Shown: positions 1 through 64,000 of the stretch, piece by piece
How positions within the stretch are numbered: position 1 is the first letter of the stretch
Layout of the letters: every line of letters begins with the position of its first letter
From: Hysterium pulicare CBS 123377
Lineage: Eukaryota; Ascomycota; Dothideomycetes; Hysteriales; Hysteriaceae
Direction of reading: 5' to 3'
Assembly (NCBI GenBank): GCA_000467715.1
Contig: AJFK01000890.1
Span: 62,001-126,000 of the forward strand
Length of the DNA stretch: 64,000 nt
Program-made: the position numbers and the translations under genes
Notes under the pieces: generated by a model
Told to the model about the DNA's origin: nothing
Databases searched by the model: none
What the model saw: only the letters and a program-made list of their open reading frames with translations

Positions 1-458
1 CGTGAATCCGGATGATCTGAGCAAGTATACGTACGCTGCGGCTAACGGAGGGCGTTGCCCTGCGGGGATGAAGAGGATGCCGAGTCTGCGCTTTTCGATT
101 CGGTATGATACGCGTAAAGCGATTCCGCAGGGTTGGACTGGTGTACCGCCGATGAAGTTGGCATGCGGAGAGGTGAGCATCTGATATTTCTAAGTCCGTC
201 TAATTGTTTAGTAGGACATGGAGATAGCTGACATGTAGAAAGATGGGTGAGGGATATTGCTTCCACGGAGACTTCATCAATGGCTGGTTCGATGATGCGG
301 CGAAGAACATGTTGAAAGCAAAGGGTCAGAGTTTCATGAGAATAGATGGAGATCATGGCAATGGAAAGCAGTTCAGCAAGTGCAAGGCGAAAGACGCGGA
401 TCCTACCGGCGGCACTAGTGATTATAAGGAGAGCTTGGTGATGATGGGACATACTTAA
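1..458 (+). CDS. DUF1996 domain protein, C-terminal part (partial)
   Basis: The gene enters from the left edge. Exon 1 is read from base 2 to 172 and exon 2 from 243 to 458, with a 70-base GT-AG intron at 173-242; phase is kept. The translation contains the motif YHGDF-like 'FHGDFINGWFDDAAKNML' followed by a Cys-containing tail, which is the usual end of fungal DUF1996 proteins (secreted or surface proteins of unknown function, often joined to WSC domains). The N-terminal part, including any signal peptide, lies outside the window. The family assignment rests on the C-terminal signature only; function is unknown. Confidence 0.75.
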
Positions 459-943
459 TGGAATCGGCCAAATATCATTGGAATCTGTTCACCATAAATG
501 GCAACGTCGCGACGATTTCTATAGCATTGCTCCTAGACAAGTTAGCGTTGCGAACCCGAATTTAAGCGTTGGAATAAGACTCTGGTTGCGTACATTAGGC
601 CTCCTTTAGAGCTTACTTAAGACTGCTTATGTATATCCAATGCTGACGCGCTAGGACGCAATGTGAGTAAGGATTCCAGGTCCTCTCAGCACTAAGAGTG
701 ATCTGGAAGCCGAATGGATCCTTTTGACGGTAGCACTTCGAGAGTTGCAGGGTTGATACCAGTTGGACCTTGCCGTCGTGCGTACTGAGGCATAGTACAC
801 AAGACCATGATCGTACTGTAACAGCTACGCCTTTTAAACCTTTCGTCAGCCAAACTTGCAATTCAGTCTCTCTTAACCCTTCCCTCTCTTCCTCTTCAAG
901 TCTCTCTACCTCTCATCATAACGCCTCTCTCAAACCACACAAA
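459..943. other. intergenic, no gene seen
   Basis: No supported ORF. The last 100 bases before 944 are a strong CT-rich tract (TCTCTC/CCTTCC runs), as found in fungal core promoters and 5' leaders, and belong to the short ORF that follows. Confidence 0.5.
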
Positions 944-1198
944 ATGTCACATCCAGCTACCTCCCCAAACCCCTCCAACCCCTCCAACCTCCCACCGCGC
1001 TACCAAATCCGTCAGATAGCTCCCGAGCATCTAACCTGGGTAACATCCATCGTCATGCACTCGGGGTTTGTGATGGGAGAGTGTGAGGCGAGTGATGAAG
1101 GTATGCCTACATGTCGTGTTCTAGACATCGCGTAGCTGTCGTCGTGTCGCCATTCTCTCAATATCTACTTGTTTCGCAGGATAGCAGAAGAATCAAAG
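944..1198 (+). pseudogene. truncated ORF, GNAT-like N-terminus (remnant)
   Basis: An ATG at 944 follows a CT-rich leader and opens a reading frame with 'RYQIRQIAPEHLTWV', which resembles the first beta strand and helix of fungal GNAT-type acetyltransferases. A GTATGC donor follows at 1101 and an AG acceptor near 1180; joining them meets a TAG almost at once, so only about 52 residues are encoded. There is no acetyl-CoA binding region downstream. I read it as the surviving 5' end of a lost gene. The promoter tract looks preserved. GNAT assignment is weak because so little sequence is left. Confidence 0.3.
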
Positions 1199-1199
1199 A

Positions 1200-2127
1200 A
1201 AATCCTTTCAATATGATCCTAGAATCCATCATCATTATATGTGCACTGTAGAAAGTCTTACAAATACAATTAAACTTCTTTACTTATCAAAATGGTAGTC
1301 GTGAGACATTTCGAATCAAATCCTATTCAAACCGACTCTGTAATAACCTGAGCATGCTCAGCGTTGCTCAGTAAATAGAAGCACTCTACATTTGTTAAAC
1401 TGAGTTGCTTGTGTCGATGTTAATGGTGCAGTAGGTGTGAAATAGTTGCCGAACGAATGCCCCGCTATATTGCACTACCATTGGCCCTTCTTTCATGGAG
1501 ACGCTCTCTTATTTTCGTTAGGGACATATGCAAAACAACTCTTCTGCTTCTCCACGACAGGCTTCGTCGAGTGGTATGATTCCTGCTTTGGATGACCAAA
1601 ATTTCGGGAAAAATTATGATAGTCCTATCTACTCTGGTGCTAGGGTTTTATGGAGGCCATTTGGGCTTGGTGAAAGTGATGAGAGCTAGTTCCCATCATC
1701 AAGCCTGCATAGAAAGTGGTTACCTAGTTATACAAAGCCTGCGTAGGTTTTATATACACAAGGCTTAGTGTTACAAGCAACATACAGGCTCCCCCGGAGA
1801 GGATTGGCGATATTCTAAGGTTGAACTTGATGAAGCGTACTGCAGAATTACTAGATGTACCAAATGCAATCGCAATGAATTCGGCTCTCCATGAAATTGC
1901 CGAGGATCCATATGGCAGCTTGTCGCCATCTTGTTCTTCCAGCTTTGCAGTTGTAGGACTATGCTCAAGATCTTTAGATGCTGCTCTCTTTCAGAAAACA
2001 CGATATCATATTCGATCGACCTTTTTAAATTCCAAGATATCTGATACAACTAACGTAGTGGATCACAAAACTCCACGCTTACAATACTGAACGAAGATGT
2101 CGTTACTCCTCCAAGCTATCGTCCAGT
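1200..2127. other. intergenic, no gene seen
   Basis: AT-richer spacer between the truncated ORF and the 3' end of the MFS gene. Only short unrelated ORFs on both strands; none has a family signature or sensible splice sites. Confidence 0.5.
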
Positions 2128-4003
2128 TTACAAATCCGTCATGAAGTTATTCAAGAACCTATTCCTGGCAATCCAACTCCTGAACTTCTTCCCGAACACC
2201 CACATTGGAATCGTCAATGCGCTCACTGCCAAAAAGCATCCTCCCAAAACATTGAATACCTTCAACGCACCATCCTTCGCTAGCCAATCATTCACGAAAT
2301 ACGTCAATCCGAACGTCAATAGGTTGCGGGAATTGATCGCGACGAAAGCTTCCTCGGCGAGATGCGGGTAAGAGTCTAGAACGTAACCGAAGACGCAGGT
2401 GGAGAGGAAGGCCATGCACATGTTTGCGAGGCCGTAGGTCAACACGGGTCCGGACCAGTGCGTATGATCATGTACTGTGATGCCGAAACCGAAGAAGCCT
2501 ACGACGCCGAGGATGGTGACGACGATCATGAGAACCATGCGGAATTCGGGCTCGTAGACACCTTTGTTGCGTTTGGATAGCGTGACGCAGATCCAGTCGT
2601 TTAGCGGGCCGGAAATCACTTCTCCGATCAGGGTCAAGATGAAAGGAGAAAGACCCGTGAGTCCGGCTTGGCTGACGGTGAAGTTGTAAGGAGGCGAGAC
2701 GAAGAGAACGCCGTTTACCACACTGAAGACTACGATCCAGGTGATGACGGTGCCGTAGAGGAGGAAAGCCCATAGCACGGCTGGATACCAGAACATGACG
2801 AAGGGACGGGCGAAAACTTTCCACATTGGGGCGTTTGTGAATTTTCCGTTATAAAGACTGAGGCTCTGGACATAACTTTTCTTCTTCGGGATAGAGGCCG
2901 CACTAGAAGGTGCGCTTTCCACTTCTGCAGAGGCGTCTTTCTCGTTCGTTACATGGGCGTTACGTGCAGAGTATTTGGAGGTAGTGACCGGGTCTATAGG
3001 GGATCTGGGGCGCACGTAGGCGGTTTCTGGCACCAGGAATATGATCAGGAAAAGGAAGATGCCGAACAAGATACCGCAGATTCCAAAGGTCCATTTGTAG
3101 CCTAGATCCTGGATGATGTAGCCTGAAATGAAGCTCGCGCCGGCAATACCGCAAAGGAGGAAAAGATTCCACACGGCTATGCGGGTTGCGCGTTGATGGA
3201 CAAAGTACATGTCACCGATGGTAGCTTGCACGAGGATTTCATATGGCGCCATTACGAAACCGCCCACAATTCGAGATGCTAGGAAGGAACTGTACGTCTT
3301 TGCGCATGCGGCCCAGACATTCACGGCGAAGAGACCGCAAATGGCCATGACGTAGATTGGGCGTTTGCCGTAGATCTTGGCCAGGGGGTTGGTAAGGAAG
3401 ACAGAGAGGCCAATGGTTAGGATAAGCCATGCGGTAGATTGCGAAAGGGTGTTGATGCTGATGTGAAGTTCCTTTGAGACGGGCACGAAACCAGGTCCCA
3501 ACATGGGACCGTAGGCTCCGACGACGGCTGCGGAGAGGCCGACGATGAGGAGGATCATATCCTTCTTCCATAATGGCCACTGTCAACCTGTTAGTGACAC
3601 CAAAACCATCTTCAATCTTTGCTGACGTCGTTCGGCAATCAACATGGGAGACATCGGATGGTTTGTTGTAGCACAACATTAGTCTCCGACTTCCTTGCTG
3701 GAGGCTTGCCATGTTACGATAACCGATGTCCCATTTCTGATCATGACGAAAGGTAGGAGCTTACGTTGAGAGGATCATTAGGATCGTCGGTGGGTTGAGG
3801 TACTAGAATGACATGAGAATTCTTTCCCGTGTCATGCTTCAATGCCTCAGCGGGCACTTCGTGAAGCTCTGGGGGCAAGTCGGATTGGTCGTTTATGCAG
3901 GCTGGATGGGGATCAGCCAAGTTACACATAGATCTCTCTGCATGGGCATACCTGTCCCTGGGACAACCTCCATATGCTTGTCACCTAGAATACCGAAGGC
4001 CAT
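2128..4003 (-). CDS. MFS transporter (DHA1-like drug/polyamine type)
   Basis: Three exons: 4003-3952, 3901-3765 and 3579-2128, with introns of 50 and 185 bases; all phases agree and the product is 546 residues. The N-terminus 'MAFGILGDKHMEVVPGT' and the 'DDPNDPLNWPLWKKD' motif just before the first membrane helix are hallmarks of a large fungal DHA1-like MFS group. About 12 hydrophobic segments follow, with a long cytosolic loop (about residues 245-300) in the middle. Plasma-membrane proton-coupled export of small molecules is the family role; the substrate cannot be told. It lies upstream of an FAD monooxygenase and a P450, so export of their substrate or product is possible but inferred only from position. 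Confidence 0.88.
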
Positions 4004-5299
4004 CTTGACGGATGATCGAAGAGAGTATGGGAGAAGGAGAATTGAGGATAGAGGGCTGGAGGAAGGGGCGAGGAGCTTTACTATGTAGCCAACCCAGGGC
4101 AGCGCTCGATGTGCAAGGAACTTAAATTTAGGTGGCGGACCACTGGATGCCATGTGCAAGCTGGCGATGCTTCTCCAACAAGTGCCGCTGTGCCGCAAGT
4201 GCAGGGATGCGGATGGGGAAAGCCATGCTTGCACAGCTGCAACCGGGGAGACAGCCAGGGAGAGGCGTAGGTACGCCATCCTCGGTGATGAGAATAATCC
4301 ATGGATGGCTGGGGAAGGGTCCAGCGATCCTCCACTTGCTAGCGGTTGCGGGATGAGTTAGCATGAGATGGCGCATGGGGTTCGCGGGGACAGCATCGTG
4401 GGGACCCTGCGCGCTGCCCGTGCCACTTGATATGTGCCGGTGCCATCAGCGATTCCGGCCCATTTCGGCCCTGAAGAAGCGTCCTCACGCCGATACAGTT
4501 GGTCGCCAGCAGCACAGCGAGTCAGGACGCATATGCCGACTGCTCCTAGTCCAATCCTTCCAGAAACCGCTCCACAGCTCCGTTCTTGCTTGCGAAATGT
4601 CCCGGCCATGTGGTTCGTTTGCCCGGGGCGAACGGCAGAGCATCCTGGGCGCTGATGAATGCCCACTGCACAGCTCTTTTCACTCACCCATCCCCCATCA
4701 CTCACCGACTCCGGGCATGAGGCCTTATTCAACCTAAAGTTCAGCGGCCAGGCGTCGAGCCAAGGTCGCAAGACCATCCAACAACCGACATACGCGAGGC
4801 TGGCCCGGCACTTGTCGAATCCTTCAAGCCTTCAGCATCGCATACCTCTACAGCCATGCTTCGTGTCCCCATTGCCCCAGTTGGTATCAATAGACGAAGC
4901 TTCAGACAACTCCCCTTGGTCCGAGCTGTGATAATCTCCAACTCATCCTGTTGATTGCGCCGAGCACATTTGGACGCGTTCCATCTATCGAAGGCCATGG
5001 TTCGAAGCGCCCTTTAATCTATGCAATCTCGTTTCATGCACGAACTACCTCAGCCTCTCTTCCGTCTACTTGGGAACCATCATTTCGATTTAGATGGTGA
5101 CAAAATTACTCGAAACACCTTCGACGCGCCTAATCATGCAGAAACCAGGAATTCCCATTATCTATAGATCGAACCATGTCCATGTCCATACGCACGTCAG
5201 CAAGAGCAGGCCAAGGGATCCATGGACCCACACTGCTGCTTGACAGCCAACACCATGTGCAGTCTACATGCAGTACGTAACTCTCTCCAATCTCCTCTC
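4004..5299. other. intergenic, 1.3 kb, no gene seen
   Basis: GC-richer spacer between the MFS start and the monooxygenase 3' end. Many overlapping short ORFs occur on both strands (for example 4358-4777 minus and 4363-4737 plus), but none shows a domain, a signal peptide or coherent splicing. Confidence 0.5.
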
Positions 5300-6619
5300 T
5301 CAAAGCGAGGGTCTCGCTTCAGACTTGCCTCTTCTCAGGGATTCCACCGTCTCCGCATACACCTCGTAAGCGTGCTTCTCAGCGTCAAAGTTCAACAACC
5401 ACTCTTCGCGAGGCAACTTGACCAATTCGGGATTGGCTTTGACCCGGTCAAAGTCTGCCTTATGCCATTTGTCGCGTGTGCTCACGCCAGTCTGTTGGGC
5501 TTTGAGTACCCGGTCATATCGAATCTTCTCGTATGCGCGAATGGCTTCGGGGATATTGGCTTTCCCAGCAAGCTCGAAACAGCATGCTAGAGTAACGCCG
5601 TCCTCCATTGCTTGCGATGCGCCTTGAATCGACGTTGGAAGGAATGGATGCGCGGCGTCGCCAATCAAAGCAATTCGGTTCTTCGGACTGATCCATGTTG
5701 GTAGAGGATCGCGGTATACCAACTTCCAGTCGACGAGTTTGTCTGGTGGTGTCGCTCGAATGATGGTATGGACAATCGGTGCCCAGTCTTTGACGGTATT
5801 CACTGCGTCTTCGATGTCTCCTGGAGCCGACCAGCTCTCTTCTACGTCGGCAGTATCCTGTTCTTTGTGAGCTCCTAAGCCTCCATAAGAGAGAAGTAAC
5901 CTCACCTTATGGGTCAACACCCAGCTAGTGTCCTTTCCATTCTTTACGGTTGCGACAAGGAAGTGAATATCGGGACCCAGCCATCCGGCATGCTTGTCGC
6001 CATCATTGACTAGCCACGCGGTCAAGTCGTTCTTTGCGAGTTCTTCAGAGCTCATCCATGCCCGGTAGACAGCATATCCAGACGACTTGGGCTTGTCTTC
6101 GAATCCAAGAACAATCGTCCTTGCCGTTGAACGGACTCCGTCTGCTGCCAACACGACATCTGCACTAATCTTCTCACCATTGACAACCACGCCAGCTTCT
6201 GTATCCGTCTCCCAGTATTCTGAGACCCTCTTTCCCAGCTGAATATCCACACCTACCTTCACTGCGTGATTCCAGACTATTTCATGTATCTCGCCTCGGT
6301 GTCCATTGATCCTCTTTCCCCATTGCAGTTCATCGTCCCAAACCTGAGTATAAATGTGGTCGCCATGGTAGTCATAAAAGCTTAATCGATCACTTTTGTG
6401 GCAGATGGGATCCAGAGCCTCCTCAACTCCTGGCCAGCGAAGAAAGATACGGCCAGAATTGGAACCAAAACTGATGACATCGCCCAATTGCTTCCGTTCC
6501 GCAAACGACTCCAGCAGTGTGACCTCGCAGCCCTTCTTCTTGCATTCAATGGCAGCAGTAAGACCTGCAAAGCCAGCGCCAACGATGAGAACACGAATCC
6601 CCTCGCAGCCTGGAGCCAT
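5300..6619 (-). CDS. FAD-dependent monooxygenase (salicylate hydroxylase-like, group A)
   Basis: Two exons, 6619-5906 and 5857-5300, give 423 residues. The start is the ATG at 6619, directly before the nucleotide-binding fold 'IRVLIVGAGFAGLTAA'; the open frame upstream has no ATG. The 48-base intron is a multiple of three and has no stop, so it can be mistaken for coding; removing it gives 'LTHKDTADVEESWS', the continuous family sequence. Seen: GxGxxG near residue 12, a 'DVVLAADGVRS' DG motif, and 'IALIGDAAHPFLP' (the GD motif contacting FAD ribityl). These define flavoprotein aromatic hydroxylases using NAD(P)H and O2. The aromatic or polyketide substrate is unknown. It is divergent from the P450 at 7306 across a 686-base promoter. 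Confidence 0.88.
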   Translation of the reverse strand: MAPGCEGIRVLIVGAGFAGLTAAIECKKKGCEVTLLESFAERKQLGDVISFGSNSGRIFLRWPGVEEALDPICHKSDRLSFYDYHGDHIYTQVWDDELQWGKRINGHRGEIHEIVWNHAVKVGVDIQLGKRVSEYWETDTEAGVVVNGEKISADVVLAADGVRSTARTIVLGFEDKPKSSGYAVYRAWMSSEELAKNDLTAWLVNDGDKHAGWLGPDIHFLVATVKNGKDTSWVLTHKVRLLLSYGGLGAHKEQDTADVEESWSAPGDIEDAVNTVKDWAPIVHTIIRATPPDKLVDWKLVYRDPLPTWISPKNRIALIGDAAHPFLPTSIQGASQAMEDGVTLACCFELAGKANIPEAIRAYEKIRYDRVLKAQQTGVSTRDKWHKADFDRVKANPELVKLPREEWLLNFDAEKHAYEVYAETVESLRRGKSEARPSL

Positions 6620-7305
6620 TGGAGGGATCTTGATGGGTAAAGGGCTGTCGCGTAGAACCAAGGGAACGAGAGATTATTTGACCGAAACACGAGAAATGGT
6701 CAGCCCAACGTTAAATTATTGTACTGCACACGTTGAGAGGATGCGAGCTCGGATATATTGCGTGCAATTATTCGTCGATCCGTTCTTGATGCCTCCACCA
6801 CATGCGGCGCCGTCCTGGTTTATCCAGAGTGGCACCCTTCCCACAGGACCGTGGGGTTTGCGGCTTACGGATGTGCCCGGTGTGCATATAGGGTCCAGAG
6901 AAACTCATCCTCTACACTTTTCTCCTGATGCAGAGTAGCCTCCGTGCAATAGCTTGTCTTTGATGCTTCCCCGGATTCGTACCTGCTCTCCAGCTCCGTT
7001 GAGATGCCCCTCGCTCAGCCCCGGGAACGAGCCCGCGTCAACTGCCGACCTCGCGCTTCCAATCCAACACGACTCCCTCAATAGCGCCATCCGATCTATC
7101 CACCCCACATGCGTCTATCGCGAAAAGAGACGGAAACGTTCCGTACGACTGAGGGGTTGGCTCGATATCACAATTGCCGAAGCCTCTCTCGAACATAGGC
7201 GGGGGGACGATGCTCTAGTCAAGCGCTTGAGCAGCCATCTCGCAACGTGTAAGTAGGCATCCAACATCACTCAACCATCTACCATCTCAAGCATCGCTAA
7301 TAATC
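6620..7305. promoter_or_regulatory. shared divergent promoter region of monooxygenase and P450
   Basis: 686 bases separate the two divergently transcribed oxidative genes. I see no convincing ORF; short frames lack domains. No clear repeated operator was recognised by eye. Such an arrangement allows coordinated control, which is an inference. Confidence 0.4.
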
Positions 7306-8976
7306 ATGGCTCTAGAATCCATTTTCACGTCCTGGCCACCATACATCTGGGTCTCCCTCCTCATCGCTGCGCCGGCTCTCACGCTCCTGTATGATGTACT
7401 TACCTGGCTGCGGATGCCCCCTGGGCCCACACCTCTCCCCTTCATCGGAAACAAGCTTCAACTACCCAAATCTCAGCCTTGGATACAATTCGAGACGTGG
7501 TCGAAACAATACGGACCTATCTTCACAATATGGATTGGACGAAAACCGACGGTGGTTCTCTCGGACCCTGTTATTGCTGCAGAGTTGCTTGAGAAGCGGA
7601 GTAACAAGTACTCTTCAAGACCACGGATGGTAGCCATGGGAGAGATACTATGGGATAACGCATCGGTGTTAGTACAGCCCTATGGCAAGGAATGGAGTAT
7701 ACGAAGAAAACTCCTCCACCAGGCACTCACACCCAAAGCCCTGCGCCTCTACAAGCCCATCCAGACCGCCGAAGCCTCAAGGCTATGCTACCAACTCCTC
7801 CACGACCCTACAAGCTGGGAGAAGCTCTTCGAACGCTTCACCTCGAGCATCGTCTTCTCCGTCGCGTACGGCCATAGAATCGACTCCCTCAACGCCGAAG
7901 TAATCCGCCAACGCTTCGAATTCATGCACTACAGCGCCTCTCTAAACGTACCCGGCAAATACCTCGTCGAGACCTTTCCCTTCCTAAAACGTGTTCCCGA
8001 CATTCTCGCACCCTGGAAAGCAGACATAAAATCCCACGGCAAGCGCGAAGCCGCCGCAAATATCTCCCTCGTCAACCTCGTCCGCTCCGATCTTGCACGA
8101 GCAAAAACCCAGGGAGCAGAAATCCCAGACTCTCTGTGCAAGCTCTTACTGGAGTTGCGAGAAAAGGAGCATATCCCGCTTTCCGACCGCGACTTCTCCT
8201 TCATCCCGGCCTCCCTTTTTGGCGCTGGCTCAGACACCACAGCCTCAACCCTCTGCACCGCAATGCTAGCACTAGTAACGCATCCTGAGACCCTGGCCGC
8301 CGCACACAAAGAACTGGACGCCGTCATCGGACACGACCGCACACCGACATTCGAAGACGAGACCTCTCTCCCCTACATCCGCGCTCTAGTCAAAGAAGTC
8401 CTGCGCTGGCGTCCCGTAGCCGTCCTAGGTGGAACGCCCCACGCCTCAACCGAAGACGATTACTACGAAGGCTACTACATCCCCGCGGGCACCACCATTC
8501 TCGGGAACTCCTGGGCCATAAACCTCAACGAAGCATACTACCCCAACCCGCACCGCTTCGACCCCACGCGATTCCTAGATACAAACCTCGCCATGAAATC
8601 CGCCTTCGGCTCCTCCAAGGATGTCGAAAGTCTCGGGCTCTCGAAGACCGAGGCGCATGAGTTGGAGTTGGGGAAACCGCATCCGTCGAAGAGCGGGCAT
8701 TCGTCTTTTGGGTGGGGGAGGCGGATTTGTCCGGGGGCTGATTTGGCGGCGAATTCGCTTTTCATTGCTTTAGCCAAGATTCTGTGGGCGTTCGACATTG
8801 AGGCCGTGGAGGGGAGGTCGTATGATACGTTTGCTTATACGGAAGGGTTTAATATCCGACCCAGGAAGTTTGAGTGTAGGATAAGGGTTAGGAGTCAGGC
8901 GCATCAGGATGTACTTGAAAGGGAGGAGGGGTTTGCAGAGGGCGTGTTGGAGCGGTTTACACCGTTCGGGGAGTAA
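7306..8976 (+). CDS. cytochrome P450 monooxygenase
   Basis: A single uninterrupted exon encoding 556 residues. Seen: an N-terminal membrane anchor (about residues 12-30) followed by 'MPPGPTPLPFIGN' (proline hinge); I-helix oxygen-binding motif 'GAGSDTT' from residue 306; ExxR in 'EVLRWRP'; a PERF-like 'FDPTRF'; and the haem loop 'FGWGRRICPG' with the axial cysteine at residue 475. It belongs to the fungal P450s related to O-methylsterigmatocystin oxidoreductase-like enzymes, ER-anchored and needing P450 reductase. Intronless structure is unusual beside its intron-rich neighbours. Substrate unknown; the divergent FAD monooxygenase suggests a shared pathway. Confidence 0.92.
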   Translation: MALESIFTSWPPYIWVSLLIAAPALTLLYDVLTWLRMPPGPTPLPFIGNKLQLPKSQPWIQFETWSKQYGPIFTIWIGRKPTVVLSDPVIAAELLEKRSNKYSSRPRMVAMGEILWDNASVLVQPYGKEWSIRRKLLHQALTPKALRLYKPIQTAEASRLCYQLLHDPTSWEKLFERFTSSIVFSVAYGHRIDSLNAEVIRQRFEFMHYSASLNVPGKYLVETFPFLKRVPDILAPWKADIKSHGKREAAANISLVNLVRSDLARAKTQGAEIPDSLCKLLLELREKEHIPLSDRDFSFIPASLFGAGSDTTASTLCTAMLALVTHPETLAAAHKELDAVIGHDRTPTFEDETSLPYIRALVKEVLRWRPVAVLGGTPHASTEDDYYEGYYIPAGTTILGNSWAINLNEAYYPNPHRFDPTRFLDTNLAMKSAFGSSKDVESLGLSKTEAHELELGKPHPSKSGHSSFGWGRRICPGADLAANSLFIALAKILWAFDIEAVEGRSYDTFAYTEGFNIRPRKFECRIRVRSQAHQDVLEREEGFAEGVLERFTPFGE

Positions 8977-9549
8977 ACGGTTTTACTTCCCCAGTGAGAG
9001 GAGAATAGGACGGGTAGAAAGGGGCTGTGAAAGATTTGCTAGGCTCGTCTGGAGATTCCGTTTGGATATGTATGACTTTGAGACTTGAATATGATAGAAT
9101 TTTTAGCAATGCATTACGGTATCTCATCTTCTTTCCTCCCTTTTATCTAGTGCGTATATTTTCGTCGTTGATGGTATACGCTTACCTGTTTGTGTTTGTT
9201 TCCCTGGTTCGCCAAGCAGTTCTACTTTCCGTCAATGTATGTTCAAGCATTGTGGAGCAAGGATGGAAAGAACTAGGAAATGGTACGACGTAATAAGTAA
9301 TTGTAGGCTTAAGTCGGGAGTACATCACATATTTCCCAGGCTATTCATCAGCCTAGGTAACTTACGAGTCAGAACAGGCGCATGGGGATGCACATTGATA
9401 GGAATGAATGTCGTTTATTTTCTCTTGATAGGTAGGCGAGGCGTCTCACCAAAAGCCTTTTATCCAACTCTTTTTCTAATGTATACAAGGACTCCAATCC
9501 ACCAGTAATAATTACATTAAACGTTAAGAAGAGTCATAGGATCATCCCT
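8977..9549. other. intergenic between convergent genes
   Basis: AT-rich spacer between the P450 and carboxypeptidase 3' ends; expected to hold both 3' UTRs. No supported ORF. Confidence 0.5.
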
Positions 9550-11443
9550 CTAATAATACTCCCCAAACCCAATCGACCTCTTATAGATGGTGCTGTTTCC
9601 AGTGTAGTTCCCACTCTGCGTCGTGAAGTCAGACACCACGCTAAAGTTGGCAACACGTCCGAGCAGAACCTCCATCATCCTGTACGCAGCACCGGGCGTA
9701 TAGCCTGGGAGTTCGTGGCCGGCGAGTTGGACTTGGTAGAAGGTTAGGCCTCGCTCAGAGCCCCAGTATCCGAGTTCGCCTGCTCCGGCCAGAGCGCCAC
9801 CGTTGTACTCGGGGTGGTACGGTGCGTACAATGGAATACCTGGATACTCTTGCAGACCTTGCAAGCCACCCCATGTCATGTTTTGAATGGCTAGGAGAGT
9901 GCCGTTTGTGTTCAGTAACATGTCCAAGTTACCAGATCCGACGATGACGTTCTTTGTGCTTTCGATTACGCGCTCGAGGACGCCGTCTTGGGCGGGACCG
10001 AGGGACTGGTCACTGAGCGAATTGTTGTAGTTGTCGCCGTTGCCGAAGACATTGATATCTGTACATTGCATCCAGTTCGTGCCAACGGGGGCGTGGATGG
10101 CCTTTTGGACGTCTGTGCGGTTGAAGTAGACTTGGGCACCTGGAGGTTGGTAATCACCAGTGTTGACTATGCCGAGCTGCGAGAATGGATGCGGGCAGGT
10201 CTCCGTGATGTGGTAGATGTTAAAGCACGGGTTGACTTCTAGAATGGCGGAATAGAAGTCATCGAAGACGTCGCATTCGTAGAGATCAGCCCTATAGTAG
10301 GGATCGGGAAGAACGGGAAATTTTCCTTTGGGAGGAGGGAACGTTAGGTAGGTGTCGAGGTAAGAGGAGTAGTTGCAAAAGTCCTGATGCTTGCGCATAG
10401 CATCGAGGAATGTCTCGTTGAGGTACATGAGGTTGTTCCAGTATTCCACGTACGGTAGAATGACCACTGGTGGAGCATCAGCAAGTGATCTTCGTGATTA
10501 AGAATCTTTAACATACCTTGCTGCTGGTTCGTCTCGTCTCCGATAATAGGGTCATTGATTGAAATACCCGCTAGGTTGTAGTAATCCGAATCATTGGCGG
10601 TGAGGAATGCGTCGGCGATATAGGGAACGTAGAAACCAGCATATGATTCTCCAGTAAGATAGACCTTCCAGCCATGAACATCGAAAGTGTCGACGAACTG
10701 CTTGTAGAAGCCAATGAACTCTAAACCGAGCTCCACTTCGTTGGTAATGTTTGGAGTTCCCTGTGTAAAACCAACACCAACGGGTTGTTCCACCCACATC
10801 ATGTTGGTTAGATTTACCCAAGTGTAGGGGTTTGCCACTGGAGCTAGAGTTCCGGCTTCCCATGTGAAAGGTCCATTCTCGGTCAAAAGACCACTGAGGG
10901 AACTGCAGCCCGGACCACCGTTGAACCTATTGCAAGAGTGAGTAAGACAGCGTCAGGTTCAGTATAAGCTAAGCTTACCAGATAGCCAATTCATTGCCAG
11001 CAGCTGGGTTGGTTGTTGGGAAAAACCTAGACGACGTCAACACGATACTCATGTAAAATTCCACAATTGGGCGAAGTACCAGAAGAAAAGCTCTCGAGTC
11101 TCATCCGGGTCATCGGAGATGGGCAGAAGCCCAGCGTAGGACTCGCCGATGTCGAATGGAACATCTGGGATCCCAGTCCCGTTCACCGCAAATTCTGGCT
11201 TCAATTAGTACCGTGACACTGCATTCGATTGTGGAATCTGTGGAACTCACTCTCAGTCTCATCTGTCAACCATCGTGAAGCTCGCTTTCGCAGCCGCGGG
11301 TTTCGAAAGGGCTGGTCTGAGCTTCGCTTTTCAATAACTGGAGCTCTGACCTTATTGAAGACATTGCCCTTGTGAGGAGAGCTTCCAGCTAAAGCCGCGG
11401 AGGCGCAAAAGAGAGCGCTGAGAATAGTGAGCGAGAACCTCAT
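9550..11443 (-). CDS. secreted serine carboxypeptidase (peptidase family S10)
   Basis: Five exons: 11443-11251, 11194-11080, 11026-10979, 10926-10517 and 10466-9550; the introns are 50-56 bases and the product is 560 residues. Seen: a signal peptide ([20 protein letters not shown]), a basic pro-region with KR/RKR sites, the oxyanion-hole sequence '[10 protein letters not shown]', the nucleophile in '[14 protein letters not shown]', the catalytic Asp in '[10 protein letters not shown]', and the catalytic His in 'LAGHELPGY'. There are many N-glycosylation sequons (NYT, NST, NMT). This is a full catalytic triad and normal length for an S10 carboxypeptidase, which removes C-terminal residues at acidic pH; secretion or vacuolar targeting fits the signal peptide. 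Confidence 0.92.
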
Positions 11444-13535
11444 CTTGAGAATGGAGTGAAGACAGAGGGGACCGGTGGCAAGGTGGAAGGGGGCAACGGG
11501 AGCTCACCTTGAGCTATTTGAAAGGATGCGAGCATGACGGAATGAAGACAAGCATGGAGTTAGGTCTGGGGAGGAATTGATAGCTCCTTGCCGGAAGAAG
11601 AAGGAGCGAAGCAATTACATGGATGACCAGCAGGTGAGCGGGATCACGGCGGTGCAGTGGAGTGTGAATTGAGCAACTCTCACAGCCGCAGCCCTTGCTG
11701 CAGCCTGTGATGACGATATGCAGGCACTGTTGCTGGCCAGGACGACCTGCCATGTTGGGTATGGGTATGTGGGGTAATAAACATTCCATCAACGCTCCCT
11801 GCTGCATCCCGGTCGATAATGCTTGATGTCGGTAGCAAGGCGAAGGGGAAGCTTGAAGTGAGGCATCATTAATGAAGACCCGCCCATGAACGGACGTCGC
11901 CATTGCCTCGACCCAATCTTATCGAGCTGTGAGGATGAAGTCGATGGCGCCGTTAGCAGCGAAGGCCATGGTGTTTGGATCAACCACACGGAAGAGGACG
12001 GGACGTTGATAGGCTTCGGCAGCTAGCAACGCCCTAACAAGCGCCCGTCACTTTGTGGAAAAGCTTAACTAGTAGGTGATCTTGCCCGAAAACATCATCC
12101 CGCTGCTTCCATCACATACGACAAGTTCGTGATCGCAATCAATCCTTATGCCTTCTGGGCAAGTAGCCGATGCGGCATCGATGTTGGAAGGATTGAGGGG
12201 GCACTGCCGGCTTACGCTCGTCGGCAAGACATGAATCGAGAAGGAGCCCGCTGAATACGACCTCAGTGGGCAGAACTTGCGACCGCCAGGGACGGACCGA
12301 TGAAACAGCTTCCAAAAAATGACTGAGGCCCATGCCGAGGCTTTGAACCTGCCCAAAGTGAGTGATGACATTCGTGAATCAACTTCACATACCAGTTCGA
12401 GCTTCGCGCAATATAGTGAATTTCTCTCTGCATTGCACCTGTCCTGGTTGACCATTTTGGATTGCAAGTCACACTTTGGGTGCAGTAGGTCGTCGCTGAG
12501 GTGTGCGCGGTAACCCTCTTCTTGCATTCTGCAAAAGGCGCACGCCGATCAAGCGTTGTAATGTGATTCTAAAGGAGTCAGTAGCCTGGCATAAAACGAT
12601 CCGTTGTCTATAGAGCATTCTGTTGCTGTGAGTGTAGGAAAAGCGAAGCTTGAATCGCGTAAAACTGGCTGTTTGAGTCATTATGAGGCTACGTTTTTTG
12701 CAAAGACCATATCCTCATAGCAACCATGTACACTTCATCCTAAATACAGGTCGTTTAACTCAGTTGGGTCGTCTTTATATCCCTCGCATTCCTTCATGGA
12801 TTCGCTAACATCAAGCAGGCTAGGGTGATACGTTCGATGGATTCCAATCGACCATGTTAACGCCAAAGTCGTGGGTCATCATTTTGGCATTTTTTTTAGC
12901 ATCTTTCTTCTGCATCTTGCTTTATAAGTAGGACGTTCTTTGATCGTACTCACATCAAGTAGGCAGATGCCACATAGGCAGTCGAGCTTAGCATCTCTCC
13001 GTCTAAGAGCACTGTAGATGACTACCCGCCTTCCATGGTGGACGTATGGGTTGGACGTTGGCATTCTACCAAAGGAGGACTCAACGTGCCTGCTAGAAGT
13101 TTACTTTCGATGGATGAGACCATGTCCTCAAGCGTGATTCGTCATTTCGCAAAAGTCACATGACCGTCTGCCGTCGCTCTCCGAGCTGCAACATCCGTCA
13201 GAGAAATTCGAGTAATAGTCCAAGGTAAGTATAGCATTCCAACGAATCAATTGCCCCTCGCCATGAACCATCTTCACGTTATTGGAACGACCGAGCCAAT
13301 GATTGCTGCTCTTCAACTTATCTTCAGCTGTCGAGGACGACCTAGCTTCGCATTCGTCGCATCCTGGATGCGCCTCCGCCGCGTCACCGGCCACCCTTAT
13401 GCTCAGCCCCAAAGCCTTCTACAACCTTATAAACCAGACAGAGTGAGACATGAGAGAAATCCAAAGACTTAATCCTGCAGGCCATCACAACAGAACCATC
13501 CTATTTTCGACTCGATAGTGGAAATACGACCGACA
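11444..13535. other. intergenic, 2.1 kb, no gene seen
   Basis: Holds the carboxypeptidase promoter on the left. ORFs of 60-150 codons on both strands (for example 12069-12527 minus) have no recognisable domain and overlap each other. Nothing supported. Confidence 0.45.
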
Positions 13536-14012
13536 ATGGGCAGTCCCAGCACACCTCAGGAATCGGCCCCCGCATACGATGACCTCTTCCACGACCACCC
13601 CGTAAACCAGAACCTGCCTTCGGGATCAACGAGCGCAGTACGTTACTTCCCATGGCTCCATTTTGTCTACATCCATTAACACCATACTCTCCAGTACGCC
13701 TCAATCCCTCAAATCGACAATGAAGACGTCGAACTCCAACAACACAGACACTCACCGGCGCCCAATGCACCCACACCCACCATAACCGACTCCATCCGTC
13801 AATCCGTTGCCCGAACCCTCGGCACTGGACCTCACACTCATTGCGAAACATGCGATGTTCAGACCGAGGCACGGACTAAGCGTGACCAGGAAATCGAGTG
13901 CTGTCGGTGGGTTGCGGGTACATTTATGGTGGGCTTTGCCTGCCTGATGGTCTTTGGGATCGCCGCTGTTTACATGGGCACGAAGCATCACAATAAAGAT
14001 CATAAAATGTAG
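13536..14012 (+). CDS. small tail-anchored membrane protein, Cys/His motifs
   Basis: Two exons, 13536-13637 and 13695-14012, joined across a 57-base intron (GTACGT...CCAG) in phase 0, encode 139 residues. The N-terminal two thirds is Pro/Ser/His-rich and disordered, with a 'SAPAYDDLF' motif. Then comes 'HCETCDVQ' (CxxC), a CC pair, one strongly hydrophobic helix ('WVAGTFMVGFACLMVFGIAA') and a short His/Lys tail 'TKHHNKDHKM'. The CxxC before a single helix recalls half of a LITAF-like membrane zinc domain, but the second CxxC is absent, so I do not assign it. Probably a cytosol-facing tail-anchored protein; function unknown. Confidence 0.6.
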
Positions 14013-15094
14013 AAGATGTTGAGGGCTGGTTGTTGGGCTGTTACTGTGGGAAGATGCGAACCACTCGTCATGTATTCTTCGGACGACTTTGGCTGCGATT
14101 ATTTCTTTTTGGACTTCGGGATAGAGGAGCTCAACTGCTTTTTGTGATACCAATACTGCTATTCTTATCTTGAACCTTTTCAATTCTTTCTAGCGAACAT
14201 GACTCTCACTCTTCTCCAACACAGCCTTCGCCGGAAAGCATGGAATGCACTCGCTCATTTGATCTCTATAAATCATCCGCTTCATCTTTCCTCTGGTGCC
14301 AGAAAGCCCCAACTGTAAGGAGAAGGTATCGTAATCAAGCTGATAGAAATGGGAGCTATGCGATGTGAGAGCTACCAGGTCAAAAAGCTCCCTATTAATG
14401 CAGCACTCCGAACTATCTCTATACTCGTACATTCGCAATGCTCTGCTACCCGGAACATGAATTACTGTAACTACCGAGACTCCAAAGATCAGCGACGCCT
14501 TTATGATTATGCACCTACCATTTGGGAGTTCGTGGACCTGAAACAATTGACAAAGATAACATTTTGCTGCTTATTTAGCCTCGCCATATGGTCAGGAGGA
14601 GAACGGAGTTAGGAATAACTCATTGCATTACTCTTTGGTAGGACGGCATATCGCTCCTGGGGAGAATTGGTGCGACCACCGACACAGCTGGGTAGAAATT
14701 TCGAAAGTCTGTATCCTACCCACAGTACGTGATTTGGAATTCTAGATAAAGAGGAATCGATAAGATGTGAAATAATATCGGGCTAATATGGTTCAATATG
14801 GCAGCATGGGCATTACCTAATCCACCTCATCAAGGAACGGAGCTCTCATTGGGCACGATCATAGACGACCCACACCTGGTTCCCCGGATCCATAGCACGT
14901 TGTCCAAAAATCTACTTCTACCTTAAAGTTACTTTTTCGGCAATCGATGTTTCCGAGCATGGGTGTTGGGTGATCTTGAAAGAACCTTTAGTACAATATA
15001 CAACTTTGTATTGGTATATTGCGCTCTATGGAAACCTAGAATATCGGCATCATCAGATCCTCACTAGAACACTTTCTGCATTCCCATAAGGGGT
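14013..15094. other. intergenic between convergent genes
   Basis: About 1.1 kb between the small membrane-protein gene and the LPMO 3' end. Short ORFs without signatures; nothing supported. Confidence 0.5.
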
Positions 15095-15777
15095 TTAGGC
15101 GGTCCAAGCTCGCTCTTGCATGGGAGCCGGTGCCATGGTGAAATCGACGCAGGACTCGTAAGTTTGCCTCGCACCAGTGCCGTACCACCACCACTGGAGG
15201 ACCTGTAGAATATTAACATTAGCTCCGACTTGGCCTTTGTGAGTAGGACGATGGTAGTTGATTGACTTACACAATCACCAGCATTGGCACACTTGCTCTC
15301 CAATCCACTCGGAATCGTAACATTGAAAGTCTTATCACTCTGCCTAACCTGACTCTCCACATTTCCATCCGCATAACCCGTCCAACTCTTCAACGGCGCT
15401 CCGATGATCGAGTTGGTCTTTGTATCCACAATACTAACATTCGCAGTTCCCTTATGCGGGATCCGGATCCACACCTGCATTGGCAAGACCTGACCCGCAG
15501 TGAACTTTTGCACGTTGGCCTTGTTGTCGTTGTACTGGAGCCCCTTGCATAGCCACAGGTTGCACTCGGCGGGATTGTATTTCTTGTCTTTGGCGGCGGC
15601 TTCGGGGAGCCCCTCGACGTGCGAGGTGTTGTCTGCTTTGATTTGATCAACGACACCGGAGCCGCAAGCGCTAAGCACGGCGGAACCGACGGGGCGGGAA
15701 GGAGGGATTTGGATCAGGCCGTGGCTCCAGGCCGTGCTGAGAAGGGAGGCAGTTGCGAAGACGGTTGAGAGATGCAT
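15095..15777 (-). CDS. lytic polysaccharide monooxygenase, AA16 family
   Basis: Two exons, 15777-15271 and 15202-15095, with a 68-base intron; the product is 204 residues. The signal peptide ends at '...LLSTAWS', so the mature protein starts with His ('HGLIQIPPSRPVGSA'). That exposed N-terminal His is the first ligand of the copper histidine brace. 'CNLWLCKG', a 'KFTAGQVLPMQVWI' strand, 'ANVSIVDTKTN' and the end 'QTYESCVDFT' match AA16 enzymes, which cleave beta-glucans such as cellulose oxidatively. A second in-core His should complete the brace; 'RIPHKGTANVS' is the best candidate. No carbohydrate-binding module or GPI signal. Secreted; likely a plant cell-wall or glucan degrader. Confidence 0.85.
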
Positions 15778-16387
15778 GATGGCAGGTCTTGAAGCAAAGA
15801 TAGACTTGAAGATGAGAGAGTTGAATTAGATTTTTTGCAACGGGGAGAATAGTGAATGATTTATACTTTCCGGGATTCTAGGCTGGGGCTTTTCGAGTGT
15901 GTTAGATTTCTTCATTTCTAAGCTCAATCACTCTATATGAATCGCATGGGCTTCTTTGGGTGTAGAAAGTGTGGAGATCGTGCAGGCGTTCGATATTATA
16001 ATGTATAGTACTGTTTGCCGAGGAGCCGGGGGTAGGTCGCCCGGACCGGCAAGTAAACATATCAAATCATGCATCAGCCTTGCCCAGATCGAGTCTTAGC
16101 CACATGAATGTCTCGAATGGTGAGATTGGATCTGACAAACATCGTGCTAGATCCAGGAACCAAAAACGGTGATCGAATTTGCAAGGACCGGTTCCTGAAT
16201 TGCTAGCAGCGTGAAACATGAATTGATAGGCAGCGAATTATTGTCATGGATATTTCATTGAGGAGAACTAGCTGTTGTTTCCATGATTGGAAGGTTGATT
16301 GGGTAGATAGTAGAGGAGAGCTCTCTTTCGGGTGTTTGTTTTGACGTCGGCATTTACTCAAGCTTTAGCTATGCCAGCCGGATGCTC
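15778..16387. other. intergenic (LPMO promoter), no gene seen
   Basis: Upstream region of the LPMO and 3' flank of the ABM gene. No supported ORF. Confidence 0.5.
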
Positions 16388-16903
16388 TTACGCGCCATCA
16401 TACATGTGACTGACGGATGGATCACCACGCGACTCTTCATGTTGATGCGCTGGCGCACCGGTATCCAATTCGCTAAAGCGTCTTAAGTCCATTGGCTCAG
16501 CCAGCAGTGGTTTCACATCAGGGTCGAACGTCTTCCAGTACGGGTTCTGATTAACGTCAGCACTTCTAAATGTTGATGCTATTTGGATACTTAATCTGCG
16601 GAGGCCATTCACGCACGTTAAGGTGGTATTTTTGGCTCTAAACGAAGTATTAGTATCCTTCCTAAACAGTGGCATCAAGTCCAGCTGCGCGGGAACTACT
16701 TGTCGAGCACTCACACTCTCCCTGAGATAGCGTTCGACAATGGTGAACTTCCTCGGATCTGTAGTATCCTGCATAACGTGCCAACCAATTGTCTCTTGGT
16801 CTTTGGAATAAACCTGACTGGCTTCGATCAACTTGTCTTTGAGCTTCTCGATATCCTTTGGGTTGTCCTTAGCGTAGAGCTGAACGACTATTGTGTAAAC
16901 CAT
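16388..16903 (-). CDS. ABM-domain (antibiotic biosynthesis monooxygenase-like) protein
   Basis: Three exons: 16903-16715, a 21-base microexon 16637-16617, and 16546-16388; introns of 77 and 70 bases, all in phase 0; 122 residues. The start 'MVYTIVVQLYAKD' is a first beta strand, followed by 'IGWHVMQDTTDPRKFTIVERY', and splicing restores 'SSQKYHLNNPYWKTFDP', the continuous family sequence. This is the dimeric alpha/beta-barrel (ABM/EthD-like) fold. Members are cofactor-free oxygenases, decarboxylases or stress proteins, so the reaction cannot be named. It lies upstream of the PhnZ/PhnY-like pair on the same strand, but 1.15 kb away. Confidence 0.8.
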   Translation of the reverse strand: MVYTIVVQLYAKDNPKDIEKLKDKLIEASQVYSKDQETIGWHVMQDTTDPRKFTIVERYLRESVSARQVVPAQLDLMPLFRKDTNTSFRAKNTTLTCVNGLRRLSIQIASTFRSADVNQNPYWKTFDPDVKPLLAEPMDLRRFSELDTGAPAHQHEESRGDPSVSHMYDGA

Positions 16904-18053
16904 TTTGAGTCCAGCTGGAAATCTGATTAGGTGTTTGGGGTGTATTGCTTGAGGCCAAGAAGTTAAGAGAATCCAGAACATGACGTTAAAAGGGTCGTTG
17001 CTGGTACCTAAATATGTCGTCACATTGGTACCATTGAAAGGAGAGAGCCGGATCCCGCACTCTTCCCCGCAAATGCTCCACCGGCGATCTCCCGCCGAGT
17101 GACAAACATTTCAGTCATACAGCACTTCCCATTTGGTGGATGTGATATTGAAATAGTACTACCTCTCTGTTCTCATAAATAAGGACACTGGCATAGGTAG
17201 GTCGCTGAAGGCGGATTTTGAGAGGATTCTGTAAGTTGCTTGGATCAAACAGCTTTTCTCCTTCTCAAACGTGACTAATGTAGTTCATAGTTATAGTAGA
17301 GCATCCCTAGGAAGAACACCAGAACTAGAATTTGGCAAATTCGTGAAAGCTTTTCGGGTAGGTAGGTCATCCCGCTTCCCCACATACTTGATGGGTTTTG
17401 GGTCAGAAGATGACACCAGCGGCGTCCTTGACGGGATCATCTCGACTAGGGATCAAACTGAAGCTTTTACACACGCGAAGTTCTCGTCAATGGCTTATGA
17501 AGACGAAGGATTGTCAATCATAATTGTGTCCCCCATTTTCGCGAAAGGGAGCTCTGAAGTGCGGCTTATCAGCATGTTCGTTCTTTCCGTCCACTTTTGG
17601 TGACCGTAGCTGGGCCGGACAAATGTAAAGATTGGAAAAGGTCAGATGCGTTGAACCCGTCTCGAAATCATCGTTCTCGAAGACTATTGCTCGAATGCTC
17701 AAATCAAGTATGTTGGCTGAATTTGCCCAATTCCATTAGGGGACCCAGGTCGCTGCCGCCGCTCGGAAATGTGTGCTGTTAAAGGTAGAATCTGAAAATA
17801 TCGGTTGACAATGAAGCTCCAGCGACAATTGAGATGGCAATATGAAAGTTGACTGAAATTATGAAGGTGGTGAGATTATCACCCGGGCAGGTCGCGAAGG
17901 CGTACGGATCATATGTAATAATGGATGCAAGCGCCGATTGGTGTAACTTTGATATAAATTACGAAATGTATGATATCCAAACTCCAGAACGAGCAACCCC
18001 TTGAGAGTCTTTTCTTACATCAACGTCTGCAATTGAGCCTTTCTCGCTAATAT
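16904..18053. other. intergenic, no gene seen
   Basis: Contains the ABM gene promoter. A 110-codon plus-strand frame at 17271-17603 lacks an ATG at its start and has no domain; not called. Confidence 0.45.
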
Positions 18054-18635
18054 CTAGGGGCTTAAACACCTTTGAAGAACCTTTTTATATGATTCAACGC
18101 CATTGACTTTCAATCCCAACACTTTGGCAGCATCGTCGCATTTCCTCAACGCGCACATGTCCTCCCACCACTCACCAGTTTTCCACGCGTTCACCTCATC
18201 TTCACTCATCGGCCCGCCTTGAAACTGTAGGCTCTTCTTGCTAGCATCACTTAGATTCCCGTAGTAAGCCTTTTCCGTCGCGCACAGAAACCTCTTCGCT
18301 GGAACATGAGCTGCCACTAGCGCCGTTACTTTCGTCGAGAAGCCGAGTCGACCCAGGTACTCAGAGCCAATTGTTTCGTGCCCGACACGCCCTACATTTT
18401 CTGACATGGACTGAACATCGCCGGCTATATCTTGAACGGTGGATGCCGGAAGGAACTGGCCGATATCGTGGAGGAGAGCGGCTGCGATAAATTCGGGATC
18501 TGAGGATTGAAGAGCGGCGAAGTGGGCACACTGTAGAGAATGGGCAAGCTGTGATATTGGTTCTCCGATATAATCACCCTGCCCGTGGGTGTTCAGGAGG
18601 TCGAGGAGATGTGTGACCGTTTCTGAATGCGGCAT
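18054..18635 (-). CDS. PhnZ/TmpB-like HD-domain mixed-valent di-iron oxygenase
   Basis: One exon, 193 residues, close to the roughly 190 residues of bacterial PhnZ. Seen in order: the Y-x-G-E signature 'YIGEPISQLAHSLQCA' (Tyr22, Glu25, His32), the HD pair 'AALLHDIGQF' (His56, Asp57), 'GHETIGSEYL' (His86), 'AAHVPAKRF' (His110, Lys114), 'LQFQGGPM', and a late Asp (about 167). These correspond to the di-iron ligands and the substrate loop of PhnZ, which cleaves the C-P bond of 2-amino-1-hydroxyethylphosphonate to glycine and phosphate; TmpB does the same with the trimethylammonio analogue. General HD phosphohydrolases lack the YxGE and FQGGPM signatures. A PhyH-type dioxygenase gene, the known partner, lies 225 bases upstream on the same strand. 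Family role is strong; the actual substrate is inferred. Confidence 0.87.
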   Translation of the reverse strand: MPHSETVTHLLDLLNTHGQGDYIGEPISQLAHSLQCAHFAALQSSDPEFIAAALLHDIGQFLPASTVQDIAGDVQSMSENVGRVGHETIGSEYLGRLGFSTKVTALVAAHVPAKRFLCATEKAYYGNLSDASKKSLQFQGGPMSEDEVNAWKTGEWWEDMCALRKCDDAAKVLGLKVNGVESYKKVLQRCLSP

Positions 18636-18694
18636 TCTTGGACTGATAACAGATACGGTGCAAAGAACAAATTCCTTCGATGTGCTTTAAGAAG

Positions 18695-18727
18695 CGAAGG
18701 TCAGAGTAAGGAGCCAACTGACCTTCG
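18695..18727. promoter_or_regulatory. inverted repeat and palindrome upstream of the HD oxygenase
   Basis: Perfect 10-base inverted repeat CGAAGGTCAG (18695-18704) / CTGACCTTCG (18718-18727) with a 13-base spacer; the right arm overlaps the 10-base palindrome CCTTCGAAGG (18722-18731). A further TCCTTCGA lies at about 18673. All are 40-95 bases upstream of the HD-oxygenase ATG. It could be a dimeric regulator site or a hairpin in the leader; function is not shown. Confidence 0.4.
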
Positions 18728-18731
18728 AAGG

Positions 18732-18740
18732 ATTTATATA
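18732..18740 (-). promoter_or_regulatory. TATA-like box of the HD oxygenase gene
   Basis: TATATAAAT on the minus strand, about 100 bases upstream of the ATG at 18635 and immediately beside the CCTTCGAAGG palindrome. Position and sequence suit a fungal TATA box and imply the gene has its own promoter rather than being read through from the dioxygenase. Confidence 0.4.
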
Positions 18741-18860
18741 CCAAACTTTTCCAACATGTTTACTATTGCGGACTAATTCCGTTCCTCATAAATCAAACAG
18801 CTTGAGACTTTTACTCGACACCAATATCCCGGAAATATTCAATTTTCTCGAAAGATACGA

Positions 18861-19722
18861 TCAAACCTCCATCTGCTTACCCATGGCAACACTCAGCATC
18901 GGACTACCAAAACCATATCTCAGCGACCCTTCAGCGTAGTCCTCTCCCTCTTTCCTCAAATGCGTCGGTGGCCAAAGCTGCCTTCGATCCTCATAATACT
19001 GATCATGAAGGTTTCCTTCCCTCGCACAGTTATAAGTCGCATAAATCGCTTTCCTATCACTGCTGCTCCTGTTCGCACCACTTCTATGCGCCAGGTAGGA
19101 GCCAAAAACCAATAGCTCACCGGCTTCAAGATTCACCGGCGTCCAGGTCTGGTTCTTAACCCATTCCGCCTCAATGCAGTTGTCTTTCCCAATCGGGACA
19201 TTCATCTCATGGCTCCCATCTACAACATCTAGGCCACCATTAGTCGAGTTTGACGGATCTACAGCCAGCAAGATCGTCAAGTGCTTGATTTTCTTGATAT
19301 GAGTATATGCAGTCGAATCCACATGTGGCGAGAAACCCCCGCTTCCAGCGAGCTTATAATTGATCTTCTCTTTGAAAAGCAGCATCTCTTCGCCAGCCAA
19401 TTGTTGCAGCATGTCTAGCAGCCTTGGACCTCGGAGCAGCGTGTTGAACCCCGAATGGTAATTTGCGTAATTCTCTGTCCGACATAGCACCCTCTTGCCT
19501 TGATCATTTACTTCCTACTAAGATTAGCATCTGGAGATGTAGACGACCTTTCGCCGAACTCGCCTCGTACGGCATCCATGGAGAATTTTCTTCTCTTGGC
19601 CAGTCATGGACTTCTTGCGCCCATTTTTGGAGATCGCTGGTCTGCTCTTCGGATAGATTGTCGCAAAGTGTTAGATAGCCGTGTTCTTTGAAGAACAGAC
19701 ATTGCTCTTTTGAGAGTGTCAT
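18861..19722 (-). CDS. PhyH-family Fe(II)/2-oxoglutarate dioxygenase (PhnY/TmpA-like)
   Basis: Two exons, 19722-19564 and 19514-18861, give 270 residues. The only intron that restores the family sequence ('PWMPYEEVNDQGKRVLCRTE') starts with GC rather than GT (AG|GCGAGT ... CTAAT ... TAG, 49 bases), a GC-AG intron. Seen: 'GGFSPHVDSTAY' with the iron ligands His117 and Asp119, a third ligand His196 in 'LAHRSGANRS', and an Arg at about 207 for 2-oxoglutarate. PhyH proteins hydroxylate many small molecules; PhnY and TmpA hydroxylate the alpha carbon of aminoethylphosphonates to feed PhnZ/TmpB. The adjacent PhnZ-like gene supports that role here, but substrate is inferred from context. Confidence 0.85.
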
Positions 19723-21081
19723 GATAGACTGGAGCTATGTTTGTAAGTAAGACTTTCTACACGTAAAGAAGGTCTTCTTCACATAATTATTCCTGTTCAG
19801 TTTCCGCAAAGAGATGCGAAATATCGGTCGAATTCCATGTTGACACGGAAAATTTTATGAGGTTCGACGTCTTTTTTAGGAAGCCATTCGCGATGTTCCA
19901 ATCGTATCCCGTCTCGATATGCAGCTTCTTTACTTCTGAAAGCGGGGCAGATAACATCTCAACAAGCTTCTCCAGCTGAAACAAAGGCGAACCATTCAAC
20001 ACGTGTCTAGTATCCTATCGAACACCCTTTACGCTATTGTTCTACTCGGTCAACCTTGGAATGTGCGGACTTTCATCCTTTGATATGAATTTTCGAAGAC
20101 AAAATGCTTAGTTAGGGAAAAGTCCCGGGAAAAGCACGATATGGTGTCCCGCATATCCAACAGCAGCAAGGCTTGTAGACGATAATCTTGACGCCTGCCG
20201 AGAGTTCAATACTCTGAACTACCAAGCGCAAACAGTATATGCGGACAGAAAGAAGAGTTATGTGAGGTTGATCTGCAGCCTGGACTATAATGAATTTCTA
20301 CACTTGATGTGGAGCGGTCTCCCTTCGTTGATTCAATACTTATGTATGCTTCGCATACCTTTCCTCTGTTTCCAGATATAATCTACCGTAATTTCTTGTC
20401 CTACAGCTCTCGTACTATCTAGAGTACATTTTCATCCTATCTAACACCGGAACGCCTTTGGCATCACTCCATATAGGGCCCGTCGTCTTCCAATTTCCAG
20501 ATGGCGACTGATACAACGCCTCGATATTTTTGGCGGCCGCATTGAGCGGATGTTCCCGGACAACTCCGCACGAGGAAAGGAAAAAGACAAGTGGATAGTC
20601 GTAAGATACCGCCGACGGAGGAGACTGTGAGCATCGGAGCCGGGCAAACTTCAACTTGAAGCTATTGAAGGCCTTCGGGAGATTCAGCACAGGGAACGAC
20701 TTCAAACCCCGTTCCGGCCCTGCAAGAACAAATTTTTCCTCTCGTGTAAAGGTGTGTGACATTGAACGATGTCTCACATAAGAGGTTAAGTTTAGTTCGG
20801 ATGAGCTTTTCCAAGACCCAAGCCACCAAAGAGCTACCCCAGGTTTTAGCATCCCTTATCAACGCTAATTCCCCGCAAACTCCAATAATGCTTTGCTATT
20901 CTCTCCATTCATTGTATTACACATGCGTGCACGGAGTACGATATGAGCGCTCAATCCGGAATGTGGTTCAAATGCCTTCGCGTGGCTGCTTATTTCAACC
21001 CTCCTTCATCTATCGCTCAATGTTCAAGGCTTTATCTCAAAGGACACTACCCTACTTTCCATTGCCGAGACTTTTTTTGTA
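19723..21081. other. intergenic with possible decayed coding fragments
   Basis: Two minus-strand frames, 19787-20002 and 20415-20852, have protein-like composition ('SEVKKLHIETGYDWN', 'REEKFVLAGPERGLKSFPVLNLP') but stop codons separate them and I recognise no domain. They could be remnants of a fungal F-box/LRR-like gene; this is weak. The 3' part contains the promoter of the P450 at 21082. Confidence 0.25.
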
Positions 21082-22937
21082 ATGTCCTTATCAACGGGTA
21101 GCTTAGCAGGCGTTGTCCAAGTCGCCCTTGCAGCAGTAATTGTAGTAAGTAAAGCGTCCACTTCTAGCATTTTGTGGCGATACTAGTAGTAATAACTTAG
21201 TTGACGGTCTATGTGTTCGGTCTCGCCATATACCGTCGTTTCTTCCATCCACTTGCAAAGTTCCCTGGTCCTTTCTTGAATGCAGTGTCTCCAATACCAG
21301 CCGGTCTGTCTCTTATGCGAGGTCGCTTCGCCTTTGAAAACAAACTGAAGCATGAGAATTATGGTACTCCCACATCAATCCTCCTCCGAGTCTCCTACAG
21401 ACTGTGAACTTACTTGTGACAGGTTCCGTCTTCCGCCTTTCTCCAAATGAGCTCACCTTCAACTCTGCCCAGTCGTGGAACGACATCTACGGTTTCCGGC
21501 AGGGCCATCACAATATGCGCAAATCTCCCCTTCACACAGGTCCCGTTCAGGTTGGAAAGACCACGACGCTGCAATATACTACGGACGAGGCTAACCATGC
21601 GCGACAACGACGGGCTCTGAGCCACTCATTCTCGACGCAGGCGCTTATGGAACAAGAACCCATCGTGCAAGAGTACATGTCCAAAGTCATTGCCAACCTA
21701 AAGCGGTTAGCTGCTGAGGAGAAGGTCTTCAACATTTGCGATTGGTTTAACTACTTTACGTTTGATACTATGGGAGATTTGGCATTCGCCGAGAGCTTCG
21801 GGTGCTTGGATGAAGGTAAGTTCCTCAGTTACCTTGAGCAGAGCTTAGGATACCTCTTGACTGATCAAAACAGGGGAGTATCATGAATGGGTAAATTATC
21901 TCTTCCATACGGTCAAAGATGGCGCTTTGATACAGGCTACGAGACGCTTTGCTGGCACTGGTACCTGGTTGCAGAAATTCCTACAGAATAGGAATCCCCA
22001 CATGGGAGAGGCCATGGCATACCATGTGGAGCATACTCGCGAAAAGGTCTTGAGGTAAGATACTTGGACAATGGAGAGATCATTAGTGCACTAATTCTAA
22101 AAGTCGACTTCAAGCGCAAGATGTCGATCACCGAGACTTCATTTGGTATATCCTTCGACAACAGGAGAAGTATGACTTGAAACAAGATGAGATCATCGCC
22201 AATTCAGGTCTTTTCATGTAGACCGTTCCTATTCCCAAGATAAACTGGAGGAAGGGCTAACTTTCCCAAGTGTCGCAGGCAGCGAAACCACCGCAACCGC
22301 TCTTTCGGGCCTCATCGCACGCTTGATTTGGAACCCATCATGCTACAAGAAACTGACCACGGAGATTCGGACCACATTCTCCAACGAAGATGCCATCACA
22401 TTCAAAGCCGTGCTAGAGCTTCCCTATCTCAACGCCTGCATCGAAGAAATCCTCCGTGTCCATCCGCCCGTCCCAGCTGGTCCTCCTCGCGTTGTTCCTC
22501 CTGGCGGAGACTTTATCGACGGACACTGGATACCGGGTGGGACTACGGTATCAGTCGGAGCTTGGGCTGCTTGTCATAATGATCTACATTTCCGTGATCC
22601 GGACGCTTTTGTTCCGGAACGGTGGATCGATGAAATTTATAATAGTGATGTGAAGAAAGCCATGCAGCCGTTCTCTCTTGGGCCAAGTAATTGTATTGGA
22701 AAGAAGTGAGTATCCTTTTGGGATGCACGATCCGCAAGAAAGTTTGCTGACATACTTGATAGTCTAGCTTATATGGAAATGCGTATCATGATTGCGCGCT
22801 TGTTTTGGAATTTCGATGTTATCAGTATTGATGGAGCGCCGAAATGGGATCCGGCTGGTGAGATGAAGCACAAGCAGGCTTTCATGGTTTGGGAGAAATC
22901 GGTCATCATGGTGAAGGTCGTTGATTTGAGAAAGTAG
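21082..22937 (+). CDS. cytochrome P450 (isotrichodermin C-15 hydroxylase-like)
   Basis: Seven exons: 21082-21144, 21201-21363, 21423-21815, 21874-22054, 22104-22217, 22271-22705 and 22763-22937; introns are 49-59 bases, all phases close, 507 residues. Seen: N-terminal membrane segment, 'YRRFFHPLAKFPGPFLNAVS', 'GSVFRLSPNELTFNS', I-helix 'IVAGSETTATAL', ExxR in 'EEILRVHPP', 'FVPERW', and the haem loop 'PFSLGPSNCIGKN' followed by 'LAYMEMR'. This layout fits the large fungal group that includes isotrichodermin C-15 hydroxylase and many secondary-metabolism P450s. It is intact. It lies 1.4 kb from the divergent PhyH dioxygenase; a shared pathway is possible but not shown. Confidence 0.9.
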
Positions 22938-23267
22938 AGCTGATGTTCAGGTAAGTGCGGCCTAAATGGTACTCAGACCAGGATGTGCAAGTCCCCCAGA
23001 TATGCATATGGGTGGCGACTCTCTTTAAACGCCTTTGCAGAGCCTAAGGTACCTCAGTGGACGGACAGTATTTGGTTTAGTACAGCTAAGACCCCTTGAT
23101 ATACGCCTAATTATTGTATAAACTTAAGTCTCTTCTTTCTTGTGCATGAAATAGTAGGAGGCTATGTGTATAACAGTTTCAACGTCGGTTAAAGCATAGA
23201 TTCTCCTCTGTAACCAGGTTACATAGGTCAAACGGTGTATGCGGACAGCGCGAAGTGTCTTGAGATC
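22938..23267. other. intergenic between convergent genes
   Basis: 3' flanks of the P450 and the STAND-like gene; no ORF supported. Confidence 0.5.
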
Positions 23268-25094
23268 TTAGTCATCCTGGTCAATAGCGAGAGTAGCCAG
23301 CTTCGCCGTACTAATCTTCTCCCTAACCATGGAATCATCAAAGAAGTGTTCCGAGCGAATGGTAACAAAAACCTTCAAAACACAAGGCGAATTCTCCACC
23401 AGCTCAATGAGCGGATCGAAGAACCGCTCCATGTCTCCCTGGATCCGATCTACTCGGTCAAGAACGATAACCACGGTTTGAAAATTGCAGCTCTTGAGAA
23501 GTTTAGTGATTATGGAGTAATATGCTTCCACGCGTTCTGCCGATCTCTTTGTGGGCAATTGATGTATGTTGTCGATATCACGCTTGAGCTGTGCATAGAG
23601 TATCTCATTGCGGAGTAATAGTCGGCCATCGTTGGAGTCGAGGAGCTGGTAGATAAGTTCTGAGAGCACAGACTGGGACGTGGGTCTTTCAGAAGACGCC
23701 GTTTGATAGCTATCCATGACTTGAGAAAATCGGTATATTATGGCAGTTCCGCTGCTTATGCCACGGCTGGTGAAAAGTTCTTCGCGTGTAGTAACGAGTG
23801 TCACTGAAGCAAGGGAAAGCCAACTCAACACTGTCTGGTTCGGTGCCACCGTCTTGCCGTGGAGAATCATCAGGCTGGATTTGGGGGAGGAACGCCAGCC
23901 TTGGAAAGTGTCGGTACGGAAGACGTTGGCTTCGACGTCAAGAGGCGGAAGTCTAGGAAGGCCGTCAAATGTCCGTGAGAGCCGATTGGCAAAATCTGAT
24001 ATAAAAGTTTCTGAATCTTGCGAATCGACTTTAAGTAGTTGTCGAAGAACGTCTAGGCGGTCGTTGTCATTTCGAATCCGTAAAGCTGTTGAAGATTAGC
24101 GTTGTAATTTGAAAAGTTAGAGTACGGCTTGTCGTTACCTTCGACGCTTTCTTCAACGTGATCGAGTTTTCGTTCAACATTACCAATCTTTCTCTCAACG
24201 TTAGTGAGCCGGATTCCGTCAAGAACTTCCATTTCTCTCCGCATTTCCTGGATGGCGCTCTGAATTTCAGCAACCTTATTCTCGAGTCCGGCGCTCGAAG
24301 GTCGTATCAAGAAAGAGAATAGCCTTCGAGAAGTCCCAATGGAATAGTATCGTATTGCTTCGTACAGGAATTCTATTCCCAGTCTGTATATTACTGCCGT
24401 AAACTCTTTCATTCTCGTCGTTGTGTAAACTTCCTTTACCATCTGAATGCGAGAGTACTGCTGCTGTAGAGTGGTGAGCATGACATTGATCAAGTCCTCG
24501 GCTTTTTGTTTGTGCACTGCTACCTGTCTTTGAAGTCAGGAGGTGAGAATTAGATGAAAATGGGCGGGATTACTGACTACTAGAAATAAGGAAAGGGCTC
24601 CGTAAGCTGCGTCACCATATCCCGACCCTGCACCATTCATGATCTGAATGACTCCCGCATATGCTTTTAGATACTCATTAAAGCTGTTCATAAATCTTGT
24701 CACACCCCTACGGGCCCGCTTCAAGCTGCCTTTCAGTTCACTCTCTTCCGTTTGGCGATCACGGGCTTCCTTCAAACATTTATCCATCAGGGCTTCAAGG
24801 TCACCTGCAGATGCGCCATGAAGGTACTGCACCTCCGATGCAGATAACTTTTTCTGTATTTCATGTCGAAATTCTTCGTTGTTAGGTTTTGCAATCTGTT
24901 GGACTGTGCTGCAAAAAGAGATGAAAAGTCAATTGGTGAAGTAGTCGAAAGCGAAGGCAAAGTCCTCACCTCTGAGTTTTCTCATCGGTCTGGCTCCAAA
25001 ATACCTCCACCTCTTCCGGTTTGTATGCGGTTTCTAGATGCCAGTGTTTCAATTGATCTGGCTGCGGGGGGCCGCTGGAATTTTCTCTCGTCAT
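23268..25094 (-). CDS. fungal STAND/NLR-like protein with DUF7708-type N-terminus and degenerate P-loop
   Basis: Four exons: 25094-24970, 24908-24578, 24523-24139 and 24085-23268; introns 53-61 bases; 552 residues. The N-terminal region (about 60-230) has 'YAGVIQIMNGAGSGYGDAAYGALSLFL', split here as helices typical of DUF7708, which begins many fungal NLR-like proteins. A coiled-coil stretch rich in Glu/Arg ('VERKIGNVERKLDHVEESVE') follows. The C-terminal half looks like a P-loop NTPase: 'VVIVLDRVDRI' suits Walker B and 'KVFVTIRSEHFF' a sensor strand. The expected Walker A position reads 'MILHGKTVAPNQTVLSWLS', without GxxxxGK[ST], so ATP binding is doubtful. No repeat domain follows. Possibly a self/non-self or defence-type regulator; function unknown. 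Head to head with the AAA gene at 25651. Confidence 0.7.
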
Positions 25095-25650
25095 TATTCA
25101 TGAACCTTGGTAACGGTGATCAACCCAATGAGTATGTTGTCTTCGCTCGTTGAATCACGCCAAACCCGCGTTCGTAAAGACCGAGAATGGAGTCAGTTTT
25201 GGTTGGAGCCTAGAAACGATGAGTGTGCATTCACATCGGACGGATGGTTCACCGCGTGTACTGGAAGATTGTTACTCGTCTTGCAGCCTAATTCCCGCCA
25301 CCTGTAGTTCTCAAGTTCAGCAGTAGTTGGTTTCTCAAATGAGGGATTTTATTTGGCGTTCCTCATGTACGCCGTTTTGAATCCGACAACGCAGCACAGC
25401 CTTGCAGTAGCACAGCCTCGTTTAATAATGGTGGTCAGCTTTGACGAAATCCTGATTCCCGTAACTCTTTCAGCCCCCACTCCAGGGTTGTTGTGCCGCC
25501 ATGGTAAAGTTTAGGATGGCACGAGAAACCCGTACAAGGACCCTACTGGCCAGCCTTGCGTGCCGTTCCGTGCTGCGCACCACTGTAGACGACACTACCC
25601 ATTGTGTATTTGTCGTGGTTGGCTAAGGGGAATGCAGCTCGCGGCAGCCG
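25095..25650. promoter_or_regulatory. divergent promoter of STAND-like and AAA genes
   Basis: 556 bases between the two divergent start codons (less if the AAA gene starts at 25651, more if at 25831). No ORF with a domain. A shared promoter would couple the two genes; inferred. Confidence 0.4.
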
Positions 25651-28601
25651 ATGGCTGGACAAGTAAATGCGAGCCTTAACCATGCATCTCATCGGACTGG
25701 CGAGGCTGAGCGGACAGTCGAAAATTCAAGGACATCCGCGTGGGGTCCAAGAGAAACAACCCCTCTTCCTTCATTTCTACAGCGGCCTCTCTCTGCATTG
25801 ATTGACTTGTTCCTCGCCATTGAACTCGAGATGGATGCCGAAAAGGACCTGCGGAATGGAACCTCTGCCTACGAAACGAACTCAATCCGATTACTAGAAA
25901 CAAAATACATCGAGCTTCTGGAGAAGAGAATTGCCGGGCTAGAGGCAGCACTGAAGGACCGTGATGGAGCTGTAGGCTACAATTCATTGTCCCCGAAGCC
26001 GTCTTTGATTTGGTTCGCTATTAGTTCTGCTTGCTAATATTTTCGCCCTCAAAGGCAATTAACCAAACTAATGGCGCCATCGAGAGTATCAATAGGGTTC
26101 GTCGTTCCTTGATCTGTGAGATGTTTTTCTAATTGTAGCAGTTTTTGAAAGACGATGGCCAAGATAAGCAACGTAGAGAAAGCATTAGCTCAACCGGAGG
26201 CCCGAAGATCCATTTCCGAGAATTAAAGTTTAACGATGAGGGGGTCGAGATAGTGACAGATGTATCGGATAAAGAGCCGCCCAAGACAGAACAATTAGAG
26301 AAGCCAAAGCACTCGCCAGACTTGATTTGGCTGAGGGCTCTCGATAAGCATAACAAATACGACTACTCCGAAGTTGAGATTAAAAGCGAAGAGTTGCGAA
26401 GTTTGTTCCGAAAGGAGTTTGCGCACGACCCAAGGATGCATTTTTCGATTGATGACAGTAAAGACGAAATTTCCTTGACCAGCCCCTTCGAGCCTTTGAT
26501 TCACAATTGGGCAAGGCTTGAAGCAATCGCAGACGAAAAAGGTACCGACTCGACTACTTCTAGCTCAGAGGAGAGCATTTCACCTACACCAGTTAATGAT
26601 GAGAATACGGAAAAGACTCGAGCAGATCTGATAAGCTTGCTGGCTCAAGTTCGGTCAACACCGGAACTTACAGCATACTTTTCAGGACTGGAAACCCAGA
26701 GAAAAAGTCAGACCATTACGTTCGATTATCTTTGGACAATCTTCCCGCCCGGCGAACTCGTATATTCCACCGCTTACATGAAGATGCCTCAAATCTTTAT
26801 CGTGAAAGAAAGTCGGAGCAATATAGGATCGGAGATTGACTCCGGAAGCGAAAGGGATCAAAAGAGGGTCTGGTTTCTCCTGTGCTGGAGTTATGACTGG
26901 GATGGGAAGCAGTTCAAGCGTGTTCCAGTGCAATTCAGATATGAAGAATTCCAGGGTGCGAGATTGATTAACACGCTACAGTGCCACCCCTTACGATATC
27001 ACAGTACTGGAGTCGATTCAGGATCGGAAATCCAACATCTGAGAAAGTCTTTAATCGATCGCGGACGTCGATTCCGCGAATTGTGCGCCCGAGAGACAGG
27101 TTCTCAAATGTTTGACTACAAGGGAGATGCCATATCTCATGGTACTGGGTTTCAGCGCTTGAAAAATAACCAGAACGGGGTGAGACCTTGAGCTCCCTGC
27201 TGTTATTTATTGACATATGCTGACCGCTACGACTACCAGGGGGCAGACGAGTCTCTTATAGATTACCTAATTCGTGGTCGACGGCGCCGTCCCGGGAGAC
27301 AGAGCCTGGCGCCGAAGCAGGCAGACCAACGTCACGTAAGATCGCCATTGTGCATTATAAGTCGGCTTTGGGCCAAGCTGAAATTGCCTGTAGATCCAAG
27401 GTCGTGTCATGGTCGATTTCGAATCGTATCTCCAACATGCTCCCAATGTTGGAAAGTATGGACCAATGGGCGACGCCCTTTTCTCCGTTCATGATGACGA
27501 ATGCCGTTGCGGTTCCTGCGCCACCAACGAGGCCCTCATAAAGAATCAGAAGAGGCATTACGACAATTGTAACGGATTGACAGTATTTGAAGAGGAGCAG
27601 TACCTTATTTGCCCACCACGAGTTCTTGGCTATCATTTGGAAACAAGAACGTGGTTAGAGCTGGACGTCGATAAAGTAGATGACATAATTGGCCCAAGCA
27701 GTGATGAAGCTTTCAGGAAACTGGAGCTCGCTGCTTCTCAAAAGACGCTGATCCAAAATCTTGTCCAGAGCCACACAAGCGGAACTGGGAAGGAACCGCT
27801 TATGCAAGACATCGTGAAGGAGAAAGGGAAAGGTTTAGTCATATTGCTGCATGGGCCTCCAGGAGTTGGCAAGACCCTTACTGCTGAGAGTGTTGCTCGT
27901 ATGGCAGGAAAGCCGCTTTTCTCCGTGAGTCCGTCAGATATTGGGCTGGATCCCGCGGAAGTCGAGCACAACTTGGAGGCCTTGTTTGAATTAGCCGCAC
28001 GATGGCGCGCGGTCTTGCTTTTTGATGAAGCCGACGTTTTCTTGGAATCCCGAAGCGCGCACACTTCTGACTTGACTCGAAACGCTCTTGTATCCGTTCT
28101 GCTGCGAGTTTTGGAGTACTATGATGGCATACTCATATTGACCACAAATCGTATTCAGCAATTCGATGTTGCTGTCCAGTCGAGAGTCAACCTTGGGTTG
28201 AGGTACAAGGACCTTAACATGGACCAGAAGAAACGAATCATAAAAGGTTTTATCGATCAGCTTGGCGAAGACAATGTTGATGACAAGGAAAGTCTTCTAT
28301 CCTTGATTGACGATGACACGGACGCGTTCGAGTGGTTTGATGTGCTCAATGGCCGACAAGTCCGTAATGTCCTTTTTTCGGCGGCATCGTTGGCCGTGAA
28401 GGAAGGCGGAGCGCTCAAAAGAAGACACGTCATGACGATGCTGGTACGTGATTGTATTCCTTACCTGACTATAGATTTTTCTTGTCATGACCTGACACTA
28501 ATACGACTACATCTCAACAGAAGGCGACTTATCAGTTTCAAGATAGCATCAAAGGAATCGTCGAGGATGCAAGGCGAAAAGCAGAGGTTGGGATGAAATG
28601 A
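25651..28601 (+). CDS. DUF7025-AAA+ ATPase (copy 1)
   Basis: Six exons: 25651-25971, 26055-26085, 26143-27179, 27240-27335, 27394-28443 and 28521-28601; 871 residues. The 31-base exon 2 is the least certain but fixes the phase. A later ATG at 25831, just before 'MDAEKDLRNG', may be the real start. An N-terminal coiled coil ('LETKYIELLEKRIAGLEAAL') precedes a DUF7025 region ('ITFDYLWTIFPPGELVY', about residues 280-310). The AAA+ module follows: Walker A 'HGPPGVGKTLTAE' (about 650), Walker B 'AVLLFDEADVFLE', sensor 'GILILTTNR', and an Arg-bearing 'AVQSRVNLGL'. Between them is a Cys cluster 'DDECRCGSC'. Catalytically complete. Fungal DUF7025-AAA proteins have no settled role; the fold recalls BCS1/metalloprotease-type AAA ATPases. 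Confidence 0.82.
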
Positions 28602-28836
28602 TTTTTCTGCTGGATTTATCCGAGCCAAAAGCTAGGTCATGTGCTCTTAGCTAAGTTCATAGGTAACTAGTTCTAAACAAGTGAATTTTCGGAGAACTTC
28701 ATAAGTAAGAAGTCATGCTTATTGGTAACCGAGCATGTTACAACGCTATATAGTTGTTTCTGAACTGGAACGATGGAGCACGTGACCCTTTCACCACCCT
28801 GTCTCGGTACCTTAAGGTTGCACTTCACGGTATGTC

Positions 28837-30192
28837 GAAGTGGCTAGCAAGGCCGTCATTACAACAGATTCTGCGAAGATGATCGCTACTCCAGGCATTG
28901 ACGTCGTTCTAGAAGTAACTGGAACCCAGCTGCTGGCGTACGACACCGTCGACACGTTCTCTTGGTATGGTGCCTCTGGACACTGAATAACTCACAGATA
29001 TTGATGGGATTGTCAGTGCTGCAAGCATAAGAAGCACATTGTAATAGTAAATGTTGAGGCCGATGACTTGGCCGATCCCCTCCTGACCCGCAAGACGAAG
29101 GAGGCAGGCATCATCTATTTCATGGCGTATGGAGATCAACCAGCTCTGATAGCAGAGACGGTCAAGTGGGCAAGAACCGCTGGTTATTAAGTGTCGATGT
29201 ATGGGGAAGGTTGAGCAAATATAATCTCGACTTAGCGACTTTGTTTGTGCTGGCAAAGGAACGAAGCACCTACCGCAATACCACAGTTCAACCCCTGACA
29301 TCGTGTGGAACTACAACGGCTTCACTAAAGAGCAGTTAGCTACACGAGATTTCATCCCGCAAAGGTTCAACTCTTTTCTGAATGGCACCAAGTCAGCCCT
29401 TGAAATGGCTGCTGTTGCCAATGGCTGCGGTCTTAGTCCCCCTTCTGATGGCTTGCGATTCCCCCCTTGTGCTACACATGACCTCCTCAGGTGCTAAAGC
29501 CCGAGTATGACGGCGGCCAGCTGTCCAAAAAAGGAACAGTTGAAGTTGTCTCATCTCTGGAGACCGACAGCCGAGCAATGTTCAATGATCTCAGATGGGT
29601 GTCTATGTTGCTATCGAAGCCCCCCCGGAGATTACCAGAAGGATTGCTGCAAGCAATTCGGGTTGAAGACCGACAGCACCGGCAAATATGCCGCTCATTA
29701 CAAGACATACCATCTTATTGGCCTTGAGCTTGGCATCTCTGTTGCGACGATCATGGTCCGTGGTGAGCCCCCGGTCAATGTAGGAGGTGGTCTGGCAATG
29801 GCGTTGCCACCGCTAAGCGCGACCTTAAAGCTAGCGAGAAGCTTGACGGTGAAGGTGGCTTTATGGTGTATGGCAAGCTGATGACTGCGGAGGACTCGCT
29901 AGCTATCGAAGGTGTGGCAATCGGTTTTGCTCACGGAATCATCTCGAAGAAAGACGACAAGAAAGGCCAGGGTCTCAGCTGGGCAGATGTCGAGTAAAGC
30001 GACAAGCGACAAGCCGCCTCTGCGCGAAGGGAAATGGAGGTCATATATCGAAAAGGATTTGCAGGCAAAATTGGCCAGACAAACGGTGTCAGCAAGACGA
30101 ATGGTGTCAACGGTGTCCGCTGGGATGGCGGCATTCCTTGCTGGATCTGTTGTTTTATGTATCTTCAGCGTGCAGAAAGCGGCGTTCGGAGT
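28837..30192 (+). pseudogene. decayed SAF/homoserine-dehydrogenase-like oxidoreductase gene
   Basis: Pieces of one protein appear in order but in different frames: 'PGIDVVLEVTG', 'HIVIVNVEADDLADPLLTRK', 'IIYFMAYGDQPALIAETVKW', 'VWNYNGFTKEQLA', 'FNSFLNGTKSALEMAAVANG', 'GTVEVVSSLETDSRAMFNDL', 'YHLIGLELGISVATIMVRGE', 'GEGGFMVYGKL', 'GLSWADVE' and a C-terminal 'REMEVIYRKGFAGK'. This is the Rossmann plus C-terminal SAF layout of the NAD(P)-dependent homoserine-dehydrogenase-like oxidoreductases. Several frameshifts and in-frame stops (for example TAA after 'WARTAGY' near 29190, and shifts near 29000, 29380, 29620 and 29760) exclude a working product. The high residual similarity suggests fairly recent loss. 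Confidence 0.8.
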
Positions 30193-30572
30193 TAAGTTGA
30201 TTTCAGAGATTGTATAGAGCATCTCTATCTTATTGAGTTGTAAGAACATGATGTCGATGAAGTACGGCACGCGCGACGCGCCGTAATCAGAGCTTGGGAC
30301 AGTTTAGCCCGAGCTACGAAGTATTCCGGCAGCAACGCGCGAACATCTGCAATTCTAGATTATGCCGCTGATGAGTTTTAGTATTGGTATGATAGAGAAG
30401 TCATTGTTATTAGACAACGAAGAATATAGGCCAAAAGATAGGTAACATTCACTAAAACTCCTGACCACGTGATCTATCTATTGAAAACCCCAAGTCAACT
30501 TTTCTGAACTTCTCTATGGCCATTCTATAGTTTATTCTATAATTGCCCTTTATAATCAATTCAATGCACTTT
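30193..30572. other. spacer between pseudogene and MFS gene
   Basis: AT-rich, with a CACGTG motif at about 30475. No ORF. Confidence 0.45.
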
Positions 30573-32408
30573 TCATTTGTGCGTACTGCGCAGGCCACGA
30601 CCAGAGGCAAAAAGAGAAGCCAGAATGGCAATTAGTGCAAAGCCTGAAGAAGCTATGAAGCAATATCTTATCCCATCATAGTAAACGAGACGAGCCTGCA
30701 GCTGTACGTCGGGAGGTAGATTTTTCAGACCCGTGACAGAATGTCTAATGGCGTCAATTACCTGAATCGAGTGTGTTGTCAGCGTTTCGGCCTCTAGTGG
30801 TCAATGGGTTTCAATCCATTACTCAAGAGTCGCATACCTTGTCTTTGTCAGGTATTCCAGCGAGAGCCTCCGGAAGCCTGGAGCTGAGAGTATTTTGAAT
30901 AATCGCAGCAGTTATCGCGACACCCCAAACGCACCCCAATTGGCGAATTAGATACACGGTAGAAGCCGTTACGGCATGATCTATTTGCCGTGAGCAAGGA
31001 GAATTCTAATTCTGGACGTAGGTCATATTACCTGCATGTTCGAATGAAGCGAGAGAAGTGAATAAAGTAGCCGGATATACAATGCCCTGGCCAAGATTTG
31101 ATGGAAATATAAAGACGAAGTATTTCCACGCGGCGTCTTTGAAGCCCAAATCGGCAACCAGAAAATTTCCGATAAACATGAATACGGCGCCAATTCGGAC
31201 CAAAGTGATGAGCTTCCCCCAGCGAGACATTACTATGCCTGCGATGAGGCCACCGACAGGAGTGGCCAAAGAAGGAATGGCCAGGCGCATGCCTGCTTTT
31301 GTTGCCGAGTCCTGGAGAACGACCTGAAAGAATAAAGGTAACATGAATAGATACTATGATTACGATTAGTCTTACCAATAGCGTCAGAAAAGACTGATAT
31401 AGGCTTACGGCATATGCAGCGAGCCCGACAAAAATATTCGCTATTTGGATAGAAATCGGATTTCTTCCTCGAAGCATGCGCAGAGGAATCACTGGAATGG
31501 ACCTCGTCCTAGCCTCGACCAGGAAGAAGAGAGCAAGAAGAACTACATTCCCTACTAGCGATCCAATAACCCAGCCGTTACTCCAAGGTAGCTGATTGCC
31601 ACCTAAACTGAGTCCAACAAGCTGGATTGAGATTGCTGTGACAAGTAGAATCGAACCAGAAAAATCCACCCGCGTCCAGATTTCTTTGAAGGAAGGACTG
31701 ATTCTGAACTGACCCTCTGGGTTCTGGATCACCATCCATCCTAGTACCAAAGCCACAGCAGAGAGAGGAGCTTGCAGCAAAAAACACCACCTCCATCCAA
31801 TGGAGTCAGATATTGATCCTCCGAAGGAAGCTCCGCAGATCGCGCCAAAACCGAACATGGTGTTTTGTAAAGCCTGGTACATTCCTCTTTTGCGGAAGGG
31901 GATCATGTCGGAATTCACAATGGTTGCTGTAGACGTATATCAGCACATGATCTACTCCGATATTAGGAGGCCTACCCATTGACATCAATCCACCTCCACC
32001 GAAGCCCGCCAGAGCTCGCATACAGTTCAGGAACATGATATTGTGCGCAATTCCACACCCAAGGCATCCGAGCGCAAACGTAATGGTCGAGACAAAAAAG
32101 CAAACCCTCCGACCCAGAATATCCGAGAATCGGCCATATAGAGGCTGGAAGGCGGTGCTGGTGATCAGATAAGAGGTCGTAAGCCATGATGCTGTATTCG
32201 CGGCATCGAACTCAGATGATATGACAGCGTAAGTTGACGCTGTTATGGTGCCATCAAAGCCGTATAGAAAGACGTTGGCGAAAATTGCCACCTCGATCCA
32301 AATGAAACCTCGAGGTGGACTCCATTCTTTCGATTCTGGCGGTTGTAGAAGTGGCTGATCTTCCCTTGCCTCAACTACCTCGTTACCTTCCTCATGAGCC
32401 GAAAGCAT
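30573..32408 (-). CDS. MFS transporter (DHA2-like multidrug type)
   Basis: Five exons: 32408-31976, 31926-31409, 31353-31032, 30980-30838 and 30761-30573; introns 49-76 bases; 534 residues. The ATG at 32408 ('MLSAHEEGNEV') is the first in frame; the open frame upstream has no ATG. Seen: 'VFLYGFDGTITASTYAVISS' (TM1 with the D-G-T-I signature of DHA2), 'GRFSDILGRR' (MFS loop 2-3), 'WRWCFLLQAPL' (motif C region), and after splicing 'YAYLFMLPLFFQVVLQDSAT'. The C-terminus 'LASLFASGRGLRSTHK' is typical. About 12-14 helices; proton-driven export from the cell or vacuolar uptake of small molecules is the family role. Substrate unknown. Confidence 0.87.
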
Positions 32409-33016
32409 TGTCGTGTAGTTATTAGGAGGAGATAACGGCGTTGTCAGAGATATCCCAGAGGATGTGGTCAAATACTGACGTTTCTTGTCGTGTTCCCTCT
32501 GTCGAAAAATTGCTTGTATCGCCGTGATCGGAAAGCAGCAAAGGTCTTCGTCGATCTCATGCACGCATGATCAATGGTCCAATACGAACTGATCTCCACT
32601 AACTACCCTGCGAGATGAAAATGAGTCCGGGCTATCCAATGACTATCGATATTTTTCGCAGACCGGACTTGGTTGATGCCCCAATTCTGCTAGAACGATA
32701 AGTAGCTTCCAAAAAAATCTGTAGGAAACGCCGAAGCAAAGCATCCATTGTTAACGCTGTAGTGGTGCCGATCTCCAGGCAATTATCAAATAGTTATCTC
32801 TGCTAATGGTGAAGTTGGGTCACGCAATATCACCAAGGAAGTGCATCAGAAAGGTGGGGTATTCTAGAAAAAACCGTCGACGCGGCATCATCTCTCTGTC
32901 GTCCCACAATCTTCAACATCATCACAAACATCATCGACCTCGATTGACTCCGTGTTGAATCTCGTCCAAGTGCGAAAAACTTACCAAGGTCAATGTACCC
33001 TCCCTAGACAATATGG
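32409..33016. promoter_or_regulatory. divergent promoter of MFS and arylsulfotransferase-like genes
   Basis: 608 bases with no supported ORF; the region near 32920-33010 is CA/TC-rich as in 5' leaders. Confidence 0.4.
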
Positions 33017-34764
33017 ATGCCCTTCGTTCTGACCACGGCAGTTTCAATGCCTCCCGCCATGAAGCTCGCCCTTCAATCTCTAGCCGCTGCTGCAGTTGTG
33101 CGGCTCGTAGCAGGAGACTGGCAATTCAAGTCACGCCCTGATTTAGCTCCTCCACGCCTGAATATCACCATCCCCGCTGCATCAAACGTGGAAACAGGTT
33201 ACCTTTTCGTGGCACCTTTTGCGGGGTATCCTGATACTCCTACTGAGCAGCATGGGCCCCGCCAAGCTGGTCCTTATATTTTCCGAGACAACGGCGATTT
33301 GGTCTGGTCTGGATATGGGATCTACTCTATCTGGTCTACCAACTTCCAGGCCGCGCGTTGGAAAGGAAAAGATGTCTTGTTCAGCTTCGAAGGCGATCAC
33401 AATGCGGGCTATGGGCACGGCCATGGTCATACCACTATCATGGATCAGCATTATGAGACCATACGTGAGTTGCGGGCTGGAAATCACAAGCTCACTGATA
33501 AGCACGAGTTTCATGTTATCAACGAGGAGACGGCCTTGATTCAAATCTATCAACCTGTTCCTCGAGACTTGACCCCTTGGGGAGCTAGCCCTGAACAGCA
33601 ATGGATCGTCAACGCTGTGATTCAAGGTATACTCATGCATTTAAGCAGACAATGGTCGTATACTAAGGGAATTGTAGAATTGGATATTGAATCCGGCAAA
33701 CTTCTCTTTGAATGGTCTAGTCTTGACCACATATCACCGGATGGTACGTTTGACTTGTCTTCCTCTCGGAGTCCGTTGTCATCTGACCACCCTGAACAGA
33801 GGCTATTCTCCCTATCAATCCTGGGCAAGCTGGTTCTGGTTACAATTCTTCCGATGCATGGGACTATTTCCACATCAACAGCGTCGACAAAGACAACGAA
33901 GGCAACTATATCGTTTCCGCACGCGATGCATGTGCCGTCCATAAGATTAATGGAACAGATGGCTCGATCATCTGGCGTCTTGACGGGAGGAAATCTTCTT
34001 TCACTCTCGGTCATAATGTCACTTTTTGCTTCCAGCATCATGCCCGTTACCTTCCAAACCCAACAGGCGATGCCAATATTGAGCTTATTTCCCTCTACGA
34101 CAACTCCGCGCACGGCACTGAGGGTGGCAGCGGAAGTGAAGTGCACACTGCGCATACCTCCAGCGGGAAGATCATTCTTCTCAACACCACGGCCTGGACT
34201 GCAGAGCTTGTCCAAGGGTTCTACCCGCCTGATAACCTGCGCTCCAAATCCCAGGGAAGCACTCAAGTGCTTCCAAATGGAAACGTGATTGTGAACTGGG
34301 GCTCAGAGGGCGCTTTGACGGAATACGACAGCAAAGGAAATGTTCTTTTCCACACATATATGGACTCTGGCGCTCTCGGTCTCGGGGTGGAGAACTATCG
34401 AGGTTTCCGCTATAACTGGACCGGGCTGCCCAACGAAGAACCAGCCATTATCTCTTTGGAAAATGAAGATGGCACCGCCGTCTATGTATCCTGGAACGGA
34501 GATACAGAGACTAAAGTGTGGCGCTTCTATGAAGTCACGGATAGCTTTGACTCTCGAAGTTTTTTGGGTGAAGCCGAACGAACCAGCTTCGAGACCTCGT
34601 TGAAGATCCCACATAGATCGGTTCAACGCGTCGTCGCTGTGGCTTTGGATGCAAAGAGTCGCGTTCTTCGCTCTACTGAAGTCGCACTATTAGAGCAGGA
34701 GATCTTACCCGCGAAGTCAGCCACTCTCTTTGTCAACCAGGAAACTCAATGGATGGAGTTGTAG
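33017..34764 (+). CDS. secreted arylsulfotransferase-family (ASST) protein
   Basis: Two exons, 33017-33743 and 33800-34764, with a 56-base intron; 563 residues. An ATG at 33059 ('MKLALQSLAAAAVV') starts a typical signal peptide and may be the true start. Family sequence runs throughout: 'GPYIFRDNGDLVWSGYG', 'ELDIESGKLLFEWSSLDH', after splicing 'ILPINPGQAGSGYNSSDAW', then 'DYFHINSVDKDNEGNYIVS', 'TFCFQHHARYLPNPTGD', 'GSTQVLPNGNVIVNWGSEG', as in fungal ASST beta-propeller proteins. 'FHINSV' and 'QHHARYL' supply conserved His residues. Odd: about 14 residues ('ILMHLSRQWSYTK') before 'GIVELDIESG' look like an unspliced or inserted segment; no in-phase GT-AG intron removes exactly them. Secreted; substrate unknown. 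Confidence 0.8.
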
Positions 34765-35024
34765 GTCGAAATCCGCTGGCATTTACCTCCGGAGACCTCT
34801 TCCTAAGTCTATAGTACTGTCTAGTACTGCGGGGAAAGTCGTCGAAGGGTTTACTCGTTCACCATGCCATTAGATTGGGCTTGGAAGCTTTTGCTTCTCA
34901 ACTATGATGCGGCGACTTGTAGCTAAGTAGGTAGTAGATAGGTAAACCAAATTGATAACGTGTTCTGTCCTTCCAATGTTTCTGCATTACCCTGCGTCAT
35001 AGCACATCGTATTAACGAAGATTT

Positions 35025-36178
35025 TCACGAACTCACCTCCATAACCGCCTTATATTTCAACTTCCCCTGAACTTTCTTCTCCTTCGCCTCCTTAGTTCCG
35101 TCGAGCGTCAAGGGATACTTCTCAATCATCGGCCGCACATCATGAGCAATCACGAATTCGAGCATCTTCCGAAACTCCTTTCTCGAACCCACAGTACTCC
35201 CATTGACCGCCAGCCCTTTCAGCAGAAACGGTATAAAAGGGATCTTCAAATCCTCCATCTGGATCGTCAAAGGAGTGACAGTGCCATACGGTGCCATAAG
35301 ATCCATATATCTACGACACTCATCAGTCAAACATTCCTTCTCGGGATCAATGAAATGCGGATAATCAACTCACTGGGTCCAATCCGGCGGCGCACTAGTG
35401 GTGATAAGCAAATGATCCAAAAGCTTCCCATCGATTCCATCCCTCAAATTCTTCACCCCCTTTGTCCCAACAAGATACTTTGCGCCCAACTTCATCGCCT
35501 CCTCCTTCTTCCCATCCGTTCCACTCAACGCGACAATCTCCGCTCCCATCTTACTCGCAAATTGAATCGCCAGGTGACCTAACGCTCCAATACCCAATAC
35601 ACCAACCCTATCGCCTGGCCTCACCTCCCTCAATAATAGAGTGAACACCGTGATGCTAGCGCACATTAGCGGTGCTGCGTCGGCGGTAGACACCTCGTCG
35701 GGTAGTGGATAGAGAAATTCTTCCTTCCAGACGGCGTGCGTTGCGAAACCACTTTGATCTAGCTCGTGCGTGCCGAATCAGTGTGCGCCATCACCGACAA
35801 GACATTCGGGGCAGTTGCCGCAGGAGTCGTGGAACCAGCCGAAGCCTACGTGATCACCGCTGTGGTTTCCATTTCATTAGTAACCGCGGATCTTGAAGAC
35901 TTGAGTTGAGATTGGGAAGGAGTAGGGAACAGGAAAAGGAAAGAGAAGTTGCTGACTTACACTTTCAAGCGCCGTACCCCGGGGCCAATTTCCTTCACTA
36001 CTCAAGCGCCTTCGTGCCCGATTACTTGGTCCGCATGTAGATAGTGTAGATCTGTGCCGCAGAGACCTGCATGATGAACCTCAACGAGGGCTTGTACGCC
36101 TTTGAGGGGGGTGGCTGGAGTTGAGCTTTTGGTGATTTCGCCCGAGGGTGAGCCTTTGTAGACAGTGAAGGAGGACAT
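35025..36178 (-). pseudogene. zinc-dependent alcohol dehydrogenase (MDR), two in-frame TGA codons
   Basis: Three exons, 36178-35961, 35859-35374 and 35310-35025, with intact GT-AG introns, would give a full-length product of 330 codons. Seen: catalytic zinc residues in 'GLCGTDLHYL' and 'IGHEG', 'GDHVGFGWFHDSCGNCPEC', the Rossmann 'VGVLGIGALGHLAIQFASKM', and a normal C-terminus. TGA codons interrupt it at codon 59 (36004-36002, expected Gly) and codon 100 (35780-35778). Codon 100 is exactly the fourth cysteine of the structural-zinc motif (Cys86, 89, 92, 100). No frameshift is seen. Most likely a very young pseudogene or two sequence errors. Family: fungal ADH for primary alcohols, cytosolic. 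Confidence 0.82.
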
Positions 36179-36722
36179 GGTCGGTGAGGAGATTGAGAGG
36201 TGGATTGTAGATTGGCTATATTATCATAGGTGGAAAGGATGCGGTCACTGTGGAGAAGATTTCCAATGCACGACGAAGGTATTTATATCCGCGGACCCAG
36301 CGGCCTACGAAGAGGTTCCGTACGCAGTCATGTCGTCTGGCACTATTTATGTAATCAACGCTAGAAAAGTACAGAGATTCGTCTCGTACATCTAAAGCCT
36401 CATTCGTACCTTATTTGGGTGGGTTTTGTTCCTTCGGTGCCTTGGTGAGTAATCACATTAATGAATGATCTTGGCATATCAGAGTTAGCAAGCGGAGGAC
36501 GATTTTAGCCACCCCATTTTACCTCATCTGGAAAGTGCACTTTAACGGGACTTAATCACTTGAATTTGTCAGAGTGGAGCACCGATTAGATATTAGGTAT
36601 CCAGTACATCATTTGAAATTGCTAGGATGGATATCTGGTAACCTAAATCTTGGTATAAGGTTGAGCCGACTGATCGTTAAGGGGCCGATTGCGTGAGCAA
36701 GGTGAGACAAAGCATGAAGGCT
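36179..36722. other. intergenic, no gene seen
   Basis: AT-rich spacer upstream of the ADH-like gene; no ORF with a domain. Confidence 0.45.
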
Positions 36723-37480
36723 AAATATATGCCTTCCCTACTCCAATCCTTTCCACGCTATCAGGGAATCCACAGCCCACATGTCTCAACCCATTCCCCT
36801 CCGCTCCGCTCCCAGAACCAACCAACTCTACAAACCTCAGCTTCGCACTTAGGACATCTTTACGAATCAACCAAGCACCCAAAGAAGACCCTTGACTCAA
36901 ACTTACCAACTCAGCATTCCCAGTCGTAGTCAAGAAAGTGCTGAAATTGGATTCCATGGCTACGCCGTTGCTCCAGAAGGCATGGACGCCTACGCCTACA
37001 GTGACAAGCGTTGCGATAATTGCGAGATATTAGGATAATGAAAACCGGAAAACGCGACGAGAACGAAGGTCGTTGTATATGCAGGGTACGGTTGTGTTGA
37101 TGAGGGAGTGCTGCAGGATGTCGGACAGCAAGGAGAGAAGTAGCCGATGAAACAGTGACTCGACTGCCGTATTAAAGTTGTCAGAAATTGGGAATTGGTT
37201 TCGGGATTCAAGAGGGTGGTTTGAGTAACGTCGGAGTGTGAGATTGCCCACCACACTGAATCGCCTTCTGTAGTGATGTTTCCAAACATCAGCTTGCGAT
37301 ATAGAAAGCCTGCTGCACGATAGCCTGAGAACTGCTGGTAGTTGTATTGCCAGGGAGCCATGCTCATGCCAGCGGGCAAAAGCGGGTTTATAAACTTTAC
37401 GTCTGAAGAGTTGACGTACATCTGACCTTTAGGGTACATTCCATGATATGCGGGAAATTCATTGTTATCGACGCTAATCT
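36723..37480 (-). pseudogene. 3' part of a fungal multi-pass membrane protein gene, broken
   Basis: In order on the minus strand: 'VNSSDVKFINPLLPAGMSM', 'SVWWAISHSDVTQTTLL', then in another frame 'SDNFNTAVESLFHRLLLSLL', a hydrophobic stretch 'LAIIATLVTVGVGVHAFWSN', and 'NFSTFLTTTGNAEL' with 'GSSLGAWLIRKDVLSAKLRF'. This pattern (extracellular loop, last helix, short cytosolic tail) belongs to a fungal lineage-specific membrane family of unknown function. A frameshift near 37210 and a TAA near 37036 break it, and the 5' half is missing next to the LysRS 3' end. Remnant of a host gene. Confidence 0.55.
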
Positions 37481-37613
37481 ACGCTTGTTCCCTCTCCATT
37501 CATATATCATGAATCACCACTTGGCCTCACTGCCAGGCCCTCCTCACATGTCGTTCTCGAACCCGCGAGCACCAAGCTCTCGAAGTCGAAACCCTTAATT
37601 GGGATAGGGGTTG

Positions 37614-39859
<2,246 letters not shown>

Positions 39860-39925
39860 GGTTACTGCAGCTGGTGTTCGTGTTGCGGTCGTCTGTCTAC
39901 CATTCAAGAAAATGTTTGGTGGGCA

Positions 39926-40417
39926 ATGAGTCAATATGCCAAGCATGCTGGAAAAAATAATGTTCCGAGTCGGGCTGCTTATTCAGCCGTGAACCGCTTT
40001 CATCTCCGCACCCAGCACCCAGCACCCATCACCAGAACACCACCGAGTGCCATCAATACTGCTCCTCAGACAAGTGCACGCCTAAGGTATTACCTCATTG
40101 CTCTCTGCCTGAGTTGCAATGAAACTGTCACACCTCCCCGTTGGTTCGGCCTCCGCAAGCAGTGGAAGATCCATCTTCAACATTGTCCGGTGAATCACAA
40201 GAAGACCAGAGAAGCAGCCATCTGTCAAAGCTGTAACAGATATTGGGGTGTGCTTTTGTACAGGGCTCATCGGCGTTCTTGCAAGATGCCGAATGGCCGT
40301 ATTATCAAGACTTGGGAACGTGTTGATCCTCCGCCACAATGGCTGTCAGCCGGATATGACAGCAGTCCCGGCGCTGACCTGTATCATGGATTACTTGGAT
40401 CAGAGTACAACGTCTGA
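39926..40417 (+). CDS. possible twin C2HC zinc-finger protein (uncertain)
   Basis: Uninterrupted ORF of 163 residues starting with an ATG only 67 bases from the LysRS start on the other strand. It has two successive motifs of similar form: C-x2-C-x18-H-x3-C in 'CLSCNETVTPP...HLQHC' and C-x2-C-x11-H-x3-C in 'CQSCNRYWGVLLYRAHRRSC', both flanked by basic residues. That spacing would suit zinc binding. I know no family for it and the rest is unremarkable, so chance cannot be excluded. Overlaps on the other strand with another doubtful frame. Confidence 0.35.
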   Translation: MSQYAKHAGKNNVPSRAAYSAVNRFHLRTQHPAPITRTPPSAINTAPQTSARLRYYLIALCLSCNETVTPPRWFGLRKQWKIHLQHCPVNHKKTREAAICQSCNRYWGVLLYRAHRRSCKMPNGRIIKTWERVDPPPQWLSAGYDSSPGADLYHGLLGSEYNV

Positions 40418-41501
40418 AAATGCAACAAAATTCGCAAAGACGAATCAGAATGCGCCGCTGCGTTTTCACCATGGCCCAGTCACTGACGTCCCTACTAGCG
40501 TCGGTCGAGCCTGGCTCTGATGTGTCCGGACTCTGGTCGATATCGGCGTGCTCCTGAATTAGTGTAGGTTCGGTGGTAATTGTAAAGGAATGCTCCTGGC
40601 TGGGGCCAAGGTGCTCGTTAGGTCCCGGAGTAGGCTGTTCGATATGAAGGCAGATAGCATCTTCGTCAATTAGCATTTGCTGGACTGTATGACCCCTCAT
40701 GCCGCGGCTTTTGACATGCTGAAACCACTTGCTCCACAGGAGTTAGAAAGAGTTGACAAGGGATGGGACCAGTAAATTGATGAAAATCGGGGCCAAATGT
40801 TTGCGACAAGCAACAAGATTTCCTGCTTGATCCGAGCTCGCTGTTTAATGTTAGCTGCGGAGTCCAAGGGGCTGAGAATCATCTTGACCACAATCTCTAG
40901 CAAAGCCTGGCGAAGTCCGAAAGTTGTGCGTCTGCAGCTCGATATGTATGAGCCACGCAGTCGAACACTATCGAAGTGCCAGGGAGAAGGGGTGCAAGTG
41001 CGTGGGATATGGGTACGCCCGACAAGGCAGATTGCGGGAGAAATAGCTCAGAAACATTTCGATAGCCGATAAGACCCTTATGAACCGTTGTGTCATTTTG
41101 GAGAGAAAACTTCCACACATATGCAATCTTGCTGTGCCAAGTGTACACCGCCACTCTCCGTCAGGAGGATTGCAGGCAGCGTTGGGGCCATGCCATCAAA
41201 GTTCCCCCGAGACCATGAAGAATTTTGTGCCCTTCTGGTATCCCGAAGTCAGTGTCGATCAGGACAAGACCAATGCCATGGGAGCTAATCAAGGGGTAGA
41301 AATGCTAGAGTCCTGCTTCAGCCTCCCCATGATTGGATAGCGACTGGCATTCTCATTTGCAGCAACAGGTCCAAATAAAGTGTCAAATACAGGTCGGAAA
41401 GTCCTAACGCCGTGTAGGCCTGGTACCCTATGAAGTTGAAGAATCTCGCGTTTGATATCGAAGCTTGCCTGAAAAACGATGCTAGCATCAGTCCTGCACA
41501 C
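40305..41501 (-). pseudogene. possible broken gene, frames in series (uncertain)
   Basis: Four minus-strand frames follow each other with protein-like sequence: 41501-41340 ('FDIKREILQLHRVPGLHG'), 41154-40897 ('KGLIGYRNVSELFLPQSAL', 'LLPGTSIVFDCVAHTY'), 40903-40697 ('RARIKQEILLLVANIWPRF') and 40700-40305 ('MLIDEDAICLHIEQPTPGP'). The joins need one-base shifts that no intron explains, so if the series is real the gene is broken. No domain recognised. Confidence 0.25.
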
Positions 41502-42835
41502 TAGACCCTGACGTTCTCAGCCTATATTTGGAGGTCATTTTGACTTAAAATTGGGATATCATTGTACGGTACCATCGCCCCTACATACACCTATACGCCC
41601 TTGCTCGCTAATATGCCATGGACTTATTCCACCCACACCCGGACACTTGCGCTGCCCCCAGATGTGTGACCCGCCGATGTATGGAAGCTTTCCCATGCCT
41701 GCACATGCATGCCTAGTGTCGATCCCACAGCACCGACCGCCTCACGCAATCCCATCTCCCTCATTGAAGCAATCCTCAAACTTCTTACTATGTTTATTCT
41801 CCGCATGCGTAGAAAGCATCTTTCGGTTCGTGGTGCTCTGGAAGGATTGGAAGCAGGTCTTGCATTTTATGGTGAGGGCTGCAGCGTTCTATTTCGCATG
41901 ATGGTCAGTAAAAATTCTTGATTTGAATGGAGTAGATGGACCGCTGGGTTGGGAGAATGAGGATGAGGAGAGAGGGGGGATATTCCATACCGATTTCAGT
42001 TGCGATTTTGCCTCACCCTTTCCACCTTTTCCATCCTTGCGCTCACGCTTTTGCTGTGCCCTATATACGATCCTGGTCAGCTTTCTTCGTCTTATCGCTT
42101 GCTTCCTTTCCTAACAAGATCAGAGTAGGTACATACTTTGCACCGTTACCCATTTTGACTTTGCCGGTACAACTGCTAGTCGCGTGTTCACCGTGTTCGA
42201 GGTTTAAGTTCGAGAACCGGTGTTTGTGTTGAGTTGTTGGAGAGAAGAAAGTGGTTGGTGTGGGTTCTGTCGGCGGTGAGGGGCAGAAAGAAAAACCACC
42301 ACCACCGAGATGAAAACCGCACGGCGGAAATGTGGCTAAAAATCGGCGCTACTCGGCCACACTTGCCTCTTTTGGGAACGGGATGGTCTGCTGGTTTGGG
42401 TAGGGCTGAGATGCCTATGTGAATGTCCCTGCGCCTGTAGGCAAGCCTACCAATTAAGGGAGATAATTTTTGTTAGGCCGATCTATGATAAAGTATCCCT
42501 TAGCAACGCCGCGGGTGATGTGGTGGAGAATAACCAAGATCCCCAGGCCGGTGAAGGTACCGCGGCAGGGGTTTGCGGGATTTTGGAACGGTCGAAGGTG
42601 GTCGACTAAGGGAAAGTGATTCGTTCTCAGGATTAAGTTATTTGGCAAGTCACGTGGGAATCTGGTTAGCCACGTGAAAGGCATGTGCTCATTTAATCTT
42701 AAATGGAAGCTGATGATTTTCATTTAGGGCATTTCATATTTACAAAAGCATCTCAACATCGTTCAATGCAAGATGTGGCAAAGAAAAGGACCACCTCCCC
42801 GCCATCTCAACCCAACAAGCTTGAAGGTATCCATG
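41502..42835. other. intergenic, 1.3 kb, pyrimidine-rich, paired CACGTG
   Basis: No ORF with a domain. Two CACGTG E-box-like palindromes lie at 42651-42656 and 42671-42676, exactly 20 bases apart (two helical turns). C-rich runs at 41570-41770 and a CT-rich stretch at 42000-42060 resemble promoter or leader DNA, but no gene is seen to start there. Confidence 0.4.
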
Positions 42836-43729
42836 CTAGTGGTTGATGATCTCGGTGCTTGGCTTTCCGAGACCAATTGAGTTTGAATTGTCACCGTTTG
42901 AACTACTGCTACAATAGTGCGTTAGACTCAACCCACGACTCAGTCCTTTATTAAAGATAGTAGAACTTACCCAGGAGTGCAAGCGCGCCATGAGACGTGC
43001 AGTTGCTGGGTGAAAGCCACCGTAGCATCATCATTGGAGAGTTCACCGGCGGCAGAGGAGTTGCTGGAAGTAAGAGCGATGCGGTTATTGATGTTAAGAA
43101 GGCCGGTGGTGCCGCATGGAGACCAGATGGTGGAGGTTGTCTCGACGGTGTCATGCTTGGTGTAGATTTGACCAGCCGCTAGAGAGCCGCCGCCTGCCAC
43201 AGTTGTCTTGGTCGTTGACTAGAAAGTATTAGTAAAAAGTACCAGCCAAGGCCACAAGGGGATAGTCCTACGGTTTTGCTAGCATCTTGCGAGAAGAAGT
43301 AGGTGGAGTAAAAGTTTCCAGTCACTCCGCTATCAAGACGCGCATAGCCATGGTAAGTGGCATCAACAACGGCGTATTGGAAGCCACCGGGATACTTCAA
43401 GTTCATGTGAAGCTGGCAGTTCTTAGAGTGGTCGGCAGGGCTGGTGTTGGGACCAATATAGGTCTGGAACGAATCGAAACCGTAGGTGATGACCTTTGTA
43501 CTCCCGGTCAATGATTCACTTCGTGAGACCCACACGGTATATATGTAAGCAGACTTACGGTTTTGTCAGGGGAGACAATCGTGCTCACTGTGCCTTGAGG
43601 ACAGCCGTTTCCGGAGTACGTGGAGTCGGAGATGGTGATTTGGGCTGGGTCTGGTGCTGAGCCCTGACGGATAGCCAACGGGCTTGCTGCCGCAAGAATG
43701 GGGAGGAAGAAGGCGACGCTGGAATGCAT
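42836..43729 (-). CDS. secreted DUF4360 protein
   Basis: Four exons: 43729-43559, 43493-43272, 43218-42971 and 42908-42836; introns 53-65 bases; 237 residues. Signal peptide 'MHSSVAFFLPILAAASPLA'. Seen: 'STYSGNGCPQGTVS', 'FDSFQTYIGPNTSPADHSKN', 'CQLHMNLKYPGGFQYAVVDA', 'IWSPCGTTGLLNINNRIAL' and 'LHVSWRAC', with paired Cys, all typical of DUF4360. These are small secreted fungal proteins of unknown function. The last exon adds a Ser/Asn-rich tail; skipping that splice would stop the protein right after 'WRACTPG'. Confidence 0.85.
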
Positions 43730-44638
43730 GGTTGCTGAGATGATGATGAAGTAGACACTGCTCTGTGCAAGCTGGACGAAGAGAAGACGGCTGTTGATGT
43801 TGATCGAGACTCGAATGCGGTATGATAACCTTTATACTCCAGGATTGAACTCGCTCTTGAAAGCCATTTGTCATTGTTTCCCGGTGATTCCGCTCCTCTG
43901 GGTGGTTTGAAGGGACAGCTCTATCGTGAACTCAGAATCCGGCCTGGCCGCTGCTAAAATTAGGGTCATATTTGCTGAAAAGTATATTGCGAGATCCATA
44001 GAACATCTTGAATATGCTCGAGAGGTGCCTGGAATGGAGGATCAGGAGGCACGAGAGGCTCGAACGTAAGGCGGGTTCTCCCAGATCCAGGCGCGATCTC
44101 GGTGACAGGATGGAGAAGACCTGTAGAGTAAATTTACGAGAGGCTTCATTCGAAATCTTAATTGCTCCCCGCAATTGCGCTGCATCTCATAGGGTTTCGC
44201 AGTCGCTAAAAATAAAAGCCAAATAAAATTTACCTTGGCATTTAGGTGACAATACGGGTGGAAATATATTAGATCACATGATTCACCGGAACAAAGCGTT
44301 ACCAGGCTGCCAACACCGCCTACTGCAACGGGTTCCTGGAATCGTGGTCCTACAGAACGGGGTCTCGACCCACTTTGCGTAATTTATTCTGGCCGCGCCG
44401 AAACAATGGTTTATTTGACCACCTTTAGGCATTCGGACGCTGCGCCCCTGGCCATATGGATCTGATGAGGCGGGAACGCTTTTTCCGATGAAACAAAGGG
44501 TTGCAGGGCCGAAGTTTGGTCGTGGCATTTTCTTGGAAATAAGGCGAAAGCACATAAAGTAACAACATATCAACTATTGAACGGCTCTGTATAACATCGA
44601 CATATGAAATTTCATTACCATGGGCCGATTGCCAGCCG
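43730..44638. other. intergenic, no gene seen
   Basis: DUF4360 promoter and 3' flank of the second AAA gene; no supported ORF. Confidence 0.5.
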
Positions 44639-47182
44639 TTAGACCTGGATCCCAAATTCCTCTCCAATTTGGGTGATACGAAGCACGATGCTAACGTGCT
44701 CCAAATTCAGCGGTTTCTTGTGCTCGCTAGCCAACAATTGAGCGGCTTTGATCACGTTTTTAATCTGCCTTCCATTTATCTTCTTCTGGCCTAGGATTTC
44801 CAGATCATCGGTGTCCAACGCGACTGATGAAGGTGGTAGCGACTGGATTAAATTGCGCCAGATTTGCATTCGGGCAGCCCGGTCCAAGTCTGGATACGAG
44901 ATCTTGAGATGAATTCGAGATTCTAGAGCTTTGTCGAGAACAGCGACACGATTCGTGGTGAGAAAAAGTACTCCACGGTAGTATTCCAGCATGCGCAAGA
45001 AAACTTTTACGGAATTTCGTCAGTAGCTGGACAGCGTATTGGAACTTGGAGGAAGATGATGGGGGTCTCACTCGATACAAGTTTGTTTCTTTCGAGTCCA
45101 TCAAGTGTGCGTTGTTCGAGAAAGACCTCGGTTTCGTCAAGTAGTAGTATAGCATTCCACTTCTGTGTCATTTCCAAAATGTCGCCAAGCGATTGCTCCA
45201 CGCTCTCGGAATCAACGCCAAGCTGAGCAGCGCTCAAAGAATAGAGTGGCACGCGCATGTGCTCTGCGACTATATTTATAGAAATAATTAGAACAATGAC
45301 ACGATTACCGGGACAAGACAGAATGGAACCGTACCTGATTCTGCGGTCAAAGTCTTGCCGATACCAGGTTCACCAGTTAGAAGCATAACGATTCCTTGGC
45401 CTAACAAGTGCGTTAGGTGGCTGCGGTAGCACGGTGCCAAAAAGTAGAGTTCATACCCTTGCCTTCAATAACATCGTCGAACGAGTTCTTATTACAGGCT
45501 TGGTTTCTGGCGAACGACAAGATAAGCTCTTTGTATCCAGGTGGGAGGACGAGACTATCAAATGCGCGTTCATCCCAAGCGATTTCTTTGATATCATCGA
45601 CATTGAATTTAGCTTCATTTCGTCAGCGAACGGCAAAAAAGGCAACTGGAGGGTATCTACCCCATTGTTTCGTTCGTAGAGTATATCCTCTAACGATAGG
45701 GCTACAGATTGGATAAAGATCCTCAGAGAGCGCATGCGGGGCTGATTCTACGAGTCAACAAATGTTAACATCCACGTACGGGTATACTTACGGATGACTG
45801 AATACGACTCGTCAATTTGAGAAGTATTGCTGGTACCTCGAGGCGGAAACATAACGTTTAGGTTTGGATTGAAGGGCGGCGGAGGTGGAGGTGGAGGTGG
45901 AGGTGGCGGCGGCGGCGGTGGACCTTGGAGACCAGATTGGTCGATGTGTCTGTTCTCGACTACAACGGGGAGGCGAGGGGCAAACGAGGTGATCTCAAGA
46001 GGTTCGACAGGGTTAGTATCTTCTTCGTTGAACTCGTTGTACGCCTTAGCATCTATGATGATGCGGCTGTCGACCTAATTCGAAGTTAGTGTGTGTAGCC
46101 CAATATGTGTTGAGATTTGCACCACTTGTATTTGCATGAAAAGTGAAACAGACCTTTCGCTGGCTGGGGCCGATAGCGCGTTCTCCAAACCAAGTGGCAG
46201 CCACCTCGGCCATTCCATTGTAAGCTTTGAAGTGATAGCCTTGCAGAGCTTCAAATTTCCTCCCTCTTACTACTAGCTTAGCCTTGATAGAATCTACATT
46301 GGGGTTGAATTGAGCTGGATAAGCTGCCAGATCTGCAATTCGTCTTGTACCTTCAAACCTGTAGATAGAATATCTACGAGACGCGTACCCAAAATTACGC
46401 CCGTTCCAGTCGATATACTTGGAGCATAGGTCATAGCTACCGTGTCCGTATTCTGAGCTCTGCAACTTTGCCATCCCATCCTCGCCTCGCAATTTACATA
46501 TCAGAGTATCTCCAGGCTTGAAAAGAGTCCACAGGTAGTCATATGTGATGACTTCATGTTCGATGAGATCGCGATACGTGTTGACAGTCTCCTCGAGCTC
46601 TTTCGAAATGATATTGTAAAGGAGCTGGATGTGTGAGCGTGTAGTTTCGTCCTGTTGGCATTCGGTGGCTTCTTTGAACCGATCCCAGCGGTAGAAGAAT
46701 GGAGCGAACGGTTTGGTAAAGGTGACCTGCTTGAGGCCGGCTGTGATGCCCTCGTAGCCTTGGAAAACTTCTTTCAATACGGCCTTGAGGAGTGGACTTT
46801 GGATGACGATAGAGCTAACTTGCATAGCTTTGCCACCTTTGTGGCTTCTCTTATTTCTCACCAAGAGAGCAAATCGTTGAACAGCTTCGGTCTCCTCCAG
46901 ATTAGGTTTCACGTCCTCGGGGTAGTCCTCGACCCAATTGACGCAGCATTTACATTTCTCTGGGCCTTCCCAAAGATTCTTGGAATCGCACGTCATGCCT
47001 ACACCAGGGCGTTTCTGCTGGGGTTGATCTTCATTAATGAAGGTACCCCGATTCGAAGGGTCGCTTTTCGTATCAACGCTTGAAGTGATTTGGGCATCTC
47101 CAGAAGAGGAAGCATCGTCACCTGAGATGGAACTTGGAAGACTCTTGACGTCGAAATCTGGGCGATTGTCGAGGTCATCCAT
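44639..47182 (-). CDS. DUF7025-AAA+ ATPase (copy 2) with poly-proline tract
   Basis: Seven exons: 47182-46154, 46074-45792, 45747-45661, 45612-45457, 45400-45335, 45269-45072 and 45003-44639; introns 44-79 bases; 727 residues. An acidic N-terminus and 'KCKCCVNWVEDYPED' precede the DUF7025 region ('ITYDYLWTLFKPGDTLICKL') and 'VDSRIIIDAKAYNEF'. About 12-13 consecutive prolines follow (near residues 388-400, GGN repeats at 45876-45922). AAA+ module: Walker A 'TGEPGIGKTLTAE', Walker B 'AILLLDETEVFLE', sensor 'GVLFLTTNR', 'ALESRIHLKISYPDLD' with the likely Arg finger. Catalytically complete. Distant paralogue of the gene at 25651; the cellular role of this fungal family is not established. Confidence 0.85.
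45876..45922. repeat. GGN trinucleotide repeat encoding poly-proline
   Basis: Tandem GGA/GGT/GGC triplets on the plus strand, read as a proline run in the AAA gene on the minus strand. Length variation between strains would be expected from slippage. Confidence 0.85.
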
Positions 47183-48982
47183 GATGGAAAATGGCTGGCT
47201 TGGGGAAAATGTCAGACAACAGACGTCTTATCAGTTCCCTTTGCTAGGCAGCAGAACAGCTCCTTCGTGCACCGGTGAGTCCCCACTGCAACATGCAGGG
47301 GATGATTGGATCGAAAGGCGCAGGAATGCGGCGTGGGAATATGCAGTATGCCCCACCATCAGCTGGAGATGAGCGGGGTGAATGTAGCTCATTTTCTTGG
47401 GCATTGTTTTTCGCGGTGCAAGATAAAGCGGGTGTGAAGGGAGGAATCCCGGGCATTGAGTTTTAGTAGGCATCTTCCGGAACAGGATGGTTGATCTGAA
47501 AGTGACGATGGAAGAATGTGAATCGTTGGGGGTTGTTCAAGCGCCGGTTCTTCTTCGGGCGCCGATGGCTTCAAGCCTGGAGGTGAAAACCCTCAAATAG
47601 CACCCTTCTACCGTGTAATCTCACTACTCCTATCAAATCCTCCCAGGCACTCACCTGCCGATAACCTCTCCTGCCGATAAAAGCTTCGACGTCTTGCAGC
47701 CGATCCCAGAGACGAAGCTTTCGTCGCGAACGAAGGAGCCGTTGGCCATGGAAGCTCCAGCTTCAAGTCACGACCTAATCGTAAACCCCTTGTTGCTAAC
47801 GCTGCTAAGAATCGTTTCCGCACACGATAGACGATCAACCTTCCCAGCGAGTCTCTCACAAGGCTTGTGCCAGGGCATTATTCCTCCCAGATTGCGATCT
47901 TCTCCTCGAAGTTTCCGTGTGGTCCCTCTCCGCATATTCTCAATTCAGAGAACAATATTTATGGCTATACCGGAGGCACAATGCAAGAAAAGGCGTAATA
48001 TCTGGAGTGATGATGGGTCGTGCTGGGATGACGGGCGACACACGGTCGGCCGGTCGAATATATGAAGTTCCATTCTTCTTTTTGGCCCTCGGTCAAGGAA
48101 CATACGCCCTGACTGCGCCTTTGGAATTCTCCATGAAGGCGTGGTAGTTGCTTTGACAATGTCCTCCAAATGTTCCAGGTGATTGACTCAGCTAAGATAC
48201 AGTCTATGGTACATACAGTCTCGATTCGAAGGCTTCGCTTTATCATTTCCCTCCTACTGCCGGCTCTCGTTGCATGTCGTTGCGGCCATCTGATCTGGGT
48301 GGCTTTTAGGATGAATAGCTTTGACTGCGGTGCATATCTTGCGTTGGGACAGGTCGAGATGATTGGGCGGATGATGAGGTCTGGAGCATTTTGCGCCTTC
48401 TTCCCGCCGTCCGTCCCGAGAACCAGGCGTGAGAGCTGCCAAACAATCTGTCGGACTCCCCTCCTCATGCGGGAAGGTATGAAGCCGGCATCGTTTCGCG
48501 GGTTGCCGTGGACGGGATGAAGGAATCGTTGCTCTCTCATGATCAATGAAGCCCAAATCGTTGGGAGAGGCTTCTGGGCGTTGAGAGGGCTATGCGCAAG
48601 GCCTCTCACGGACAACTGACAGCGCGTGCATCTCTATTTGTATCTATCATCTCTTTGTATTCATCAGTGGTTGGGCAGACATGAGTCGTGTAGCTTCCCC
48701 GCACTCGCTCTCCACACCCCACACTTGCACCCTGAAAGCGACACGGCTTGACGGCAAAAGACAGCGTGACGCGTGACGCAGGGAGCGCTGTCGAGGTACC
48801 TACCACTGCCCTCTCGTGCCTCTTAATGTACGCTACCTCGCGCACCCTGTGACAGCTCCTCTCGCATCTCCAACAGCCTCGTCGTGTGCTACTCCTTGGT
48901 CGCAGGACCGCACAAAGCAGATGCGGGTTCCTGTCTTAGTCTGTCCACCCTCTCCTGCGTCGACGACTCGCCTGCCATCAAC
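47183..48982. other. intergenic, 1.8 kb, divergent promoters
   Basis: Lies between the AAA gene start and the transhydrogenase start. Several ORFs of 70-216 codons occur on both strands (for example 47965-48615 minus), but none has a recognisable domain and they overlap. Confidence 0.45.
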
Positions 48983-51900
48983 ATGTGGACCGCAAACTGT
49001 CTTGCGGCCTACCGGGCGCCTTTGCTAGGACCGAAGACAAGCTTGCAGCCTCCGAGCTTGAGGCTCTGCGCTTCCACCTTCATCTCTCGTCGCTCGACAA
49101 CACTTCCTCTTCGAAACGAATATGCGGCGCTGAAGCCACTGCATCCCGCTGCAGGTACCCGGACACTCTCCGGCAGGCATGGCACAAAAAGACCGTCTTA
49201 CCTGCAGAACCGCGTACCGCAACCTCATGCATCCACTGCCACCGCCGGTGCCCGTTATGCCTCCCTTGCAGCCGATCCCCATTCCGAGGAGGAAATCCCT
49301 ACCTCGCCGCCCTTTGCCGCCGGTGCTTATTCCACCCTGACGGTCGGTATCCCGAAAGAAAGTTATCCGGGCGAACGTCGTGTCGCCATAACCCCACAAA
49401 ATGTCCAGTTGCTGCTTAAGAAGGGCTTTTCGCGCATTCTCGTTGAGCGGGGAGCTGGCCTCGAGGCACAGTTCCCCGACGAGGCCTACGAACATGCCGG
49501 CGCCAACTGCGTTGATCGCAGGAGCGTCTTCTCCGAGAGTGATATCCTGCTCAAAGTTCGAGCTCCAAGCATAGATGGTCCCGATAGTGAAGTGGACGCA
49601 CTGCGTGAAGGCGCTACTGTCATCTCATTCTTATACCCCCTGCAAAATAGATCCGTCGTAAATAGACTTGCTTCCCGGAGTGCTACATCGTTTGCGATGG
49701 ATATGGTCCCTCGCATTTCCCGTGCCCAGGTTTTTGACGCGTTAAGGTATGCCATTGCAACTCTCCGAACCATAACTACCTGGACTACGAATAACCTTCT
49801 CCAGTTCCATGGCGAACATTGCTGGGTATAAAGCTGTATTAGAAGCATCAAATCATTTCGGCCGTTTCTTGACCGGCCAGGTAACGGCAGCTGGGTAAGT
49901 GAATCTTCGTCTCCGACTTCATATTTTTACGCACCTGCTAACGGCTATATAGAAAGGTAGTCTTTCATTGTCGAGTACTGGATTGACTTGGCTAACAGCT
50001 ATCTAGATCCCCCCTTGTAAAGTCCTAGTCATTGGTGCAGGTGTTGCAGGATTAAGTGCAATTGCCACAGTGAGTATATAACAAGCTTGTTGTCCATTAC
50101 ATGGATTGACCACTAGATGTAGGCTCGTCGAATGGGAGCTATTGTACGCGGATTTGATACCCGCTCAGCCGCCCGCGAGCAAGTACAGTCCCTTGGCGCA
50201 GAGTTTATAGAAGTTGAGTTGGAAGAGGATGGTTCTGGAACAGGTGGTTATGCTAAAGAAATGTCGAAAGAGTTCATTGAAGCAGAAATGAAGCTATTCT
50301 ATGAACAATGTCGCGAAGTTGACATTGTAATCACTACGGCTCTGATCCCTGGAAGGCAGGCACCGAGGCTCATTACGAGAGCGGTAAGCATGCCATGGAC
50401 GCGCTCGCGATCATAGACACAATCCTTAACTCGTGCATAGATGCTACGTGCTATGAAGCCTGGATCTGTGGTTGTCGATCTGGCTGCGGAAGCTGGAGGC
50501 AATTGCGAAGCTACGGTCCCTGGAAAACTTGTCAAAGATGATGGAGTCACTATCATTGGTTTGTTGATGGTAGCAGGATTTCCACGCTATCTCTTGCTAA
50601 CCAGGTTCTAGGATACACGGACTTGCCTTCACGACTCCCTACGCAATCCTCCACCCTATACTCGAACAACATCACCAAATTTCTTCTCTCCATGGCCCCG
50701 AAGGACAGATACTACGATGTCGATCTGAAGGATGAAGTCGTCCGTGGCTCCATCGTAACGTACAACGGAAAGATACTTCCCCCGGCTCCTCGCCCAGCGC
50801 CTCCGCCTCCTTCTCCTGCGAAACAGATATCTGAAACAGATGCTGCGGCGAACATTGTTGCTTTGACCCCCTGGCAGAAACAGTCGCGCCAGGTGGCCGC
50901 TGTTACCGCAGGAATGGGGACTGCAGTAGCATTGGGCAAATTGACAGGACCCCTATTCATGAGTAACGCGTTCACTTTTGCTCTTGCTAGTCTGATCGGA
51001 TATCGCGTCGTGTGGGGGGTTGCTCCGGCCTTACATTCTCCTCTCATGAGCGTCACAAATGCTATCTCAGGTATGGTGGGCATTGGTGGGCTATTCGTCA
51101 TGGGAGGAGATCTCCTTCCACATACCTTTCCCCAGGCACTTGGCGCCATTTCAGTCCTCCTAGCTTTCGTCAATGTCTCCGGTGGCTTCGTTATTACTAA
51201 GCGCATGCTGGATATGTTCAAGCGGCCAACAGATCCCCCTGAATACCCTTGGCTATATGCGGTCCCAGCTCTGGTCTTCGGAGGAGGTTACATAGCCGCT
51301 GCAAGCACCGGAATGGCTGGTCTAATTCAAGCAGGATATCTCGTGAGTAGTGTTCTCTGCGTCAGCTCTCTATCTGGTCTTGCATCTCAATTGACAGCCC
51401 GTCGCGGAAATCTCCTTGGAATTCTGGGCGTTAGCTCCGGAATCCTTGCTTCCCTCGCCGCAGTTGGTTTCTCCCCAGACGTTCTCATGCAATTTGTTGG
51501 CGTCGCTGGTATTGGCAGTCTTTTAGGCCTTCTCATTGGTCGGCGAATCACTCCAACTGGACTTCCACAGACGGTTGCTGCTTTGCATTCAGTAGTGGGT
51601 TTGGCGGCAGTTCTCACCAGTATCGGAAGTGTGATGACTCACATTGGAGACATCTCTATGCTCCATATGGTCAGCGCATATCTAGGCGTTCTCATCGGAG
51701 GCGTTACTTTCACGGGTTCCATTGTAGCTTTCCTGAAACTCGCCGGCCGTATGTCCTCCAAGCCTCTCACACTACCAGGTCGACATATCATCAACTCTTC
51801 ACTCCTCGGAGCGAACGTGGCCACGATGGGTGCTTTCCTGACTGCTGCGCCTGGTGCACCCATGATCGGCGCTGCTTGCCTTACGGCAAATGCTGCTCTT

Positions 51901-52915
51901 AGCTTCGTCAAGGGATATACGACAACCGCTGCAATTGGCGGTGCAGATATGCCCGTCGTCATCACCGTGCTAAACGCTTATTCTGGCTTTGCGCTCGTTG
52001 CAGAAGGGTTCATGCTGGATAATCCGCTCTTAACCACAGTAGGAGCTCTCATAGGTGTTAGCGGTTCGATCCTTTCCTACATTATGTGCGTGGCTATGAA
52101 CCGATCTTTGACGAACGTTTTGTTCGGTGGCATTGCTCCCACTGCGGACAATGCAGTAAAGATCGAGGGCGAAGTAACAAGAACGAACGTGGAGGAGACA
52201 GTGGACGCCCTTGCCAATGCAGAGAGTGTCATCATTGTAAGTCTCGAAGCGTTCTTTCATTTTGACACTACCCCATTGCGCATCTTAAGCCTACTGAATC
52301 CTTAATACCTGGGCTAGTCATACAGCTCTCAATTTCATGCTCTCATAATTGTCAATTTATGATCACTAACTTTGTCTAGGTCGTGGGCTATGGCATGGCC
52401 GTCGCCAAAGCCCAGTATGCCATCAGCGAGATCACCGGAATGCTCCGTTCTAAAGGTGTTAACGTGCGTTTCGCAATACATCCCGTTGCAGGCCGTATGC
52501 CAGGCCAATGCAACGTCCTACTCGCCGAAGCCTCTGTACCTTACGATATTGTTCTCGAGATGGACGAGATCAACGACGATTTCTCCGATACAGATGTCAC
52601 CCTCGTGATTGGCGCAAACGACACCGTCAATCCCATCGCCCTGGAGCCTGGCTCCTCGATCGCTGGCATGCCTGTCTTACATGCTTGGAAGAGTAAACAG
52701 GTCATCATCATGAAGCGCGGTATGGCGAGTGGGTATGCGGATGTGCCGAATCCGATGTTCTATATGGATAATACCAAGATGCTTTTTGGAGATGCTAAAG
52801 ATAGCTGTGACGGTAAGTACTTCCTAAAGTTCAACTAACTTGGGTTGCGATCTCAAGGCTCTTACTAATTGCGTATTCAGCTATCAAACGCACGCTGGAA
52901 ACCAAGTCTTCCTAG
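48983..52915 (+). CDS. mitochondrial NAD(P) transhydrogenase (proton-pumping, fused)
   Basis: Nine exons: 48983-49746, 49805-49894, 49953-49956 (4 bases), 50007-50069, 50123-50383, 50441-50558, 50612-52236, 52380-52812 and 52881-52915; 1130 residues. The N-terminus is rich in Arg/Ser/Ala as in a mitochondrial presequence. Domain I (NADH): '[15 protein letters not shown]', '[17 protein letters not shown]'. Domain II: a long run of membrane helices (about residues 510-880). Domain III (NADPH): '[17 protein letters not shown]', '[12 protein letters not shown]'. It couples proton entry to NADP+ reduction by NADH in the inner membrane. The microexon AAAG is needed to make '[15 protein letters not shown]'. 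Confidence 0.95.
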
Positions 52916-53788
52916 ATTACCGACCATGGATTAAGTGGCAGATCGTGAATGAGAACCAAACGAAGTCATGCTTGTGCGGCATGAAGTTGTTCAAGTCTTG
53001 CACAAGAGGGCTTGAGATGGTACGCCCCCCTCTCATCAGCGAGATTCACAACCTATGCCGCCCGGCATGGTGGCTTCATTGCTCTACCAACCGTGTGAGG
53101 AACTCATACGATTGGATAAACGCTCGATTTTAATGCCATTTAGATCCATGTGCGGGTCTTTTCCATCTGAGATTCATAGCGTGAATGGTATACAATTGTT
53201 CGTTAGAAAATGCGAGGCCATCCAAACTCTCAAAGGTCTTGTATATATATCTAGACGTACGTAACATGTGTGTGCTTTATGGTCGCGATAAATCCTGAAA
53301 TTGATTGGTGCCTTTGCCCCTCCAATTTTCAAATTAAGAAGTCGTGAAATCAAGGCGCAGAATGAACATGGCCTGACGGATTCGAGGACATCTGCAGTGC
53401 TTTGAGTCAAAGTATACCGTATTGTTCCAGCCATGAAGTCTTGGGCAGTGGCAGGTTCTCTGGAAGTATTCCATGGACTTTTACCACCAGTATGCTCTGC
53501 AATAGATGGCCGATTCTCTAAGAAAGGGTTCTGTTGAGACTTCGCCCAGAAAGATAAATTCACCGGAAAGGCGGTTTAGCGTATCCAACCGTATATGTAA
53601 GGCTGAATCCTTAACGAGTTGGCTGTGGGTTGCTTTTTTTTGGTAGCTGTCGTATTGCTCGCTATGGAGCGAGGTTTGTGGAGCCTTTTATAGAGCTGGC
53701 TACGTACAGTTGAATACATAGCCTTATCGTTCCCGAGGATGATTTTGCACCTCCCCTTCCACTCCTCGTCGTGCAAGTAATCCCAACC
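52916..53788. other. intergenic, no gene seen
   Basis: 3' flank of the transhydrogenase and upstream region of the decayed transporter; nothing supported. Confidence 0.5.
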
Positions 53789-55318
53789 ATGAATACCATG
53801 CGAGCACATATCCCAGATCTACACCACGATATTCAGATGCAAACAAGAAGTATCAAACTTCCAATCGAGTTCAACAAGGCAAATGCAACCGGATCGAGAT
53901 TAAGCTTAGAAGAAGTGGACTTTGCTGGGGCGATGAAGGCTTACATCCCTGGCTCCATTGAGGAGAAAATGTTAGTCTGGAAGATAGATTTGCATCTGCT
54001 TCCCTGCTTGTGGTTGATGCTGTTCGTCGTTAAACTGAACGCAATAAGCATAGTAAGTTTGGTCGGTATGAGATACTGTTGCGGACAGTAGGCGAGCAAG
54101 GATCAAAACTGATGATTTCTACGTTAATAGATAAATGCAATGGTGAAAGGCATGATCAGTGATCTGCGACTTCAGAGGAATGGTGAGTGGCAACAAAGTC
54201 CAAAGTAGTGCCCAGCTCACAAGCGCATAGATTATCTACGGGTCGCCTACATTTTCGGCTTCGGTTTCGTACTTTACCTGATCCCATCCAACATGGCGTT
54301 AACTCGCTTACGGCCCTCTTTATATCTATCTGGCTCTATGTTGTTGTGGGGAGCGGTGACAGCAATCCAAGCAGCTGCAGGCAGCTGCAGACAGCGCAGG
54401 AGGCGCGCAATTCTTGAGTTTTCTGCTCGGATGCCTAGAAGGGCATAGCAGCAGGAGGTGTATACCTACTGAGCTGCTGGTACACGACCAACGAGCTTCG
54501 CAAGCGCCTCGCAATCTTCTACCCTGCGATACCCTTTGAAGCTACGTTCGGCGGATTCATTGCAGATGGGCTATCGACATCTATGCATGGGTCGGCATGG
54601 GGTTCCGGGATGGAGGTAGATGTTCATCGTGGAGGGTCTTCTGACTATTGCGGTGGCTTTCGTCGCAGGGTTTGTGCTCTTTGATTATCCCACGAAGTCG
54701 AGATATCTTTCGCCGGAGCTACGTCAACTTGCGCTTGTCCGAACCACAAAAGCGGCCCTATCAATACCAGTGACGATACGTATCGCATAAGCTCCCCGCA
54801 GGCCCTTAGAGCTGCCCTTGCAGACCTACGATATCTATGAATATAGTGGCTTGGTCGTCAGGCCAAATGAGCGAGCGTAGGTGGCACCTCATGGTTCCGC
54901 TCCTCCTCGGGTATATTGCAGCCCTAGTCTGCGCCTTTGTCTATCGCCCAATCGTGCGCTATGTTCTCTCATATTTCGTTTTATCTTGTCTGTGGACGGC
55001 GATTCCGCTCGTTCAAGCATGGATATGTGCGACTTTCACGGCACCGGAGGAGAAACGGGCGATCGCGCTCGCAATGGCTACTTCGTTGGGCAACATCGCA
55101 TTTATTTACGGCGTTTCAGTCTGGGATTTCGAAGTAGGGCCCGATTTCACGGTGGGTTACAGGCTTGGGCCAGTTTCTTTGGCGTTGGCGCGACAATAAC
55201 AGCATTGTTTCCGTGGATTGTGAAGGGAATGAGGACGGAGGGTACGAGGGCGGAGAGGGAGTTTGTTGCGCGGCAAGCTAGAAGAGAAGACCGGTTGAAT
55301 GGATTGCAGAGAGCTTAA
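53789..55318 (+). pseudogene. decayed MFS transporter (anion:cation symporter, allantoate permease-like)
   Basis: The first exon is sound: 'LEEVDFAGAMKAYIPGSIEE' then 'WKIDLHLLPCLWLMLFVV', the start typical of the ACS/Dal5-type family. Later pieces follow in changing frames: 'YIFGFGFVLYLIPSNMALTR', 'FIVEGLLTIAVAFVAGFVLF', 'RWHLMVPLLLGYIAALVCA', 'WICATFTAPEEKRAIALAMA' and a final 'REFVARQARREDRLNGLQ'. Frameshifts near 54400-54500, 54790 and 55110 and several stops break it. The family imports nicotinate, allantoate, pantothenate and similar anions. A host gene in decay; most segments remain recognisable. Confidence 0.75.
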
Positions 55319-55731
55319 GTAGATGCAGTGATGCTGAATGCGAAGGCGAAAAGACACGTATCGGTTGCCCCGAGGTAGTGAGGTGTGCTTTGCTTTCCCT
55401 CAGGAAAAATGAATGGCCGGGTGATGACGCAACTCGTTAGAAACCTTAGGACAATTCCAAAAATCTAGAGCTACTACATCTTCCTCCTTAGACGCATGAA
55501 TGATGGCTTTCTTCAAACTCCAGACTTCACAGTTCTGAGACACGTTCTGCCATATGGTTTGGTGGTGAAAGTAAGTGCGAAACAGGCCAAGGTTTTCAGC
55601 TATGCGTAATCTCTTGGCCCCCGTCACATATTTCCCTCTTTTTTTCTAATTCACTTCGTACTTGAATCCCTCATCTATATCTTGCTTATGTTCTCGAAAT
55701 AAAGAAACTCTGAAGACCCTGCGACGACAAC
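55319..55731. promoter_or_regulatory. upstream region of the zinc transporter
   Basis: 413 bases, no supported ORF. Confidence 0.4.
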
Positions 55732-57380
55732 ATGCTGCGGCCGCTGACCAAGAAAGAGCGATTAACTGGCGTGATCGCCATTTCTTTTGTCTTCTTCGTT
55801 GCTGAAATATCTAGTTCGTCCATCTCTCCCCATGTATTACTCCACAAACCATAAAAACCGAAGAAACTGACTCCTGGCATATAGCGGGGTTCTACACTCG
55901 ATCGCTTGCACTTATTGCGGATGCATTCCACTACGTATGATACAAATTCAAGCCCACTAAAGCAATAGGGCTTCCTGCTTACAGATCCTCATATAGCTGA
56001 ATGATCTCATCGGTTTCATTGTCGCCCTCGTCGCTGTACAGGTAGGTTTCCTTGGTCATCATACCGCGCAAACTTGGACATTGTGTACAAAGTCACTTAC
56101 CGAGGTCGTAAGGAGTTAACTTTGAGCATCAGGTGACCGAACGGAAAACTTCCCCCCAAGACCTCTCATTCGGGTGGGCTCGAGCACAACTTCTCGGCGC
56201 ATTCTTCAATGGAGCATTTCTTCTTGCTCTCGGATTGAGCATCTCACTGCAGTCAATCGAGAGATTCATTGCGGTGCAGAGTAAGTTGCCCAGAGTCCGT
56301 ATTAGCTGGATGAGCGAGACTCACAAAGTTCTTAGGGATTGAGCAGCCAAAAATAGTCCTCATTGTTGGATGCATCGGGCTTGCGCTGAATATTGTTAGT
56401 GCGGTGTTCTTGCACGGTAAATGCTTTCCCGTCCGAGTCTTGAGAGCATCTCCTAATCTTTGTTCTTAGAGCATGATCATAGCCATGGCCACAGTGGTCA
56501 CGATCATCACAGCCATGACAGCCACCACAACCATTCTGATGAGGCTGTTCAGATACCAGCAAATGGTGTGGAAATGCAGGTCCGTATACTCCTTCAACAC
56601 TAGCTATCTCCTCCATAACACTACGAATACAGGAGTCACACGAACATGCCGAGCATATGCACCTGACTGCGAAAATTAAGCCTCCGGCATATGATCTTGG
56701 AATTCTTGGTGTGCTAATACATGTCATGGGTGACGCATTCAATAATGTTGGCGTCATTACAGCCGCCCTCATCATCTGGCTCACCCACTATCCAGCGCGG
56801 TTCTATGCTGATCCAGCCGCAAGCATGCTAATTGCGATAATGATTTTGGCTTCTGCAATACCGTTAAGTACGTAACCTTGACGACCAGAGTAGTGGGGTG
56901 AGCTCTGATCATGTGACAGCAAAGCGGAGTGGTGCCATCCTCCTCGAAAGCGCTCCACCAGGCGTGCGTCTTGAGGACGTCAAACATGACCTTGAACTGG
57001 TAATTCATTATAGTCTTTGCTTGCTAGTACTTTCTAACACATCTACCCACTTACAGATTCCTGGGGTTCGCTCAGTCCATGAACTCCACGTTTGGCGCCT
57101 TGATCAACGAAAAGCCGTCGCGACGGCTCATGTTGTTGTTTCCGAGGAGTCACTGGCTACTTTCATGCAGAAAGCTCAAACATTTAGCGAATGTTTGCAT
57201 GCGTATGGAATTCACTCTGCTACATTGCAACCGGAGTTGGAGCCAACCGAGGGTGGGGTCAGTACGGCATCCAGCATTGGTGAGGGTGGAATAAGGCAGC
57301 GCTCTGGGCTTGGAAGAGGGCTGAGTAGGTGTGGATTGACCTGCGGCACATTGTGCGAGCCGTTGATGTGTTGTAACTAA
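55732..57380 (+). CDS. cation diffusion facilitator, zinc transporter (vacuolar ZRC1/COT1-like)
   Basis: Nine exons: 55732-55813, 55885-55934, 55997-56041, 56133-56280, 56336-56416, 56470-56579, 56633-56867, 56920-56999 and 57057-57380; 384 residues. Six membrane helices are seen. The zinc sites are HxxxD in 'ADAFHYLNDLIGF' (TM2) and 'LIHVMGDAFNNVG' (TM5). Between TM4 and TM5 is a His-rich loop, 'EHDHSHGHSGHDHHSHDSHH', the cytosolic metal-sensing loop of ZRC1-type carriers. The C-terminal domain 'GVRSVHELHVWRLD' is the CDF dimer domain. It moves Zn2+ (or Co/Cd) into the vacuole in exchange for protons. The end 'CGTLCEPLMCCN' adds a Cys cluster that could bind metal. Intact. Confidence 0.92.
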
Positions 57381-58339
57381 GTGATGCGTTGGCTGCCGCG
57401 GTGGGCGACACGGGACTGCTACTGCATATTCAGCATACAAATTGTGATCTAGGTGCAAAGTACGATTTCTCGATGGCCATCCTGTTCGCCGCGTATACGG
57501 AATAAACTTTTGCCACGCCCGAGTGGAGGCGGGGGTGAAGTTGTAACGATAACAAGTGACTTGTCCAGATTTATTTGACCCAGGCTTATTTCAACTGCTT
57601 CCCCTTACTCTCATGCTCGCCTCCACCATCACCTGTCGACCACCGGCGGGCGAAATATTGAGCAGACAACCATGCCAATGATCCTTCAGCTTCCGGACGA
57701 ATTACTCTTGAAGATCGCATTGTGCCTCCATCTGAATGGATACAGGAAGCATGGTAGCATCAACTCGAGGAGCGCAAAGAATCCGTGCGGTATTCCAATC
57801 CAAGCTTGTTAGAATGGTAGTCTACTTGATTGAGAGATTGATTGGGGGCGCTGATTGGTAGGCGTAAGCTGGTCGATGCTTTCTCTTAATGGTCCGAAGG
57901 TTATGTCGTAAAGTCAGTATCCCGAATGCAGACAGAAGTCACTTTGAAGATGGTAACCTTGGAAGTATCTAACGGACGTCGTGAGGTTTAGCATTCATCA
58001 CAGCAGGTAATCTGAACACTCACCGTCACCCTTCGTAGAATGGTATCCTGCCGCACGGAGCCACCGCGGGAATAGCCCATCGTCGCCTTCAAAAGCCTCC
58101 TCTTCCTTCTCGCCAATCACGGCCCGCAATTTCGTTGAACGCCCCCAAATCCTAGCTGTGAGAACGCTCGTGCATGTCCGCTATCACTCGGCATAACTCT
58201 AAAGAGACGTGACATCCTCACCCAGAGTAGAGATGGCCGGAGAAGCGTAATGAAGTTTTTACTTTTGTACTACCTACTGGATTCAAAATACCATCTCAGA
58301 CAATCTCGCATCAGCACTTTTCCGAACGCCGAAAGCAGA
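57381..58339. other. intergenic with a small F-box-like remnant
   Basis: An ATG at 57672 opens 'MPMILQLPDELLLKIALCL', which looks like the first helix of a fungal F-box. After a frame change it may continue as 'RIRAVFQSKLV' near 57780, then nothing. About 150 bases of a lost F-box gene at most. The rest holds no supported gene. Confidence 0.3.
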
Positions 58340-60561
58340 TCAACTCTTCGAAGTATGCGTCGGAGCATTGACGGCGGTGGTGTCGGGGCGATCTATATCC
58401 ACATCCTCCGCTCTGATGGCCGGAATCCCAAGTCTGACACCCCCAGGCACAGCCGTCGCACTCAATTCCCATGCCTCCAATCGCGCATCTCCTCTCAATT
58501 CGCCCCGTTCATTCCTCCTGCCTTCCTCATCAAACGTATCATCCAGCTCAGTCTGTCCATGCTGTTCTTCAAGCTCCGGTTTTTCAAAATCGCCGGAATA
58601 CAATTCATGTATGGGTGCCTCGGGCAGTTCCTGCGCTTCTTTCTTGGCGTCAAGTTCCCAGGCTAACCCTGACCCTTCTACTTCTTCGGGTTGCTTCATG
58701 TCTCCTGGTGCTTCGAGCTTCTCGCCTTCTGTGGTTGCTTCGAAGCGGGGTGAGGGTGGTGGTTTCTTGGCAGCTTGTTGTTTCCGACGGCGGAGGTAGA
58801 ACAGTACACCGAGAATAATGGCGACGGCGGCTATGGTGCCAACCACAGCTCCAGCTATCACTCCCGGCTTGTGCTGTGTTCCACTAGAAGATGGTCCTCT
58901 CGATGCGCTTGTAGGCGTCGGCGTAGCGGTGACTCTCGTAGCACTCATGACGGCCGCAAGTTTTGTATTGTTCCACCCTCCCACTGGTGCCTTCACGGTA
59001 GCTGCGCCTATCGGTGTACCCCCGATTGTTTTGACAATAGCCTGAGTGACGTTATAGGCTGGCATGTCAACAGTAAAGATACTGTTTATCCATAGGTTGG
59101 CGGAAAGGTCATAGAGAGCCACACCTCGCGTTTCCCAGTCGCAATGATCGAGGGTTTTGTTCAAGTTGCCGCCAAGAGTCAGTAATTGCCTCTTCCCTGC
59201 GCCAACGATGTGGCATGTGTGACCCCAGCGAGGGCTGGCTGAGGGGCCGTAGAGTAAGGTCCATGTGAATGAGGGAAGGGAGAGAGCGTATATGTCATCG
59301 TATAGAGTAATGTTTGATACTGTGGGATTACGACCTCCGTAAAGGTAACTAAAGGTAGTGTTAGATTTGAGGAATAAACGCATGGGTTAGAATCTGGAAA
59401 TATACATATTGTGAGATGAATTATCTGGTGCGGATGCAACAACGACGCATGAATCAATGCGGGCAGGGGGTATGTCGCCAGAAGTTGATTGCGCATACCA
59501 AATACCGTCGCTATTGGGGTCGTCAACGTATGCGCCGATATCGAAAATGTCAACTTGGTCGAACGTAGCCTGCGTACGTCAGCATAAGGAGAGAGGAGAG
59601 CTTGAATGCACATAACACACCAGAGTTTGGTTAGAGAAGTTTCCTGCTATATTCGGGCTGCGATACGCACCGCCCAAAGATACCAGCAATCCGTAGCTAC
59701 CTATGTATGGTACATATTGCATGCTTCCGCCAACTCGAGGGTAGGTGTCATTTGGAAGACCAGGCGTAGTGATGTTGGTCAAGGTTTTATTGTTCAAATC
59801 GATAACTATCATTCCAGGTAGGTTTTGCGTGTAGTTTGCAGGAAGATCTATGATGTAGCTCGTTCCGTTGTCTATCTGCCCATTCAGATAAAATGCAAGA
59901 CCCTGATCGTATGCCTCGGCGGATAGCCCATAATTGGGCGTGTTCGTAAGAGTGCCACCGGAGAAAGCGGACCACAATTGAGTAGTAGGGTCATAAGACC
60001 ACAGAGGAGTTGCAGAACTTTGGATCTGAGCGAAACCTGGAAATGACTGGTTGCCCTGATACGATGTCCCTCCAAACTGATAGACACGAGAATCGGAAGT
60101 AGGGCCTTGAAAGAATGCTCCGCGTACAAGACCTGTCGGCGGCGTATCTCCGGTAACATTGTTGACCGTCTTTGGAGTTCCAATCTCGGATATGTTCGTC
60201 CAAAAATTCCAGGTATAATTCATCTGTATGGTAATGGTGTCCAGGTCTATTGCAAATTAGCCACGGTGAGATGGCCAGAGAACAGATACTCACTTATGCC
60301 GAGAGAGTTATTGACAACAGGACCATTAGTGTAATTCTCGCCATTGAGACGAAAAGTTTCGATGCCGCCGTCGATGTAGAGCATGTTGTTCTTGTACGCG
60401 GCTAACCCTAGCGTGAGAAGGGAACATGGCACGGAAACTAGGGTGTGGGGCGACTCACATGAGTGCTGCCATCTCGAGCAGAAGTTCAGAATGGGATCAA
60501 GTTGAGCATTGGAGGAACTGTGAAACGAATGCAAGACAAGCAGAAAGTATTTCAATCGCAT
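58340..60561 (-). CDS. kelch-repeat single-pass membrane protein
   Basis: Five exons: 60561-60459, 60407-60294, 60246-59621, 59569-59406 and 59348-58340; introns 47-57 bases; 671 residues. N-terminal signal peptide, then an extracellular kelch/galactose-oxidase-like beta propeller with repeated blades ('MLYIDGGIETFR', 'SRVYQFGGTSYQGNQSFPG', 'GLLVSLGGAYR', 'IYLYGGRNPT', 'RQLLTLGGNLN') and many N-glycosylation sequons. A Ser/Thr-rich stalk leads to one membrane helix near residues 502-525 ('GVIAGAVVGTIAAVAIILGV') with a basic stop 'RRRKQQAAKK' and an acidic cytosolic tail of about 140 residues. No catalytic copper residues are evident. Likely a cell-surface or wall-sensing protein. Confidence 0.87.
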
Positions 60562-63405
60562 CTTTTCATTGATTATCTCGAGCACCTATGATGAGCACTA
60601 TCCGTTGTGTCGCAACGGCGTCAATTCTTTAATCGTCTCCACGAGAGCTTCTCCTAGATAACCACAGTGGACCGAATGAGGGGGAGCTGGAGGGTAAAAG
60701 CGAGGAAGACTGACGGTGGGTATCCGATGCAAAGGAAAAGCAAGAGTTTAGTAATGGAGTAGTCATGCTACTAAGTGTATTTGAGCATTGATGCAGGAGA
60801 GGCGAGAAGGTTTGAACAAGCAAAGAGTCGCTCGCAGAGCTGGGCAAACGCCGTAGACTAGCGTGAGATGTGAAGGTAGTGGGGTGGTTAGAGATACCTC
60901 TTGAAGAAAGTTGCCGGAAGCAGGAAGAAGTGCTTGCATTAGCTCTGAGAGACTGGGTGCCTGCAAAGCGGACATACATGACGCCCTGTGATTGGCCATG
61001 ATAAGACGAAGTCATCAACAAGTCAGCTTACTCATAGCTACGTCGCATTTGGCGGCGTAGTGTCCGTTCTGGCTGGCTGAGCTAACTAGATGGATGCTGG
61101 AATCTGTCAATCAATGCATAGAGTTGCTTAGAGAGGCATATGAACCACGTAGGCGTGGGAGGGTTGGGGCGACATGGAGACCCCATTGTTAGCTCAACAC
61201 GAGCGATGGTAGTTGTAAAGCCATGCCCAAGTGACGGATATGAATGTAGAGATGGAGACGGAATACTGGATGGTGGTGGGGAAGGCGATGGTGTTGCAAA
61301 GCGGCGGGTGCACGTGCTCCCGAAATACCGAGAGCTTGGGCCTGGGAGGGCACCGCTATTCCACCAACCTCCTCTACCCTTCGGGCAGCCTCCGATTCCT
61401 GGGCGTATACACGCTTCATTGATCTTAATATATCTTCTCGATCCAGAGTATATTTAGATGCGGATGGGTTAAGTATCAACCTCACGCTAACAGACTCCCT
61501 ATCAGAATTGCACAACCTGTGAACTTCCATCCGACGAGGGATCTGCGAGCAATCGCCAACTGTATTGCTTCGGAAACTCATCGTAGGTTCATATACATTA
61601 TAGCTGACTCTTCTTCGCCCTTCCGGCCGGAATGTCCCTCTGATGCCGAATCGGAAGACGGCCATGCATCGTCACATGCCCTGCAACACCGTAGCGTGGG
61701 CCGACACTGGTCCCGCTAACCACACCGACTTAGTGCATCTACCACAACTATTGACAATCCATCGACCAGGGTGAGATGCATCGTGCCCATCGATTAGAAC
61801 CTATGCAGCAGCCACAAGTCTGGAATCAGGTGAGGGAACCGAGCAACCGTCCAAGCCTGGGAGTGTTACCGCACTCTAAGACGCCAGGTAAGGCCCCCTG
61901 TAACCTTCTCCGTTCGCGGGGTTGAGCTCATGTTCATAAAGGATAAGGTCTGGCTTAACTCAAATCCGTACTTTACCGGGCTGGAAGACTGCTATATCAG
62001 AGGTTGTATCTCAAGTCGCCCACGTCGCACTCGATGGATGCCTCTGCCTGAATAGTGTGCTAAACGAGGACCAACTCGACGATGCACACCATCTGAAAAG
62101 CAGTACTCAAAGTCCACCTGTCTCTAGTTGCTCCTTTGCACATCCCATGGTAACCAGAATGGACGTCGTGGGCAAGACCACCTACTACTCTTTTCTAAAG
62201 TGCCAAACATTCGGGACCGCGCCCTCCCTATTAATTTTCAATTCTGCTCGAACTGCACCACCACGTAGGTGATAACACTGCGCATCGGCGTTTTTGGCCA
62301 ACGAATTATCTATATCCACATGCGGGCACTGGAAGTGGCATCTGGAAGTGCGACTAGCTGACTGAGCACTTGTTCGAGCACTGAGAGCCAGGCGTTCAAT
62401 CGAGAAGCGAGAAACTAATCCCGGTTAATTGGGAAGACGGTACGGCAAGCCGGACTCTTCCATCGCGAAGAGGGTGGGATAATTGTTCAGCCCCGTGGGA
62501 ACACTGGCTAATATATGCTGCTGGACTGGCCTGAGTGCAGAAAGCACGAGCGAAAGTCTTCGTAATTGTGCAGGAGACGCACCTCGAGCAGCCAATGATA
62601 AGGCTATGGCTTAAAGGAAAGAACAAAAGAAAGAATGGCGTCTTCTTCTTGGTCGGCCTGGCGGGGAAGGGCGAAGGTGCCAGCCACAAGATTCGGGACC
62701 AACGATATTAGCAACCCGAGTGCGAATATCAAAGCCATGTTAGTCTGGGGTGCATATCTCTATCAGCTTGTACTCTCCCTTGGCTAAACATTCAATCTAG
62801 CGTGGGTGGAAGAGAAGTTGCTCGCGTCCACTACGCTTGACCGTCCTTCCAGATCTTTAGCCCTGGGTTCGGCATCATAGAGGTTATATCTGGATTCAAA
62901 TTCTCTCGTTTGCGACAATTCATTCTCAGCGCCAAGCACCGTTGGCACGCGTACCTCCTCCTGTTGCGATCGTAACTCTGCAAGAGCCTTTGACTGAGAA
63001 ATGAACCTCATTTTTCATCTCACTCGTCGCCTTCAGGATCACGCAATTACCTCGACTTTTACCCCGTTAAGTTCTGCCTAAGTACTTAGGTAGGTATGGA
63101 GTGGCCTGGGGTTTGAAGTATCCTGATGTTGGCCGTTCCGGATTTCGCCTTCACTTGAACCAAGTTTGTAGCCGCGTCATTTTCAACAGTTCTGGCCTCA
63201 TTTTATTTCTCGTTTACTACCTAAGTATCCTTCCTTGTTGTTTATTAGCATGCTAATCGGTGCTTTTGGTGGACCCTCGGTCAAGAAATCTTGGTTATGG
63301 AAATTGACGTCATCCATTATCACTTTGGCACTTCTCACTTTCTGCATCATGATCACTTGCTACGAGGAACATCGCACCGTCGTGATAGAAGCATAATATC
63401 TCACC
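60562..63405. other. intergenic, 2.8 kb, no supported gene
   Basis: Overlapping short ORFs on both strands without domains. The best is a 75-codon minus-strand frame from an ATG at 63011 to 62784 ('MRFISQSKALAELRSQ'), helical and charged, which could be a small gene or one exon but has no support. No repeat family or tRNA recognised. Confidence 0.4.
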
Positions 63406-64000
63406 ATGAAGAGTTTTATACATAAGCACCTCCACAAATCGGAAGGTGAATCAACGACTCCGTCTGACTCGGACTCCACTACCGCTCCGCCGGCTCCAGC
63501 TGCACATCAAGCTGCGACGCAGCAGATCTTAGCCGCTCCTGCAGGAACGCTCAACATTGCTCTACAAAACCAAACATCCTCAAATACTGTCTTTGCTTAT
63601 ATTACCGGGCTAGCTCTCCACAACAACAACGCTCCCGTCTTGCTCCGATCCGACGGAAAGACCTTATACTACCCGACATCACCCTCTAGCCCAGTGTCTC
63701 CCTTAGCCGCAGACTGCGCCATACGACTCGGCGCACGTGGATCTACCACTACCGTTCACATTCCCAAGATTGCTGGCGGGAGAATCTGGTTTTCCGTTGA
63801 TCAGCCGCTGAAATTCTTCGTTAATCCCGGTCCTGCGATTGTCGAGCCTTCCGTGACAAATCCCAGCGACGCGAACATCAACACCCACTGGACTTTCTGC
63901 GAGTTCACCTACAATGATGCCCAACTCTTCGCAAATATCTCCTACGTCGACTTCGTCAGCATCCCCATTGCCCTCACCTTAACCAGCACCTCTGGTGGCA
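63406..64000 (+). CDS. GH64-type beta-1,3-glucanase, N-terminal part (partial)
   Basis: Starts at the ATG 63406 and runs off the right edge without a stop (198 codons seen). After a Ser/Pro/Ala-rich N-terminus (about 45 residues) comes 'GTLNIALQNQTSSNTVFAYI', 'IHIPKIAGGRIWFSV'-type sequence (here 'TVHIPKIAGGRIWFSVDQ'), 'LKFFVNPGPAIVEPSV', 'THWTFCEFTYN', the thaumatin-like fold of GH64 laminaripentaose-producing glucanases. The catalytic Glu/Asp are probably 'CEFTYND' (Glu) and beyond. The N-terminus has no signal peptide ('MKSFIHKHLHKSEGE'), as in many fungal GH64 proteins, so secretion route is unclear. Confidence 0.82.
   Translation, partial: MKSFIHKHLHKSEGESTTPSDSDSTTAPPAPAAHQAATQQILAAPAGTLNIALQNQTSSNTVFAYITGLALHNNNAPVLLRSDGKTLYYPTSPSSPVSPLAADCAIRLGARGSTTTVHIPKIAGGRIWFSVDQPLKFFVNPGPAIVEPSVTNPSDANINTHWTFCEFTYNDAQLFANISYVDFVSIPIALTLTSTSGG

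Follow-up and report, generated by a model that had tools for sequence, protein, structure and literature searches.

A probable fungal PhnY/PhnZ-type phosphonate-cleavage gene pair in Hysterium pulicare

The closest described counterparts of the gene pair reported here are PhnY*/PhnZ of the uncultured bacterium HF130_AEPn_1, GmPhnY/GmPhnZ1 of Gimesia maris, TmpA/TmpB of Leisingera caerulea and PhoF of Fonsecaea multimorphosa, a phosphonate-active fungal enzyme in which PhnY and PhnZ are fused (PMC10574752, consulted portion). The same portion places phosphonate use by fungi on record, and oxidative phosphonate cleavage in fungi is already known through PhoF. Among the consulted portions of PMC10574752, PMC8177086, PMC8154272, PMC12366243, PMC10598087, PMC7916636 and PMC6581173, only the first describes a fungal PhnY/PhnZ, and PhoF is the only fungal oxidative C-P-cleaving enzyme we found described there; unfused fungal pairs may already be in print elsewhere. 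Since the fused fungal version is already known, the pair studied here represents a known type of system in variant form, of which the two-gene fungal arrangement may be new.

We analysed a 64,000-nucleotide stretch of the genome of Hysterium pulicare CBS 123377 (contig AJFK01000890.1, positions 62,001 to 126,000), hereafter the window. A gene for an HD protein lies on its minus strand, and 225 bp upstream lies a gene for a PhyH-type dioxygenase (Table 1). We consider it likely (probability about 0.8) that this pair encodes the oxidative PhnY*/PhnZ phosphonate pathway in a fungal form. The Fe(II)/2-oxoglutarate dioxygenase would hydroxylate the carbon adjoining the phosphorus in a small phosphonate, and the HD protein, through a mixed-valent diiron centre, would break the C-P bond with O2, yielding phosphate and a small acid, which would be glycine where the substrate is 2-aminoethylphosphonate. 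Judging from its sequence, the pair is expected to be enzymatically active and probably serves phosphorus acquisition from phosphonates; such use by the fungus is probable because relatives of both C-P-splitting iron enzymes adjoin in its chromosome. PhoF, as the consulted portion of PMC10574752 describes it, is likewise fungal and has both kinds of domain; it is one fused protein, whereas the window presents two separate frames, unless an intron was overlooked.

Table 1. Positions of the features of the gene pair within the window.
Feature	Positions	Strand	Remarks
HD gene, PhnZ-like, 193 aa	18054..18635	-	ATG at 18635, stop at 18054-18056; intronless frame
Alternative gene model only: fusing intron, 258 nt	18623..18880	-	in-frame GTAAGC...CAG; sole CTRAY 78 nt before acceptor
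Gap separating both frames, 225 bp	18636..18860	-	GC 0.387; all three frames stopped
TATA-like motif TATATAAA	18733-18740	-	about 100 bp 5' of the HD ATG; similar motif in 516 of 2000 shuffles
Dioxygenase gene, exon 2 with stop codon	18861..19514	-	HVD, distal His, 2-oxoglutarate Arg; putative PhyH/PhnY-type Fe(II)/2-oxoglutarate hydroxylase
Dioxygenase gene, predicted GC-AG intron, 49 nt	19515..19563	-	unspliced reading runs into a stop
Dioxygenase gene, exon 1, 53 codons	19564..19722	-	ATG at 19722
CACGTG	20000..20005		278 bp 5' of the dioxygenase start codon; weak

A preliminary description, made from the letters of this DNA, had claimed a 193-residue HD protein with Y22, E25, H32, H56-D57, H86, H110, K114 and FQGGPM, and we verified all of these in frame. 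A sixth metal ligand, D167, is present too and was absent from that list, which likewise left the strand unstated. The HxD...H triad claimed for a PhyH-type dioxygenase directly upstream on the same strand was found at H117/D119 and H196. That description also implied splicing of the dioxygenase, and the predicted 49-nt GC-AG intron fits: a CTAAT branch-like site lies 9 nt before its end, and in the alignment the predicted junction WMPYE-EVNDQGKRVLCRTENY is in register with the bacterial relatives. The gene would thus span 18861-19722 and encode a spliced product of 270 aa.

By sequence, tree and fold model, the HD protein belongs to the PhnZ family of mixed-valent diiron oxygenases. It matches the solved PhnZ 4mlm with an E-value of 7.3e-41 (the solved fragment of PhnZ is 44% identical), the TIGR03276 (Phn-HD) model at 166.3 bits (E 4.7e-49; curated cut-off 214.6), NF052439 at 142 bits (E 1.4e-41; cut-off 300) and a further NCBIfam model at 132 bits (cut-off 300). 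The metal ligands H32, H56, D57, H86, H110 and D167 and the YxxE loop (Y22-I-G-E25) are invariant across the window protein and 45 aligned bacterial rows, out of a non-redundant set of 50, of which 39 were used for the fold; K114, S132 and R164 are present too. The YxxE substrate loop is a named feature of PhnZ-type oxygenases (PMC8177086, section 1.4). Likeness to PhnY*/PhnZ of HF130_AEPn_1 rests on this HD protein, which shares with PhnZ the ligands and the YxxE loop. The window locus differs from that system in being eukaryotic and spliced, in carrying Gln60 at the position of PhnZ His62 (His in 44 of the 45 bacterial rows, Gln in one), and in an 8-residue insertion ahead of His86 relative to both PhnZ and TmpB. 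PhnZ His62 touches the substrate hydroxyl (PMC7916636, consulted portion); it is a substrate-side residue and no metal ligand, and the consulted portions of our sources do not define the family by it.

The dioxygenase is of the PhyH type and keeps the metal and 2-oxoglutarate residues: H117, D119, H196 and the 2-oxoglutarate arginine R207 (spliced numbering) are invariant in 16 of 16 relatives. The middle residue of its HxD motif is Val118, where all 16 relatives have Gln. The fold resembles small amino-acid hydroxylases. Its match to the GmPhnY equivalog NF052437 (166.4 bits, E 7.9e-49) and that of the HD protein to NF052439 link the window proteins to GmPhnY/GmPhnZ1 of Gimesia maris, whose equivalog cut-offs (500 and 300, respectively) lie far above the window scores; no curated NCBIfam cut-off was reached by either protein. 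The E-values of the PhnZ, TIGR03276 and NF052437 matches nevertheless lie well outside what chance would give. The PhnY model is unspecific, as all six bacterial dioxygenases tested outscore the window's (197-257 bits), among them two without an adjoining HD gene (loci L156 and L157).

In a dioxygenase-first test on non-seed bacterial loci, scored against the window dioxygenase, a PhnZ-like HD gene adjoined 13 of the 14 loci at 144 bits or more, which are not independent because 11 of the 14 are Legionellales, and, within the flanking DNA examined, none of the 15 at 91-142 bits. Among the 30 matches listed out of 52 in one search, both plasmid records that score at least 144 bits likewise carry the pair in the window's gene order. 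For the bacterial dioxygenase that matches best (L144/L156, 219 bits), 18 kb of DNA show no PhnZ-like HD gene. The neighbour check covered 12 of 28 matches of one dioxygenase search and 12 of 16 of another; six of the other 16 among those 28 score 111-143 bits. As in the window, the Legionellales pairs and two actinobacterial plasmid pairs have the dioxygenase followed by the HD gene, adjacent or overlapping, with identities to the window of 35-40% (dioxygenase) and 36-45% (HD protein); the bacterial genes are intronless. Two scans for viral carriers confirmed none.

In the dioxygenase tree, the window belongs to a 99/98 clade of 41 rows, of which 24 are HD-adjacent or HD-fused and 16 are not. 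It stands apart from the 13 unpaired rows that form a 100/100 subclade, and otherwise takes no resolved position. The HD, dioxygenase and joined trees all place the window proteins deep, on long branches, and none resolves a donor lineage (loci L083-L087, repeats of the seed loci, and L141, which repeats L009, were left out as applicable). An old transfer from bacteria would be a plausible origin.

The preliminary description had called the pair PhnY/PhnZ (TmpA/TmpB)-like, and its first half stood: a PhnZ-type HD gene lies beside a PhnY-type dioxygenase gene in a fungal locus. The TmpA/TmpB label is disfavoured by the HD tree and the type of partner. A TmpA/TmpB-type pair would convert 2-(trimethylammonio)ethylphosphonate to glycine betaine, and the HD protein does share fold, ligands and YxxE loop with TmpB of Leisingera caerulea, which it matches with an E-value of 6.7e-24 (6npa) and a TM score of 0.87. 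In the HD tree, however, the window falls with PhnZ, divided from the TmpB clade by a 98/97 branch (with a long-branch warning there), and the four-row TmpB clade (100/100) excludes it. Moreover, two annotated relatives of TmpB, 76% and 86% identical, have dioxygenases of the TauD/gamma-butyrobetaine type (about 380 aa) as partners, and because this holds for both relatives examined, the window pair, with its PhyH-type enzyme of 270 aa, looks PhnY/PhnZ-like. A PhyH-type partner alone cannot exclude TmpA/TmpB, since the Rhodococcus and Dietzia plasmid HD proteins (L081 and L082) have such partners and sit on the TmpB side of the tree, so that partner type and branch agree imperfectly. Taken together, we regard a TmpA/TmpB identity as very unlikely. 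Slightly less credible still is an ordinary HD phosphohydrolase that neighbours an unrelated PhyH dioxygenase by chance. Among 398 Pseudomonadota genomes sampled, strong HD matches (E<=1e-29) are indeed commoner than dioxygenases of at least 90 bits (38 versus 6 genomes), and both genes co-occur in the seed genome only. Against this stand the oxygenase-specific YxxE loop, the dioxygenase-first adjacency, the tree and the fold search: with the AlphaFold2 model of the HD protein (pLDDT 93.1), Foldseek returned just 10 matches at E<=0.001, all PhnZ or TmpB chains (TM 0.80-0.87), and the phosphodiesterase PgpH (TM 0.41) and MIOX (TM 0.45) ranked lower. Two outcomes that the preliminary description had named as refuting did not arise: the protein groups with PhnZ and not with ordinary phosphohydrolases, and its fold and, judged by alignment, its di-iron ligands agree with PhnZ.

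With the PhnY/PhnZ reading preferred, two questions concern its form. We infer from the sequence that the two genes are separate. A second intron at about 18623-18880 could instead fuse both frames into a PhoF orthologue, the two-gene appearance then being a gene-model artefact; this would be a sub-case of the PhnY/PhnZ explanation and not opposed to it. An in-frame GTAAGC/CAG pair is available that would replace the six C-terminal residues of the dioxygenase and a few at the N-terminus of the HD protein, the window dioxygenase extends about 10 residues beyond the C-terminus of most aligned bacterial enzymes, and the order dioxygenase-then-HD is reportedly that of PhoF. Since 12 in-frame GT/AG combinations exist, finding a good donor in one of them says little. 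This intron would be 258 nt long, the other being 49 nt, its only CTRAY would stand 78 nt from the acceptor, and a linker of only a few residues would be left. The HD ATG, by contrast, lies no more than two residues from the start of PhnZ in the alignment and has an A at -3, and the sequence separating the frames is AT-rich and contains a TATA-like motif, although a quarter of shuffles have such a motif. We hold a fused gene to be unlikely. As for the substrate, the likeliest candidate is 2-aminoethylphosphonate or a homologue, because the protein retains the Glu that binds the amine (E25, equivalent to PhnZ E27) together with the loop Tyr; the substrate may differ, because Gln60 and Val118 depart from near-invariant residues. 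That the pair acts on another compound, such as methylphosphonate or another soil or fungal phosphonate, is a less probable reading that deserves consideration: both proteins are altered at substrate-side residues, characterised PhnY/PhnZ pairs vary in substrate (PMC6581173 and PMC10574752, consulted portions), and the only phosphonate model matched by the dioxygenase is a methylphosphonate hydroxylase (NF052437). The last match may be biased, because no 2-aminoethylphosphonate hydroxylase model occurs among the profile matches of the window or the six bacterial dioxygenases, and PhoF, the characterised fungal enzyme, accepts 2-aminoethyl- and 3-aminopropylphosphonate (PMC10574752, consulted portion). 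Methylphosphonate is the substrate in the Gimesia maris and Prochlorococcus cases. More tentatively, and rather doubtfully, the pair might be a separate-gene fungal form with both substrate sites remodelled for a phosphonate new to oxidative pathways, gained independently of or before the PhoF fusion.

The two-gene fungal pair offers a ready candidate route by which such fungi may obtain phosphorus from phosphonates, and it permits comparing separate with fused forms. Its two altered substrate-side residues would allow a direct test of specificity determinants in this enzyme family.

We also looked at the surroundings of the pair. The CACGTG upstream of the dioxygenase, a motif that we take to be the core of fungal phosphate-starvation regulator sites, was considered as a phosphate-response site and set aside, as CACGTG is not enriched in the window (7 observed versus 12.6 expected). 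A wider phosphonate gene cluster was likewise rejected: the 40 ORFs scanned with Pfam, of the 97 of at least 120 aa, include none recognisable as a transporter for phosphonates or as another phosphonate-related gene. The named Pfam matches of these 40 ORFs are P450s, MFS carriers, an FAD-binding oxidoreductase, a serine carboxypeptidase, NPHP3_N/DUF7708, DUF7025/AAA, an arylsulfotransferase, a class II tRNA synthetase, an NAD(P) transhydrogenase, a zinc-transporter dimerisation domain and GH64.

The two genes lie on the minus strand within window 18054-19722, the gene for the PhyH-type dioxygenase followed by that for the HD protein.

Coordinates of the window gene pair and of bacterial single-frame fusions
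Feature	Position	Strand	Remarks
HD gene	ATG 18635, stop 18054-18056	minus	193 codons, frame uninterrupted, downstream gene of the pair
Dioxygenase gene	ATG 19722, stop 18861-18863	minus	one intron required, upstream gene of the pair, 270-residue product
Predicted dioxygenase intron	19515-19563	minus	49 nt, GC-AG
HD-then-dioxygenase fusion, L008	3893-5356		bacterial, single frame
HD-then-dioxygenase fusion, L019	3406-4740		bacterial, single frame
HD-then-dioxygenase fusion, L037	3425-4843		bacterial, single frame

Pfam returned only a generic HD domain for the HD protein, and its NCBIfam matches to the phosphonate degradation HD-domain oxygenase (TIGR03276; E 4.7e-49, 166 bits, cut-off 214.6), hydroxymethylphosphonate dioxygenase (E 1.4e-41) and TmpB (E 2.3e-38) models all fell below cut-off. 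The only PDB sequence matches at 0.001 were PhnZ (7.3e-41) and TmpB (6.7e-24). Across the HD protein and 45 bacterial relatives, no variation occurs at the six metal ligands (H32, H56, D57, H86, H110 and D167), at Y22 and E25 of the loop, or at K114, S132, Q139 and R164. With the structural model (40 sequences, mean pLDDT 93.1), the first ten Foldseek matches were PhnZ and TmpB chains (TM 0.80-0.87), the sole ones at E<=0.001, with phosphodiesterase PgpH (0.41) and MIOX (0.45) at lower ranks. In a 91-row tree, a 98/97 branch, at which the tool warned of long branches meeting, separated the window protein, PhnZ and 80 others from nine rows, namely TmpB with three close relatives, the plasmid HD proteins of L081 (Rhodococcus) and L082 (Dietzia), and three others. 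These Foldseek matches and the tree group the HD protein with PhnZ and not with phosphohydrolases, as the preliminary description had expected.

Directly after HDIG, the HD protein carries Gln60, where 44 of the 45 bacterial rows have His. By alignment, with numbering from the PDB sequence match, Gln60 corresponds to PhnZ His62 and Glu25 to PhnZ Glu27, described in PMC7916636 as contacting the substrate hydroxyl and amine, respectively. The sole other Gln among the 45 rows occurs in a Novosphingobium plasmid protein (L112:3902-4540), whose gene lies next to one for phosphocholine-specific phospholipase C and lacks an annotated dioxygenase neighbour.

The partner is a PhyH-family (Pfam) dioxygenase, whose top NCBIfam match was the model for Gimesia maris PhnY, a methylphosphonate hydroxylase (7.9e-49; 166 bits against a 500-bit cut-off). 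This model is not specific, since it scores six bacterial relatives (four paired, two unpaired) at 197-257 bits, all above the window dioxygenase; one of the unpaired, L157, reaches 197 bits. All 16 relatives keep the iron and 2-oxoglutarate residues unchanged, whereas at the central position of HxD the window dioxygenase has Val and all 16 have Gln. The exon 2 model (14 sequences, pLDDT 86.0) resembles proline hydroxylase, ectoine hydroxylase and GriE, all hydroxylases of small zwitterions. A 100/100 clade of 13 tree rows (L147-L155, L157-L159) holds PhnY-like PhyH dioxygenases without a nearby PhnZ-like HD gene.

According to PMC8177086 (section 1.4) and PMC10574752, PhnY hydroxylates 2-aminoethylphosphonate at C1 with Fe(II), 2-oxoglutarate and O2; the mixed-valent diiron centre of PhnZ, its O2 site guarded by the YxxE Tyr, then removes the hydrogen from C1 and breaks the C-P bond, giving glycine and phosphate. 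The window pair carries the residues needed for metal and co-substrate in each of these steps. Judging from sequence, the dioxygenase would hydroxylate a phosphonate, whose C-P bond the HD protein would then cleave.

The preliminary description had named PhnY/PhnZ and TmpA/TmpB together. Two annotated plasmid TmpB relatives (76% and 86% identity) stand directly after a TauD/gamma-butyrobetaine-type dioxygenase, whereas the window partner belongs to another family. This partner type and the HD tree make the TmpA/TmpB label and a glycine-betaine product unlikely, and of the earlier assignment we retain PhnY/PhnZ as the probable identity of the pair. Partner type and HD branch do not correspond perfectly, since L081 and L082 combine a PhyH-type partner with an HD protein on the TmpB side.

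Fungal oxidative phosphonate cleavage has prior art, since PhoF of Fonsecaea multimorphosa is reported as a bifunctional PhnY-PhnZ fusion with 2-aminoethyl- and 3-aminopropylphosphonate as substrates (PMC10574752). Unlike PhoF, the window locus is apparently unfused, with substrate-side residues altered; the question of one gene or two settles whether it is simply a PhoF orthologue. An intron from GTAAGC (18880) to CAG (18623) would preserve the frame and join both proteins in one fused gene, but it would measure 258 nt, with the acceptor 78 nt beyond its sole CTRAY site. We favour two separate genes at about four to one, the fused gene being the less likely arrangement. In the predicted 49-nt dioxygenase intron, a CTAAT site lies 9 nt before the intron end, and the spliced junction WMPYE-EVNDQGKRVLCRTENY aligns opposite WMKYFEKNAQGERQLCRIENF of the bacterial L003 in the alignment with bacterial relatives. 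The frames of the two genes are 225 bp apart, and this gap has a GC of 0.387 versus 0.52 in the HD gene and 0.49 in dioxygenase exon 2.

When loci were collected from the HD side (best 80 of 536 confirmed matches), the dioxygenase adjoined the HD gene in 9/80. Since this search is biased, a further one took the dioxygenase as query and covered 140 genomes from the order that includes G003 (a Legionella), 193 from the phylum of G004 and 369 from the class of G001. A PhnZ-like HD gene stood beside the dioxygenase in 13 of 14 fetched non-seed loci of at least 144 bits, which represent few independent events since 11 are from Legionellales, and in none of 15 loci of 91-142 bits (L088-L092, L118, L147-L155; for most, some 1.5 kb of flank on either side), including three viewed over 9.5-10 kb. 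The exception among the former, L144/L156, had no PhnZ-like HD gene within 18 kb; its solitary dioxygenase (L156:8402-9247) is the nearest bacterial one found (41% identity, 219 bits). Dioxygenase matches of at least 180 bits occurred in 22/140 genomes of the Legionellales sample, and the HD gene was next door in all 12 loci fetched from it (one a repeat of L009). Across 198 genomes from the G404 phylum, no match reached 1e-25. Among 398 sampled Pseudomonadota genomes, TIGR03276 (E<=1e-29) matched in 38 and the dioxygenase (at least 90 bits) in 6, both only in the seed genome; an HD gene alone thus does not imply a dioxygenase partner. Clusters of phnY*Z are rare, with 7 in 19,425 complete bacterial genomes according to Table 1 of PMC8154272.

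The window's dioxygenase-HD order recurs in Legionellales and actinobacterial plasmids; other bacteria carry HD-dioxygenase, either separate or in a single frame (table). L015 and L061, near relatives of these fusions, keep the HD-dioxygenase order unfused. Fungal PhoF reportedly has the dioxygenase before the HD part, opposite to the bacterial fusions. PhnY/PhnZ-like pairs are common in Legionellales (L003, L009, L132-L143, L146), the dioxygenase abutting or overlapping the HD gene. Amoebae are the host type for which Legionellales are known. The first isolation of 1-hydroxy-2-aminoethylphosphonate was from Acanthamoeba, an amoeba (PMC8154272). The Rhodococcus and Dietzia plasmid records, both with the pair in the dioxygenase search, have in common a conserved block encoding a methionine-synthase-II-like protein, a 2-oxoglutarate oxygenase, a GPR1/FUN34/YaaH transporter, the PhyH dioxygenase and the HD protein; the block may represent a wider C1 or phosphonate pathway.

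A history of horizontal transfer with later gain of the intron is plausible. The nearest bacterial proteins found share 41% (dioxygenase) and 45% identity (HD, among the best 80 of 536 matches), and the window branch took no settled position in the HD, dioxygenase or joined trees. The window's gene content fits a filamentous fungus: P450s, NPHP3_N/DUF7708, a fungal-type efflux carrier and GH64 are present, and several genes (P450, serine carboxypeptidase, transhydrogenase) show intron-like splitting over frames. Downstream of the pair, a minus-strand frame at window 16391-17110, without a Pfam match at 0.001, has what we take to be an antibiotic-biosynthesis-monooxygenase-like appearance. Inside the intergenic gap, an inverted repeat, CGAAGGTCAG...CTGACCTTCG (window 18695-18727), was spotted by eye.
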